Of a DNA stretch of 54,056 nt, positions 1 to 54,056 are shown piece by piece. The notes below the pieces were generated by a model. The model was not told the DNA's origin, ran no database searches, and saw only the letters and a program-made list of their open reading frames with translations. The stretch is from Ardenticatenia bacterium (GTDB taxonomy: Bacteria > Chloroflexota > Anaerolineae > 4572-78 > NAK82), in assembly GCA_003130875.1 (NCBI GenBank), contig QEXY01000118.1:1-54056 (forward strand), given 5' to 3'. The first letter of the stretch is position 1. Every line of letters begins with the position of its first letter. A program made the translations under genes and the position numbers.

Positions 1-98
1 CCGCCTCGATCGCGGCCATGATCCTCACCACCGAGGCGCTCATCACCGACATCCCTGAAAAGGAGAAACCGGCCGCGACCCCTCCGCCTGAGTATTGA
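1..98 (+). CDS. groL: Chaperonin GroEL, C-terminal fragment
   Basis: This is the last 31 codons of a gene that enters from the left edge; the reading frame begins at base 3 and stops with TGA at 96-98. The translation contains the stretch MILTTEALITDIPEKE, which is the conserved C-terminal segment of GroEL (Hsp60), followed by a short Pro-rich tail ending in PPPEY. The usual Gly-Met-rich GroEL tail is absent, as in many Chloroflexota-type chaperonins (recalled, not checked). GroEL forms the 14-subunit cytosolic folding chamber. A strong terminator follows 28 bases later, so the gene ends its transcription unit. Confidence 0.93.
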   Translation, partial: ASIAAMILTTEALITDIPEKEKPAATPPPEY

Positions 99-125
99 TG
101 CACAAAGCGCAAGTGCGCAGAGAAC

Positions 126-158
126 GGGGTGGCACATCAATGCCACCCCCCTTTTTTT
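126..158 (+). terminator. Rho-independent terminator of groEL
   Basis: The perfect inverted repeat GGGGTGGCA (126-134) / TGCCACCCC (141-149) has a six-base loop and is followed by a run of T at 152-158. It lies 28 bases past the groEL stop codon and separates it from xdhC. Confidence 0.93.
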
Positions 159-249
159 CATCGCGGAAGGGCGCTGTATTGCGTCTAGAAAGGCGGTGAT
201 GTAGCATACAGTGCGTCCTTACATGATTGGATAGGCAGGGCAGGAAAGA

Positions 250-1293
250 ATGCATGACGTCCTCGATAAGCTTGAAGCGTGGCGACAACAGGGCCAACAG
301 ATCGGCATTGCCACCGTCATCAGCACGTGGGGCTCTTCACCGCGCCCGGTGGGTGCCAAGCTGATTACCACGTTGCGAGGAGACATCGCCGGCTCCGTCA
401 GCGCCGGCTGTGTCGAAGGGGCGGTCATCGAGGCGTGTCACCAGGCAATCCAATCAGGGCAACCCCAGGTGCTCAAATTCGGTGTCGCCGACGAGAATGC
501 ATGGGAAGTCGGCCTAGCTTGTGGTGGCACGATTGAGGTGATGGTGGAACCGTTTGCTGCACTTAGCGGCGTTTATGAGACCCTGCACCGGCGGCTCATC
601 GAGCACCAACCGCTGGCACTGGTCAGCGTCCTCAGCGGCGATGCAAGCCAGATCAACCGCAAACTGCTTATCTATCCCGATGGGCGTAGCGAAGGCGATC
701 TGAAATTGTCGGATGCTCAACACAAACAGGTGGTCGCATATGCGTTGGAGCGACTGGCACGTGGTGAAGGCACCACCTTGCAGCTCGAGGGCGGTCCACA
801 CCTGTTCATCGAGGTCTATCCACCCGTGCCGCGCCTGATCATCGTCGGCGCTGTACACATTGCCGAGGTGCTGGTGCCGATGGCCAATCTGCTCGGCTAT
901 GAGACCATCGTGATCGACCCGCGCTCTGCGTTTGCTACACGGGAGCGTTTTCCTCAAGCGACCCAGATTATCCGTGAGTATCCACAACGTGTCCTGCCCA
1001 GTCTGAGCTTGGATCGCTTTGCCTATCTGGTAGTCTTAACCCATGACCCCAAACTGGACGACCCCAGTTTAGTTATCGGGCTGACCCATCCGCTGCGTTA
1101 TGTTGGGGCGCTGGGAAGTCAGCGCACCAACGCGCGGCGCATCGAACGCCTGCGCGGAATGGGCGTCAGCGAAGAACAGCTGGCGCGTCTGCACGCTCCG
1201 ATCGGCCTGCCGCTGGGTGGCCGTTCGCCCGCCGAGATTGCATTAAGCATTCTGGCACAGATCACCCAGGTACGGTATGGCCAGCCTGTTTGA
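250..1293 (+). CDS. xdhC: XdhC/CoxF-family molybdenum hydroxylase maturation factor
   Basis: This 347-residue protein has both halves of the XdhC/CoxI family. The N-terminal XdhC_CoxI domain (about 10-80) carries the GSSPRPVGAK and SAGCVEGA motifs, with GLACGG near residue 95. The C-terminal Rossmann-like domain (about 195-340) carries IIVGAVHIAE and the RYVGALGSQRTNARR and GRSPAEIALSILAQ signatures. Known members bind sulfurated molybdenum cofactor and deliver it to xanthine dehydrogenase or CO dehydrogenase-like enzymes in the cytoplasm. The dinucleotide-fold motif reads GAVHIA where many relatives have GAGHVA. The 3' end overlaps the next gene by 17 bases, so the three genes here are translationally linked. 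Purine-rich AGGAAAG lies just upstream of the ATG, with unusually short spacing. Confidence 0.9.
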   Translation: MHDVLDKLEAWRQQGQQIGIATVISTWGSSPRPVGAKLITTLRGDIAGSVSAGCVEGAVIEACHQAIQSGQPQVLKFGVADENAWEVGLACGGTIEVMVEPFAALSGVYETLHRRLIEHQPLALVSVLSGDASQINRKLLIYPDGRSEGDLKLSDAQHKQVVAYALERLARGEGTTLQLEGGPHLFIEVYPPVPRLIIVGAVHIAEVLVPMANLLGYETIVIDPRSAFATRERFPQATQIIREYPQRVLPSLSLDRFAYLVVLTHDPKLDDPSLVIGLTHPLRYVGALGSQRTNARRIERLRGMGVSEEQLARLHAPIGLPLGGRSPAEIALSILAQITQVRYGQPV

Positions 1294-2176
1294 TTCCATC
1301 GACGACGTACAATCCGCCCTACTGGCCGGACGCTACATCGCCGACCGCGCGTTGGCCACGGTCATCTTTCTGGCAACCCGCCTGGGCAAGCCGCTCTTTC
1401 TGGAGGGCGAAGCCGGTGTTGGCAAGACCGAGGTCGCCAAAGTGCTGGCGGAAGTGCTCCATACCCGCCTCATCCGCCTGCAGTGTTACGAAGGCCTGGA
1501 TGTGCACACAGCGGTCTACGAGTGGGCTTACGCCCGCCAGATCATGCATCTGCGCTTGCTGGAAGCGCGCGGCGAAGCGTCCACCGCCAGCGAAAAGGAC
1601 CTGTATAGCGCCGAGTTTCTGATCGCCCGTCCGTTGTTACAGGCGGTACAATGGGATGGCAGCGTGCCCCCCGTGCTGTTGATCGACGAGATCGACCGCG
1701 CTGATGAGGAGTTTGAGAGCTTCTTGCTCGAGTTCCTCTCTGATTTTCAGATCACCATCCCGGAGATCGGCACCATCCGTGCGATGCGTCCACCGATCGT
1801 GGTCATCACCTCCAACCGCACGCGTGAGGTACACGATGCGCTTAAGCGGCGCTGCCTGTACCATTGGATCGACTACCCCACGTTCGAAGCGGAGTACCAG
1901 ATCGTCATGCTCAAGGTGCCGGGCATCACCCAGCAGCTCGCCTTCCAGGTGACCACAGTGTGCCAGCAGCTGCGTCAGGCGGAGCTGTTCAAAGCACCTG
2001 GCATCGCCGAGACGCTCGACTGGGCGACCGCGCTGGTGACGATGGGCCGTCAGGAGCTGGATGAAGCCACCGTCAACGAGACGCTGGGTGTCTTGCTCAA
2101 ATACCAGGACGACGTACAACGGGTGCGCGGGGAGATGGTCCATGGACTCGTCCAACGTGCGCATGGTCGCCGCTGA
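1277..2176 (+). CDS. coxD: MoxR-type AAA+ ATPase, CoxD-like
   Basis: This 299-residue AAA+ ATPase of the MoxR/CoxD group has a Walker A GEAGVGKT near residue 45, a Walker B LLIDEIDRAD near 136 and a sensor-1 region VVITSNRTREVHDALKRRC near 175. The ALKRRC element is typical of this group. In carboxydotrophs CoxD is a membrane-associated ATPase that works with CoxE to build the sulfur/copper-containing active site of CO dehydrogenase. The start codon lies inside the end of xdhC and the end overlaps the start of coxE, so the three genes form one unit. Placement next to XdhC and a VWA_CoxE protein supports CoxD over a generic MoxR ATPase. Its substrate enzyme is not encoded in this window. Confidence 0.88.
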   Translation: MASLFDSIDDVQSALLAGRYIADRALATVIFLATRLGKPLFLEGEAGVGKTEVAKVLAEVLHTRLIRLQCYEGLDVHTAVYEWAYARQIMHLRLLEARGEASTASEKDLYSAEFLIARPLLQAVQWDGSVPPVLLIDEIDRADEEFESFLLEFLSDFQITIPEIGTIRAMRPPIVVITSNRTREVHDALKRRCLYHWIDYPTFEAEYQIVMLKVPGITQQLAFQVTTVCQQLRQAELFKAPGIAETLDWATALVTMGRQELDEATVNETLGVLLKYQDDVQRVRGEMVHGLVQRAHGRR

Positions 2177-3383
2177 TCTGCTCGCTCACCAGCAGCTGCC
2201 TGCCAACTTGTTGCACTTCGTGCGCCTGCTGCGCCAGCTGGGTTTCCGGATCAGTGCAGAGCGTGTGACCGACCTGTTGCAGGGGTTAACCCTCATTGAC
2301 CTGACGCGCCGCAATGACTGCTATCACGTCATGCGGGCGTGCCTGGTGACCCATCCCGAGCAAATCCCGCTGTTCGACCGCGCTTTCAACCTCTTCTGGC
2401 TGGGACGCGAACAGTGGCTGTTGGAATTGGGTGCAACCACCTTCCAGCGGCCCACGCCCTTACGGCAACAAGCGCTGCGCGCGGCTCGGATGTCATCCCG
2501 AGAGAGGCTGGATGACCGTTATCTACCCCCGGAGGAAGGATCTCAGCATGCTGCAGAGAGCGAGCTGAGCGCCACCTACAGCCCATGGGAGACGTTGCGC
2601 CATAAGGACTTCGCCGCCATGTCACGTGAGGAATTGCAGCTGGCACAGCGCTGGATGGACGCATTGATCTGGCGTATGGGCGAACGGCGCACCCGCCGGC
2701 GCATCCGCGCTTACAAGCGCACCTGCTGCTTGGACCTTTCAACCACAATGCGCAAGAGCATGCCCCAACAGGGGGAGATCGTGCACCTGGCCTGGCAGCG
2801 TCCGCGCTTCAAACCACGCCCGCTGGTGATTATCTGCGACATAAGCGGATCGATGGAACGCTATTCGCGCCTCTTCCTGCACTTTATGTATGCCGTCCGC
2901 CAGGGCGCGAAACGTGTCGAGGCCTTTGTCTTCGGCACACGTCTCACGCGCATCACATCGGCATTGCGCCACCGCGATGTGGACACGGCGCTCCAGGAGG
3001 TCTCCCAGGAAGTGGTGGACTGGTCGGGCGGGACGCGCATCGGCGAGTCGCTCAAGACATTCAACTACCGCTGGTCGCGCAGAGTGCTGCGCAACGGCGC
3101 CACGGTGATCATTATCAGCGACGGTTGGGATCGCGGTGACATCGCGCTGCTGCGCCACGAGATGGATCGCTTGCAGCACAGTTGTCACCGCCTCATCTGG
3201 CTCAACCCGCTCGCCGGCGCGCCGCATTACCAGCCGCTGGTGCGTGGTATGCAGGCAGCACTGCCCTATGTGGACGAGTTCCTGCCGCTGCACAACCTGG
3301 AGAGCTTAGAGGCAGTGGTGCGCCGTCTGGGCGAACCCATTATGCCGCGCGCCACACCTTCGATCGGCAGGTTCTTGAGATAG
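2142..3383 (+). CDS. coxE: VWA domain protein, CoxE-like
   Basis: This 413-residue protein belongs to the VWA_CoxE family. The von Willebrand A domain in the C-terminal half has the metal-ion-dependent adhesion motif DISGSM after PLVIIC, then WSGGTRIGESL (the Thr of the MIDAS) and IIISDGWDRGD. The N-terminal half is helical and Arg-rich. I chose the ATG at 2142 because GGGGAG lies 8-10 bases upstream and the protein then begins MDSSNVRMVAADLL; the open frame runs further 5' but only as an out-of-frame shadow of coxD. CoxE works with the MoxR-type CoxD in cofactor maturation of CO dehydrogenase, and MoxR-VWA pairing is a general rule. The gene overlaps coxD by 35 bases and ends in front of two strong hairpins. 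Confidence 0.88.
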   Translation: MDSSNVRMVAADLLAHQQLPANLLHFVRLLRQLGFRISAERVTDLLQGLTLIDLTRRNDCYHVMRACLVTHPEQIPLFDRAFNLFWLGREQWLLELGATTFQRPTPLRQQALRAARMSSRERLDDRYLPPEEGSQHAAESELSATYSPWETLRHKDFAAMSREELQLAQRWMDALIWRMGERRTRRRIRAYKRTCCLDLSTTMRKSMPQQGEIVHLAWQRPRFKPRPLVIICDISGSMERYSRLFLHFMYAVRQGAKRVEAFVFGTRLTRITSALRHRDVDTALQEVSQEVVDWSGGTRIGESLKTFNYRWSRRVLRNGATVIIISDGWDRGDIALLRHEMDRLQHSCHRLIWLNPLAGAPHYQPLVRGMQAALPYVDEFLPLHNLESLEAVVRRLGEPIMPRATPSIGRFLR

Positions 3384-3403
3384 TGGCAAGACGAATGCAG
3401 AAA

Positions 3404-3487
3404 CCGCGCGCGTGAACGCGCGGCTGATGTCCACCGCAAAGCTTCCAGTGGGCCAACCTCCCGCAGGTTTGGAACTCACGGGAGGTT
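3404..3487. repeat. Two strong hairpins between convergent genes
   Basis: Two inverted repeats sit between coxE and the convergent secreted-protein gene. The first is CCGCGCG (3404-3410) / CGCGCGG (3417-3423) with a six-base loop. The second is AACCTCCCG (3455-3463) / CGGGAGGTT (3479-3487) with a 15-base loop. Neither is followed by a T-run on either strand, so they are not classical terminators. They may still end or protect the two converging transcripts, or be REP-like intergenic repeats. Confidence 0.6.
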
Positions 3488-3545
3488 ACACCGCTGCGTG
3501 CTCGACGCTCTCTGCCGTCAAAGTGGTAGCACCTCATGCATAGGG

Positions 3546-3830
3546 CTATGTCGCTTCACGCATGATCACTGGCAGATAAATGTTCGGTGTTGGCATCTCC
3601 CCACCCGGCCAGAAGCCCCAACAGCCGCGTATGGTGCTGCCGGTGCCACACCCCACCGCCATCTGGCCAACGGTGAACTGGGCGCGGTAGTGTGTCGAAC
3701 TGGCTTGGCCGCCGCTGCCGACGAAGGCCATCAACCACTCGATCTTGTAGTGGGTGGACGACATGGCTTGTGCACCCGCTGCCAGCGCCAGGGTGGCAAT
3801 CAGCACAAGGACGAACAGCGCGCTTCGCAT
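3546..3830 (-). CDS. Small secreted protein with STHY/GFWPG-type repeat
   Basis: This 94-residue exported protein starts at the ATG at 3830, which has GGAGG seven bases upstream; an earlier in-frame start would add six residues and lacks that site. Residues 1-22 form a signal peptide (MRSALFVLVLIATLALAAGAQA). The mature part has two related segments, SSTHYKIEWLMAFVGSGGQA and SSTHYRAQFTVGQMAVG, then a C-terminal GCWGFWPGG and a short tail. I recognise this as a small member of a group of Chloroflexota secreted proteins whose repeats end in GFWPG-like motifs; its function is unknown. The two Cys of the mature protein could form a disulfide. The gene lies 27 bases after the next gene on the same strand and probably shares its promoter. 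Confidence 0.75.
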   Translation of the reverse strand: MRSALFVLVLIATLALAAGAQAMSSTHYKIEWLMAFVGSGGQASSTHYRAQFTVGQMAVGCGTGSTIRGCWGFWPGGEMPTPNIYLPVIMREAT

Positions 3831-3857
3831 TGTAACACCTCCCACCACCCCACTGCC

Positions 3858-4817
3858 TCAGTAGATCACCACCATGATGTCGCCATTGACGCCATTTCCG
3901 GCAGCATCCGAACGTCTGCACTCCAACTCATTCTGGTCTGTATGCCAGGCACAGTTGACGATGCGCGCATTATTAACATCGGAACCATGGGCTGTGGCGG
4001 TGTAGAAACGATCGTTCACTCGAAAGCCAAAGTTCAGCCTGCAGCGCCCCACAGCGCTTCCATTGGCTATGCCCACGCCGCTTCCCATCGTAAAGGAACG
4101 GTAGATAGTTGAGCCGCTGTTTGCACACTTGGCGAATATCGCCGCCTTCACCAGTCCGAAGCCGGTGCGGATCTGAGTGACGCTGCCAGGATTGCCATCC
4201 ACCTGAAACGTTGCAGTATGGCTGGAGTTATAGACCACGATATCACCGTCTTGACCAGAGGTGCCAAGATAAAGGCCACCAGCACCCCCACTCAGGTGGA
4301 TAGTCTGCCGATTGGAGCTATCGTAGAAATAGAGATGACCACTGCCCGCGTTGCTGCCACCGATGCGTGCCCCCGGACGCAGCGTGGCGGCATAGGGCAC
4401 GACGCGCACCGCCTCGCGGGGCGACAGCGTTTCGCTACCCACCTGAATCTCCAGGAAGAGCTGCTGCCCGTTGAAGTCGGCATCGTTGCAGTTGTAGATC
4501 GCTGTGGTAAAGTAGCCGTCGTTGACCGAGACACTGGTCGAATAGGTGCACAGCTGGGTACCACCTGTTTGAGCATCGTACAGGCTGGCACGGATAGTAT
4601 AGTTGCCATCGGGAACTGGACCACCGCCCACGGCATCTAGGAGCCGCCCTTGCACGGTGATGGCCCAGCCGACCGCGGCGGCTGCCGTTACGTCCTCTTG
4701 TGCGAGGACCTCCTCGTCCCCTGAGGGCTCCTGTGCCTGCATCAGCCCGACGGCTAATGCCATTCCCAATGCCAATCCAAGCACAAGGCTCAATGCCCAC
4801 ATCCGCTTTGTATTCAT
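3858..4817 (-). CDS. Secreted protein with YQGRL-type N-terminal domain
   Basis: This 319-residue exported protein starts at the ATG at 4817, preceded by AAAGGAGGAAAG; the longer open frame to 4931 is noncoding leader. A signal peptide covers about residues 1-28 and cleaves near MQAQ. Residues 50-150 follow a pattern I recognise from surface proteins of Chloroflexota and Planctomycetota: TVQGRLLD, PVPDGNYTIRASLYDAQTGG, then ...LEIQVGSETLSPREAVRVVPYA. The later part is Gly/Ser-rich and beta-strand-like (GLYLGTSGQDGDIVVYNSS), with four or more Cys in the C-terminal 100 residues. The role may be cell-surface or extracellular-fibre related, but that is inference. It is the first gene of a two-gene unit with the small secreted protein. 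Confidence 0.75.
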   Translation of the reverse strand: MNTKRMWALSLVLGLALGMALAVGLMQAQEPSGDEEVLAQEDVTAAAAVGWAITVQGRLLDAVGGGPVPDGNYTIRASLYDAQTGGTQLCTYSTSVSVNDGYFTTAIYNCNDADFNGQQLFLEIQVGSETLSPREAVRVVPYAATLRPGARIGGSNAGSGHLYFYDSSNRQTIHLSGGAGGLYLGTSGQDGDIVVYNSSHTATFQVDGNPGSVTQIRTGFGLVKAAIFAKCANSGSTIYRSFTMGSGVGIANGSAVGRCRLNFGFRVNDRFYTATAHGSDVNNARIVNCAWHTDQNELECRRSDAAGNGVNGDIMVVIY

Positions 4818-4984
4818 GGCTTTCCTCCTTTGTGCGAGAATCGAACAAATGTTATCGCTAAGAGTTGGTAAAACACTGAGAAAGGAGGAAGCTGCCAATC
4901 CTGAGGTAAAGCAGCTGGTGCGAGGTCGCAATAGAGGAAGGAAGGATTCAGCAGTTTCCCAAGATGATATTCTTTTCTAAACCC

Positions 4985-5013
4985 ATTATAGCACAAGAAT
5001 TTGGATATTTCAA
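4985..5013 (-). promoter_or_regulatory. Promoter of the secreted-protein pair
   Basis: On the minus strand TTGAAA (5008-5013) and TATAAT (4985-4990) are 17 bases apart, a near-consensus sigma70-type promoter. Transcription would start near 4978, giving a leader of about 160 bases before the ATG at 4817. Confidence 0.75.
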
Positions 5014-5117
5014 TAGGTGGATATGGAAAACTCAAAGCGATCATCCTGCCTGCCCGTCTCCCATAGCGATTCAGGCAACATCTCCTTTTACGCCCTTTTT
5101 GCAGGGGGTATCGTGAT

Positions 5118-5146
5118 TTGCCCAAACGAGGCCTGTGTGGTATACT
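5118..5146 (+). promoter_or_regulatory. Promoter of tRNA-Phe
   Basis: TTGCCC (5118-5123) and TATACT (5141-5146) are separated by 17 bases and lie just upstream of the tRNA, whose first base is 5161. Confidence 0.75.
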
Positions 5147-5160
5147 GACAATATCAACTT

Positions 5161-5234
5161 GCCGAGGTAGCTCAGCCTGGTAGAGCACTTGACTGAAAAT
5201 CAAGGTGTCCCCAGTTCAAATCTGGGCCTCGGCA
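5161..5234 (+). tRNA. tRNA-Phe (GAA)
   Basis: The cloverleaf is complete. The acceptor stem GCCGAGG (5161-5167) pairs with CCTCGGC (5227-5233) and the discriminator is A5234. The D arm is GCTC...GAGC. The anticodon stem is CTTGA/TCAAG around the loop CTGAAAA, giving anticodon GAA at 5195-5197. The T arm is CCCAG-TTCAAAT-CTGGG. The 3' CCA is not encoded. The length of 74 bases is normal. Confidence 0.97.
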
Positions 5235-5379
5235 CTCGGTACCGCCACAGGTTTGAAATCTCTATGGCTTATACCACAATATCTTGTGGTCACCGGCTAT
5301 GATCTCTTGTTAATCTCCTCTGTGATTGTTGTCACCCTGCCGAAACTTTGACAATTGTCCTAATAGAAAATCGCCAGCC

Positions 5380-5422
5380 GGTGGCTCTCGCACCTTCTGG
5401 GATCGGGAGAGTGCCACCTTTT
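5380..5422 (+). terminator. Possible terminator before aroA
   Basis: GGTGGCTCTC (5380-5389) pairs with GAGA plus GCCACC (5407-5418, a two-base bulge) and is followed by TTTT (5419-5422). It lies 145 bases after the tRNA and upstream of the aroA promoter, so it would end read-through from the tRNA. The large loop and short T-run make the call moderate. Apart from this hairpin and the aroA promoter, I see nothing in the 300-base stretch 5235-5534. Confidence 0.5.
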
Positions 5423-5474
5423 GTCAAGATTTCCTCGATCACCTGGTGACGATCTCTCAGCACAAGCACTGCGT

Positions 5475-5503
5475 TTGACCATCCTCTAGCTGTGCAGTAT
5501 AGT
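5475..5503 (+). promoter_or_regulatory. Promoter of the aro operon
   Basis: TTGACC (5475-5480) and TATAGT (5498-5503) are 17 bases apart, 32 bases upstream of the aroA start. GGGGGAGG immediately before 5525 is the ribosome binding site. Confidence 0.75.
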
Positions 5504-5534
5504 GGCATATTAGAGTGGGGGAGGTATAGAGAGA

Positions 5535-6839
5535 ATGCAGCTGCGCATACGTTCTGGCTCGGCCCTGCGAGGAATGGTCACCGCACCGGGCGATAAGTCT
5601 ATCTCCCATCGAGCACTGTTGTTGGGCGCTCTGGCCCAGGGCGACAGCGCAGTATACGGTTGGCTGCCGGCGGCAGATTGCCAGGCCACCCTGAACGCGG
5701 TGCGCGCTCTGGGTGTTGTGGTGGAACAGCATGCGCCCGGCGATCTGATCGTCCACGGACGCGGTCTGCGTGGATTGTGTCCACCCGGGGCTCAAGCGGT
5801 GCTGGATTGTCAGGGCTCCGGCACCACGATGCGCCTGTTAGCCGGCATTTTGGCCGGTTACCCGGCAGTCAGCGTGTTGGATGGTCATGCCGGCTTGCGG
5901 CGCCGACCGATGGAACGGGTCGCCGTACCACTGCGACAGATGGGTGCTCAAGTGGAAACCACGAACGGTTGCCCTCCGATCACCATTCGCGGGGGTGCGC
6001 TGCACGCCATCGAGTATACGATGCCGGTTGCCAGCGCGCAGGTCAAAAGCGCCATTCTGCTGGCTGGCCTATATGCCGATGGCGAGACAGTGGTCCAGCA
6101 GCCAGGACCGGCGCGCGACCACACCGAACGGATGCTGCGAGCCCAAGGTGTCCACATCGTACAGCACGATGACACGGTTCGTCTGAGGCCAAGCGAACAG
6201 CCGCTCGCGCCGTTGCAATTGACCGTGCCAGCTGACTTCTCCTCCGCTGCCTTTATGTTGGTCGCGGCCTTGTTGGTGCCGAATTCGGAGGTTCTCCTGC
6301 GCCAAACCAACGTGAACCCGACACGCACCGGGTTGCTGGACGTGTTGCAGGCAATGGGGGCGCACATCCAGGTCGGTGAGGTGCGTGAGCAGGGTGGTGA
6401 ACCGGTCGCCGACCTGCTTGTGCATTCGGCGACCTTGCGAGCGGGCCAGGTGGCAGGTGATCTGGTGGTGCGCATGATTGACGAGTTCCCCATCTTTGCT
6501 GTAGCTGCCACGCAGGCGTATGGCAGCACGGTAGTGCGCGATGCCCAGGAATTGCGAGTCAAAGAAAGCGACCGCATCGCCGCTGTGGCCACCGAGCTGC
6601 GCAAGATGGGAGCACGCATCGAAGAGCAGGCGGATGGTTTTATCGTAGAGGGGCCGGCAACGTTACAAGGGGCACACGTGGACAGCCACGGCGATCACCG
6701 GTTGGCGATGGCTTTGGTGGTGGCGGGCCTGATCGCACGCGGGGAGACCGTGGTGCACGGGTGTGAGGTGATCGGCGACAGTTTTCCGGATTTCGTGCCA
6801 ATGATGCGTCAATTGGGCGCTGCGATCGAGGAGGTTTGA
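5535..6839 (+). CDS. aroA: 3-phosphoshikimate 1-carboxyvinyltransferase (EPSP synthase)
   Basis: This 434-residue protein catalyses the sixth step of the shikimate pathway, transferring the enolpyruvyl group of PEP to shikimate 3-phosphate in the cytoplasm. Signatures are APGDKSISHRALLLGAL near residue 17 (catalytic Lys and phosphoshikimate-binding Ser/Arg), LDCQGSGTTMRLLAG near 97 (the PEP-loop region), and RVKESDRIAA plus HGDHRLAMAL in the C-terminal half. The length is normal for the enzyme. A good promoter and the GGGGGAGG site precede the ATG. It heads a unit of aroA-aroE-aroC-aroKB in the same orientation, with short gaps. Confidence 0.96.
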   Translation: MQLRIRSGSALRGMVTAPGDKSISHRALLLGALAQGDSAVYGWLPAADCQATLNAVRALGVVVEQHAPGDLIVHGRGLRGLCPPGAQAVLDCQGSGTTMRLLAGILAGYPAVSVLDGHAGLRRRPMERVAVPLRQMGAQVETTNGCPPITIRGGALHAIEYTMPVASAQVKSAILLAGLYADGETVVQQPGPARDHTERMLRAQGVHIVQHDDTVRLRPSEQPLAPLQLTVPADFSSAAFMLVAALLVPNSEVLLRQTNVNPTRTGLLDVLQAMGAHIQVGEVREQGGEPVADLLVHSATLRAGQVAGDLVVRMIDEFPIFAVAATQAYGSTVVRDAQELRVKESDRIAAVATELRKMGARIEEQADGFIVEGPATLQGAHVDSHGDHRLAMALVVAGLIARGETVVHGCEVIGDSFPDFVPMMRQLGAAIEEV

Positions 6840-6885
6840 GAAACGGGGATATTGGCTTGTGGATGGAGTGAGGGGTGAGGCCGAG

Positions 6886-7833
6886 ATGAGCCAGGCACAG
6901 GTGGTTGTGTCGGAGTTGCGCATCACCGGGCGCACCCGATTAGTGGGCATATTGGGCTTGCCGGTGGAGCACAGTCTCAGCCCTGTCATGCACAATGCCG
7001 CTTTCGCCGCGCTGGGCCTGGATTGGGTGTACGTGCCCTTGCCAGTCTATCCGGATCACCTTGGCGAGGCAGTACGTGGATTGCGCGCGATGGGCTTTGC
7101 CGGTGCGAACGTCACAGTGCCGCACAAACAGGCTGTGTTGCGTTATCTGGATGATGTGGCACAGGATGCTCTCGTGATCGGCGCCGTCAACACCATCGTG
7201 GTGCGTGATAACGATCTCTATGGGGATAACACCGACGCCAGCGGCTTTATCGCAGCATTGATCGAGGCGGGCTTCGACCCTCGGGGCATTTACGCTGCCG
7301 TGTTAGGAGCAGGTGGAGCAGCGCGCGCCGTGGCCCATGCCTTGGCCAACGCAGGTGCACGCCAAATATGCATCTATAATCGGCACATCCAACGCGCGCA
7401 CGAACTGTGCCGCGATATGGCACGCTTCCATCTCGGGGTGCGCTTCGAGGCTCATCCATTGGATGCCGTGCGCGATATCGACGAAGATTTCAGCTTGTTG
7501 GTCAATGCCACATCGCTGGGAATGTGGCCGGAGACGGAGGTTTCGCCGTGGCCGATAGACTTGCCCATCCCGGCTCACCTGACGGTGTGCGACTTGGTCT
7601 ACCGTCCTTTGGAGACCCTGTTCCTCACTCAGGCACGTGCTGCCGGCGCGGAGATCGTCAATGGCTTGGGCATGCTGGTCTACCAAGGCGCAGCAGCCTT
7701 TGAAATGTGGACGGGCCACCCGGCACCTGTGCATATCATGCGACAAGCGTGTCAAGAATTTCTGATGAAGGAGAGTTGCGCAGAGACCAGCACAGCAGAA
7801 CGGCAGATGGCTGGGACTGAACGAAGTGCATAG
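6886..7833 (+). CDS. aroE: Shikimate dehydrogenase (NADP)
   Basis: This 315-residue protein reduces 3-dehydroshikimate to shikimate. The substrate domain has the shikimate-binding SLSP in GLPVEHSLSPVMHNAAF, the catalytic Lys in NVTVPHKQAVL and the paired Asp in GDNTDASGF. The nucleotide domain has GAGGAARAVAHAL, with YNR after the second strand as the NADP-recognition region. I prefer the ATG at 6886, which has AGGGGTGAGG five bases upstream; a GTG at 6859 would add nine residues without a good ribosome site. The C-terminal tail (about 25 residues past the usual end) is unusual and polar. It is the standard AroE, in contrast to the divergent paralogue at 17922-18887. Confidence 0.95.
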   Translation: MSQAQVVVSELRITGRTRLVGILGLPVEHSLSPVMHNAAFAALGLDWVYVPLPVYPDHLGEAVRGLRAMGFAGANVTVPHKQAVLRYLDDVAQDALVIGAVNTIVVRDNDLYGDNTDASGFIAALIEAGFDPRGIYAAVLGAGGAARAVAHALANAGARQICIYNRHIQRAHELCRDMARFHLGVRFEAHPLDAVRDIDEDFSLLVNATSLGMWPETEVSPWPIDLPIPAHLTVCDLVYRPLETLFLTQARAAGAEIVNGLGMLVYQGAAAFEMWTGHPAPVHIMRQACQEFLMKESCAETSTAERQMAGTERSA

Positions 7834-7871
7834 ATTAGATCTGGACTTGCCGAAGGGATTGTGAGCTGCGC

Positions 7872-9077
7872 GTGTTACGTTTTCTGACTGCAGGGGAGTC
7901 GCACGGGGCGGAGTTGACTGCCATCCTCGAGGGGATGCCGGCCGGGTTACACCTCGCGCCGGAGCACATCGAGGGTGATCTGCGCCGTCGCCAGAAGGGT
8001 TACGGCTCCGGTGGACGCATGGGCATCGAGAAGGACACAGTGCGGATCAGCGCTGGCGTTTTGGGCGGAAAGACGACCGGTGCGCCCATTGCCCTCCACA
8101 TCGCCAATCTGGACCATGTGCGCTGGCGTGATCGCGAAATCGCCCCGATGACCATCCCCCGACCGGGCCACGCGGATCTTACTGGCGCGATCAAATATGG
8201 ATTGCGCGATCTGCGGTTGGCGCTGGAACGTGCCAGTGCTCGGGAGACCGCGGCACGTGTGGCTGTGGGGGCAGTGTGTCGTCATTTGCTGAGCCAGTTC
8301 GACATCACGATCGGCAGCTATGTGGTCAGCATCGGTGATGTGACAGCCGTCCTGCCGATCCCGGAAAATGATGTGGCCTATGCGACCTATCTGACGCGTT
8401 TCCAGGCCGCAGAAGCGAGTGAGGTGCGTTGTCCTGATCCCGAGGCAGCAGAGCGGATGCGTCAGGCGATCTGGAACACCATGCAAGCTAGAGACACGCT
8501 GGGGGGAGTCTTTGAAGTGGTGGCGCTGGGCGTGCCCCCCGGACTGGGTTCCTATGCTCAATGGGACCGCCGCCTCAGTGCGCGTCTGATGGCCGCAGTG
8601 GGCAGCATCCAGGCAGTGAAAGGGGTGGAAATCGGGCCAGCCTTTGAGAATACTCGTCTGCCCGGCACCCAAGTGCACGATGAGATCTTCCTCCAATCGA
8701 GCGATGAATCCATGGCTTCGGGTGAATTGGTCCGGCGCACGAACCGTGCCGGCGGACTGGAGGGAGGTATCTCTACTGGCTCGCCCATCGTGGTGCGTGG
8801 CGCGATGAAACCGATCTCCACGACGCTCAACCCACTGCGTTCGGTGGACTTGGCAACTGGCCAAGCGGCGACCACCCGTTATGAGCGCTCCGACTTCTGC
8901 GCGGTGCCGCGTGCCGCAGTCGTCGCCGAGGCCATGGTCGCCTTTGTCCTGGCAGATGCCTTGATTGAAAAGCTGGGTGGCGACAGCCTGGATGAGATGC
9001 GTGCGCGCTTTGCCACCCTGCGACGTGCGCGTCTGGGCGACCTTCCCATGGACAATGTCCCCTGGCAAATGTTTTGA
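7872..9077 (+). CDS. aroC: Chorismate synthase
   Basis: This 401-residue protein converts EPSP to chorismate using reduced FMN, the last shikimate-pathway step. It starts with GTG at 7872 and reads MLRFLTAGESHGAELTAILEG, the family's N-terminal signature. Other conserved blocks are RRQKGYGSGGRMGIE, RPGHADLTGAIKYG, RASARETAARVAVGA and the C-terminal NRAGGLEGGISTGSPIVVR. The length is normal or slightly long. The stop overlaps a possible TTG start of the next gene, and the spacing in the operon is tight. Confidence 0.96.
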   Translation: MLRFLTAGESHGAELTAILEGMPAGLHLAPEHIEGDLRRRQKGYGSGGRMGIEKDTVRISAGVLGGKTTGAPIALHIANLDHVRWRDREIAPMTIPRPGHADLTGAIKYGLRDLRLALERASARETAARVAVGAVCRHLLSQFDITIGSYVVSIGDVTAVLPIPENDVAYATYLTRFQAAEASEVRCPDPEAAERMRQAIWNTMQARDTLGGVFEVVALGVPPGLGSYAQWDRRLSARLMAAVGSIQAVKGVEIGPAFENTRLPGTQVHDEIFLQSSDESMASGELVRRTNRAGGLEGGISTGSPIVVRGAMKPISTTLNPLRSVDLATGQAATTRYERSDFCAVPRAAVVAEAMVAFVLADALIEKLGGDSLDEMRARFATLRRARLGDLPMDNVPWQMF

Positions 9078-9094
9078 CGGACAAAAGAGCCACT

Positions 9095-10720
9095 ATGCAC
9101 TTGACCACTCGTCGTAACCTTGTCCTCACCGGCTTCATGGGCTGTGGAAAGTCTGCCATCGGCCGTGAGGTTGCGCGCCGCATGGGGCGTGAGTTCGTGG
9201 ACACCGATCAGCTCATCGAGGCACGCACTGGCCGTTCTATTCCCGAGATCTTCGCTCGCGATGGTGAAGCCGTCTTCCGTGCCCTTGAGGCAGAGGTCTG
9301 TCGTGAACTGAGTGTGGAACGTGGCTTGGTGATCGCCACGGGAGGCTGGACGCTGGGGACGCCGGAAAACCGCATCGCCATTGCGGCAGGTGGACTGGTG
9401 ATCTGCCTGCGCGCTGACGCTGCGACTCTGATCGAACGGTTGGGGAGCGCCGAGGGACGCCCTATGTTGACAGATCAGGATTGGCAGGCACGTCTGCGAG
9501 GGCTGTTGGCAAGACGGCTGCCTGTGTATCTGAGCTTCCCGTTGCAGGTGAACACGGCCAACATAAGCGTCGAACAAGCAGCCGATCGGGTTCTGGCGCT
9601 GTGGGAAGCTTTCGGCGGGGACGGGGCAGAACATCTGCCAGTCAGCTTGCCGGTGACATATGGAGAAGAGGGTTACAGCGTGCTGATCCGCGATGGGTTG
9701 CTGGACCAGGCAGGTGTTTTGCTCGCTGCAACTGGCCGCTGGAGCGGCGTCGCAGTGATCAGCGATCAGGTGGTCGCGCCACTTTACACTTCTCAGCTGA
9801 CCACAGCTTTGCAACGGGCCGCCCAGCCGCCGTGCTCTGCCATGGCGATGGGGCATCCCATATTAGCGACTATGCCGGCCGGGGAGGCTTACAAAAATCT
9901 GGAGACGGTGACCGAGTTGTATGCCACGCTGCTTGCGGGTGGGCTGGACCGCGGCGGGTTGATTCTGGCGCTGGGCGGGGGTGTTGTGGGCGATGTTGCC
10001 GGCTTTACCGCTGCGACGTATATGCGCGGCGTGGCGTTGGCCCAACTGCCCACCACCCTGCTCGCTATGGTCGATTCGAGTGTGGGAGGCAAGACCGGCG
10101 TCGATTTACCGTATGGAAAGAACCTGGTCGGCGCCTTCAAGCAGCCGATCATGGTGCTGATCGACCCACTTGTGTTAAAGACACTGCCAGAACCTGAGCT
10201 GCGTGCTGGCATGGCCGAGGTGGTTAAAGCAGGCATCATCGGGGATCCGGAGCTGTTCGCATATCTGGAACGAGGTGCAATCACGGACATAGCCTGGCTT
10301 ATCCGCCGCGCAGTGGCAGTCAAGATCGCGGTCGTCGAGGCAGACCCTTATGAGCGTGGACGCCGTGCGGTGCTCAACCTGGGTCATACCTTCGGACACG
10401 CGTTCGAGCTTCTTTCGGAGTATCGCATGCGCCACGGAGAAGCGGTTGCCATCGGCATGGCCGTTGCTGCTCGGCTGGCTGTGCGGTTGGGGCTCTGTCG
10501 AGCGGAGACGGCCCAGCGTATTATCACCACTTTACAACACCTGGAACTACCCACCACTGTTCCGGCTTATCCTGCTGAAACAGTCTGGGAAGCGATGACA
10601 CACGACAAGAAAAAACACGGCAGCCGCCTGCGTTTTGTGCTCCTGCATGACATCGGTCGCGTTGAGATCCACGAGGATGTGCCGCGGGAAAGGGTGTTGG
10701 AAGTTCTGGAAGAAAAGTAG
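9095..10720 (+). CDS. aroKB: Fused shikimate kinase / 3-dehydroquinate synthase
   Basis: This 541-residue protein joins two shikimate-pathway enzymes. Residues 1 to about 175 are shikimate kinase: P-loop GFMGCGKS (13-20), FVDTDQLIE with the substrate-binding Asp, and GRPML of the lid. The usual GGG of the substrate loop reads GGW (VIATGGWTLG). Residues from about 185 on are dehydroquinate synthase: GGGVVGDVAGFTAATYMRG (NAD site), DSSVGGKTGVDLPYGKN (Lys network), the metal ligands in AEVVKAGII, LNLGHTFGHAFE and RHGEAVAIGM. I chose ATG at 9095; a TTG at 9074 overlapping the aroC stop would add seven residues. It completes steps 2 and 5 of the pathway. Confidence 0.94.
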   Translation: MHLTTRRNLVLTGFMGCGKSAIGREVARRMGREFVDTDQLIEARTGRSIPEIFARDGEAVFRALEAEVCRELSVERGLVIATGGWTLGTPENRIAIAAGGLVICLRADAATLIERLGSAEGRPMLTDQDWQARLRGLLARRLPVYLSFPLQVNTANISVEQAADRVLALWEAFGGDGAEHLPVSLPVTYGEEGYSVLIRDGLLDQAGVLLAATGRWSGVAVISDQVVAPLYTSQLTTALQRAAQPPCSAMAMGHPILATMPAGEAYKNLETVTELYATLLAGGLDRGGLILALGGGVVGDVAGFTAATYMRGVALAQLPTTLLAMVDSSVGGKTGVDLPYGKNLVGAFKQPIMVLIDPLVLKTLPEPELRAGMAEVVKAGIIGDPELFAYLERGAITDIAWLIRRAVAVKIAVVEADPYERGRRAVLNLGHTFGHAFELLSEYRMRHGEAVAIGMAVAARLAVRLGLCRAETAQRIITTLQHLELPTTVPAYPAETVWEAMTHDKKKHGSRLRFVLLHDIGRVEIHEDVPRERVLEVLEEK

Positions 10721-10790
10721 CGGGGTGCACCTGGGTTTTTGGGGATCTCTGTAAAGGTTTTCAACTCCACGTTTACGTAAGGAAAAGCTC

Positions 10791-11801
10791 GTGCGGAAAC
10801 ATTGGCGCATCTGGCTGGGCATCTGTATCAGCATTCTGTTCCTCTACCTGGCATTGCGCAATCTCCATCTGGCAGATGTCTGGGAGGTGGCACGCACTGC
10901 ACGGTACGGCTGGATCATCCCTGGTGTGGCGGTCTATTTCGTGGGTGTTTGGGCGCGTACGTGGCGTTGGGATTATCTCTTGCGTCCTCTAAAACGTATT
11001 TCGTTGCGCCAGCTGTTTCCCATCGTGGTCATCGGCTACATGGGCAACAATGTATATCCGGCGCGTGCGGGCGAGTTGATCCGCGCTTATGTGTTGCGGC
11101 GACGCGAAGGGATCAGCATGAGCGCCTCGCTGGCCACCGTGATCATCGAACGTGTCTTCGACGGACTGGTGATGCTGATGTTTGTCTTCATCGGGTTGCC
11201 CTTCACCCCTATGCCGGCCTGGTTGCAGTGGATGGTGGTTGCATCTTCAGCACTCTTTTTCGGCGCGTTGGTCGTCTTCATCTGGCTGGCCGTCGATGTG
11301 CGTCGCACTGAAGCGGTCTACAGCTGGCTGATCGAGCGTGTGGTGCCGGCACGTTTTCGCACTAGTATGCTCGGCTTTGCTGGACGCTTCGTCAGCGGTC
11401 TGCGTGTGCTGCGCAGCGGGCGTGGTGTCTTGATGCTCTTTGTCACTTCGATCGTGATCTGGTTAGCGGAGACGGTCAAATATTGGTTTGTCATGCACGC
11501 ATTTGACTTTGAGGTACCTTTCTATGTGCTGATGCTGATGAATGGGGTTGTCAATCTGGCGACCACCATTCCCTCTTCGCCCGGCTACGTGGGCACGTTC
11601 GACGCACCAGGTATCGAGATTCTGAGTATTTGGGGAGTGTTGCGCAGCGTGGCTGCTGGATACACGCTGGTATTGCACGCTGCTTTATGGTTGCCGATCA
11701 CGCTGTTGGGGTTCTATTATATGGCGCGCGAAAGCATCAGCTGGCGCGACTTTCGTCGCGCTGTGGAGGTCGGAGAAGATGACTCGGGAGGACTCAGGTG
11801 A
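10791..11801 (+). CDS. Polytopic membrane protein, LPG synthase TM-domain family
   Basis: This 336-residue integral membrane protein belongs to the lysylphosphatidylglycerol-synthase transmembrane (UPF0104) family. I count about eight hydrophobic helices. Family markers are ARTWRWDYLL in the second loop, GYMGNNVYPARAGELIRAYVLRRREG near residue 85-110, and FDGLVMLMFVF; the C-terminal part has NLATTIPSSPGYVGTFDA, a conserved motif near the family's end. It has only the flippase-like membrane domain and lacks the aminoacyl-transferase domain, so lysinylation is not implied; a lipid or glycan transport role is more likely. The start is GTG with AAGGAAAAG upstream. It ends in a GTGA overlap with the next gene. 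Confidence 0.82.
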   Translation: MRKHWRIWLGICISILFLYLALRNLHLADVWEVARTARYGWIIPGVAVYFVGVWARTWRWDYLLRPLKRISLRQLFPIVVIGYMGNNVYPARAGELIRAYVLRRREGISMSASLATVIIERVFDGLVMLMFVFIGLPFTPMPAWLQWMVVASSALFFGALVVFIWLAVDVRRTEAVYSWLIERVVPARFRTSMLGFAGRFVSGLRVLRSGRGVLMLFVTSIVIWLAETVKYWFVMHAFDFEVPFYVLMLMNGVVNLATTIPSSPGYVGTFDAPGIEILSIWGVLRSVAAGYTLVLHAALWLPITLLGFYYMARESISWRDFRRAVEVGEDDSGGLR

Positions 11802-12505
11802 AGATCGCCATCATTGGAGCCGGTGTGGCCGGATTGACCGCCGCGTACCATCTCAGCGCGTTGGAACACCAGGTGGTGCTGTATGAAGCATCCGGACAGA
11901 CGGGGGGGCTGGCATCAGGCTTTCGCGACGCGCGTTGGGAATGGGCATTGGAGCGCTTTTATCACCATTGGTTTACTTCTGATGACGCGATTATCGACCT
12001 GATACGCCAGCTAGGACAGGAAGACAAGCTGTTCTTCCGTCGTCCGATCACTTCTATCTGGTACAAAGGGCGCATCTACCCCTTTGATAGCTATGTACGC
12101 GCGATGCTTTTTCCTCATCTTTCTATAATTGACAAGCTACGGGCGGCGCCAGTAGCGCTTTATCTGCGTTTGCTGCGCGATTGGCCACGTCTAGAACGTT
12201 ATACGGCACACGAGTGGCTGACACGCTGGATGGGGCGGCGCGGCTACCAGATTTTGTGGGAGCCATTGCTGGTGGGCAAGTTCGGCGAATATTACCAAGA
12301 GGTCAACATGGCATGGTTCTGGGCGCGGATTCACAAGCGCTCGCCGCGCCTGGGATATTTTGTGGGGGGATTCCAGGCGTTTCTGGATGTCCTGACAGAA
12401 CGAGTGCGCAAGCAAGGGGCTGAAATTCGCCTCCACACCCCGTGGAACGTATCGAAACAGAAACGCTTCCCACAGCGCCTGGTGAGCTCGCCAACCGCCT
12501 GCTGA
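11798..12505 (+). CDS. FAD-dependent oxidoreductase, N-terminal part (frameshifted)
   Basis: The reading frame starts at GTG in a four-base overlap with the previous gene and encodes the first part of a protein of the amine oxidase/protoporphyrinogen oxidase-like flavoprotein fold. Residues 1-60 have the ADP-binding signature IAIIGAGVAGLTAAYHLS with Glu at the end of strand 2 (VVLYEAS), then GGLASGF. It continues into the typical helical domain (YTAHEWLTRWMG, WEPLLVGKFG). After residue 213 the true reading frame is lost: the frame runs on for 22 residues with no family-like sequence to TGA at 12503, while the homology continues in another frame from 12442. A C-run (12438-12441) that is one base short explains it. 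Confidence 0.78.
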   Translation: MKIAIIGAGVAGLTAAYHLSALEHQVVLYEASGQTGGLASGFRDARWEWALERFYHHWFTSDDAIIDLIRQLGQEDKLFFRRPITSIWYKGRIYPFDSYVRAMLFPHLSIIDKLRAAPVALYLRLLRDWPRLERYTAHEWLTRWMGRRGYQILWEPLLVGKFGEYYQEVNMAWFWARIHKRSPRLGYFVGGFQAFLDVLTERVRKQGAEIRLHTPWNVSKQKRFPQRLVSSPTAC

Positions 12506-13104
12506 TCTACGCACAGGGGCAAACAGAAGCCTACGATCGGGTCATCGTCACCCTTTCACCCGGCCTGCTGGCGCGTATGGTGCCTGAGCTGCCTGAAAAT
12601 TACCTAGCCGGCCTGCGGCGGCTGAAGTCGCTGGGCGCGGTGGTGCTGATTCTGGCGCTCAACCAACGCCTGACCCAGGGCCATTACTGGATCAACCTCC
12701 CCAAGGGGGAAGGCTTTCCGTTCCTGGCATTGGTCGAGCATACCAATTTCATCGATCGGGAGCATTACGGCGGTGACCATTTGATCTACTGTGGCGATTA
12801 CCTCAAACCGGATCACGAATATTTCAGCCTGTCGCACGAGGAAATGCTGGCGCGTTTCCTGCCCACTTTGAAACGTTTCAACCCAGCTTTCACCCCAGAT
12901 TGGGTACGGGCCAGCTGGCTTTTCCGCGAGAAGTATGCCCAGCCGGTGCCAGGCGTGAATCATTCGTGCAACATCCCCGACCTAGCGACACCAATCAAAG
13001 GCCTCTTCTGGGCAAGCATGAGCCAGGTCTATCCTTGGGATCGCGGCACCAATTACGCTGTTGAGATGGGTCGAGAGGTGGCACGTCGGGCGCTGGCAGT
13101 GTAG
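12442..13104 (+). CDS. FAD-dependent oxidoreductase, C-terminal part (frameshifted)
   Basis: This 220-codon frame is the continuation of the flavoprotein that begins at 11798. It opens at a GTG that I take as an internal Val codon, not a start: no ribosome site precedes it and the text joins as TP-VERIETETLP if one C is added. It carries the substrate-domain strands (YDRVIVTLSPGLLARMVPELP) and the C-terminal FAD motif NIPDLATPIKGLFWASMSQVYPWDRGTNYAVEMG. Joined, the protein would be about 435 residues, normal for the family. Whether the frameshift is in the genome, an assembly error or a programmed shift cannot be seen here. The function is unknown; neighbours suggest envelope or polysaccharide metabolism. 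Confidence 0.78.
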   Translation: MERIETETLPTAPGELANRLLIYAQGQTEAYDRVIVTLSPGLLARMVPELPENYLAGLRRLKSLGAVVLILALNQRLTQGHYWINLPKGEGFPFLALVEHTNFIDREHYGGDHLIYCGDYLKPDHEYFSLSHEEMLARFLPTLKRFNPAFTPDWVRASWLFREKYAQPVPGVNHSCNIPDLATPIKGLFWASMSQVYPWDRGTNYAVEMGREVARRALAV

Positions 13105-13180
13105 AGCAGCTTGCATCTGGCGGATGGGCGTTAGGCTGCCGGTGGGAAGGGCACCAGCTTTTAGACTAGATGGATCAACC

Positions 13181-13284
13181 GAGCCGCGCGTGTCAGTGTC
13201 AGTAGGGGCGACTGTCTGGTCATCCTTACACCGCTCCCTGACGGTCGCGGCTTGGATAACCGTCCTAAATCTGAGCCGCGGCTT
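13181..13284 (+). repeat. Dispersed intergenic repeat, copy 1
   Basis: The element is bounded by GAGCCGCG (13181-13188) and its inverse CGCGGCT (13246-13252), the latter inside ACCGCTCCCTGACGGTCGCG (13230-13249). A further 10-base perfect palindrome AGCCGCGGCT lies at 13274-13283. A second copy of the ACCGCTCCCTG-CGGTC core, with the same CCGAGCCGC start, lies at 46111-46178. From memory, GC-rich repeats with this ACCGCTCCCT/CGGTCGCGGCTC core are widespread in some bacterial phyla; no database was searched. Confidence 0.6.
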
Positions 13285-13330
13285 CAATTCGCCCCCGGAA
13301 CTTAAAACACACCCTTGTCCGCGGGCAGGA

Positions 13331-13359
13331 TTGTCGCGACGCCGGCTCCCAAGTATAAT
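13331..13359 (+). promoter_or_regulatory. Promoter of UDP-glucose dehydrogenase
   Basis: TTGTCG (13331-13336) and consensus TATAAT (13354-13359) are 17 bases apart, 38 bases before the ATG at 13398. GAGGAG (13381-13386) is the ribosome site. Confidence 0.78.
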
Positions 13360-13397
13360 TGGAGTATATTTCAATTCCGTGAGGAGTGGTGTGTCTT

Positions 13398-14723
13398 ATG
13401 CACAACATCACGGTCATCGGTGCGGGTTATGTGGGTCTGGTGACCGGAACATGTTTTGCCGATCTGGGCAATAAAGTTTGCATCCTGGATGTGGATGAAC
13501 AGAAGATCGCGACCCTGCGCTCGGGGGGCATTCCCATCTACGAGCCTGGGCTGCAGGAGATGGTCAAGCGCAATGTAGACGCCAGGCGTTTGTCTTTCAC
13601 GACTGACTACGCGGAAGCGATCGCGGATGCTGAATTTGTCTTCATCGCCGTTGGCACGCCTGAAGGGGTGGATGGTGATGCCGATTTGCGCTATGTCCAG
13701 GCAGCCGCGGAGTCGATTGCGCGTCACATGAAGCATCCGCTTATCATCGTCAACAAGAGCACGGTGCCGGTGGGCACAGGTGACTGGGTGGCCGATATCG
13801 TGCGTGCCCATCAGCCGGAGCCGATCGAGTTTGCGGTGGTCTCGAATCCCGAGTTTCTACGTGAGGGGAACGCCATCGCCGATTTCATGAACCCGGATCG
13901 GGTTGTCCTTGGTTCCCTGAACCGTGAGGCAGCTGAGAAGGTCGCACGTCTCTACCTCAGTCTGCGCACTCCGATCATCATCACTGATCTGCGCACTGCC
14001 GAGATGATCAAATACGCCTCGAACGCTTTCCTGGCAACGCGCATCTCTTTTATCAATGAAATCGCCAATATTTGCGAACACCTGGGCGCCAACGTCAAGG
14101 AAGTGGCTATCGGAATGGGCTATGACAAGCGCATCGGCCATCATTTCTTAGATGCCGGGATCGGTTACGGCGGCAGCTGCTTTCCCAAAGACGTGAAAGC
14201 GCTGGCCCATATGGCTGCCACGCATGGCACTCATCCGCAACTGCTGAAGTCTGTTATGGACATCAATCAGCACCAGCGTCTTCAGGTGATCATCAAATTG
14301 CGCGAAGTGCTGGGCAGCCAACTGCGTGGCAAGACGATCGGGCTATTAGGCTTGGCGTTCAAACCGAACACGGACGATATCCGAGACGCACCGGCTATCG
14401 AGATCGCACGCCTGCTGTTGAACCAGGGCGCTCATGTCAAAGGGTATGATCCAGTGGCAATGCACAACGCCGGCGAGGCACTGCCCAGCTTACAATTGGC
14501 CAAAGATCCTTATGACTTGGTCACCGATTGCCACGCCATCGTGGTGTGCACCGAGTGGAACGAGTTCAAGCATTTGGACATGGCGCGCATTCGCGATTTG
14601 ATGGCCTATCCTTTCATTGTTGACGGCCGCAACCTATACGAGCCTGAAGAAATGCGCCACCTGGGTTTCATCTACCGGGGGATGGGGCAGGGCTACAGCA
14701 CCGATGCAGAAGCATCTCGTTAG
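13398..14723 (+). CDS. ugd: UDP-glucose 6-dehydrogenase
   Basis: This 441-residue protein oxidises UDP-glucose to UDP-glucuronate with two NAD in the cytoplasm, feeding polysaccharide synthesis. The N-terminal Rossmann domain begins [15 protein letters not shown], with YEPGL near residue 47 and VAVGTP-like IAVGTPEG near 90. [19 protein letters not shown] and the catalytic Cys in [14 protein letters not shown] follow; the C-terminal UDP-binding domain has [19 protein letters not shown]. The length is normal. I chose ATG at 13398, as GAGGAG is better placed for it than for the GTG at 13386. It has its own promoter and probably carries the next gene on the same transcript (28-base gap). Confidence 0.94.
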
Positions 14724-14751
14724 CCACCCCGGCGAAGTTGCATAGAAACCT

Positions 14752-16512
14752 GTGAACAAGGTTTTATCCCTTCTGTTTGCCCTGTCGTTGGCTTTGCCGG
14801 CATGCCAGTCGGCCGTTGTTGCACCGCCTCCTACACTGCCACCCTTGCCCGGTTCCTGGATGACCGCCGTCATCCCGATCCCCAGAGACCCGCCCGGGTT
14901 CAACGCCTATCTCAGCGACACCGGCTATGAGGAGCTGCTCGGCGAGCTGATCTATGAAGGGTTGGCAGAACAGTCGCCCGACGGTACTTTCTATCCGAAG
15001 CTGGCAAAAGAGCTGCCCACATATGAGAACGGTGGCATCTCTCCAGATGGCCTCACCGTCACGTGGAAGTTGCGCGAGCATATCACGTGGTCTGATGGGC
15101 AACCTTTCACCAGCCGGGATGTCTTATTTACTTACGAAGCGTTGCACCATCCGAACAATCGATTGGCACGCGTCACCGGCATTGAGCTGATCGACCGTGT
15201 CGAGACGCCGGATGATTTCACTGTGATCCTGCACTATCGAGAGCCATATCCCAATATCTGGGGACAGTTTAGCGGGCGCGGTACCGGCATCTTCCCCCGG
15301 CATACATGTGGTGATTTGGGATGGATGCTCGGTTGGGAATGTAACACCCAGCCGGTGGGCACAGGACCTTTCGTGCTGCAGAGCTGGGAAAGGGGAAAAC
15401 AAATCATTTTAGAACGCAATCCACGTTACTGGCAGACGGGACGCCCTTTTCTGGACCGCATTGTCTTTCCTATTGTTTCGGATGCTCTGGTGCGCAGTGA
15501 TATGTTGGCCGATGGCGACGCCCACATGGCCCTGTGGTTGACCCCGGAACAGCTCAAGTTCCTGTCAAACATCCCTGACCTGCAGTTCATTTCGTTGCCG
15601 TCCCGCTGGTTGCTGCGCATTGCCTTCAATCTGGCGACACCACCGCCCGCGCCTGTCAGCACTCCCACACCGACTGGGCGTCGCCGTCCTACGCCGACGC
15701 CCCTTCCACCTGGTCCCAATCCTGCTCTGGCCGACCCATTGGTGCGCCAGGCACTGGATCTGGCCATCGACCGGCAGCGGCTGGCTGATGAGGTCTTTGG
15801 CGGGCGTGCTCAGCCGGCTGGAAGCGAGTTCTTCCGAGGTTGGACCCATTGCCCGGAGCTCACCGCGCCGGCCTATGACCCTGACGCCGCGCGCATGTTG
15901 CTGGCCCGGGCGGGCTGGCTCGACCTGGACGGCAACGGCGTCGTCGAAGCCCATGGAGTTGCCAATGTGCCTGATAGTACCCCCTTGACCGTGCGTTTCA
16001 CCGCGCCAGACAGCTGGGATACTCTGATCAAGGCGCAGAAACTGATCGCACAGATGTGGAAGGAGATCGGCATCCGGGTTCAGACCGAGATCGTCGGTCC
16101 GCGTGATCTGCAAGGCAGCTGGGAAGAAAAAGGGATGGAGGTCATGGGCCAGTTCCAGGTGGATCTGTGGGATGACGGCTATCCTGGTAGTGACCCCACA
16201 GACTATTTGATCTGGCGCTATGCCTCCTGGTCGGTGCCGGACAAGACCAACAATGGTCAGGGGGGCAATATTATGCGCTTTGCCGATCCTGAAGTAGACC
16301 GTCTGTTGTCCCAGGCACTGACCCAGATCGACCCGCGTGAGCGACGTAATACATTCTGTCAGATCGGACGTCTCCTGGCCGAGCGGCGCCCCGTGCTATA
16401 TCTTGTCTATTTCACCGAGACTCATGCCGTTTCCTCTAAGATGCAGAACTTGGTGGTCAATCCCAACGATGCGCTCACCTGGGATGCGCTCAACTGGCGT
16501 GTGCTAAAGTGA
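14752..16512 (+). CDS. Family 5 solute-binding lipoprotein (peptide/opine-type)
   Basis: This 586-residue protein is a substrate-binding component of the oligopeptide/nickel ABC class (SBP_bac_5). The N-terminus has a lipobox LPAC at about residues 15-18, so it is a lipoprotein on the outer face of the membrane. It then carries YEELLGELIYEGL, TVTWKLREHITWSDGQPFTSRDVLFTYEAL and TGPFVLQSWERGK, all family features, and LDLAIDRQRLADEVFGG later. A Thr-Pro-rich insert of roughly 30 residues (about 295-325) interrupts the domain just before PLVRQALDLAID. No permease or ATPase gene is adjacent, so it is an orphan binding protein or acts as a sensor. GTG start, no convincing ribosome site. Confidence 0.85.
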   Translation: MNKVLSLLFALSLALPACQSAVVAPPPTLPPLPGSWMTAVIPIPRDPPGFNAYLSDTGYEELLGELIYEGLAEQSPDGTFYPKLAKELPTYENGGISPDGLTVTWKLREHITWSDGQPFTSRDVLFTYEALHHPNNRLARVTGIELIDRVETPDDFTVILHYREPYPNIWGQFSGRGTGIFPRHTCGDLGWMLGWECNTQPVGTGPFVLQSWERGKQIILERNPRYWQTGRPFLDRIVFPIVSDALVRSDMLADGDAHMALWLTPEQLKFLSNIPDLQFISLPSRWLLRIAFNLATPPPAPVSTPTPTGRRRPTPTPLPPGPNPALADPLVRQALDLAIDRQRLADEVFGGRAQPAGSEFFRGWTHCPELTAPAYDPDAARMLLARAGWLDLDGNGVVEAHGVANVPDSTPLTVRFTAPDSWDTLIKAQKLIAQMWKEIGIRVQTEIVGPRDLQGSWEEKGMEVMGQFQVDLWDDGYPGSDPTDYLIWRYASWSVPDKTNNGQGGNIMRFADPEVDRLLSQALTQIDPRERRNTFCQIGRLLAERRPVLYLVYFTETHAVSSKMQNLVVNPNDALTWDALNWRVLK

Positions 16513-16663
16513 GGCAAAGCGCGCGGTCTCATCAACTTTGCTTAAGTCGGCCAACAAGGCTACTATATCGGTGATAAATGAGGATTTTGTGAGGGTAATT
16601 TGCGCCGAGAGGCTTTTGCACACTCCTGCTTGAGGTCTCTGTCACTTGGGAAGGGTTGAACTG

Positions 16664-17791
16664 ATGCGAACGAAATGGTGCTTACTCAATGTGCTTGTAG
16701 GGGCAAGGCTCATAGCACTAATGCTGCTTCTCCTGGCGTTGAGCGCTCTGCCTGTCACAGGTGTGCTGGCGCAGGCTGGACATCACTTGGTCATCCAGAC
16801 GATAAGCGGTGGAGCGGTCTACGTTGTGGATGTGGATGCCTCGGGCGACAATCCGCGCAATTTGCGCTATTTGACGAATGGCATTGATGCCGCCCTCTCG
16901 CCGGATGGAACCCAGGTGGCCTTCACGCGTTGGGATCATCCATCTCTGGGTGCATTGGGTAGTTTGTGGATTATCGGTGTGGATGGCACCGGCGAGCGAT
17001 TGATTGCGGATCAGCTGCGCCAGCCGAAAGCGCCGATCTGGTCGCCCGACGGCAGCCAAGTTGTCATTAATGTGCAAACGGGCGACCAGTTGAACCCGGA
17101 ACACAAGTGCAGCAGCGAATTGCCCAGTGAACCACTCCAGGCGGATGAGGAGGGGGATTATATCCGGGTGGTGGTGAAGGTTGGGAAAGACGGAGATATA
17201 GAGGTCAAGTATTGTTACACCCTATTACCACGCCCTTACTGGGGGTTGGGCACTGTCGATATAAACAATGGAAGTTTCACCAGCCTTCCCCACAGTCTCT
17301 TCTCCTATGTGGGTGACTGGGATCCCCAGAACCCTTGGCGTCTGGTCTATCGGGGCGAACGTGGGTTGGTGAATCTGGACATCAATCGCGGGGTCTCCTG
17401 GCCGCTTACCGATGATGTCGCAGACCGCACTCCGGTCTTCTCACCGGACGGTGCCTATATCGCGGTCACGTATTGGCAACATGACCATTGGGAAGTACAT
17501 CGGATGAACGCCGATGGCAGCGGGCGTGTGCGCCTGACCGAGACCTCATTGCGCGAGCTGGCTGACCAACGCCTCAACGGACAGGAGCCGCGTTCTTGGA
17601 ACAATGCCGCGCCAGCTTGGTCACCCGATGGCAGGCACATTGCTTTCATAACTGACCGTACTGGGCGGTGGGAAGTCTGGATGATGAACGCAGATGGCAG
17701 CGATCAGCGCCCCCTTCTGCCACCAGAGATGCAAGCGCAGCTCAACATCCAGTATTTTGGTGTGGACGAACGCGTACTCAGCTGGCGATGA
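16664..17791 (+). CDS. Secreted WD40-like (PD40) beta-propeller protein
   Basis: This 375-residue exported protein has a long hydrophobic signal (about residues 5-36, ending PVTGVLAQA) and a beta-propeller of TolB/PD40 type. The repeats show the motif SPDG followed by an aromatic or Val strand: ALSPDGTQVAFTRWD, WSPDGSQVVINV, FSPDGAYIAVTYW, WSPDGRHIAFITD, with MNADGSG and MNADGSD between them. The start at ATG 16664 has GGGAAGGG upstream; a TTG at 16646 would add six residues. The ligand is unknown. It may bind a partner at the cell surface, but no neighbour fixes its role. It ends convergent to the AroE-like gene. Confidence 0.8.
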   Translation: MRTKWCLLNVLVGARLIALMLLLLALSALPVTGVLAQAGHHLVIQTISGGAVYVVDVDASGDNPRNLRYLTNGIDAALSPDGTQVAFTRWDHPSLGALGSLWIIGVDGTGERLIADQLRQPKAPIWSPDGSQVVINVQTGDQLNPEHKCSSELPSEPLQADEEGDYIRVVVKVGKDGDIEVKYCYTLLPRPYWGLGTVDINNGSFTSLPHSLFSYVGDWDPQNPWRLVYRGERGLVNLDINRGVSWPLTDDVADRTPVFSPDGAYIAVTYWQHDHWEVHRMNADGSGRVRLTETSLRELADQRLNGQEPRSWNNAAPAWSPDGRHIAFITDRTGRWEVWMMNADGSDQRPLLPPEMQAQLNIQYFGVDERVLSWR

Positions 17792-17921
17792 CATCGCAGC
17801 GCCATACAGAGGTCACCGGTACGAGATTTTAGAGAGCATCGGCTCTGCTATAGATAAATGGCGAGGTCGACTGATGCGACACTGCCGATGGATTCGAGTC
17901 GTCCAGTAATACTTCAATACT

Positions 17922-18887
17922 TCACCTGCGCACAGCCTCGGCAATTTGCGCTAAACGTTCAAAAAGCGCTCCCTCGATGGAAATGTGTAGCACTTGAGCA
18001 ATAACTTGTGTCCAACCGTGCAAGAAATACAGCCAGCCATCCTCGACGCGCAGATTACGACTCTCTCGCTGGGCCAGTGCCTGATGCATGAACTCAAGAG
18101 TGCCGCGGTAGTTCAGCTCCCAGGCGATCCCATTGCGCGGAAAGAGCCCGGCGTCGGTGATCGGTGAACCGGGCCGGTCCTTGCCCATACCCGTGGCATT
18201 GATCACAATGCTGCCTTCTGGCATCATAGCCATGATGGCGTCGTTCACCCGAGGATCTTCGTTGTGCACGTACTCAAAGGCGATGTCGGTGTCGTGTTTG
18301 GCCACCATCTCGCGCAAGTGATCCAGGCGCGGGGTGGAGCGGTTGACCACCACGAAACGCTTAGGGCGGTCACCCGGATCTTCCTTGTTGATGAAGTGCA
18401 ACGTGATGGCGACCGCCGAGCCTCCTGCCCCGAAGCACAACACCGCTCCGCCGGTGCGGGCAAAGTAATCCTTGCCCAGCATGGCATCCAGGCTCATCCC
18501 GGCAGTGATGGGGTCTTTGGCATGTCCTTCTAACCGGCCGTCGCATTTTGAAATGCACGAGACCTCACCGCATATTTGAGCATAGGGATCGAGGTAGTCA
18601 AACATATCATACGCTGCATTGAGCAGGTCGATCTTGTGGGTAGTGACCAAAGCTCCCAAGGAGAGCGGGTCGTATTTGATCTGTGCCACTGCCTGACGAT
18701 ACGCCTCGCGTGTATCGTGAATCCGCAAATCAACCCCTTCGATCACGATCTCCGGACGACCCAGCTCCTTCATCCAGAGAGGAAAGACCTTCATGATGGA
18801 AGATTGTTTCGTGGTGACGCCGATGAAGTAGAATGTAGGTACTTGCTTGGTGATCACCTTGTATTGGGTCGGGGCTTCCTGCTCCAT
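17922..18887 (-). CDS. Divergent shikimate dehydrogenase (AroE) paralogue
   Basis: This 321-residue protein has the AroE fold but differs from the canonical AroE at 6886-7833. The catalytic Lys is retained (LVTTHKIDLLNAA) and so is the partner Asp (GHAKDPITAGMSLD); the SLSP shikimate-clamp is replaced by QSSIM in GVTTKQSSIMKVFP. The cofactor domain has CFGAGGSAVAITLHF and VVVNRS. The C-terminal part, including WELNYRGTLEFMHQAL, is family-like. It probably reduces or oxidises a different cyclic hydroxy acid or sugar acid; the substrate is unknown. The ATG at 18887 has AAGGAG upstream. It follows the radical SAM gene by 22 bases and is probably in its operon. Confidence 0.8.
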   Translation of the reverse strand: MEQEAPTQYKVITKQVPTFYFIGVTTKQSSIMKVFPLWMKELGRPEIVIEGVDLRIHDTREAYRQAVAQIKYDPLSLGALVTTHKIDLLNAAYDMFDYLDPYAQICGEVSCISKCDGRLEGHAKDPITAGMSLDAMLGKDYFARTGGAVLCFGAGGSAVAITLHFINKEDPGDRPKRFVVVNRSTPRLDHLREMVAKHDTDIAFEYVHNEDPRVNDAIMAMMPEGSIVINATGMGKDRPGSPITDAGLFPRNGIAWELNYRGTLEFMHQALAQRESRNLRVEDGWLYFLHGWTQVIAQVLHISIEGALFERLAQIAEAVRR

Positions 18888-18909
18888 TTCGTATAGCTCC
18901 TTGGGGTTT

Positions 18910-20355
18910 TCATGTCTCCATACGGAAGAAGTGCAGCAGCTGCTTGAACATGATGCGAGGACTGCGCCGGAATGGATGAATGCGACGGGCGATCGCGTAT
19001 CCCTTGAAAAGCTTGTAGATCAGCCGATAAAAGGTGTCGCTAACCGGATTATGCGGCACCTTGATGAGCAGGCGAATTACAGGCTCCAACCATGGGAACT
19101 CGACACCCAACGCGAACCAACGTTGCAAGTTTTCCATCTGGAGACGCTCGAGGGGATCACGCTTGATGAGCGAGCGGTCCCAGGCAATGGCACTGATATC
19201 CTCTAAGTTGCCGTCCATCAAGTCATACTCTTGGACGAAGCCACCCAGCTCGGTGCCCGGGTAGGGCTGAAAGAGGAAGGCGTGGGCGTACTTGATCTTC
19301 GCCTCGCGGTTAAGCTGCATGGTGGCGAAGTCGTCCTCTAGTGTGGCGGTGGGCAGTGCGAGCATGTTGGTCGAACTGGCTGCGATGCCGGCTTCGTGCA
19401 GCAGTCGCCCGGCTTCCACGATAGCATGGCGCGACATATGTCGGCGCAACAGCTCATTGCGCAGACGGTCGTTGCCAGTCTCGATTCCCATACTGACCGA
19501 TGTAGCGCCTGCTTTCTTGAGTAGTGCCACCTTTTCACGCGTCACCAGGTTGGCACGCACATTGCAGAAAAACGCCACCCCTACTGCCCGAGGCCACTTG
19601 TCGGCAAATTCCTCTAACCAATCCTCGAACATGATGAACAGATCATCCACGAAGATGATCTGTTCCAGGGGATAGCGCGCTTTCACCCACAACGCTTCTT
19701 CGATCACAGCATCCACTGGTCGCATATAGCCGCGTTTTTCGCGCGGATAGTGGTTTTTATACCAGGCATGGTTGAAACAGTAAGTGCAGCGATAAGGACA
19801 GCCCCTGCCGGCGATAAACGCTTTGACCGGTCTCAACCGCGTAACCTCGTCTTTATCGTAGATGAAAGCACGATCAGGCATCGGCAATGTGCCCAGGTCA
19901 CGGATCAGAGGACGCACCGGATTTCGGATGATCTCGCCGTTGAGCTTAAACCACCAGTTGGAGATGTGCGGATCGAACCCCGGCCCATCCAGCGCGTTTG
20001 CCAGGTCGACGATGGCCCCTTCTCCTTCGCCGATACAGATGCCATCCAGCCCTTCCTCTTCCAGTACCTCAGGAAAGAACGTGGCATGGGGTCCACCGAA
20101 GACGGAGATGGGCTCGCGGTCGCCCAGAGCACGCTTGATGCGCCGATTCAGTTCCAGGTAATAACGTTGCGAGCCGGTCAGCACTGTGTAGGCTAGAATA
20201 TCCGGCCGGAAGGCGCGAGCGACTTTGACGGCATCCTCGCGGGTTGCGATGGTCAAGGCCACTTCGTGGCCAGATTGCTTGAGCACTGCCGCCAGCGACA
20301 TCATGCCCTGTGGCTCGTAATCGATCTGTTTCTCCACCCACAAAATGCGCGCCAT
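18910..20355 (-). CDS. B12-binding radical SAM protein
   Basis: This 481-residue protein has an N-terminal cobalamin-binding domain (about 1-140; [29 protein letters not shown], then [13 protein letters not shown] and [12 protein letters not shown]) and a radical SAM domain with the cluster motif CPYRCTYC (CxxxCxxC) in [13 protein letters not shown] near residue 190. The [15 protein letters not shown] and [17 protein letters not shown] segments are typical. The C-terminal ~100 residues are Arg/Lys-rich helical. Relatives perform methylations, rearrangements and methylthiolations; the substrate here is not evident. ATG at 20355 follows AGGGGG. It has its own minus-strand promoter and heads a two-gene unit with the AroE paralogue. 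Confidence 0.87.
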
Positions 20356-20383
20356 ATAGCCCCCTAGCTGATCAGCGGGCACG

Positions 20384-20413
20384 ATTCTAGTGCGGATGAT
20401 GCGGGGTTGTCAA
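20384..20413 (-). promoter_or_regulatory. Promoter of the radical SAM/AroE-paralogue operon
   Basis: On the minus strand consensus TTGACA (20408-20413) and TAGAAT (20384-20389) are 18 bases apart. Transcription would begin near 20377, about 20 bases before the ATG at 20355. Confidence 0.7.
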
Positions 20414-20541
20414 CGTGAATCGATGCTCGTTTCGGGAGGTATATGGAATGGGAGTATTCCGCACGCTTGCTCTGGGTAATCGCAAAGAGGTGTGGAACGT
20501 GATATACTGTCGCTTGTCTGGTTATCTGGAGGCGTGACGAT

Positions 20542-21384
20542 ATGCCGACATCGATTTACGTAGTCTCGGGGGGAACGGGTGCCAGTGGAGAACAGCTGGT
20601 GCGCACCGTGTTGGCCCAGTTTCCGGAATCGCGCGTTTCGGTCGTGACGGTCAGCCATGTGCGCCATTTGGCACAGATTCGGCACGTGGTGGCACAAGCG
20701 GCACGCTCAGATAGCATCGTGGTACATACGCTGGTAGATGCGCGCCTCCGCGCCGAGATGGTCAAGCTGGCGCATGAGCAAGGTGTGGTGGCAATTGACC
20801 TGATGGGCAATCTGCTTGACCAGTTGAGCGAGCGGCTAGGTGTAGCACCGTTGGGCCAGCCTGGGCTGTACCGTCAGATGCAGCGTATCCACTTCGACCG
20901 CATGGCTGCCATCGAGTTTGCCATTGTCCATGATGACGGCAAGCGCCCTGAGGATTGGCCGCTGGCCGAGATCGTGCTAGTGGGGGTATCCCGCGTGGGC
21001 AAGACACCGCTCAGTATGTACCTGTCGGTGATGGGCTGGCGTGTCGCGAACGTGCCGCTGGTTATGGGATTGGAGCCTCCGGCGGCGCTGTTCGAGCTTG
21101 ACCGCAATCGGGTGGTAGGCCTGACCATTGCGCCGGCCCAGCTGCGATTGTTTCGCCTGCAGCGTCAAAGACGCCTGGGCATCTCTGGACACGCCAGCTA
21201 TACGGACACCTCCGCCATTTATGAAGAGCTGGAAATGGCGCATCGCGTCTTCGAACAGGGTGGCTTCGCTGTTCTAGACGTCACGGACAAGCCCATCGAG
21301 ACCACAGCGGATGAGATCGTCGCGCTTATCACGCGACGGGTGGGAACAGAAGATGAGACAAAAACCTCCTATGTTCTCATTTGA
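20542..21384 (+). CDS. ppsR: PEP synthase/PPDK regulatory kinase-phosphorylase (PpsR/PDRP)
   Basis: This 280-residue protein is a member of the DUF299 kinase/pyrophosphorylase family that inactivates PEP synthase or pyruvate phosphate dikinase by ADP-dependent Thr phosphorylation and reactivates it by Pi-dependent dephosphorylation. The N-terminus IYVVSGGTGASGEQLVRTVLAQFP matches the family start (S-GTGxT). The P-loop-like GVSRVGKTPLSMYL is near residue 153, followed by ANVPLVMGLEPP. Length is normal. The start has TGGAGG nine bases upstream. The target enzyme is not in this window, so whether it is PpsA or PpdK is open. The stop codon is inside a palindrome at 21373-21388. Confidence 0.93.
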   Translation: MPTSIYVVSGGTGASGEQLVRTVLAQFPESRVSVVTVSHVRHLAQIRHVVAQAARSDSIVVHTLVDARLRAEMVKLAHEQGVVAIDLMGNLLDQLSERLGVAPLGQPGLYRQMQRIHFDRMAAIEFAIVHDDGKRPEDWPLAEIVLVGVSRVGKTPLSMYLSVMGWRVANVPLVMGLEPPAALFELDRNRVVGLTIAPAQLRLFRLQRQRRLGISGHASYTDTSAIYEELEMAHRVFEQGGFAVLDVTDKPIETTADEIVALITRRVGTEDETKTSYVLI

Positions 21385-21823
21385 GAACCACCGGTAAATG
21401 GCTTCTTGCGCGTAGGCCGTATGGAGATCGGCAGCGATATGGAGAATCCCCTTCGCAAATCCCCCAACAAGGCCCCACCACGCCTTCCGTTTCACGTTTC
21501 CATGGCTCGCGGAAAGCTTCAAACACAATCCCAGGCAGGCCGGCCCTTTCTAGCTGGGCAAGCGTTTCCTCAATGACGATTCGCTGATTCATTTCGCCAG
21601 CGATGCCGCACTGCTGCCCAGTGAGCTGGTTTGTTTCGGAATATCCTTCCGGACAGGCTGGCCAGCCGAACTCGGTCAGCAGCACCTCTTTTCCTGGGTA
21701 ACGATTCATAAGGTCCCGCAGCCGCGCCACGTGAAAATTGGCTGCTTGCTCAGTGGACGGATTCGAATTCATTTGGCTCATCCGTCCCATGCCTTGGGAG
21801 CAATTGTGTAACCCCTGTAGCAA
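21377..21823 (-). pseudogene. Remnant of a GH17 beta-1,3-glucanase, C-terminal part
   Basis: This 148-codon frame encodes the last part of a glycoside hydrolase family 17-type (endo/exo-beta-1,3-glucanase) domain. The nucleophile motif LLTEFGWPA is near residue 48, and the C-terminal motif FEAFREPWKRE...VGPCWGICEGDSPYRC, the family's closing strand, is near 117. The first half of the barrel, with the acid/base Glu, is missing: upstream of the frame lies the 3' end of the URO-D-like gene. Family-like sequence begins only near residue 24. The Met at 21823 lies before that, without a ribosome site. A transferred or duplicated gene truncated here is the best reading; a functional short protein is unlikely. 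Confidence 0.7.
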
Positions 21824-21867
21824 AAGACTGCTCTCTGAGTGGTCACGGTTTGAGCGGTGCGGGCTCG

Positions 21868-23151
21868 CTATCTGCCACCGCGCTCGATCAAAGCGTTAAG
21901 ACGTTCGCGGTAATACTTGAAGTGCTCCCAAGGCACTTCTGGCGGGATTAGATGATCGCCGAAGGGGATGTATCCTCCGCTGCGTAACAATAATGCGATG
22001 TCTTCCAGAATGGCATCGATGCGCGCTTTGCCCTTAGCTAACTCACTCTTAGGGATACCGCCCATCATCTGTAGCTGGGGATAGTCACGCCGTGCGGCCA
22101 ATACATCCATACCGGCGCTTACTTCCATCGGATAGAGACCGGTAATCCCCGCCTCCAGGAAAAGCGGGATGAGCTGAGCGCAATTGCCATCTGTGTCTAC
22201 CAGAATCACCTGCACGCCACGTCCCTTGAGAAAATCGGTGAGGCGCTTGTAATACGGGGTCATAAACTCGCGGAACGTAGCGGGAGAGATCATCGAGCCG
22301 CGCGATGAGGACATGTCCTCCCAGATGTGCACCACGTCCACATCCACCTGGGCCATCACCTCCTCCCAGATGGCCATCCACAAGCTGGTGAGATGTCGCA
22401 GGATATCATGGAGCAGATCCGGCTGGTCGTAATAGCTATAAAAGAGGTTCTGATAACCCAGCAGATGCACCAACGTACCGAACAGCCCCAATGGATAGCC
22501 GCCCAGTGCTAACGGGTACTCCCGATTGCGGTATTCTTGGAGCAACTCTGGCCAGTGAAATGGAAAGCGCTGCGTGACCGTGTCGAGGCGCAGTCGCTCA
22601 CTCTTGATTTCCTGCCAGGTGCGCCAGTCGCGGATGGGCCACGACATCGCCGTGGGGAGCACTCCCTCAGCTTTTTGATAGCGTCGTGTGATCCCATCGA
22701 TGTCTACGTAGTCTACATACTTTTCGTCCTCAAAGAGCACACGCGGTTCAAAGTGAGGCCAAAAGAGCTGTTCTACCTGGACCAATATTGTGCTTCGATC
22801 CATGCCGAAGTAATCGGCCACGTCCTGATCCAGCGGAAACCCCTGGCTGGGCCAATAGAGCGCACCTCCCCAGATGCCGATCCCGTCCGGCAGATCGATG
22901 CGTTGTTGTCGCTCGGCGTAGCTTAGCTCGAACAAGGTGCGTCGTTTACGCCATGCATGCGTCCAGGCGGTCGTATAGAGTGAGGACGAGGTGGTGACGA
23001 TACGTGTCGGGATGGTGGGATAATGCTTCTCTGGCAGTCCCTCGCGATACCAACGCTTGATGGTAGCACCCCAATAACCGAATTCCCACTTTGGTGCCGC
23101 CACTCCCTGCTCAAAACGCATCGTCGCCAGGAACTTTTCGCGTGTATTCAT
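21868..23151 (-). CDS. URO-D superfamily enzyme (uroporphyrinogen decarboxylase-like)
   Basis: This 427-residue protein belongs to the uroporphyrinogen decarboxylase superfamily, which includes HemE and the cobamide methyltransferases such as MtaA. The barrel shows DVVHIWEDMSSSRGSMISPATFREFM, VQVILVDTDGN and MGGIPKSELAKGK, but the HemE N-terminal motif (PxWxMRQAGR) is absent, so it is not HemE. It may act in sugar or methyl metabolism; that is inference from the ABC transporter genes that precede it on the same strand, with 23 bases between. I chose the ATG at 23151, with GGGAGG upstream, over the first Met nine codons earlier. Substrate and metal ligands are not resolved. Confidence 0.8.
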   Translation of the reverse strand: MNTREKFLATMRFEQGVAAPKWEFGYWGATIKRWYREGLPEKHYPTIPTRIVTTSSSLYTTAWTHAWRKRRTLFELSYAERQQRIDLPDGIGIWGGALYWPSQGFPLDQDVADYFGMDRSTILVQVEQLFWPHFEPRVLFEDEKYVDYVDIDGITRRYQKAEGVLPTAMSWPIRDWRTWQEIKSERLRLDTVTQRFPFHWPELLQEYRNREYPLALGGYPLGLFGTLVHLLGYQNLFYSYYDQPDLLHDILRHLTSLWMAIWEEVMAQVDVDVVHIWEDMSSSRGSMISPATFREFMTPYYKRLTDFLKGRGVQVILVDTDGNCAQLIPLFLEAGITGLYPMEVSAGMDVLAARRDYPQLQMMGGIPKSELAKGKARIDAILEDIALLLRSGGYIPFGDHLIPPEVPWEHFKYYRERLNALIERGGR

Positions 23152-23174
23152 CAGAACCTCCCTTGTAAGCCGAT

Positions 23175-24005
23175 TCAACGAATTCCCCCCACAGCCAGTC
23201 CGCGTACCAGGTAGCGCTGCAATAGAAAAGCGAAGACCAAAGGTGGCAGGATGCTCACCGTCGCGAAAGCGGACATCTCACCCCAGAGGATCTTGGTGGG
23301 CGCCTGAAATGCGGCCAATTGCACCGGTATCGTGGCTGCGGCTTGACGGGTGAGGATAAGGGCAAACAAGAACTCGTTCCAGGCGAAAACGAAACAGAAC
23401 AACGCCGTCACCACCAAGCCCGGCGTCACAATTGGCAACGTAATGCGGAACAGAACACCCCAACGCGAACACCCGTCCACCAAACCGGCGTCCTCAATTT
23501 CGGTAGGGAACTCCTCGAAGAAGCCGATCAGCAACCACACCGCAAAGGCCACATTGAAACCTGTATACCCTAGAATCAGCGCCGGATGGGTATCCACCAA
23601 CTTCAGCTGGCTGAAGAGCAGAAAGAGCGGCAGGATTACAGCGATAGGAGCTAACATGCGTTGTGAGAGCACCCAAAAGGAGAAATCGTGTCCTCCGATA
23701 CGAAAGCGGGCGATGGCATACGCTGCCGGGATGCTTACTGCCATGACCAGCGCCACATTCACCGATGCCACAATGAGGCTGTTACGCACCGCGTTCAAAC
23801 CGGTGGTCGAGACGATATAACGGTAATGCTCCAATGTGGGATGCGCTGGAATCCATACAGGCGGATAGGTGAAGTACTCTGCCTGGGTCTTGATCGAGGT
23901 AGAAAACATCCACAATAAGGGAAAGAGGAATGCCAATGTGATGATGATCAACACAATGTGAACAACGACTCTACCCGGATTGATGTGCAGCATTCGCCTT
24001 GGCAT
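23175..24005 (-). CDS. ABC sugar transporter permease, MalG type
   Basis: This 276-residue permease has six hydrophobic segments. The EAA loop that docks the ATPase is EIEDAGLVDGCSRWGVLFRITLPIVTPG near residue 180; it matches the carbohydrate uptake (CUT1) MalG/UgpE type. The ATG at 24005 has AGGAGTGT upstream and lies two bases after the end of the first permease gene. It operates in the cytoplasmic membrane with the other permease and the binding protein. An ATPase gene is missing from the locus, so a shared ATPase encoded elsewhere is likely. Confidence 0.92.
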   Translation of the reverse strand: MPRRMLHINPGRVVVHIVLIIITLAFLFPLLWMFSTSIKTQAEYFTYPPVWIPAHPTLEHYRYIVSTTGLNAVRNSLIVASVNVALVMAVSIPAAYAIARFRIGGHDFSFWVLSQRMLAPIAVILPLFLLFSQLKLVDTHPALILGYTGFNVAFAVWLLIGFFEEFPTEIEDAGLVDGCSRWGVLFRITLPIVTPGLVVTALFCFVFAWNEFLFALILTRQAAATIPVQLAAFQAPTKILWGEMSAFATVSILPPLVFAFLLQRYLVRGLAVGGIR

Positions 24006-24007
24006 CG

Positions 24008-24994
24008 CTATACACTCCTGCGCTGCACAACGTTGCGGATGAAAATGGTGCTCAGCACAACCGTAAGGACAAGCAGGAGATACGACATCGCAGTGGCATA
24101 GCCCATACGCAGATAACGGAAGCCGTTTAGATAAATGTAGATGGAGATCGTCTCAGTTGCCCTACCTGGGCCGCCACCGGTGAGGATGAATGGCAGATCG
24201 AAGGTCTTAAGGACATCAATGAAGCGCAGCAGCAACGCAGCGAAGATGGCCAACCGCAGCATCGGCAACATCACATACCAGAAGGTCTGCCAGCGACCGG
24301 CGCCGTCCACGCGTGCTGCCTCAAGTGGTTCCAGCGGCATAGATTGCAACCCGGCCAGCAAGATCATAATCATCAGCGGTGTCCATTGCCACACGTCGGT
24401 CAACACCACCGCCCAGATAGCCCAACGCTGATCCGCCAGAATCGCAAATTCCTTGCCCAGCCCGAAGTGGGTGATGATCATGTTGAGCGTGCCATTGATG
24501 ACGCCATACTTCTCGTGCAACATCATGCGGAAAATCAGGGCCGAGACCACAGGCGAAACCATCACTGGCAAGGCTAATAATGTGGTGAAAAAACGCCGTC
24601 CAATGATGGGGCCGTAGAGCAGCAAGGCAATGCCCAGACCTAGTAGAAACTCAATTGTCACCGCCGCTACCCCGATGCGCAGTGTGGTGAACAGACTGCC
24701 CCAGAAACGCGCATCTTCGAACAGGGCGATGCGATAGTTCTCCAACCCGGAGAACTTCCACAAGACCTCCTGGCGCAGGTCGTATATATGGAGACTCACC
24801 GCCAGCGAGTAAATGAGCGGGAAAATAGTGACCCCAAACAACAACACCGTTACCGGGATCACCAGCGATTTCTGCTCCAGCCAGCGCCACAGCGCGCCGT
24901 GATGCCGCTGTGCGCTTGAGATGCTCACCGCACTAGGCCGCACGGTCAGTTCTTCGGAGGTGGGATCTGCGTTCACTGGAACAAACCCTTGCAT
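24008..24994 (-). CDS. ABC sugar transporter permease, MalF type
   Basis: This 328-residue permease has six to seven hydrophobic segments after a polar N-terminal stretch of about 50 residues. The EAA loop is EPLEAARVDGAGRWQTFWYVMLPMLR, near residue 228, and the conserved GGGPGRATETISIYIYLNGF block follows, both MalF/UgpA features. It pairs with the second permease to form the channel of a CUT1-class importer. The ATG at 24994 has no clear ribosome site. The 3' end is two bases before the second permease start. An intercistronic hairpin separates it from the binding-protein gene. Confidence 0.92.
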   Translation of the reverse strand: MQGFVPVNADPTSEELTVRPSAVSISSAQRHHGALWRWLEQKSLVIPVTVLLFGVTIFPLIYSLAVSLHIYDLRQEVLWKFSGLENYRIALFEDARFWGSLFTTLRIGVAAVTIEFLLGLGIALLLYGPIIGRRFFTTLLALPVMVSPVVSALIFRMMLHEKYGVINGTLNMIITHFGLGKEFAILADQRWAIWAVVLTDVWQWTPLMIMILLAGLQSMPLEPLEAARVDGAGRWQTFWYVMLPMLRLAIFAALLLRFIDVLKTFDLPFILTGGGPGRATETISIYIYLNGFRYLRMGYATAMSYLLLVLTVVLSTIFIRNVVQRRSV

Positions 24995-25050
24995 GGGGTA
25001 TGGTTGTCGATCTCAGGTATGAGTATGTCTGCCGACAGGTACAGAATGAA

Positions 25051-25076
25051 GGGGGACAGTGTTGACACTGTCCCCC
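25051..25076 (-). promoter_or_regulatory. Intercistronic hairpin in the ABC operon
   Basis: A perfect 11-bp stem, GGGGGACAGTG (25051-25061) and CACTGTCCCCC (25066-25076), with a TTGA loop, lies between the binding-protein and permease genes (minus strand). No T-run follows on either strand. Such hairpins commonly stabilise the upstream mRNA so that binding protein is made in excess. Confidence 0.75.
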
Positions 25077-25095
25077 TGATCACACCCAGGATCTA

Positions 25096-26508
25096 TCAAG
25101 GCAGCGGCTGGTATTGGATGCCGGCCGCCTTCATCGCATCATACTGCTTGTTCCACATCTCTTTCTGGGCATCGCGGCCAAGGCGGTCGGTAATCTCCTC
25201 CCACTTCTCTGCCACTGCATCCAATGCCTCTTGGGGGCTCTTATTGCCTGCCAGGGCCTCCGTCAGCTCGAGGTCCAGTGTGTCCATATACTCTGCTGCG
25301 CCAGGGATCTGGAGCTCTGGGAAGCCATACTGCGCGGTCACCATAATTGCCGCCAGATAGTTCTTGGCAGTGGGCCACAAGCTCTGGAACTCCGCCGACT
25401 GGAAGTGGGAGATGCGATAGGGATCCAACGCCGTGCTCGGATCCTTAGTGATCGCCAAGCTGATATCAGGACGTGTGATGAACCCGATGAACTTGATGGC
25501 GGCATCCTTATGCTTGGAATCCTTGGGGATACCCAGTTGCCAGCCACCCGCCAGCATTGGGCGATGGACGATCTTGTCACCCCATTTCCAACCGGGCACC
25601 AGCGCGTAGCCGATGAGCCCTTTGACCTTCGACTCTTCGGCTAGATCGGCTGCCTTCCCCACGTCGGTCCACTGCTTGCCCATTGCCACGTCGCCATTGA
25701 TGATTGCCAGGCGCAGCTCGGTGTAACCGTGGTTCAGCGCACCAGTGGGCATGTAGGGCAACGCGTCGATCATGTTTTGCAACGCCATGACACCAGCCTT
25801 GGTGTTGATGAGGGGTTTCATCTCCTCATCGAAATAGACCCCTCCCATCGAGGCGAAGCGATCCAGGAACCACCAGTACATACGGCCGCGTTGCAGGTAC
25901 TCGTCGCAGCCGAATTCATTCTGGCCATCGTTGTCCCAATCCCATCCGGCGAAGAACTTGCACGTCTCCACGTATTCGTCCCACGTCCGGGGCACGCGCA
26001 ACTCCTTGCCGGTCTCTTTCATATATTTTTCCTGATACTCAGGGTTCTCGAAGGCCAGTCGGTTGTAGTAGAAAATGTTGAGGTCACCATCCCAAGTCAT
26101 CGCGTAGGTGACCCCACCCCATTTGTTGTAAATGTCGCGGAAGGCGGGAGCAACGTCATCGCGCTGCAGATCGACGCCGTTCTTCTCGGCGAGCGGCTCC
26201 AGGGGCTCCAAATAGCGGCTATAATCGGCAATCCAGGCGGGCATAAATTGGACCACATCATAAGCGCCTGTGCCGGCGGTGAATTCGGTCATCTGTTTCT
26301 CAAAAATGGCCTCCGGCGCCATTTCCACTACGTTGATTTTGATACCGAATTCCTTCTCAAACTGGTCGCGGAACATGTAGACGCCATTGGCATGGGGTAC
26401 TGCGTGGACAGCGACCGTGATCTCCTCAGGCTCAGCAGCCAGTGCCATCGGCGCCGAGACCAGCACCAGCGTCAGGACAACCAACATAACAAGGATCTTC
26501 TTGGTCAT
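25096..26508 (-). CDS. ABC sugar transporter solute-binding protein, family 1
   Basis: This 470-residue protein has a signal peptide (about residues 1-24, ending PMALAAEP) and the extracellular solute-binding protein family 1 fold: FRDQFEKEFGIKINVVEM, YDVVQFMPAWIADYSRYLEPLEP, YNKWGGVTYAMTWDGDLNIFYYNRLAFE, and a C-terminal helix bundle around WEEITDRLG. It captures sugars or polyols outside the cell. No lipobox is apparent, so it may be released or held by other means. The ATG is preceded by AAAGGAGGA. It is the first gene of the ABC operon: SBP, two permeases and URO-D-like, under a minus-strand promoter 150 bases upstream. Confidence 0.93.
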   Translation of the reverse strand: MTKKILVMLVVLTLVLVSAPMALAAEPEEITVAVHAVPHANGVYMFRDQFEKEFGIKINVVEMAPEAIFEKQMTEFTAGTGAYDVVQFMPAWIADYSRYLEPLEPLAEKNGVDLQRDDVAPAFRDIYNKWGGVTYAMTWDGDLNIFYYNRLAFENPEYQEKYMKETGKELRVPRTWDEYVETCKFFAGWDWDNDGQNEFGCDEYLQRGRMYWWFLDRFASMGGVYFDEEMKPLINTKAGVMALQNMIDALPYMPTGALNHGYTELRLAIINGDVAMGKQWTDVGKAADLAEESKVKGLIGYALVPGWKWGDKIVHRPMLAGGWQLGIPKDSKHKDAAIKFIGFITRPDISLAITKDPSTALDPYRISHFQSAEFQSLWPTAKNYLAAIMVTAQYGFPELQIPGAAEYMDTLDLELTEALAGNKSPQEALDAVAEKWEEITDRLGRDAQKEMWNKQYDAMKAAGIQYQPLP

Positions 26509-26659
26509 CGCTCATTCCTCCTTTGGAATTTTCATAGTCTGGGCCGCAACTTATTACGCGTGCTGCTGAACAAAATAGCGAGTCTGATTAAAAATGGAAC
26601 GGCTCTTCCTTCTCCGATCTCCCTCCTTTCTTGAGAAGCCAAGATCGACTCTCGAGCTT

Positions 26660-26687
26660 ATATTACCCGAATTACAGTTGATGTCAA
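26660..26687 (-). promoter_or_regulatory. Promoter of the ABC/URO-D operon
   Basis: On the minus strand consensus TTGACA (26682-26687) is 16 bases from TAATAT (26660-26665). The -35 box lies six bases from the target duplication of the MITE-like element. The -10 match is only four of six, so the exact start is uncertain. Confidence 0.55.
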
Positions 26688-26692
26688 ACCGA

Positions 26693-26792
26693 ATCTGGAG
26701 AGTGTTGAAAAACTCTTTAGTTACCCGTTTTATTGGCCCATTTTCCTATGAAAATCTGAGCGGTCAAGGGACTTTTTCAACACCCTCATCTG
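26693..26792. mobile_element. MITE-like element with target duplication
   Basis: A 90-base element (26698-26787) has terminal inverted repeats GAGAGTGTTGAAAAA at the left and the complement of GAGGGTGTTGAAAAA at the right (14 of 15 match). It is flanked by a direct repeat ATCTG at 26693-26697 and 26788-26792, as a transposase would leave. It has no coding capacity and contains a short internal inverted repeat (ATTTTC/GAAAAT). The parent insertion sequence is not in this window. Confidence 0.72.
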
Positions 26793-26816
26793 CCTCTAAA
26801 TACTAGTCATAATGAC

Positions 26817-26845
26817 TTGCCATAATACAAAACGTGTGCTATAAT
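26817..26845 (+). promoter_or_regulatory. Promoter of the Thr-Pro-rich gene pair
   Basis: TTGCCA (26817-26822) and TATAAT (26840-26845) are 17 bases apart. Transcription would start near 26852, leaving a leader of about 137 bases. I see no recognisable riboswitch in it. Confidence 0.75.
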
Positions 26846-26988
26846 GAAAATGATCTCTCGACCTTATGTCAGGAGGGTGTTTCCTGCAATCAGACAGGCA
26901 TAGACTGTAACCTCTGATAAGATGTGCCCCAGTTGGGATTGAGATGTCATGCGCAGTTAGGTCATAGAGCTGAAATGGGTGAAGGGCG

Positions 26989-27741
26989 GTGCTGGACCGT
27001 CTCAATCTCGAATTTCAGGATGTCCCGCCCAGGGATTGGAGACTGCTGATCAGTGTTCTGGTGATGGCCAATCTGGTCACATTGACCAGCTGCGGCTGGA
27101 TCGTGCTGAATCGAGTTTCTATCCCCCATGGGGTGCGTGGCCGCGTAATGGCTCAGCCCCTTGCCACCCGCACACCGTGGCCCACTTTCACACCCACTAT
27201 ACCCGTGACGCCCAGTCCAACCTATACGCGTATTCCCACGTGGACACCTTTCCACACTGTGACCCCAACACCCAGTGTGACTCCGACACCGACCGAAACA
27301 CCCCAACCACCCACGCCAGAGCGCATTGTGATGGACGCACCGCGGCCACCTACTCCCACATTCACTCCGACGCCTGCACACGATTTCATCGCTTCGGTGC
27401 GACAGCTGTCGCCGTGCGAGAACGAGGGGAAACATCATATTTTCATCCACGTGCGGGATAAGGAGGGACAGGGCATTCCTGGTGTGCGTGTGCACATCAC
27501 CTGGCCGGGAGGTGAGACATATGCCACGACCGGTCGTAAGCTGGAGGTCCACCCTGGATTCGTCGATTTCGCGATGTTTAAGGGCAGCTACACGTTGCAA
27601 CTGGCCGACCTGGATAGCGAGATAGTCGGGCCGTTGACGCCCGATATCCCACGTTCCGAGATGTGCGACAAGACAGGGAATCCGGTGGCCAATTCGATGT
27701 ACCATTACTCCTACGAGGTGGTGTTTCAGCAGGTGCGTTGA
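26989..27741 (+). CDS. Membrane-anchored Thr-Pro-rich protein
   Basis: This 250-residue protein has one hydrophobic helix (about 18-40, LLISVLVMANLVTLTSCGWIVL) that anchors it with the long part outside. A Thr-Pro-rich linker follows (about 60-127; repeats such as TPTPSVTPTPTETP), then a C-terminal beta domain (from about 130) with GIPGVRVHITWPGGETYATTGRK and YTLQLADLDSE, which resembles the carboxypeptidase-regulatory or Ig-like fold. Such linker-plus-domain proteins are a Chloroflexota habit. The ligand or partner is unknown. Start is GTG with GAAGGGCG close upstream. The next gene begins three bases after its stop, so the pair is cotranscribed. Confidence 0.72.
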   Translation: MLDRLNLEFQDVPPRDWRLLISVLVMANLVTLTSCGWIVLNRVSIPHGVRGRVMAQPLATRTPWPTFTPTIPVTPSPTYTRIPTWTPFHTVTPTPSVTPTPTETPQPPTPERIVMDAPRPPTPTFTPTPAHDFIASVRQLSPCENEGKHHIFIHVRDKEGQGIPGVRVHITWPGGETYATTGRKLEVHPGFVDFAMFKGSYTLQLADLDSEIVGPLTPDIPRSEMCDKTGNPVANSMYHYSYEVVFQQVR

Positions 27742-27744
27742 GAG

Positions 27745-29547
27745 ATGCCGGATTTCAAGCCGTGGCAATGGGTCGTGTTACTCACTTTGCTCGCCATAGT
27801 CAATGTGGTGGTGCTAGGCGGGCTGGGGGTGCTTATTCTCACCTATGACATCTGGGCCAACCCTCAATTGGAAATCGAGCGGAGTGGTGTCCCTTCTATG
27901 CCGAAGCCCAAGGCCGCTCTGCGCCCCACCTTCACTCCCACCTTCACCCCGCAGGTGTGGCCAACTCCGACGCATCCGCGCACCCCGACACCTGGACCAT
28001 CGCCTACTGCGACTTGGACGCCGTTGCCCACGCATACATTGTCACCTTTATTTGCTACGTCGCCCACTGCCACGCCGACTGTCACGTGCACTCCATCTCC
28101 TACATCGACGTGCACGCCCACACGCACGCCGGTGCCAACCCGTACACCCTTGCCTACTTGGACACCACTTCCGCTCGCGTCTTTAGTCGATTTGATCGCT
28201 ATGGCACCTTTTCCCACCACCTACACACCCACTCCCACGTTCACACCTACAGCCTCACCCACCATCACTGAGATACCCACAGCAACACCTACCGCTTCGT
28301 CCACTGCCACCAGCACGTCCACGCCTACGCGAACCGCATCACCTACTGCTACCGACACACCTACGCGCACGGAGACGCCCACTCCTACCCGAACGCTCAC
28401 GGCAACACCGACGGTCTCACCCACTGCTACTGATACGTCGACACCTACCGCGACATTCACCGCCCCCGCGACACCCGTGCCCACGGCGACATCGACCGCC
28501 TCACCCACCGCTACTGAGTCGCCTACGCCCACGTCCACACCCACGGCTGTTCGTAGTCTTTCACCCGCGCTAACGCCGACCCACATGCGCGAATCACTCA
28601 GGAATAGGCACGCAGGCGTTGCAGAGGCACGACCGATTGGGGCGGATATCATCACGATAAGTTGGCAGTCGATGCCCCGATCGCGGACCTATCGTCTCTA
28701 CAGCGATATGGGCAGTGGCTTCGGGATTTATGTGTTGCGAGCAGAGACGAAGGAGAACTCTTTTGTCGACACGTATTTGTGCCCGGCAATCTCTTACCGC
28801 TATCAGGTTGTCGCGTTGGATCACGAAGCTGAGACACCTCTGGCCGACCTAGTGATCATCACTCCACCGCAGCCTGCCTCGGCAAGTATTGGTAGTCGCA
28901 TGCTCATGACATTGCCCACTCCTACCCACGGTCCTATAACGGTCACACCAGCACCCACCCCACTCCCACCCGACACTGTCATCCTAGGCCTTCTCAGCGC
29001 CTCAGATCACATCGATGAGATCGAAGGTCATCTGATCATCGTCGGTGAAGTGCGCAATGACTCCAGTATGAGTGTCAGTGATGCAAGGGTGAGCCTCGTT
29101 CTCTACGATGCACAAGGTGTGTGCCAGGGGGAGATCGAGGGGAAGCCCGTGCTGAGCACCCTAGCACCGGGTGAGCGCACGCCTTTCATCCTGAAAGTAG
29201 AACCACCGAGCTCGGAAGTGCATTACAGCGTGCGAGCTACCGCGCGTGCCAAGAACGAAATGCGCACCAGCAGCACTTCAGTGTTACACGTCCTCAGCAC
29301 ACGTCGCTTTGAAGACGACATCGGTCTTTACCATGTGGCCGGCGTAGTGGCGAACAAAGGTGTACGTTATATCAAGCAAGCACGCGTGGTGGTTGTGCTC
29401 TACGACCGAGGAGATGGGGTGGTCAATGTGGGCTTCGGTTATCCCAGGCCTGCGGTCTTAGCACCGGGTGAGCGTGCTGAATTCGATGTCACGTTCACTT
29501 ATTATCCCAAGGTAGTTCGCCACACCGTGTTGGTAGTCACCGATTAG
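27745..29547 (+). CDS. Membrane-anchored Thr-Pro-rich protein with FxLYD-type domains
   Basis: This 600-residue protein has an N-terminal membrane helix (about 9-34), then a very long Thr-Pro-Ser tract (about 60-280, TPT/TAT/TRT repeats) and outer domains. Residues ~295-375 look like a fibronectin type III module ([31 protein letters not shown]). After a second short Thr-Pro linker come two related FxLYD-type beta domains: [12 protein letters not shown]-like text [20 protein letters not shown] with [10 protein letters not shown], and [20 protein letters not shown] with LYDRGDGVV. These domains occur in cell-surface proteins. The tract is likely O-glycosylated or an extended spacer (inference). 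ATG lies four bases after the previous gene. Confidence 0.76.
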
Positions 29548-29643
29548 TAGCCTCAGTCTCTAGCGCCGAATCGATATCCTGCCGATGTGATCTCCAGTGC
29601 ATGTCCACCGGTCGCCGACATGTTCGGGGATGGTCCTCAGAAT

Positions 29644-29698
29644 CTCTATGATCGGACCAGAAGGTCACAAACAAACGTCCTGAGACCATAGAGTTTTT
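29644..29698 (+). terminator. Terminator of the Thr-Pro gene pair
   Basis: The outer stem CTCTATGATC (29644-29653) / GACCATAGAG (29684-29693) has one mismatch, an inner hairpin GACC-AGAA-GGTC (29655-29666), and a TTTTT run at 29694-29698. It lies 97 bases past the stop of the second Thr-Pro gene. Confidence 0.75.
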
Positions 29699-29783
29699 CA
29701 GCCACCGTACCGCGATGTGACCCTAAGGGTATCCCAGTTATACGAGTTGCATCACTGAAGACATTCGAGAAATTTTGGATGCA

Positions 29784-29812
29784 TTGACGCGGCCAGACAG
29801 CGATAGTATAAT
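29784..29812 (+). promoter_or_regulatory. Promoter of the kinase/phosphatase operon
   Basis: TTGACG (29784-29789) and consensus TATAAT (29807-29812) are 17 bases apart, giving a start near 29819, 42 bases before the ATG at 29861. Confidence 0.8.
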
Positions 29813-29860
29813 GGCGGCCATACTGAATAACGCGCAGCTCACAGCATAAAAGCGATTTTT

Positions 29861-31816
29861 ATGGAGACTCTCAAGCTTCAGCCTGAGCAAAGCGGACAAC
29901 GCAAGGCGATGAGCGCCACGCTGCCTCCTGGCACCGTTCTACAGGGGCGCTATCAAATCATTAAGGTGATTGGCTTGGGAGGCATGGGAGCCGTCTATCA
30001 GGTGCGCGACAGGCATTTCCAGGCAGCGCAACGTCTCTGCGCTCTAAAGGAAATGATTGTCAACACCAGTGATCCGTCCAAGCGCCGCCTTGCTGCCCAG
30101 ATTTTCGAGCGTGAGGCGAACATCCTGGCTGCGCTTAATCACCCTTCTATCCCCAAGATCCACGATTACTTCACCCATGAGGACCGGCACTATCTCGTGC
30201 TGGAATTCGTGGAAGGTATGGATCTTGAGGCGGTGTTGCGTGTCGTGCGTGCACCGTTGCCGGCCGAACGCGTCGTCGATTGGGCGATCCAGATTTGTGA
30301 CGTTTTAACCTATCTTCATGGTCACGAACCGCCCATTGTATTCCGCGACCTAAAGCCTTCTAACATTATGGTGCGTCCCTCCAATCAGATTGCATTGGTT
30401 GACTTTGGCATTGCACGCACGATCAACGTGGGAGATAGGGGGACTATGATCGGGACAGAAGGCTATTCACCCCCCGAACAGTATCGGGGTGTTGCTAGCC
30501 CACAAGGAGATATCTACGCGCTGGGTGCCACGATGCACCATCTCTTGACACGCCGTGACCCACGCTTGCACCCGCCTTTCACCTTTGCCGAAGAGCCCCC
30601 CAGTCGCGTGAACCCTTCGGTATCCAAAGAGTTAGAAGCCATCATCATGAAAGCGCTGGAATACGATCCAACGGTGCGCTACAGCTCCGCTGAGGAAATG
30701 AAAACAGCACTGCTGCGTTGTTGTGCCGTCTCGCAATCTTCAGCCAACATCTTGGCTTCCCTGCACATCCCTGTGTCCGTTGACCATCGCTTAGATGCAA
30801 AAGCATCTTCTCTCGAACCGCAAGTTGGCCAAGGTGTTGCAGTCTTGACGGGTCAATCCATTATGCCTATATGGCAATTTCGCTGCGAGGACGAGGTACG
30901 TTCATCTCCCGTGGTTGTCGACGGGGTTCTCTATGTGGGATGTTACGATAATAATTTGTATGCACTGAACGCCAGGACAGGCGAGTTCCTGTGGAAGTAT
31001 GCCACTGACGGAGGCATTGCCGCGACACCCTGTATCTGGAAGGACCGTGTTCTGTTCGGTTCTGAGGATCGTATCTTCTACGCTGTTTCCGCTCGCTCGG
31101 GTCGCATCCTATGGACCTGTCCCACCGAAGGCCGCATCCGGTCATCGGCTCGGGTGGAATTGGAACACGCCTTCTTCGGATCTGACGACCGGCGTCTGTA
31201 TGCAGTGAATGCCCACAACGGTCAGGTGGTATGGCGCTTCGAGGCCCTTGAAACCATTCGTTCCTCGCCAGCTATTGGGGACGAGATGGTGTACGTGGGC
31301 AGTGATGATCATCACCTGTATGCCGTTGACTTACAGACAGGGCGTCAACGCTGGAAGTTTCGCACCAATCGCAACATTATTTCCAGCCCAGTTCTGCACA
31401 ACGGCCTGGTCGTCTTTGGGTCGATGGATTGGAACGTTTACGCTCTGGATGAGCACTCCGGCTGGTCGGTATGGCGTTTTCGCACCGATCATGTGGTGGT
31501 CGGATCGCCTCGGGTTATGGGGGAGGTCGTGTACATTGGTTCCGCAGACGGTTATCTCTATGCGCTGGAACTCGGCAATGGTCGTTTGGTTTGGAAGTTC
31601 AATACTGGTAATCAGGTGGTCTCCACACCCGCTGTGACGGAGAAGAGCGTGTACATCAGCACGCTGGGAGGGGATATCATCAGCGTGAACCGGAAGACGG
31701 GCAAAGAGCAATGGCGGTTCAAGACAGGAGCGCCTGTTCCCTCTTCGCCCTGTGTATATGAAGATGCGGTCTATGTAGGCTCCAATGATCATTACGTGTA
31801 TGCACTCCCCGTATAA
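29861..31816 (+). CDS. Ser/Thr protein kinase fused to an eight-repeat PQQ-type propeller
   Basis: This 651-residue cytosolic protein has an N-terminal Hanks-type kinase domain (about 30-295) and a C-terminal beta-propeller (about 325-651). In the kinase, the Gly-rich loop is GLGGMG (38-43), the ATP-binding Lys is at 63 (ALKEM), catalytic Asp163 is in FRDLKPSN (Phe replaces His of HRD) and DFG is at 181-183; EGYSPPEQY is the activation-segment end. The propeller has eight regular units of about 40 residues, each ending near YALD-x-x-TG-x-x-xW, as in PQQ/BamB/YncE-type propellers. No membrane helix lies between the domains. It heads an operon with a PP2C, a VWA and an FHA protein. Confidence 0.9.
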   Translation: METLKLQPEQSGQRKAMSATLPPGTVLQGRYQIIKVIGLGGMGAVYQVRDRHFQAAQRLCALKEMIVNTSDPSKRRLAAQIFEREANILAALNHPSIPKIHDYFTHEDRHYLVLEFVEGMDLEAVLRVVRAPLPAERVVDWAIQICDVLTYLHGHEPPIVFRDLKPSNIMVRPSNQIALVDFGIARTINVGDRGTMIGTEGYSPPEQYRGVASPQGDIYALGATMHHLLTRRDPRLHPPFTFAEEPPSRVNPSVSKELEAIIMKALEYDPTVRYSSAEEMKTALLRCCAVSQSSANILASLHIPVSVDHRLDAKASSLEPQVGQGVAVLTGQSIMPIWQFRCEDEVRSSPVVVDGVLYVGCYDNNLYALNARTGEFLWKYATDGGIAATPCIWKDRVLFGSEDRIFYAVSARSGRILWTCPTEGRIRSSARVELEHAFFGSDDRRLYAVNAHNGQVVWRFEALETIRSSPAIGDEMVYVGSDDHHLYAVDLQTGRQRWKFRTNRNIISSPVLHNGLVVFGSMDWNVYALDEHSGWSVWRFRTDHVVVGSPRVMGEVVYIGSADGYLYALELGNGRLVWKFNTGNQVVSTPAVTEKSVYISTLGGDIISVNRKTGKEQWRFKTGAPVPSSPCVYEDAVYVGSNDHYVYALPV

Positions 31817-31910
31817 AGCGCATTGGGCGTGTCGTCTCCTGTTCAGGTTCGACGTCGCTCGTTTGTTGTGCATCATTGTGCCAGATTGAGGACAAGGGTT
31901 TCTTGATGCG

Positions 31911-32807
31911 ATGAGCTTCTCTTCTCAAGACTCTACTATCTCCCAAGGGGAATATAGTGATAGAGCCATTCCTGTTAAACGCAGAGCCTCTCAAGGGGTG
32001 TCTAGCGAGTTGAAACCTGCGATCGTGCGAACTGCACCGCGCGGATTAACCGTTGTCCAGAACTCTCACATCGGGCGGGTGCGACAACACAATGAAGACG
32101 CATGGTTGGTGCTGGATTTGAGCTATCGGGAGAACGATGCTCACGTGATGGTTGCTCTGCTCATTCTGGCCGACGGGATGGGCGGTCATGCAAGTGGGGA
32201 TCTGGCAAGTGCGTTGGCGGCTCGCACGGCTGCCGCCTGTGTGATGCAGGATATCATGCCGTCTTACCTCTCGCCCGAAGTGGCAGGTACTCCGCATTAT
32301 TCCCTTCACGAGGCGCTGGTGCACGCGGTACAGGTTGCCAACGAGACCGTGTACCGCAATCTCCCTCACGCCGGTACGACCTTGACTATGGCCCTGGTGC
32401 TTGGCCGGAAAGCTTACGTGGCCCATGTGGGCGACAGTCGAGCGTATGTGCTCGAAAATGGCACCTTGCGGCGCATCACTCGAGATCATTCGCTCGCAGC
32501 GCGGCTTGTGGAAACCGGACAGACTATTTCCGAAGAGATGGTGGGCCAGCGTAACATTCTGTACCGAGCTGTTGGTCATAGCAATACAATCGAAGTGGAC
32601 ACGTACACCGAATCGCTCTTCGATGGCAGTTGCCTGTTACTGTGCAGTGATGGTCTATGGTCCAAAATGTCCGATGCGGAGATCGCGGAGGTGCTCATGG
32701 GCGAGACCGATGCGCAATTTGCCGTCAACAAGCTGATCGCCATGGCAAACGAGCGCGGTGGCGAGGACAACATCACGGTGATCCTTGCTGTGTGCAACGA
32801 AGGTTGA
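31911..32807 (+). CDS. PP2C-family Ser/Thr phosphatase
   Basis: This 298-residue protein has the PP2C catalytic motifs: RQHNEDAW (metal-binding region), ADGMGGHASGDLAS, YVAHVGDSRAYVLENG, CSDGLWSKMSDAEI and GGEDNITVIL. The metal-binding Asp residues are in place, so it should be an active Mn/Mg phosphatase. The first ~45 residues are polar and variable, with no membrane segment. It is the natural counterpart of the kinase 94 bases upstream and would reverse its phosphorylations. The start at ATG 31911 lacks a strong ribosome site (GACAAGG further upstream); an internal start is possible but less likely given the extension. Confidence 0.93.
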   Translation: MSFSSQDSTISQGEYSDRAIPVKRRASQGVSSELKPAIVRTAPRGLTVVQNSHIGRVRQHNEDAWLVLDLSYRENDAHVMVALLILADGMGGHASGDLASALAARTAAACVMQDIMPSYLSPEVAGTPHYSLHEALVHAVQVANETVYRNLPHAGTTLTMALVLGRKAYVAHVGDSRAYVLENGTLRRITRDHSLAARLVETGQTISEEMVGQRNILYRAVGHSNTIEVDTYTESLFDGSCLLLCSDGLWSKMSDAEIAEVLMGETDAQFAVNKLIAMANERGGEDNITVILAVCNEG

Positions 32808-32872
32808 GATGACAATGCCGATGGGGTGTCCAGCCGAGCCATTGGGAAGGGATCGGCAAAAGGAGACTGTTG

Positions 32873-34207
32873 ATGCCCATGTCCTACGCAAGTGACCGAG
32901 GAACGCAGCCTATTGAACAGGTCGGCTCGGTATTTCGTCTCCGAGCGATCAGAAGTCACGAATACTTGCCAGCACGTGCTGAAGAACAGGCCTATTATGT
33001 GCTCCTAAGCGTGGCAGTGCGACAGGACCTGCCCTATGAGCGCATGCCTTTGAACCTCTGCCTTGTTCTGGACCGCAGCACGTCTATGAGCGGGGTTCGA
33101 CTCCAGGCGGTACGTGAGGGAGTTCAATACATTGTCGATCATATTTCCTCGGATGATGTCCTGAGTATTGTTGTATTTAACGACCGCGCTGAAGTGTTGT
33201 TATCTTCTCAAAGAAACACCGACCGCGCCCGAGTCCGGGCTATCGTGAGCACAATACAGCCGGCTGGTGGCACAGAGCTGCTGCAGGGGCTGGGAGCCGG
33301 CATACGCGAAGTGATGCGCGGCAAAAGCGAGCGCTCGCTCAATCACCTCATCCTCCTGACAGATGGGCATACCTACGGCGATGAGCAAGGCTGCCTGGAA
33401 ATGGCGAAATGGGCTGGCCAAAATCATATCGGTATGACCTTGATGGGTCTTGGCGAAGACTGGAACGAGGCTCTTCTGGATCAAATGGCGGCTCTATCCG
33501 GTGGACGTTCGATTTACATTGATTCGCCGCGCAAGGTCGTGGAGGCGTTTGGGCAGATTGTCAATCTCTTGTCTGGAGCGGCTTCCCGCCAGTCTCAGTT
33601 GCATATTACGCTGGGACCTTCGGTGACGTTGCACGAGATGTTTCAGATTACACCCGAAATCCAGCGGGTACTCGTTGTCTCCACGGAGCGAGGTCACGCA
33701 GCCGAGTTGGGGTTGTTGGGTAGAGATTCGGGACGTGAGCTCTTGATGGAGTTTCGCGTGCGTGACCTGAAACCTGGTGTGCAGATGATTGCCTCCTTGG
33801 ATGTGGAGCTTGTAGCGCCGGGTGGCATCGTCTCAGGTCAGTTGTGTCGCGAACAAATCACGTTGAACGTTGAAGGCTTCTCATTGGAAGCTCCCGATGC
33901 ACCACTTATCTCGAGCTCTAAGATACCAACTGCCATTCCCAATGCACTGACCCGGGTCGTCCTGTTTAAAATGCACGAGAGGGCAATTGCCGACCTGGAG
34001 GCAGGTCGGATTGATGCCGCCACGCAACGTCTGGAAACAATGGCCAGCCGACTGGCAGCGATTGGTGAGACGGAGCTCGCGCGTGTGGCGATGCTGGAAG
34101 CAGGTCAGCTGGCACACACGGGGATGTTATCCCCTGAGGGGCGGAAGAAGATCCATTACGGCACACGGGCACTGTCACTGACTTCTCGAGGCAAGGACCA
34201 TGATTGA
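32873..34207 (+). CDS. VWA domain protein of the kinase operon
   Basis: This 444-residue cytosolic protein has a von Willebrand A domain (about 60-240) with a MIDAS-type DRSTSM in LNLCLVLDRSTSM, then GGTELLQGL and LILLTDGHTYGD. The next ~100 residues form a beta-rich segment (LHITLGPSVTLHEMF) and the C-terminal ~100 residues are helical (KMHERAIADLEAG, LAAIGETELARVAMLEAG). The VWA domain would bind partner proteins through the metal site. I chose ATG at 32873, preceded by AGGAGA, over the TTG one codon earlier. It overlaps the FHA gene by eight bases and so is translationally coupled. Confidence 0.88.
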   Translation: MPMSYASDRGTQPIEQVGSVFRLRAIRSHEYLPARAEEQAYYVLLSVAVRQDLPYERMPLNLCLVLDRSTSMSGVRLQAVREGVQYIVDHISSDDVLSIVVFNDRAEVLLSSQRNTDRARVRAIVSTIQPAGGTELLQGLGAGIREVMRGKSERSLNHLILLTDGHTYGDEQGCLEMAKWAGQNHIGMTLMGLGEDWNEALLDQMAALSGGRSIYIDSPRKVVEAFGQIVNLLSGAASRQSQLHITLGPSVTLHEMFQITPEIQRVLVVSTERGHAAELGLLGRDSGRELLMEFRVRDLKPGVQMIASLDVELVAPGGIVSGQLCREQITLNVEGFSLEAPDAPLISSSKIPTAIPNALTRVVLFKMHERAIADLEAGRIDAATQRLETMASRLAAIGETELARVAMLEAGQLAHTGMLSPEGRKKIHYGTRALSLTSRGKDHD

Positions 34208-34685
34208 ATGTCCCAATTGCCACACCAAGTTTATTGCAAATACACTGGTATGCAGCGAGTGCGGCGCTTTGCTGCCCCCCGAGGAATGGGTTAGTAACGA
34301 GATCTCGACTGAGATCACAAGAGAGCAAGCCGAATCCACTACGGAGTTGGGGCTGCCTCCAGCTGTGCGCTTATACATGGGCGAGGAAACTGACCAGAGC
34401 ATCGACGTTGTCCTGGATAAAAAGGTGATCATTGGTCGCTCCGATCCCGCCAGCCAAGTGTTTCCTGAGATCGATCTGGCACCCTACGGCGGTTTGGAAA
34501 AAGGTGTGTCACGGCGCCATGCCCGTCTTTCTTCACGCCGCGGATTGATCATCATTGAGGATCTCGCCAGCATTAATGGCACCTATCTGAATGGCAAACG
34601 GCTGACACCTTATCTGCCTGAAGTGGTCCACGATGGTGACCAGATTCAGATCGGCAGTCTTCCCATTCGAGTTGAGGTGCTTTGA
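34200..34685 (+). CDS. Zinc-ribbon/FHA domain protein
   Basis: This 161-residue protein begins with a zinc ribbon, MIECPNCHTKF...CSECG (Cys at 4, 7, 18 and 21), and ends with a forkhead-associated (FHA) domain from about residue 70. The FHA landmarks are IIGRSDP, GVSRRHARLSSRRG and ASINGTYLNG, which together form the phosphothreonine pocket. FHA domains recognise phospho-Thr and so it is a likely reader of the upstream kinase. It starts inside the VWA gene (eight-base overlap). The linker between the two modules is acidic. The target of the zinc ribbon is unknown. Confidence 0.92.
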   Translation: MIECPNCHTKFIANTLVCSECGALLPPEEWVSNEISTEITREQAESTTELGLPPAVRLYMGEETDQSIDVVLDKKVIIGRSDPASQVFPEIDLAPYGGLEKGVSRRHARLSSRRGLIIIEDLASINGTYLNGKRLTPYLPEVVHDGDQIQIGSLPIRVEVL

Positions 34686-34715
34686 GAAGGTTTCTGGAGC
34701 ACGGAGGTTGAGTCT

Positions 34716-34961
34716 ATGGCATTTACGGTTCTGATCCATCTACAAGGTAGTGATCCTATTATGGCTGAGATGGATGCATTGCCGGACCCGCATGCAAATT
34801 ATATCCTCTGTACCAATCCGCGTGCACGTGATGGCAAGAACTTGGTGTTCATCGAACCAGGTTGCACACGTTTCATGTTCCCGTGGCATCGCATCAATTT
34901 CATCGAGGCGTTCCCATCCGAGGAAGATCAGACGCGGATCGAAACCTTTTTCCGCGAATAG
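34716..34961 (+). CDS. 81-residue conserved-looking protein of the kinase operon
   Basis: I do not recognise this 81-residue protein. The ATG at 34716 follows GGAGG by eight bases and lies 30 bases after the FHA gene, so it is expressed and coupled to the operon. The sequence has no signal or membrane segment. It looks like a small alpha/beta domain: two or three strands with the segment LVFIEPGCTRFMFPWHRINFIEAF, then an acidic helix SEEDQTRIETFF. Two Cys are present (CTNPR and GCTRF). It could be a small adaptor or ligand-binding protein of the kinase system; that is speculation. Confidence 0.7.
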   Translation: MAFTVLIHLQGSDPIMAEMDALPDPHANYILCTNPRARDGKNLVFIEPGCTRFMFPWHRINFIEAFPSEEDQTRIETFFRE

Positions 34962-35066
34962 TGTTCGGTTGGAAGTAGTGCAGGCGAGGAACATGCTGAG
35001 CTGACAAGAGTCCAACGGGTGGTCTATTCAGAACTTAGTGTGCTTCTATGGCGAAGGTGGATCCAA

Positions 35067-36413
35067 ATGCACGTGAATCCCTCTATATTTAAGGCATACG
35101 ATATCCGTGGCATCTATCCGGATGAACTGAATGAAGAGGTCGCCTACGCGTTGGGGCGTGCCTATGTGACCCTCTTGCAGGTGGACAGGGTGATCGTAGG
35201 GCGCGATATGCGTCTCTCCGGTCCCACTTTGTTTGGGGCGCTCACCAAGGGGCTGATGGATCAAGGGGCTGATGTGATCGATATCGGCATGGTCAGCACC
35301 GACCAGTACTATTATGCATGCGCGACCCTGGAAGAGGCCGGTATCATGGTTACCGCCTCACACAATCCCAAACAATACAACGGCTTCAAAATGGTGCGCC
35401 GTATGCCCTATCTCCTGAGTGGCGACCAGGGCATTCAGGACCTGCGCCGCATCATTGAGCGCGATGCCTACGCTCCTGCTCATCGGCGTGGAACGCTCAC
35501 GCTCCAGGATCTGAGCGAACCGTTCGTCGAAAAGGTGCTCAGTTTGGTTGACGTCTCCATACTAAAGCCCTTACATGTGATCGCGGATACCTGTAACGGA
35601 ATGGTGGGTCCCATATTGCAGCGCGTGTATGCGCATTTGCCTGTCCGGCTGACAGGAATGTATCTCGAACCAGATGGCAACCTACCCAATCATGGGTTGG
35701 ATCCATTGCAACCTGAGAATCGTGCCGAGCTTCAGCAACGTGTGGTAGATGAAGGCGCCGACATCGGCTTTGCTTTTGATGGTGACGGTGATCGCTTCTT
35801 CACAATTGATGACAGAGGGAAGTTTGTTCCGGGGGATTTTCTCACCGCCCTGATGGCCCGCCATTTCCTCGCCAAGTATCCTGGCTCGAAGATCATCTAT
35901 GACGTGCGCGCCTCATGGGCCGTGCCCGAAATGATCCGAGCTGCGGGCGGCATTCCTCTGATGGAACGCGTGGGACATGCTTTCATCAAGCGGCGTATGG
36001 CCGACGAAGGGGCCGTCTTCGCTGGCGAGGTGACCGGGCATTATTACTTCCGTGATTTCTTCTGCGCTGATTCGGGCATTATCCCTTCGCTCGTGGTGCT
36101 GGAGATGCTGTCGCGCGATGGAGTGCGCCTATCTACTTGGCTGCAGGAGTTAGAGGCCAAATACCATATATCGGGTGAAATCAACACGCGCATTTCCGGA
36201 GATCCGATGGCCAAGATGCAACGCCTGGCCGAGGTCTATCGGGACGCGGAAATTTACTGGTTAGATGGCATCTCCGTAGTCTATCCGGACTGGCATTTCA
36301 ATGTGCGGCCATCCAACACGGAGCCTCTATTGCGCTTGAACCTGGAAGCTAGGTCGGCAGAGCTGATGGAGCAGAAGCGCGACGAGGTACTGCGCATCAT
36401 TCGCGAGACATAA
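35067..36413 (+). CDS. Phosphomannomutase/phosphoglucomutase
   Basis: This 448-residue member of the alpha-D-phosphohexomutase superfamily interconverts hexose 6- and 1-phosphates in the cytoplasm, feeding sugar nucleotides. It shows FKAYDIRGIYP at the N-terminus, the phosphoserine loop TASHNP in GIMVTASHNPKQYNGFK, the metal loop DGDGDR in GFAFDGDGDRF, the sugar-specificity motif GEVTGHYYF and the phosphate-binding RPSNTEP near the end. I prefer the ATG at 35067, with AAGGTGG upstream; the GTG/TTG-started frame from 35019 would add 16 residues. It may supply GDP-mannose or, with Ugd, UDP-glucose precursors. The end is two bases from the convergent membrane-protein gene. Confidence 0.93.
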   Translation: MHVNPSIFKAYDIRGIYPDELNEEVAYALGRAYVTLLQVDRVIVGRDMRLSGPTLFGALTKGLMDQGADVIDIGMVSTDQYYYACATLEEAGIMVTASHNPKQYNGFKMVRRMPYLLSGDQGIQDLRRIIERDAYAPAHRRGTLTLQDLSEPFVEKVLSLVDVSILKPLHVIADTCNGMVGPILQRVYAHLPVRLTGMYLEPDGNLPNHGLDPLQPENRAELQQRVVDEGADIGFAFDGDGDRFFTIDDRGKFVPGDFLTALMARHFLAKYPGSKIIYDVRASWAVPEMIRAAGGIPLMERVGHAFIKRRMADEGAVFAGEVTGHYYFRDFFCADSGIIPSLVVLEMLSRDGVRLSTWLQELEAKYHISGEINTRISGDPMAKMQRLAEVYRDAEIYWLDGISVVYPDWHFNVRPSNTEPLLRLNLEARSAELMEQKRDEVLRIIRET

Positions 36414-36415
36414 GC

Positions 36416-37228
36416 TTACGGAGCCAGGGTGATAATCGCGATCAGGCCAATAGCGGCGATGCTTGCGAATTCGATGAGTGCCTGCCGGGTCAGCCGCCCC
36501 AAGATCTGTTGCTGTGCCAGACCGACGAACAGGTAAAAAATCAGAAGCAGCCAGAAACCGGCTGTGAGGGGGGGAATGCGCCAGTAATTGAAAGCCCAAA
36601 TAGCCTGAGCCATTACCAGGGCATTGATGCCAGCATACAGCCATGTGCGCCCCGTCTGTTCTGGCCCGGCGCGTAGGAGCGCGGCTGCCAGCAATCCTCC
36701 TACCAAAGCCATTGCTGGACCAGTGACAATACCGCGCATCCGCGTCTGATAGATCAAGACGAAGAACCCAAAGGCAACCCCAAATCCCACCAGATTGAGC
36801 CAGAAGTGGGAGACTTCATACCACCGATCGCGTGGATCAATTGTGTGATATTCGGCAAGGATGGTAAACCACAGCAGGCAGCCACTGAACCAGATTCCCG
36901 CGACCCACCAGAGTATGTTGATGACCAACAGGGGCAGCACAAGGATGAGCAGGATGACCAGCAGGGCAGGCAGTATCATGAAGGTCTGGAGATAGCCCGA
37001 GCGGTGACGTGACATTGACGGATGTGCGCTGGCCACCATCGCACTTCCAGTGGCGGCCAGCCCACCCACCAGCAATGCCATGAGCCAGCGCTGTGACACT
37101 ACAAGTGTGAGAGGCGTTCCCAGGAAAACCAGCTCAATAGTGCGCGTTGGCAATTCGATGATAAAATAGACCACTAACCCCAGGAGGGTCAAGCTGACCA
37201 CCTGGCTGATCCGCTCGTAAAGTGCCAT
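36416..37228 (-). CDS. Polytopic membrane protein, unknown
   Basis: This 270-residue protein has about eight hydrophobic helices in pairs and no soluble domain. I see ALYERISQVVSLTLLGLVVYFIIELPTRTIEL at the N-terminus and an aromatic-rich loop around WWVAGIWFSGCLLWF. Hydrophobic segments at 10-30, 38-55, 80-118, 145-165, 175-190, 205-250 and 253-270 suggest an integral membrane role. No transport or enzyme motif is evident. It starts only about 40 bases from the divergent prepilin peptidase and shares the interval, so expression may be linked. I do not propose a function. Confidence 0.68.
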   Translation of the reverse strand: MALYERISQVVSLTLLGLVVYFIIELPTRTIELVFLGTPLTLVVSQRWLMALLVGGLAATGSAMVASAHPSMSRHRSGYLQTFMILPALLVILLILVLPLLVINILWWVAGIWFSGCLLWFTILAEYHTIDPRDRWYEVSHFWLNLVGFGVAFGFFVLIYQTRMRGIVTGPAMALVGGLLAAALLRAGPEQTGRTWLYAGINALVMAQAIWAFNYWRIPPLTAGFWLLLIFYLFVGLAQQQILGRLTRQALIEFASIAAIGLIAIITLAP

Positions 37229-37271
37229 AGTCAGGCATTCTAAGTGACGGTTGCATGTGAGTCAAACGGCG

Positions 37272-38072
37272 ATGAGCTTTGAGGCGCTGTTCTATGCCCT
37301 TTTCGGCTGGGTGGTGGGGATGTTGATCAACCACGCTGCCGATGTGTTGCCCAGACATCGCGCTTTGAACACCGCCCCCATATGTCCGCGCTGCGGGATG
37401 CTACGCGCTCCGTTGGCGTGGAGCGCCGTGCTCGGCTATCTGAGCAGGCGCCATATATGTCTGGGCTGTGGGTGTCCCTTGGCCCTGCGCTCTGTGCTAG
37501 TCGAGCTTGTTACCCCGTTGCTGTTTGTAGGTCTCTTTTGGCGCTATGGTTTCTCAATTCAACTGGGGCTGCTATCGCTATATAGCGTTGTGCTGATGTT
37601 GGTGACCATCACCGACCTGGAACATCGTCTGATCCAGCATGCCGTGATGGTGCCTGCGTTGCTCATTGCGCTGGTCGGCGCTTTCTTCAATCACGATATG
37701 ACGGCGCGACAAGCAGTGTTAGGCGGTGCCGTTGCCCTCGTGCTGCTATACGCTATGTACCTGCTGGCTTTACCGATCAGCCGCCTGATGGGCCGACTGG
37801 CGAGGCGTCCAAGCGAGGAGGTACCCTTTGGTTTTGGCGATGTGACGCTGGGGACGTTCGTCGGTCTGATCACCGGACTGCCTGGAGTGGTGTTCGCATT
37901 GCTGCTTACGATTTTATCCGCTGGCTTGGTGGCTGCCTGTATTGTCCTCGTACAAGTAATGCGGCATCGGTATAAGCCTCTCACCACCATTCCGTATGGG
38001 CCATTTCTGGCGCTGAGTGGCTTCATCTTGATGGTCTACGGACCAGACATTCTGCACTGGTATTTGCACTAA
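37272..38072 (+). CDS. Prepilin peptidase (type IV leader peptidase)
   Basis: This 266-residue integral membrane protein is an A24-family prepilin peptidase that cleaves and N-methylates type IV pilins or related prepilins. The N-terminal methylase region has the Cys pairs PICPRCGMLR and CLGCGCPLALR. The catalytic Asp residues are in VTITDLEHRLI and the GxGD motif FGFGDVTLG. Six to eight hydrophobic helices are visible. A TTG at 37251 could add seven residues; ATG at 37272 is preferred. No pilin or pilus-assembly gene lies nearby, so it probably serves a pilus encoded elsewhere. Confidence 0.9.
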   Translation: MSFEALFYALFGWVVGMLINHAADVLPRHRALNTAPICPRCGMLRAPLAWSAVLGYLSRRHICLGCGCPLALRSVLVELVTPLLFVGLFWRYGFSIQLGLLSLYSVVLMLVTITDLEHRLIQHAVMVPALLIALVGAFFNHDMTARQAVLGGAVALVLLYAMYLLALPISRLMGRLARRPSEEVPFGFGDVTLGTFVGLITGLPGVVFALLLTILSAGLVAACIVLVQVMRHRYKPLTTIPYGPFLALSGFILMVYGPDILHWYLH

Positions 38073-38169
38073 GGCGACTGAAAGCTGGCTCCGTCAGCCG
38101 CAAGCTGCCGTTTGAGACTGGCCTTTAACCCTTTGCCACCTGTGTTCGAATACGTGCCTTTGCGCTGCA

Positions 38170-38199
38170 TTGTCGCGTAAGGTCGCTCAGTACTATACT
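38170..38199 (+). promoter_or_regulatory. Promoter of the NAPRT gene
   Basis: TTGTCG (38170-38175) and TATACT (38194-38199) are 18 bases apart, 37 bases before the ATG at 38237. The hairpin-poor gap 38073-38169 separates it from the prepilin peptidase. Confidence 0.65.
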
Positions 38200-38236
38200 C
38201 GTAAAGGAAATCCATCGATTTTTGGGGTGTTGTCCT

Positions 38237-39787
38237 ATGAAACTCTCGGATCGGTTGACGGCGGAGGGCATTCTCTATACGGATCAATATCAGCTGACGA
38301 TGGCGCAGCTGTACTTTCGCTATGGGTTGCACGAGCGACTGGCCGAGTTCGAGCATTTCTTCCGCAGCTATCCAGACTACGGGTCACACCAGGCGGGGTA
38401 CTGCATCAATGCCGGCCTGGCATGGTTGTTGGACTGGATGAAGGAAGCCCACTTCCGAGATGAAGACCTGGAATATATGCGCCATCATTGCGGCCAGACA
38501 GGGCGACGCCTCTTCCAGGATGACTTTCTGGCGTGGCTTCGCGCCTACGGCAATTTTGAGGGCATCTCGATGCGTGCCATTCCGGAAGGTCGCGTGGTGC
38601 ACCCTAATGTGCCTCTGGTCGTGGTGCGCGGTCCACTCGCTATGGCGCAGATCCTGGAAACACCGTTGCTCAACCAGCTGAATTACCAGATTCTGATCGC
38701 CACTAAGGCGAACCGCATTCGGGAGAGCGGTCGCGGCCAGCTATTGCTTGAATTCGGAGTGCGCCGGGCACAGGAACGGGGCGCTATTGCCGGGGCGCGC
38801 GCGGCGCTCATCGGGGGCGCAGATTTCACCTCCAACGCCGGCATCTCCCATGTGCTGGGCTTCCCGCCTAAGGGCACCCATGCGCATAGCATGGTGCAAG
38901 CTTTTATGGCATTGGGTGAGGGCGAGCTGGGTGCATTTCGTGCCTATGCCGAACTCTACCCGGATGACTGCCTGCTATTAGTGGACACGATTGATACGCT
39001 ACAAAGTGGCCTGCCCAACGCTATCAAGGTCTTTGAAGAGCTGCGTCGTAAAGGACACCGTCCGCTGGGCATCCGTCTCGATTCCGGTGACTTGGCATAC
39101 CTGAGCATTCAAGCTGCCAAGATGCTGGATGCAGCCGGCTTCCCGGACACGGTGATCGTGCTCTCGAATAATCTCGATGAGCTGGTGATCTGGCAGATCA
39201 TCACCCAGATCCAAGAAGAAGCATCGCGCTATGGACTGGAGCCCGACCATGTTATCCGCAGGTTGGTGTTCGGTGTGGGCACACGCCTGATCACTTCGGC
39301 CGGCCACGCAGCACTCGATGGTGTCTATAAGCTGGTAGCACTGTGGGATCGCGATCGTTTTGTCCCGACGCTTAAAGTCTCCGAGACGCCCGAGAAGACG
39401 CTCAACCCCGGTCATAAGCAGGCATGGCGCATTTACGATGCGCGCGGCAAAGCGACTGCAGATTTGTTGTGCTTAGAGGACGAGGATCCAGGCGCTACGC
39501 CGGAGATCGTCCTGCGTCATCCCACCGAACCTGCCAAATATCGTATATTGCCCCGCAGTGAGGTGCAAGGGGTCGAGACCCTCTTGGTAGAAGTGCTCCG
39601 CGAGGGCAGGCTGGTCTGCGATCTGCCCCCGATCAATCAGATCCGCGAGGTGCGCCAAGCGGATGTCGCGCGCCTCGATGCCGGTGTGCGACGGCTGGTC
39701 AATCCCCATACCTATCACGTCTCCCTAAGCCAGAAGCTGTGGGAACTAAAGCAGCAGATGATCTACGCTGCGAAGAACGAACATTGA
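38237..39787 (+). CDS. pncB: Nicotinate phosphoribosyltransferase
   Basis: This 516-residue enzyme makes nicotinate mononucleotide from nicotinate and PRPP, the salvage entry to NAD. Signatures are [14 protein letters not shown] at the N-terminus, [25 protein letters not shown] near residue 170, [11 protein letters not shown] and [12 protein letters not shown], which carry the active-site His and PRPP contacts. The C-terminal part ([20 protein letters not shown]) is standard. The ATG at 38237 has GGGGTG upstream; the open frame upstream starts with TTG and is less likely. The end is nine bases from the next convergent gene, so no terminator separates them. Confidence 0.93.
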
Positions 39788-39796
39788 GCGGATGAC

Positions 39797-41008
39797 CTAC
39801 AAACGAGCTTGAATCAGCCCTCGTCGGCCGTTTACCATCCAATCCGGCTCCAACCGGGAGAGTTGCGCAGCCAGCTCCTCGGATATACCGACAATCAACT
39901 CGCCCTTCAGTGTGCGCAGGTTGGCAAAGGGGGCAGGAAAGTAGGCTGTGATGCGCTCAAAGGGGGTGCCCACGGGCCAGTGCGCATCCCCTAAAACGCG
40001 ACGATAGTTGACGTCTCCTTTCAAGATTACAAAATCGGCGGCGGCGAGCTGGGCACGCAAATCATCGGGCATCTCGAAGTAGAAGAGGCTGCTAGCATAA
40101 AACCAATGCGTTGTCAGCACAAGACGACCAGTGTGCAGATAATCCACCAGGCGGGCACGCAGCGCTTCGGTGCGCTCACCGCCGTGGCGTAATGCTTCCA
40201 GACCAGCTCTTACATCATCCACCATCGCATCTGAGACAAAGAAAGGCTGCGGTTTGAGATGCATGATCACCCGCTGAACCAACGGGTGACTCAGCAGAAA
40301 ATCCACCAGGGCTAGGTCCATCAGCAGTTCCGTGCCGGCGTTGTCGGTGATGAGCACCAGGATCCTGCGCGGTTTCTGCGTCAGATATTCCCAAATACGG
40401 GGTGCATCGTCGATCAGCAGATTCGCTCTGTCCTCCTCCGGGCGCGACACACGCGCCAGGTCACCGGCCACGTTATAGCTCAGGTCAACCCGATTGCCCC
40501 ACAAACTGTGATAGAGCAACGCTTCGAAACGGGCAAAGCCTTCGGAGGGGAGATGTCCCAATGCTGTCGCCACCAACGCCGGAGCGGCATCGGGATGCCA
40601 TTCTGCCTGTTTCTTGGCAGCATAAGGGTCGAAAAGATACCATTCCCCTGGCTGAAAATAGCGCGTTGCCTCTAAGACGCGCCGATAAAAGAAAGCTTCA
40701 GCCCAATACCACGGCACATCCAACCACGAACGCCCCAGATGAGGGCGTGATGCCTCTTGCCAAAAATCAATGTCCGGTGCCACTTCTCGAAGACCCCGAA
40801 TCCTCCCATCTGTTATTTCCTGCTTGAGTTCTTCCAGATCGCGGTTGATTTCATCGGGAAAGGAATTGAGCGCGATGATCTCGTCCACAATCGCAGGAAT
40901 ACGGTACTTAAAGGTACGCCAGGCGAAGGAATCCGGATCAGAGGTCATAATCAGCGGTGGCAAAGCTCCCACAGCGGGATGCCAAGATATTGTGCTTGAC
41001 ACTTTCAC
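39797..41008 (-). CDS. DUF89/ARMT1-like protein (damage-control phosphatase family)
   Basis: This 403-residue protein resembles the DUF89 family of metal-dependent damage-control phosphatases (ARMT1-like). Its core has LVLITDNAGTELLMDLALVDFLL, with the metal-binding Asp/Asn in ITDNAG, and ADFVILKGDVNYRRVLGDAHWP, with a second Asp/Asn pair. The rest is helical. Family members hydrolyse off-pathway sugar or cofactor phosphates, so it may act on one of them; the nearby phosphomannomutase and NAPRT are only circumstantial. The start is GTG with AGGG upstream. The gene follows the response regulator in the same direction after a strong hairpin. Confidence 0.84.
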   Translation of the reverse strand: MKVSSTISWHPAVGALPPLIMTSDPDSFAWRTFKYRIPAIVDEIIALNSFPDEINRDLEELKQEITDGRIRGLREVAPDIDFWQEASRPHLGRSWLDVPWYWAEAFFYRRVLEATRYFQPGEWYLFDPYAAKKQAEWHPDAAPALVATALGHLPSEGFARFEALLYHSLWGNRVDLSYNVAGDLARVSRPEEDRANLLIDDAPRIWEYLTQKPRRILVLITDNAGTELLMDLALVDFLLSHPLVQRVIMHLKPQPFFVSDAMVDDVRAGLEALRHGGERTEALRARLVDYLHTGRLVLTTHWFYASSLFYFEMPDDLRAQLAAADFVILKGDVNYRRVLGDAHWPVGTPFERITAYFPAPFANLRTLKGELIVGISEELAAQLSRLEPDWMVNGRRGLIQARL

Positions 41009-41040
41009 ACCCTACTCATGGATTGGGGCTGATCGAACCT

Positions 41041-41065
41041 GCGGGAAGCCAGTAGGCTATCCCGC
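41041..41065 (-). promoter_or_regulatory. Hairpin between the response regulator and the DUF89 gene
   Basis: GCGGGAAGCC (41041-41050) pairs with GGCTATCCCGC (41055-41065; one-base bulge) around AGTA. No T-run follows on the minus strand, so it may be an attenuator, an RNA-stability hairpin or a weak terminator between the two genes. Confidence 0.5.
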
Positions 41066-41075
41066 TTCGCGTATA

Positions 41076-42134
41076 TTACGCAGATAAACGTGGTGGATGC
41101 AAGATGGGGCGGTGTTGCGACTGCCTCTGGATTGCCCAGGCGGCAGCAGCGGCGCGCGTGTGCACATCCAGTTTGGCGAAGATGGATTTCAGATGGCGCT
41201 TTACCGTATTAGGGGTGATGATCAGCATCTGCCCGATTTCTTTGTTGCTCAAACCTTGAGCTACCAGTTGCAACACCTCCCATTCGCGTGCGGTTAAAGG
41301 AGATGGACATCCCTCATACCTATGATCCGCTTGGAGCGCCTCGGTCACGGTGCACAGAAAAACGTGTCGGTCAAAGGTTTGCTTTTCCAGACAGGCAAAG
41401 ATGTGGTACTCGGAATAGGCATACTCGATGTCCTCTGGGGTTGCCACGCCGCTGACAACAATGGCAGGAATTTGAGATGCGTGGAGAGCTTCCAGCAATC
41501 GCATGCCGTCCAGATTAGGGTGGGGAGCGCTTGCCCGTGCCAGTGACAGGTCCACCACCGCCAGATGATACCTTTTACGCTGCAGGTATCCCCATGCTTC
41601 GCCAAAGCTATTCGCGGTCTGTACTGTATGTCCCGCATCGCTGAGCAGCTCGGTTAGGATGCTGCGCCATCCGGCATCATCTTCCACCAACAACACATGC
41701 GCCGATGGTGCTTGCGCTCTCTCGATAGCTGCGGTGGAAGTGGGTGGAGAACTTGCCAGCGCGCGGTGCACCAAGTCGCGAAACTCGCCCCGATGGAACG
41801 CTTCCTTACGCAGACAGCTGAATGCACCGTATTCTTTCAATGCAGCGACGGCGATCTCCACCGTGGCGAAGCCGCTCACCAGGATACTTATACAGCTCGG
41901 ATCGTGGCGACGCAGCGCCTCAAGCACCTGCAGCCCATCCTGATTGCGGTGATCACTTCCACCCAGGGAGAGATCCACCACGGCCAGGCGATGCGGCTGT
42001 GCGCGAATGAGCGCGATGGCGGATTCCAGTTCACTGGCCACCTCGACATTCAACCCGAGATCGCGCAGCAGCTCGCTCAGCAGCTCCTGCCATGCAGGAT
42101 CGTCTTCAGTCACCAAAGCGAGGGTGTTTGTCAT
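41076..42134 (-). CDS. Response regulator with two receiver domains and LuxR-type HTH
   Basis: This 352-residue protein carries two receiver domains in tandem (about 5-125 and 145-265) and a C-terminal LuxR/FixJ-type helix-turn-helix (about 278-340). Phospho-acceptor Asp residues are at 54 (VVDLSLGG) and 195 (VVDLSLAR), with acidic DD pairs at the N-termini of both. The HTH reads LTAREWEVLQLVAQGLSNKE and ends TVKRHLKSIFAKLDVHTR. The ATG at 42134 overlaps the kinase stop in an ATGA motif, with GGAAGG upstream, so the pair is coupled. The double receiver could integrate two kinases. It controls unknown promoters. Confidence 0.92.
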   Translation of the reverse strand: MTNTLALVTEDDPAWQELLSELLRDLGLNVEVASELESAIALIRAQPHRLAVVDLSLGGSDHRNQDGLQVLEALRRHDPSCISILVSGFATVEIAVAALKEYGAFSCLRKEAFHRGEFRDLVHRALASSPPTSTAAIERAQAPSAHVLLVEDDAGWRSILTELLSDAGHTVQTANSFGEAWGYLQRKRYHLAVVDLSLARASAPHPNLDGMRLLEALHASQIPAIVVSGVATPEDIEYAYSEYHIFACLEKQTFDRHVFLCTVTEALQADHRYEGCPSPLTAREWEVLQLVAQGLSNKEIGQMLIITPNTVKRHLKSIFAKLDVHTRAAAAAWAIQRQSQHRPILHPPRLSA

Positions 42135-44413
42135 CTGCCTTCCATTTCGCATAGTGCCGCACATGGCAATGTGAGGTAAAAGGTGGTTCCATGGCAGCCA
42201 TCGCTCTCGACACGTACACTGCCGCCCAACCGTCGCATCCATGTTTTCACCCACCACAGGCCAAAACCGAGTCGGCCGGCTTGCTTATCCTGCGGTGGCC
42301 GACGCGAAAACTCGAGTTCGAAGATGCGCTCATGCCACTCTGGCGGAATGCCTGGCCCATCGTCGTGTACGGCGATAATGATGCGGTTGTCGTGGTCCAG
42401 TGCACCGCTGATCACGACGGTGCCACGTCCTTCCATTGCCTCAACTGCGTTTTCCAACAGGTTGGTGAAGATCATTGTCAAGCCACGTCGGCTGGCCCAC
42501 GCCGGTGGCAAGGCGTCCAATCCATCCAGGTGAACGGACACTTCGGGCGGTAATACTGCCAGTGCTTCTTGCACGCATTCCAGCACCTTCACCTGGGTCA
42601 ACGAGATGGGATGTAGATGTGCCAGGTTGGCACGCAATGTGGCCATTGCCTGGCTCGCACTGCGCTCAATCCCTGCCAAGTTGCTCGCCAAATAGGCATC
42701 CTTTTCCAGGGCGTCGCGACACTTATCCTGAATTCCTTGCACGCGCACTGGAATAGTGCCAAGCTGATTGTTCAGCTGGTGTAACAGATTCGCCGCGATA
42801 TCCCCCACAGCGGCAAACATCTCGGCGACAGCCCGTTGTTCTTGGACTTTTTGCAATGCGCTCTGTCGCGCGGCGTTTTGCAGCGCCAACGCAGCATAAT
42901 GGGCGAGACACGTGAGCACCTTTTCATCCCAACCGGATTCGCTGAAACGCTCGGCGTCTGGTGCAGTGCGGTAGACACTGAAAGCTCCCATTGCTTCGCC
43001 TCGCTCACCGGATCGGACCGGCACAATCAGGGCGCTTTGCCAGTTGTGCGCTTGGGCCAAATCCGTGCGGACAAAATGAGGATCACGTCGCACATCCTCG
43101 GCAACAACGGGACGACCGGTCAGCACTGCCTGCCCGGTCAAGCTCTCGCGCAGTGGAAGTGTATCTCGCCGCAGCGCGCGGGAAGCGGGCGCGCTTGTCG
43201 CCCACAGCACAAGCTGGTCTCCTGAGACGACCCAGATAGCGCTGGTGGCCGCATTTAACAGATCACATGCTTGGTCGGTCAGGCGCTCCAATACCTGCTG
43301 CGCCGGCATAAGGAGCAACCACTCCGCTGCCTGGCGCAACGCATCCAACAGGCGTGATTCCTGAATGGCGATGACAGCCAGCACGGCCAGAGACTGAAGC
43401 AAGTGACCATCCTCTTGGCTGAAAGCGTTCACAGCCGGACTCTCCAGATTGAGCACTCCTTCCAGACGGTTGCCAGCGCCCAGAAGAGGCACGGCGATCT
43501 CAGAGCGTATGGACAACGCCGGGTCAAGCGGGTAGTACAGCTCAGCCCAAGGCGGCTGACTCAAATCCGGAATGACCACCGGCTGGCGGTTGCGCGCCAC
43601 CCAGCTCATAATGCTGGCCGTGTCGAGGGACAACGGTTCCGTCAGAGGCTGGCGCAATCCCTTGCCTGCCACTGCGCGGGTGATCAGATTTTTACCCTCT
43701 CGATCCACCAATCGGACGATGCCGTACTGAGCATCAATGACCTCCAATGCCATTTGCAGAATGGCTTGGAGCGTCTCATCCAGCCCCAAACGCGAGGAGA
43801 TGAGCAAACCGGCGCGGCGCAATCGATCCACTTCATCTTCACGACGCGCCAGTTGGGCGGCGTGGCGTTCCACCTGACGCGCGTGGTAGATGGCCATCGC
43901 CGCCTGGTTGACAAAGTTCTCCAACATGAGGAGTTCCAGTGGGGTGAAATGTTGCTCACGCCGGCGGTAGATATAGAGTGCACCAAGCGGTTGCTCTGCC
44001 ACCATCAGAGGAAAGCAAGCAGCTACCTTTGCCCCAGCACGTGCCTTCGCCGGATGCAGAGGCAAGTTATACTCTTCGTAGGAGAGAACGGGGCGTCGCT
44101 GAAGCAAAGCGCGCATACCTAGCCCATTCGGGCGTGGCACGTCGCCCTCTATTGGGGGGCGTTCTCCGGCCGAGACACGCGAGGCCGGATCAAAAGTGAT
44201 TCGGTCTGGATAGCACGTATAAACGACCGCCGAGGCACCCGGTACAACTTTGATGGCACTCTCGGCGATCAGGCGCAACACGGCCGCCACATCGGCCACT
44301 ACATTGCGCGCCCCAATGCGGTTGACAGCGGCGCCGATGCGATTCAGGCTGGACAGCGCTTTCAACAGGCGCGGGTCATTCTCATACTCCGTACATACAC
44401 GCTCATCTGCCAT
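42131..44413 (-). CDS. GAF-domain histidine kinase
   Basis: This 760-residue cytosolic sensor kinase has three GAF-type domains (roughly 20-180, 205-365 and 375-525), a dimerisation/His region near 560 (NLLHQLNNQLG, His followed by QLNN) and an HATPase_c domain (about 620-755) with NLLENAVEAM, DDGPGIPPEW and GFGLWWVKTWMRRLGG. There is no membrane helix. GAF domains would sense small molecules or redox state; no haem or bilin Cys is obvious. The H-box differs from the classical HExxxPL but is similar to other GAF kinases. It sits between glnA and the coupled response regulator, so nitrogen status is a possible input (inference). Confidence 0.9.
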   Translation of the reverse strand: MADERVCTEYENDPRLLKALSSLNRIGAAVNRIGARNVVADVAAVLRLIAESAIKVVPGASAVVYTCYPDRITFDPASRVSAGERPPIEGDVPRPNGLGMRALLQRRPVLSYEEYNLPLHPAKARAGAKVAACFPLMVAEQPLGALYIYRRREQHFTPLELLMLENFVNQAAMAIYHARQVERHAAQLARREDEVDRLRRAGLLISSRLGLDETLQAILQMALEVIDAQYGIVRLVDREGKNLITRAVAGKGLRQPLTEPLSLDTASIMSWVARNRQPVVIPDLSQPPWAELYYPLDPALSIRSEIAVPLLGAGNRLEGVLNLESPAVNAFSQEDGHLLQSLAVLAVIAIQESRLLDALRQAAEWLLLMPAQQVLERLTDQACDLLNAATSAIWVVSGDQLVLWATSAPASRALRRDTLPLRESLTGQAVLTGRPVVAEDVRRDPHFVRTDLAQAHNWQSALIVPVRSGERGEAMGAFSVYRTAPDAERFSESGWDEKVLTCLAHYAALALQNAARQSALQKVQEQRAVAEMFAAVGDIAANLLHQLNNQLGTIPVRVQGIQDKCRDALEKDAYLASNLAGIERSASQAMATLRANLAHLHPISLTQVKVLECVQEALAVLPPEVSVHLDGLDALPPAWASRRGLTMIFTNLLENAVEAMEGRGTVVISGALDHDNRIIIAVHDDGPGIPPEWHERIFELEFSRRPPQDKQAGRLGFGLWWVKTWMRRLGGSVRVESDGCHGTTFYLTLPCAALCEMEGR

Positions 44414-44457
44414 TCCCTATACCGCTGCGCTCAGCACAAAGGTGAGCACCTCACACG

Positions 44458-45873
44458 TTATACATCATAGTATAGCACAAATTCATGCGGATGGGGACGC
44501 ATGCGCACTGGATCGACCTCGAAGCGCCGTTTGTAATCGATATATGCTTCCAGCGCGTCTTCAGTGAACACATCGCCACGGAGCAGGAACTCGTGATCCG
44601 CCTCTAACGCGTCCAGAACCTTTTCCAGGGAGCCAGGCACCTGCTTGATCTGGCGCGCTTCTTCCGGCGGCAGGTCGTAGAGATCTTTGTCCACAGGTGC
44701 GCCGGGGTCGATACGGCTCTGGATGCCATCCAGGCCAGCCATCAGCAGCGCGGCGAAGCAGAAATATGGATTGCAGCTCGGATCCGGGGCACGAAACTCG
44801 ATGCGCTTGGCACGTGGACTGCGCGAGTACATAGGAATACGGCAAATAGCCGACCGGTTGCGCTGTGAGTAAGCCAGGTTGACCGGCGCTTCGAAGCCAG
44901 GCACCAGACGGCGATAGGAGTTCGTGGTCGGTGCTGCCAAGGCGAGCAGAGCCGGCGCATGGTGGAGCAACCCTCCGATGAAAAACCGTGCGGTGTCAGA
45001 GAGCTGGGCGTAGCCTGCCTCGTCAAAGAAGATATTGCGCTCACCTTTCCACAAGCTGATGTGCACATGCATACCGCTGCCGTTGTCTTCGAAGAGGGGC
45101 TTGGGCATAAAAGTGGCTGTCATGTTGTTCTGGCGCGCGACGTTTTTGACAATGTATTTGTAAATCATCAGCTGATCGGCCATGCGCAGCAGCGGCGCAA
45201 AACGCATGTCGATCTCTGCCTGACCGGCGGTGGCCACTTCATGATGGTGGACTTCGACGGCCACACCGACGCGTTCGAGCGCCAACACGATCTTGCTGCG
45301 CAAGTCCTGCAGGGTATCGGCAGGCGGCACGGGGAAATAACCGCGCTTAGGTGGTATCTGTCCGCCTAAGTTGGGATTCAGCTCCTTGCCGCTGTTCCAC
45401 CAACCTTCCTGACTGTCTATATAGTAGAAGCCTTGGTTGGTGCCACCGCCATAACGTACATCATTGAAAATGAAAAACTCAGCCTCGGGCCCCCAGTAGC
45501 TCACATCGGCCAAGCCGGTCTGTTGCAGATAGGCTTCTGCCTTACGTGCCACAAAGCGTGGATCGCGCGTGTAAGGCTGGCGCGTGATCGGGTCATACAC
45601 GTCACAGATCAGCACCATCGTGGGAACCTGAAGCACTGGATCGATAAAGGCTGTGTCTGCATCAGGTATTAGCAGCATGTCTGATTCGTGGATTTCACGG
45701 AAGCCACGGATGGAAGAACCATCAAAGCCGATCCCATCCTCGAAAAGTCCTTCGCTCAACTCATGGGCTGGGATGCTGAAATGTTGCCAGGTGCCTGGCA
45801 GATCGGTGAACCGCAAGTCTACCATCTCGACCTGTTTGGCCATTGTAAGTACATCCGCCACGGTTTTGGACAT
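44458..45873 (-). CDS. glnA: Glutamine synthetase, type I
   Basis: This 471-residue enzyme makes glutamine from glutamate and ammonia with ATP, in the cytoplasm as a dodecamer. It has [15 protein letters not shown], the metal/ATP-region [28 protein letters not shown], and [19 protein letters not shown]. The adenylylation-type Tyr is at 399 in [13 protein letters not shown], the GSI-beta signature; so adenylylation control is possible if an adenylyltransferase exists. ATG at 45873 is preceded by GAGGGG; the upstream open frame is leader only. It has its own promoter (45922-45950) and is followed by the histidine kinase gene 44 bases downstream. Confidence 0.97.
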
Positions 45874-45921
45874 GGTCGTTTTTCCCCTCTTTACCTGATA
45901 TATGATGGCATAAACGCTTTC

Positions 45922-45950
45922 ATTATAGAAGTATGTAGGATGCGCGTAAA
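45922..45950 (-). promoter_or_regulatory. Promoter of glnA
   Basis: On the minus strand TTTACG (45945-45950) and consensus TATAAT (45922-45927) are 17 bases apart, starting transcription near 45915, about 40 bases before the ATG. Confidence 0.72.
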
Positions 45951-46026
45951 GTACCCATTTGGGGCATTTCTCTGGGGGCTGCACGTATTGACCTAAGGAT
46001 GTTGGATGTTCATTCGCTCGTACCAC

Positions 46027-46310
46027 CTATTGGGCCGGAATGGATGGTAAGACTCGAGCGGCGACTTTTGACCAGGTGCATTTCATTTTGAGGTGAGGTT
46101 TGTCTCAATCCGAGCCGCACGCGTAGGCGCATGCCGTGCCTGTGCAAGCGGCGTATACCGCTCCCTGCCGGTCACGGCGCGGATGTACTATTGCCATTTC
46201 GCGTCCACCGCTCCATGCGATGACCACCCTGTGCGGGAGCGAAAAGTTACGCTCCTGCCGAAACCACCAGCTTATGGCCCGCACTGGAAAGCGCGGCAGG
46301 CACGAGTCGA
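46027..46310. other. Intergenic region with a second repeat copy
   Basis: No gene is recognisable in this 284-base stretch. It contains the second copy of the dispersed repeat (46111-46178) and a hairpin GCGGGAGCG (46233-46241) / CGCTCCTGC (46250-46258, one G-T pair) around AAAAGTTA, which may mark the end of the AI-2E-family gene on the minus strand. Confidence 0.55.
46111..46178 (+). repeat. Dispersed intergenic repeat, copy 2
   Basis: CGAGCCGC (46111-46118) and the ACCGCTCCCTG-CGGTC-CGGC block (46157-46178, two mismatches in 22) match the start and core of the repeat at 13181-13252. The internal part differs, so only the ends are conserved, as in REP-like or degraded MITE elements. Confidence 0.55.
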
Positions 46311-47621
46311 TCAATTACGCTGCTGGCGCACCCATGGCCCCGGAGGACGCCAGCTGGCGATTTGTGGCAACCGTCGCACTGCAGCCCATAGGTTGTGGGA
46401 ACGCTCGGCCGAAGTGGCAACTTCAGGCGCTTTCGCGCTCGAAGGCATCGCCGGTAACAACTCTGCCTGAGACATCCCCATCTCATCTGGGGAAAGCACC
46501 ACCATTTCTTCGGGGCGCGCTGCCAAAGGAGGCGTGATCTCTTCCATCACAGTGGCAGACTTGGCGATGCGATAGTAATCCAGATAAATCTCGACGGTGG
46601 TGACCAGGAAGATCATAATAATAGGGCCATAGACCAGGCCCATAAAGCCAAACATCTTGAGGCCACCAAACACGCTGAGCAACACCAGCGCTGAGTTCAG
46701 CCTCGCTTCACGCGACACCAGGCGCGGGGTCAGGTAATACTGGATGCCGCTCACCACCACTGCATAACCAGCCAGGATGAGAAGACCCTGCCACAGATTG
46801 CCTAGCATGATATGCACAATCCCGACCGGCACCGCGATTACACCACATCCCAATGGCAGCATTGCCATAAAGATGGAGAGCAATGTCCAGAACGAGGCGT
46901 ACTTCACCCCAGCGAGCCAGAAGAACAAGCCCATCACCAGCCCCTGGATCACGGCCAGCACAAACATCCCACGCACCATCGACTTGGTAATGATGGTGAT
47001 GCGACGGATATATCGCTCATCCATCTCATCGCTGAGGGGGCTCATCTTACGCAGCATGTCGATCAGGCGCGGGTAGTTGGGGAACAGTGCTGCCAGCAGC
47101 GACACATACAGCACTAATCCGATGATCAAATCCAACGAGGCACCGCTCAAGGAAATGGCTGTCTCAGCCAAAAAGGCGGTCACCGTGCGCGCCGCGCTGA
47201 CGACGGTTTGGTAAACCCCTTGGGGTGTCAGCTGGAGACCTTGGGCAAAAGGCAGGCCGGCAAGTAGCAGGTTGATACGTGTCAGCAGATCAGCCAGCGA
47301 AGGATACTCGACGATGCTGGCCACCAGGCTGGAGACGTCCGCGCTGAATTCCAACGTCTGTTGTACTGCCAAGCTCACCATGCCCGAGACGGGCGCGAGC
47401 ACCACGATGAAGATCGTGATGATGGTGAGAGCAATCGGCACACCAGGCCATTTGCCCGTCAGGCGCACGAACAGATCGTATACCGGCTGGAACACGGTGA
47501 CCGTCACCGCAGCCAGCACGACAGTGCCCATATAGGGCCCGATCAGGAGATAGGCCAGGTAGGCCGAAAAGGCAAAAAGGATATAGAAGAATATACGGCT
47601 TTGAATATTAGGTTTCACCAT
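46311..47621 (-). CDS. AI-2E family (PerM/UPF0118) membrane protein
   Basis: This 436-residue integral membrane protein belongs to the AI-2E/PerM family. Features are VFQPVYDLFVRLTGKWP near residue 45, long soluble loop 75-155, a cluster of helices 150-270 with RGMFVLAVIQGLVMG and MLPLGCGVIAVP, then GGLKMFGFMGLVYGPIIMIFLVTTVEIYLDYY, the C-terminal signature. The last ~75 residues are a polar tail. Members export quorum signals or other solutes, or act as Na/H antiporters; the substrate is open. ATG at 47621, with AAGGATGTG upstream, is the likely start; a GTG lies one codon earlier. A close minus-strand promoter implies a leader of only about 10 bases. Confidence 0.87.
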   Translation of the reverse strand: MVKPNIQSRIFFYILFAFSAYLAYLLIGPYMGTVVLAAVTVTVFQPVYDLFVRLTGKWPGVPIALTIITIFIVVLAPVSGMVSLAVQQTLEFSADVSSLVASIVEYPSLADLLTRINLLLAGLPFAQGLQLTPQGVYQTVVSAARTVTAFLAETAISLSGASLDLIIGLVLYVSLLAALFPNYPRLIDMLRKMSPLSDEMDERYIRRITIITKSMVRGMFVLAVIQGLVMGLFFWLAGVKYASFWTLLSIFMAMLPLGCGVIAVPVGIVHIMLGNLWQGLLILAGYAVVVSGIQYYLTPRLVSREARLNSALVLLSVFGGLKMFGFMGLVYGPIIMIFLVTTVEIYLDYYRIAKSATVMEEITPPLAARPEEMVVLSPDEMGMSQAELLPAMPSSAKAPEVATSAERSHNLWAAVRRLPQIASWRPPGPWVRQQRN

Positions 47622-47638
47622 CACATCCTTGCGTTCAA

Positions 47639-47667
47639 AGTATACTGCTGACCCCTCCTGTCGTCAA
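47639..47667 (-). promoter_or_regulatory. Promoter of the AI-2E-family gene
   Basis: On the minus strand TTGACG (47662-47667) and TATACT (47639-47644) are 17 bases apart, giving a start near 47632. Confidence 0.75.
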
Positions 47668-47725
47668 CGCCGGGCCCATTTGCGGTGTCATTCGCGTTTG
47701 CGCTTCCGCTAGGATAATGAATGGT

Positions 47726-47764
47726 CTCCGAAGTCGGGATGACCTCGGAGAGGTGTCCGGACAC
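47726..47764. promoter_or_regulatory. Palindromes, possible operator
   Basis: CTCCGAAGTC (47726-47735) and GACCTCGGAG (47741-47750) form a hairpin with one mismatch. GTGTCCGGACAC (47753-47764) is a perfect 12-base palindrome. Both lie between the divergent AI-2E and LysM promoters and could bind a dimeric regulator; no regulator gene is adjacent. Confidence 0.4.
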
Positions 47765-47858
47765 GCCGAACATGCTGGCCTCAGATGAGAGATCGCTCTG
47801 GTGGTGAAGTTGCGTTCGTTATGGAACAGATTTTCTTTAATATTATGTTCACTCCATA

Positions 47859-47886
47859 TTGCAAAATTGAATTATTGTAGTATAAT
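47859..47886 (+). promoter_or_regulatory. Promoter of the LysM gene
   Basis: TTGCAA (47859-47864) and consensus TATAAT (47881-47886) are 16 bases apart. The leader to the ATG at 48000 is about 107 bases and ends in GGGGGAGG. Confidence 0.75.
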
Positions 47887-47999
47887 GTACATGTAAAATG
47901 TGCAAGCAGTTCCTTATGATCTATGCATAAAGGACGGGAGAGGTTTTCAACCGTCAAGCAAATTTTAGAGGTTCGCGAGGCAAAGGGGGAGGTGTTTCC

Positions 48000-48440
48000 A
48001 TGAGCCGTAGAAAATGGTTGCTCGTGATCGGAGCAGTGTTGCTGCTCCAGATGTTTTGGGTGCCCGCTTCCCAGGCAGCTCCTCCGATATCGGGTTGGGG
48101 TTGGGGTGGCGGCTTCTGGCATCGGGTGGCCCCGGGCGAGTCGTTGTCCACTATCGGATGGCGCTATGGGGTCAATCCTTATACGATCTGTGTGGCGAAC
48201 AGGCTGACCAATTGTGACGTTGTTCTTGCTGGCCAGCTGCTTTGGATCCCCTATCGGTGTATTATCGGGCCGTCCCGCTGGGGGCCGTGCGTGGCATATT
48301 ACACTGTGCGCTGGGGTGACACCCTGAGCGGCATCGCCGCATGGTATGGGGTCAATGCCTGGAGCATCGCACGTGCCAATCGCATCTATAACCTCAACCA
48401 GATATACGCCGGACAAACGCTGTGCATCCCGTCGTGGTGA
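48000..48440 (+). CDS. Secreted protein with two LysM domains
   Basis: This 146-residue exported protein has a signal peptide (about 1-27, ending SQAAPP), then two LysM modules that bind peptidoglycan or related glycans. The first, HRVAPGESLSTIGWRYGVNP, and the second, YTVRWGDTLSGIAAWYGVNA, each continue with a Cys-containing strand (TICVANRLTNCDVV and SIARANRIYNLNQI) and end in GQLLWIP or GQTLCIP. Four or more Cys could pair. No catalytic domain is present, so it probably coats or anchors at the wall. It is transcribed alone and ends at a strong terminator. Ribosome site GGGGGAGG lies seven bases upstream of ATG. Confidence 0.9.
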   Translation: MSRRKWLLVIGAVLLLQMFWVPASQAAPPISGWGWGGGFWHRVAPGESLSTIGWRYGVNPYTICVANRLTNCDVVLAGQLLWIPYRCIIGPSRWGPCVAYYTVRWGDTLSGIAAWYGVNAWSIARANRIYNLNQIYAGQTLCIPSW

Positions 48441-48523
48441 GGCTTAGCTCAAGACTGAGCGTGCTGTGGGTGTGAAGATAACAGAATTCTCACTTTTCTA
48501 AACCCTTCCAAATATTCATGCCG

Positions 48524-48565
48524 AAAGATCCCCGTCGGTGATCGGTGCACCTTGGGGATCTTTTT
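48524..48565 (+). terminator. Terminator of the LysM gene
   Basis: AAAGATCCCC (48524-48533) pairs perfectly with GGGGATCTTT (48554-48563), with a T-run to 48565. The loop is 20 bases. It follows the LysM stop by 84 bases. Confidence 0.9.
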
Positions 48566-48618
48566 GTGTCCGGGCCTGGAATCCCAAAAAATCAAAATTT
48601 GTCCCTATCGAGGCTTCA

Positions 48619-48651
48619 TTTCGTTCCTTTCAAGTGGTTTTTCGTTCCTTT
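48619..48651 (+). repeat. Tandem 12-base direct repeats upstream of a radical SAM gene
   Basis: TTTCGTTCCTTT occurs at 48619-48630 and again at 48640-48651, with a 21-base period (two helical turns). They lie about 16-48 bases upstream of the promoter of the radical SAM gene and could be activator or repressor sites. Confidence 0.55.
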
Positions 48652-48666
48652 AAAGCCCGAATCCTC

Positions 48667-48695
48667 TTGCCAGCACCCTTCCGTCCGGATAGCAT
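48667..48695 (+). promoter_or_regulatory. Possible promoter of the second radical SAM gene
   Basis: TTGCCA (48667-48672) and TAGCAT (48690-48695) are 17 bases apart; the -10 box matches consensus at four of six. A start near 48702 would leave a 40-base leader to the ATG at 48743. Confidence 0.5.
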
Positions 48696-48742
48696 AGCAA
48701 CGACATGTTCTGCCATCTTGTGAATAGCTGAGGGTGGATGCG

Positions 48743-50233
48743 ATGCGCATATTGATGGTGTATCCGGAGTTCCCCGATACGTTCTGGAGCTTCAAGCATG
48801 CGCTGGGTTTCGTGCGCAAAAAGGCGAGTGCCCCGCCGTTGGGGTTGATCACAGTTGCGGCCATGTTGCCGCGTGACTGGGCGGTGCGCTTGGTGGATAT
48901 GAACGTAAGGCCACTGTCCACGGATGATCTCGCCTGGGCGGATATGGTCTTCATCAGTGCGATGACGGTGCAACGGGAATCGGCACGGGCCGTCATCTGT
49001 CGCTGCAAAGAGATGGGGATCAAGGTAGTGGCCGGTGGCCCGCTCTTCACCGGCGAGTACGAGGACTTCCCCGAGGTGGATCACTTCGTGCTGAACGAGG
49101 CTGAGCTGACTTTGCCCCCGTTCTTAGAGGACTTGGCGCGGGGTACACCACAACGGGTCTATCGCACGGATGCCTTCGCCGATATCCACCAAACTCCGGT
49201 GCCGCGATGGGATCTGCTTGATCTGCGTCGCTATGCCACGATGAGCGTGCAGTTCTCGCGCGGTTGTCCCTTCAACTGTGATTTTTGCAACGTGACCGCG
49301 TTGCTTGGACACAAGGTGCGCACGAAAACCGCTGAACAGATCATCGCTGAGCTGGACGCACTTTATGCGTTGGGATGGCGTGACGGGGTCTTCTTTGTGG
49401 ATGATAACTTCATCGGGAACAAGCGACAGCTCAAACGCGAAGTCCTGCCTGCGTTGATCGAATGGCGCAAGGATAAGGTGGGGTTGCCCTTTACCACAGA
49501 GGTTTCCATCAATCTGGCGGATGACGAGGAGCTGGTCGATCTGATGACTCAGGCTGGGTTCGAGGCCGTCTTTGTGGGTATCGAGACGCCTAACGAGGCG
49601 AGCCTGAGTGAGTGTGGCAAACATCAGAATCGTCACCGCGACCTGCTCGCCGCTGTCAAACGCCTACAACGCGCCGGCCTGGCAGTTATGGGAGGCTTCA
49701 TCGTCGGATTCGACAGCGATACGCCATCCGTTTTTCAGCAACAGATCGAGTTCATCCAGCAAAGTGGAATTGTGGCGGCAATGGTGGGCTTGCTTCAGGC
49801 TCCGGTGGGCACACGTCTGTACGAGCGACTGAAGCGCGAAGGGCGTCTGCTGACCAAAATGTCCGGCGACAATGTGGACGGCTCTATCAATTTCATCCCA
49901 CGCATGAGCATAGAAACGTTGCGCGAAGGGTACCGTTCCATTTTGGCACACATTTACGCGCCGGAACATTACTACGCGCGAGTGCGCACATTTCTGAGCG
50001 AGTATCAGCCGCGACAGGTCAACAGTCGCATTGGCTTAGAGCATATCCTGGGTTTTTTGCGCACGATATACCAGCTGGGCATCCGTGAGGCAGAGCGGGT
50101 GTATTACTGGCGTCTCTTCTTCTGGACATTGTTGCATCGTCCCCACCTCTTCCCAACGGCTATCACGTTAGCCGTGTACGGTTACCACTTCCGGCGCATC
50201 TGCCAGAGCGTTGTTGGAACAGGCTGCCGGTGA
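48743..50233 (+). CDS. B12-binding radical SAM protein with DUF4070-type C-terminus
   Basis: This 496-residue protein has an N-terminal cobalamin-binding domain (about 1-140: RILMVYPEFPDTFWSFKHAL, ASAPPLGLITVAAMLP, VVAGGPLFTG) and a radical SAM domain with CPFNCDFC in SRGCPFNCDFCNVTALLG near residue 175. FFVDDNFIGNKRQLK and AVFVGIETPNEASL are group-typical. The C-terminal ~130 residues fit DUF4070. Relatives are poorly characterised methylases and cyclases; some related proteins methylate hopanoids (HpnP/HpnR-type), but the substrate here is not shown. I chose ATG at 48743 with GAGGGTGG upstream, over a GTG at 48734. It is transcribed alone. Confidence 0.88.
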   Translation: MRILMVYPEFPDTFWSFKHALGFVRKKASAPPLGLITVAAMLPRDWAVRLVDMNVRPLSTDDLAWADMVFISAMTVQRESARAVICRCKEMGIKVVAGGPLFTGEYEDFPEVDHFVLNEAELTLPPFLEDLARGTPQRVYRTDAFADIHQTPVPRWDLLDLRRYATMSVQFSRGCPFNCDFCNVTALLGHKVRTKTAEQIIAELDALYALGWRDGVFFVDDNFIGNKRQLKREVLPALIEWRKDKVGLPFTTEVSINLADDEELVDLMTQAGFEAVFVGIETPNEASLSECGKHQNRHRDLLAAVKRLQRAGLAVMGGFIVGFDSDTPSVFQQQIEFIQQSGIVAAMVGLLQAPVGTRLYERLKREGRLLTKMSGDNVDGSINFIPRMSIETLREGYRSILAHIYAPEHYYARVRTFLSEYQPRQVNSRIGLEHILGFLRTIYQLGIREAERVYYWRLFFWTLLHRPHLFPTAITLAVYGYHFRRICQSVVGTGCR

Positions 50234-50340
50234 GACGTGTATCCACCAGGTATCAACGAGTCAGAATGTGCCGGGCTTGTTCCAGAAGATAGGTCTGGGT
50301 GTGGGCGGCAATACACGCCCACAACACCGCCGTTCTGAGG

Positions 50341-51954
50341 CTATGTCAGCCTGGCGTGGTAGATTCTCGCGCGCACAAGGTCTGTTATAACGCGTGCCAA
50401 CTGTTCTACAGTGGCACCTGGGGAGATCGCATCCACGTGTAAACCTTCTAGGCGTGCTGTCTTGGCGGTGATCCTGTCCAGACAAACGATCTGGGCACCG
50501 GAGAGAGCCTCGACCAGCTGAGACTGTCCCAGACACATAGCCAATCCTCTAACAGTGTACGGGTTGGCCAGGACGGCGATGTCCACCTGTTGCTCGATAG
50601 CCGATTGCGTCGAGGGTTCCAATTCGTTGGGCAGCATCGCATGTAGTTCCAGATTCTCTGCGATCACCCCTCGACTTTGCAAGACCTCGATTACATCCCA
50701 CGCAGCGAGGCGATTATCTAACACCAGGGCGCGTTGGTGGGGCGAGAGACAATCCGAGAGGGCGAGCACAGGATCGGCAGCCTCTCCCAGTGCACAGTCG
50801 GCGACCAACCCGTAAGCGGCCAAGGCTTGCGCTGTCAGCTGATCCAGGGCTGCGAGACGACAGCCGCTTAGCAAGCGGACATCGTATCCCAGGTCGAAGA
50901 AGCGGTGCAAGAAGACCTCGACACTGTCTGAGCTACCGAAAATCAACCAGTCCCAAGCCGGTCGGTAACGATCAGTGGATCTTAGATCCGCAAACACGGC
51001 GTCCAGCTGGTTTCGTTCTCCTGTCCGCACGATATGGAAAGGAATGGACTCGATGATCTCGGCACCTAACGCCCACAGGGCCTGGCTGAGTAGGAACCCT
51101 TGTCTTGCAGGCAATGTGTTCAGCACCCGCAGCCCCAGCAATGGGCGACGCTCGGGCATGTCGAACCAACGCAAGGTCTCGTGCAGCCGCACCACCTCAC
51201 CGACCACGATGACCACCGGTGGGCGCAATCCGACGGCACGGGACACAACGGTGTCCAGCGTGCCCACGACGGTGCGTTGCTGCGGGAAGGTAGCGCGCTG
51301 GATGATGGCAACCGGTGTATCTGGGGCACGCCCGTGGGCGATTAACCGTTCGACGATGTGAGGCAAGCGTTGCATGCCCATGAGAAAAACCACGGTGTCG
51401 GCACGGGCCAGTTGCTCCCAGTCGCATAGCAGCTCCTCAGGGGTATCCTCGGTGCGATGACCGGTGACGATGGCCAAGTTACACGCAATGCCGCGGTGGG
51501 TGACGGGAATGCCTGCAAAAGCTGGCGCAGCAATAGCACTGCTCACGCCGGGTACGATCTCGAACGGGATACCCGCAGCTGCTAAAGCGAGCGCTTCCTC
51601 TCCACCTCGTCCGAACACAAAAGGGTCGCCCCCCTTGAGCCGCACCACCACTTTACCGGCGCGTGCGCGGTCGATGAGGAGGGCATTGATCTCGTCCTGA
51701 GGCACGACATGGCAATGCGGCTGTTTCCCGACATCGATCAATTCGGCATGAGGAGGCGCATAGGCCAGCAACAGGCGACCGATCAACCGGTCGTACACCA
51801 CGACATCGGCACGTTGGAGACATGTAACGCCACGCACCGTGATCAGTTCCGGGTCGCCTGGTCCTGCTCCAACGATATAGACGATGCCACGTCGATGGGA
51901 TTCCTCAGACACAGGGACGCTCCAGGAGCTGAATTTGGAGATGAGATTGGCCAT
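50341..51954 (-). CDS. cobA-hemD: Fused uroporphyrinogen-III C-methyltransferase / synthase
   Basis: This 537-residue protein makes uroporphyrinogen III and methylates it at C2 and C7 to give precorrin-2. Residues ~20-260 are the SAM-dependent methyltransferase: IVYIVGAGPGDPELITVRG, VVRLKGGDPFVFGRGGEE and PGVSSAIAAPAFAGIPVTHRG. Residues from ~270 are the uroporphyrinogen-III synthase (HemD) with GLRVLNTLPARQ and WLIFGSSDSVEVF. HemD homology is weaker, as usual for the family. It is the last gene of the operon in the transcription direction; its ATG follows the sirC stop by three bases. Confidence 0.92.
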   Translation of the reverse strand: MANLISKFSSWSVPVSEESHRRGIVYIVGAGPGDPELITVRGVTCLQRADVVVYDRLIGRLLLAYAPPHAELIDVGKQPHCHVVPQDEINALLIDRARAGKVVVRLKGGDPFVFGRGGEEALALAAAGIPFEIVPGVSSAIAAPAFAGIPVTHRGIACNLAIVTGHRTEDTPEELLCDWEQLARADTVVFLMGMQRLPHIVERLIAHGRAPDTPVAIIQRATFPQQRTVVGTLDTVVSRAVGLRPPVVIVVGEVVRLHETLRWFDMPERRPLLGLRVLNTLPARQGFLLSQALWALGAEIIESIPFHIVRTGERNQLDAVFADLRSTDRYRPAWDWLIFGSSDSVEVFLHRFFDLGYDVRLLSGCRLAALDQLTAQALAAYGLVADCALGEAADPVLALSDCLSPHQRALVLDNRLAAWDVIEVLQSRGVIAENLELHAMLPNELEPSTQSAIEQQVDIAVLANPYTVRGLAMCLGQSQLVEALSGAQIVCLDRITAKTARLEGLHVDAISPGATVEQLARVITDLVRARIYHARLT

Positions 51955-51957
51955 GGC

Positions 51958-52599
51958 TCACATCTCACTGATCTTCAACAGATGCTGTAAATAGGCACGT
52001 GCCGCTTCTCGTCCCTCTTCTCGAATGATTTCCAGTATTCGGGAACTGAGCACGCGCTGCACCAGGGCACGTCTTCGGTTCATCGCTCCATCCTCATCCT
52101 GCTCAGCCAAACGCAGCTCACCGAGCAATTCTATGAGGGTGGCGTATTCCTCTCCGATTATTGTTTCCAGTTGCATCCGCAGGTATTGCGCCAGGCTTGG
52201 ACTGGTTCCTCCGCTCGAGATGGCGATCGTCAGATCGCCTCGCCGCAATGTAGCCGGCACAATAAAATTGCTCACCGTCGGTTCGGTTGCCACGTTCACC
52301 AGACAGCCGAGGCTTTCGGCTTCATGCGCCACGGCGCGGTTGACCTCCGGATCGTTTGTGGCAGCGACCACCAGAAAGGCACCATAAAGATCTCCCGGAC
52401 GATAGGCGCGTCGCAGCAGGGTGATTCGACCGTCGGCAAGATATTCTTCCAGCTCAGGCACAATTTGCGGACTGATCACGACGATGTTGGCATTCGCCTC
52501 CAGCAGGCCGGCCACTTTGCGGGCGGCGACGGCGCCGCCCCCCACCACAATGCAGCGCCGCTGCTCGAGACCGACCAGGTTGATCGGATAGGTTTTCAT
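51958..52599 (-). CDS. sirC: Precorrin-2 dehydrogenase (siroheme-synthase N-terminal type)
   Basis: This 213-residue protein oxidises precorrin-2 to sirohydrochlorin with NAD. The N-terminus [30 protein letters not shown] is the CysG/Met8-type Rossmann motif, followed by [15 protein letters not shown] and [30 protein letters not shown], which bears the family's conserved Gly-Ser-Pro stretch. The start at ATG 52599 overlaps the cobD stop in an ATGA motif and has GGAG upstream. It has no ferrochelatase region beyond what the Met8-type carries, so it serves siroheme or the cobalamin branch. Confidence 0.93.
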
Positions 52600-53549
52600 C
52601 GCGCATCTCCGGGACGACGATGGAGCAGCCCGGTGAGGATGGCGACCAACAAGGTTGCCAGGCCACAACAAACTGCGGTCAAACGCATTGCCCGATGGAT
52701 GTCTTGTGTCTGAGGCTGGCGCAATCCACATCCCAGTCGGTAGTGACCAATTTTTTCCAGTTCAACGCCCAGTGCGCCGGCCATAGCGCTCATCGGGTGG
52801 CCGGCATTGGGACTGGCAGTCGTGGCTGCGTCCCGGCGCCATATGCACCACGCGGTGGATGCATCCTCACCGAGCAACCAAGAAGCCAACACAATCAACA
52901 GCGCTGTCAAGCGAGCGGGTAGTAAGTTGAGCAGGTCGTCCAGGCGGGCAGCGGCCTTGCCCAACCATTCATGTTCTGCATCCCGGTATCCCCACATCGA
53001 ATCGCACGTGCTGACAAAGCGATATGTCAGGGCCGCAGGCAATCCCCCCAGTGCGTAGTACAACAATGGGGCGACGACCCCATCGCACGCATTCTCGGCT
53101 ATCGACTCGATGGTGGCAGCGGCCACATGGGCGGCGCTTAACCGGGAAGTGTCGCGGCTGACAAGATGCCAGCGGACCAGGCGACGCGCTGCGTCGAGAT
53201 CGTCACGCTCCAAGGCCTGCTGGATCTGATGGGCCGCCTTAAGCAAACCGCTGAGCGAGAAGAGCATTTTGAGCAGCACTGCTTCTCCAAGCCAGCGGAA
53301 CGGAATGGGCAGGCGTGTGAGGGCGCTGACGATGAAACGGCCGGCCCAGAAGCTCATAATGCATCCGCCTGCCACGACTGCACCGCCGTAGAACAAGCGA
53401 CCGCGTCCCGGGTTTCGGGGGGCAAAACGTTTTGCCAATGCAATCACTTGCCCCATGTACGCCACCGGGTGAAAACGGTTGGGCGGGTCACCCAGCAGCA
53501 GATCAATGCACCACGCCAGCGCAATGGGCAGGACGGATGCGACGTTCAT
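52596..53549 (-). CDS. cobD: Adenosylcobinamide-phosphate synthase
   Basis: This 317-residue membrane enzyme (CbiB/CobD) joins cobyric acid to aminopropanol phosphate. The signature motifs are [18 protein letters not shown] near the N-terminus, [34 protein letters not shown], which is diagnostic, and [26 protein letters not shown] near the end. Five or so hydrophobic helices are present. I chose ATG at 53549; the longer frame extends into cobT and would start without support. It is coupled to sirC by the ATGA overlap and follows cobT by 22 bases. Confidence 0.94.
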
Positions 53550-53571
53550 AAGGATATTTTCTTGGACCACG

Positions 53572-54056
53572 TTACTGCCGGTCCGAGACTCCTGCCTCGG
53601 CAAAGGTGGCCATCTCGTCAAGAATCTTGCAGGCTGCTTCGACCAATGAGATGCCCAGCGCCGCTCCAGTGCCCTCGCCGAGGCGCATATCCAGGTCCAT
53701 CAGCGGCGCCAAGCCCAACCAGGTGAGCATAGCCTGATGGCCGGGCTCCTGCGAACGATGTGCCGCGATCAGGTAAGAACGCACCTGCGGCGCAAGAGCG
53801 ACGGCGATCATCGCTGCCGCCGTTGAGATGAAGCCATCCACGACCACTGGACGGCGATGGGCTGCTGCACCTAACATCACACCAGCCATTCCACCGATTT
53901 CGAAGCCACCCACTTTGCTCAACACATCCAACCCATCAAAGGGATCAGGACGGTTGACCGATAGGGCACGTTGCACCGCGATGATTTTACGCGCCAGACC
54001 GGCATCATCCACACCGCTGCCACGCCCGACTACTTCTGCTGCCGACCGTCCGGTGA
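53572..54056 (-). CDS. cobT: Nicotinate-nucleotide-dimethylbenzimidazole phosphoribosyltransferase, partial
   Basis: This is the 3' part of cobT; the reading frame continues beyond the right edge (about 160 residues are visible). The enzyme activates the lower ligand for the cobalamin nucleotide loop. Visible motifs are [47 protein letters not shown] and the catalytic-Glu motif [11 protein letters not shown]. The C-terminus is normal. It is the first visible gene of the operon cobT-cobD-sirC-cobA/hemD; the promoter and any riboswitch are off the window. Confidence 0.94.

Follow-up and report, generated by a model that had tools for sequence, protein, structure and literature searches.

A conserved five-gene operon of the Chloroflexota as a candidate threonine-phosphorylation switch built around a propeller kinase

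Introduction

TerY-P triads are composed of neighbouring genes for a kinase, a PP2C phosphatase and a standalone vWA protein, and GarA/OdhI and FhaB represent FHA proteins which are regulated by phosphorylation of a linker. Kinase, PP2C and vWA genes also adjoin in the actinobacterial GAP1-N2 systems (PMC7159879). In the T6SS pathway of Pseudomonas aeruginosa, kinase, PP2C, VWA and FHA types act together, the FHA protein being a substrate of the kinase (PMC3224232). AfsK of Streptomyces, finally, combines an N-terminal Ser/Thr kinase with a C-terminal PQQ propeller in a soluble-looking protein (PMC1262709).

The locus described here lies in a stretch of 54,056 nucleotides from an Ardenticatenia bacterium (contig QEXY01000118.1), which is referred to as the window. 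On its + strand, a kinase-propeller protein, a PP2C phosphatase, a VWA protein, a zinc-ribbon FHA protein and a small protein termed S81 are encoded in one tight co-directional operon. The individual domain combinations each have relatives in described systems (PMC3224232, PMC1262709, PMC7159879); new are a threonine motif described below and, apparently, the five-gene set. A preceding sequence-only reading of the window considered the full set, including its fusions, as undescribed. This holds for the five-gene set, of which no account was found in the open-licence literature (subscription papers being outside the scope), but not for the kinase-PQQ propeller fusion, which is known from AfsK (PMC1262709).

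Comparison with T6SS and Ter systems

PpkA, PppA and Fha1 of the T6SS share with the Chloroflexota operon the presence of a kinase, a PP2C phosphatase, a VWA domain and an FHA protein in one locus (PMC3224232), and form, by analogy of these parts, a nearer functional parallel than Ter, a parallel that the sequence-only reading had missed. PpkA, however, unites kinase and VWA in one transmembrane protein inside the T6SS locus, whereas the Chloroflexota operon has a propeller kinase, a separate VWA gene and the added S81. That the operon might be a degenerate or repurposed T6SS threonine-phosphorylation pathway governing secretion or a contractile machine is conceivable, as the same four domain types act together there (PMC3224232), but we regard it as highly unlikely. 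The sheath gene VipB (PF05943) was not found in the 95.9%-complete genome, whereas an E. coli control matched, the VWA protein is encoded apart from the kinase and no membrane-strength stretch is seen after kinase residue 300; membership in the T6SS was rejected on these grounds. The initially proposed comparison with TerY-P fails: the search for Ter-type genes suggested along with it revealed no TerD (PF02342) in the genome of the window. Among TerY-P, GAP1-N2 and the Chloroflexota operon, only the last contains FHA, propeller and S81 as fixed parts.

Organization of the operon

The operon comprises the following features:

29784..29812, + strand: sigma-70-like promoter TTGACG-17-TATAAT upstream of the kinase gene (11/12 matches)
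29861..31816, + strand: protein joining a Ser/Thr kinase domain (aa 31-281) to an eight-bladed PQQ-type propeller at its C-terminus (aa ~335-651) (651 aa; Pfam)
31911..32807, + strand: PP2C-family Ser/Thr phosphatase (298 aa; Pfam)
32873..34207, + strand: VWA protein in which the MIDAS motif is intact and the C-terminal half uncharacterised (444 aa; Pfam)
34200..34685, + strand: protein with a zinc ribbon (C4, C7, C18, C21) and an FHA domain (161 aa; Pfam)
34716..34961, + strand: S81, unnamed family, predicted Sm/LSm-like five-strand barrel (81 aa; structure model)

The genes are separated by 94 bases (kinase-PP2C), 65 bases (PP2C-VWA) and 30 bases (FHA-S81), while VWA and FHA overlap by eight bases with the FHA start placed over the VWA stop as ATGATTGA. 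Terminator-like sites were not listed in the gaps between the five genes in a site scan whose listed sites were no commoner than in shuffles. Pfam assigns Pkinase (E-value 7e-40), PQQ propeller (8e-76), PP2C (5e-15), VWA (4e-16) and FHA (6e-16) domains, all five of which are likewise confirmed by NCBIfam. The coupled five-gene operon postulated by the sequence-only reading is thus recovered with all five open reading frames in place and, as outlined below, with a conserved order. The consensus promoter postulated at the same time corresponds to the 11/12 site upstream of the kinase; promoter-like sites in the region, however, are not more frequent than in shuffles (3 versus 4.6), and therefore it is the position of the site that speaks for its role as operon promoter.

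Conservation and distribution

About 100 neighbourhoods were fetched and gene order was counted in the 70 loci with at least 5.7 kb of upstream sequence. The order kinase-PP2C-VWA-FHA-S81 is complete in 44 of them. The reduced loci lack PP2C (4) or VWA (1), or consist of kinase-PP2C-S81 (1), kinase-S81 (6), FHA-S81 (8) or S81 alone (6); each is a subset in unchanged order, and permuted loci do not occur (0/70). Additional kinase-S81 pairs are present at L202, L203, L204 and L206, and two loci (L199, L200) contain the four other genes without S81. As the order is conserved across the phylum, a chance arrangement is excluded, and the loose cluster to which an unconserved order would have pointed in the sequence-only reading is not what the loci display.

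S81 is located beside the VWA gene (within 3.5 kb) in 76 of the 80 genomes with a VWA orthologue above 400 bits. It was detected in 55 of 100 relatives, and a profile recovered it from 131 of 400 genomes belonging to the phylum. The genome contigs were scanned with 12 close rows of the S81 alignment, and the sole scan across all phyla used strict peptides. No plasmids with S81 were found. The named relatives are without exception Chloroflexota (43/43), comprising Anaerolineae, Chloroflexus, Chloroploca, Viridilinea and, nearest to the window, an Ardenticatenia bin. S81 is the most widely kept part of the operon and not a loose end. Groups with good support in a tree of the orthologous kinases track genus, family and class, which agrees better with vertical inheritance than with exchange.

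The kinase-propeller protein

The catalytic residues K63, E85, D163, K165, N168 and D181 of the kinase are invariant or nearly so among 45 relatives, the catalytic Lys, Glu and Asn and the Asp residues of RD and DFG being invariant throughout; the HRD motif reads FRD with the Asp retained. The C-terminal part consists of eight 40-residue units with Trp at positions 338, 378 and so on to 618. In the structure model (pLDDT 87.9) the kinase domain is ordered, the N-terminal tail (pLDDT <60) and the linker 292–331 are disordered and the propeller reaches a pLDDT of 95–98. Alignment of the modelled propeller to the designed closed eight-bladed Cake8 (312 residues, 1.0 Å, Z 50.1) indicates that the ring closes, in agreement with the eight-unit PQQ-type propeller originally described. 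The architecture is accordingly that of a kinase domain, with activity judged from its residues only, followed by a closed propeller. No membrane-strength hydrophobic stretch is seen beyond residue 300, and the early description of a kinase devoid of a membrane helix is upheld for this part of the protein. The genome encodes this kinase only once (1013 bits versus 266 for the next kinase). Among the NCBIfam models, AfsK (NF053615) matches the whole protein best, but the score of 244 bits is far under the cut-off of 1300; the fixed PP2C-VWA-FHA-S81 partners and the neighbourhood are further differences from AfsK.

The propeller may directly sense a cytosolic ligand, as suggested at the outset, but a function as protein scaffold is just as conceivable. 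We give a slightly less than even chance to the alternative that it is a WD40/BamB-type protein-protein scaffold instead of a ligand sensor, with the kinase activated by dimerisation or by binding of S81 or VWA. Structural matches of the model (VIA) include BamB and WD40 peptide-binding propellers with Z 37–41, and the two-gene kinase-S81 loci retain just the small partner beside the kinase; the propeller invariants, however, do not discriminate between a ligand pocket and a protein surface.

PP2C, VWA and FHA proteins

The phosphatase shows the features of the PP2C family, its metal ligands D63, D88, D247 and D286 being retained in 57–59 of 59 rows, and scores 206.9 bits against the Stp1/IreP model NF033484, just under the cut-off of 230. 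The ATG of the VWA gene is positioned seven bases downstream of AAGGAG. Its MIDAS residues D68, S70, S72, T135 and D165, in a numbering that counts from a TTG at 32870 and hence one residue more than from the ATG, are retained in 63–64 of 64 rows. In the FHA protein, the four zinc-ribbon cysteines and the ligand residues G79, R80, S104, R105, H107 and N126 are found in 72 of 72 rows and T128 in 68, providing the signature for phosphothreonine binding (GR, SxxH, NG(T)). The retained active-site and ligand residues support the assignment of the proteins as putative writer, eraser and reader made from the sequence alone.

The S81 protein

No match to S81 was found in Pfam, NCBIfam, PADLOC or PHROG, and comparison with Pfam, for which 49 members were used, with PDB sequences and with PHROGs yielded nothing coherent. 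An apparent 249-residue fusion of S81 in L064 and L065 was rejected as an ORF extended out of frame. The structure model (pLDDT 87.5) matches mostly Sm/LSm proteins in the top Foldseek and VIA rows. The best scores (Z 7.6, Foldseek E 0.02) are, however, middling and do not reach the level at which true kin stand apart, and none of the 49 members matches the LSM or Hfq families in sequence up to E 5. According to the model, S81 would be Sm-like in fold only. The dominance of Sm/LSm folds raises the alternative that S81 is an RNA-binding Sm protein by which the operon links phosphorylation to RNA metabolism; we consider it unlikely in view of the middling scores and the missing sequence match to either family. 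Moreover, Sm-like barrels serve also as protein-binding modules. The existence of two-gene kinase-S81 and FHA-S81 loci suggests that S81 contacts both the kinase and the FHA protein.

A threonine motif in kinase tails and FHA linkers

A Thr-x-x-[Ile/Leu/Val] motif occurs at two positions of the operon:

29867..29878, + strand: T3-L-K-L6 in the disordered N-terminal tail of the kinase; putative FHA docking or autophosphorylation site (motif enrichment)
34338..34349, + strand: T47-T-E-L50 in the linker that connects the zinc ribbon to the FHA domain (motif enrichment)

The kinase N-tails seem unconserved yet contain T-[RK]-x-[IL], often repeated, with seven motif copies in the tail of L131 (e.g. 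DDSTRGL, NDSTRSI). In a post hoc test, devised once the sequences had been seen and based on mutually related rows, Ile, Leu and Val around Thr form a single peak at +3 in 56 kinase tails (80 versus 32.8 expected, z 9.3; nonredundant 71 versus 29, z 9.0), and FHA linkers are enriched at +3 as well (122 versus 56, z 10.4; nonredundant 70 versus 39, z 5.9). No +3 peak is obtained with Ser in place of Thr, nor in two large controls made up of 321 flank N-termini (z 0.2) and of 308 disorder-like segments (z 0.9). The motif is below expectation in VWA tails (z -2.0) and slightly enriched in kinase-propeller linkers (z 2.0). PP2C tails, planned as a negative control, are enriched too (z 5.3); they are possibly a third target, and count against the cleanness of the test. 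The motif is missing in about a fifth of the kinase tails, and L034, the closest relative, does not have it in its FHA linker. The T3 motif of the window depends on the ATG at 29861 and would be lost if translation began at codon 17, an in-frame ATG.

FHA domains read sites that are restricted to Thr and carry an aliphatic residue at +3. The enrichment, being Thr-only and aliphatic at +3, therefore fits reading by FHA. From the motif statistics we infer that the kinase may place marks on the FHA protein as well as on its own N-terminal tail; the FHA domain would read these marks and PP2C would erase them. The position of the motif N-terminal to the FHA domain resembles GarA/OdhI and FhaB, and ETT-type FHA linkers are a GarA/OdhI-like feature in relatives of other classes. 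Scores against FhaB (47 bits, cut-off 125) and OdhI (33 bits, cut-off 200) nevertheless lie well below the cut-offs, and the Chloroflexota system differs by the added zinc ribbon and the motif on the kinase.

Downstream gene and surroundings

Within the class, an OmpR-type response regulator is the next co-directional gene at about 13 loci, which belong to ten or so families, and no histidine kinase was seen in the stretch following it at these loci. At L066, L070 and L055 the response regulator is in turn followed by a small GTPase-like gene. In the window, phosphomannomutase follows S81; a response-regulator orthologue (68% identical) is encoded on another contig of the genome without an adjoining histidine kinase. 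Modification of such response regulators by Ser/Thr kinases has precedents, including the orphan RitR (PMC4601284). The orphan response regulator is a candidate output.

Kinase-PP2C-vWA triads are found in conflict systems (PMC7159879) and the kinase scores against PADLOC kinases, both of which could argue for a role in defence similar to that of TerY-P or vWA/MoxR conflict systems. Such a role appears quite unlikely. TerD was not found in the genome, the recurrent neighbours include no effector, MoxR or nuclease genes, and the operon is a single vertically kept copy and not a patchy, variable effector set. The PADLOC matches (PD-T4-6, mad6) were rejected as defence evidence since they are general to kinase domains. 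Nor does the operon fit a vWA-MoxR ternary system: the recurrent neighbours include no MoxR family, and the MoxR-like gene of the window (1277–2176), as read from the list of open reading frames, is 28 kb off and adjoins a CoxE-like gene.

Proposed mechanism and significance

Starting from the gene set, its order, the retained active sites, the modelled ring closure and the motif enrichment, we infer a scheme of input, phosphorylation, binding and output. The soluble kinase would receive its input via the closed eight-bladed propeller and phosphorylate Thr in T-x-x-I/L motifs, both in the FHA linker and in the kinase N-tail itself. The FHA domain might bind the phosphorylated tags in cis or in trans, whereby a complex is assembled or opened, and PP2C would remove the phospho-marks. 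A scaffold or adaptor role on the kinase and the FHA protein could fall to the MIDAS-type VWA protein and to S81 with its Sm-like fold. The output would likely be transcriptional in lineages whose operon is directly followed by the orphan OmpR-type response regulator. We judge it reasonably probable that the operon, as one ancestral operon of the Chloroflexota, is a self-contained intracellular threonine-phosphorylation switch whose five proteins work together. More tentatively, and with the balance somewhat against it, it might constitute an unrecognised core system of the Chloroflexota, in which the propeller kinase tags both the FHA reader and the kinase tail with phospho-Thr-x-x-Ile/Leu docking sites, an Sm-fold protein has become a signalling adaptor and an orphan response regulator receives the signal.

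S81 represents a conserved unnamed family, which annotation pipelines call hypothetical. The T-x-x-I/L motif pinpoints exact testable residues, and the fixed gene order supplies a set of candidate interactions. If the proposal is true, the Chloroflexota, including the cultured Chloroflexus, would own a phylum-level Ser/Thr phosphorylation switch of a standing comparable to that of PknB/Stp elsewhere, which, unlike PknB/Stp, would be soluble and include a dedicated reader, a scaffold and a small partner.

Gene surroundings of the operon in the window

Three features are located upstream of the operon:
9074-10720 (+), fusion gene of shikimate kinase and 3-dehydroquinate synthase
11798-13104 (+), flavin amine oxidase-like gene, a single gene broken across two overlapping frames
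26989-29547 (+), pair of neighbouring proteins immediately 5' of the operon

Both members of the pair combine an N-terminal hydrophobic stretch with long spacers rich in Thr-Pro, and a Pfam search gave no match for either. The amine oxidase-like frames, 11798-12505 and 12442-13104, match profile positions 1-224 and 239-443, respectively, the break meaning that the gene is either frameshifted or misassembled. The genes around the shikimate-pathway fusion look like further members of that pathway.

Variation among related loci

S81-like proteins, resembling the 81-residue protein closing the operon, also occur in one family, f67 (L137, L138, L139, L140, L141 and L142), where the kinase context is absent; they carry an extra acidic C-terminal tail ending in DEDFLRRIRDV or similar. 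The four-gene cassette has a second form, since two related loci from another family of the class (L199 and L200) carry kinase-PP2C-VWA-FHA followed by a second kinase and lack S81. In L066, L070 and L055, the response regulator gene 3' of S81 is immediately followed by a small GTPase-like gene, a hint that the operon may extend further in certain families.
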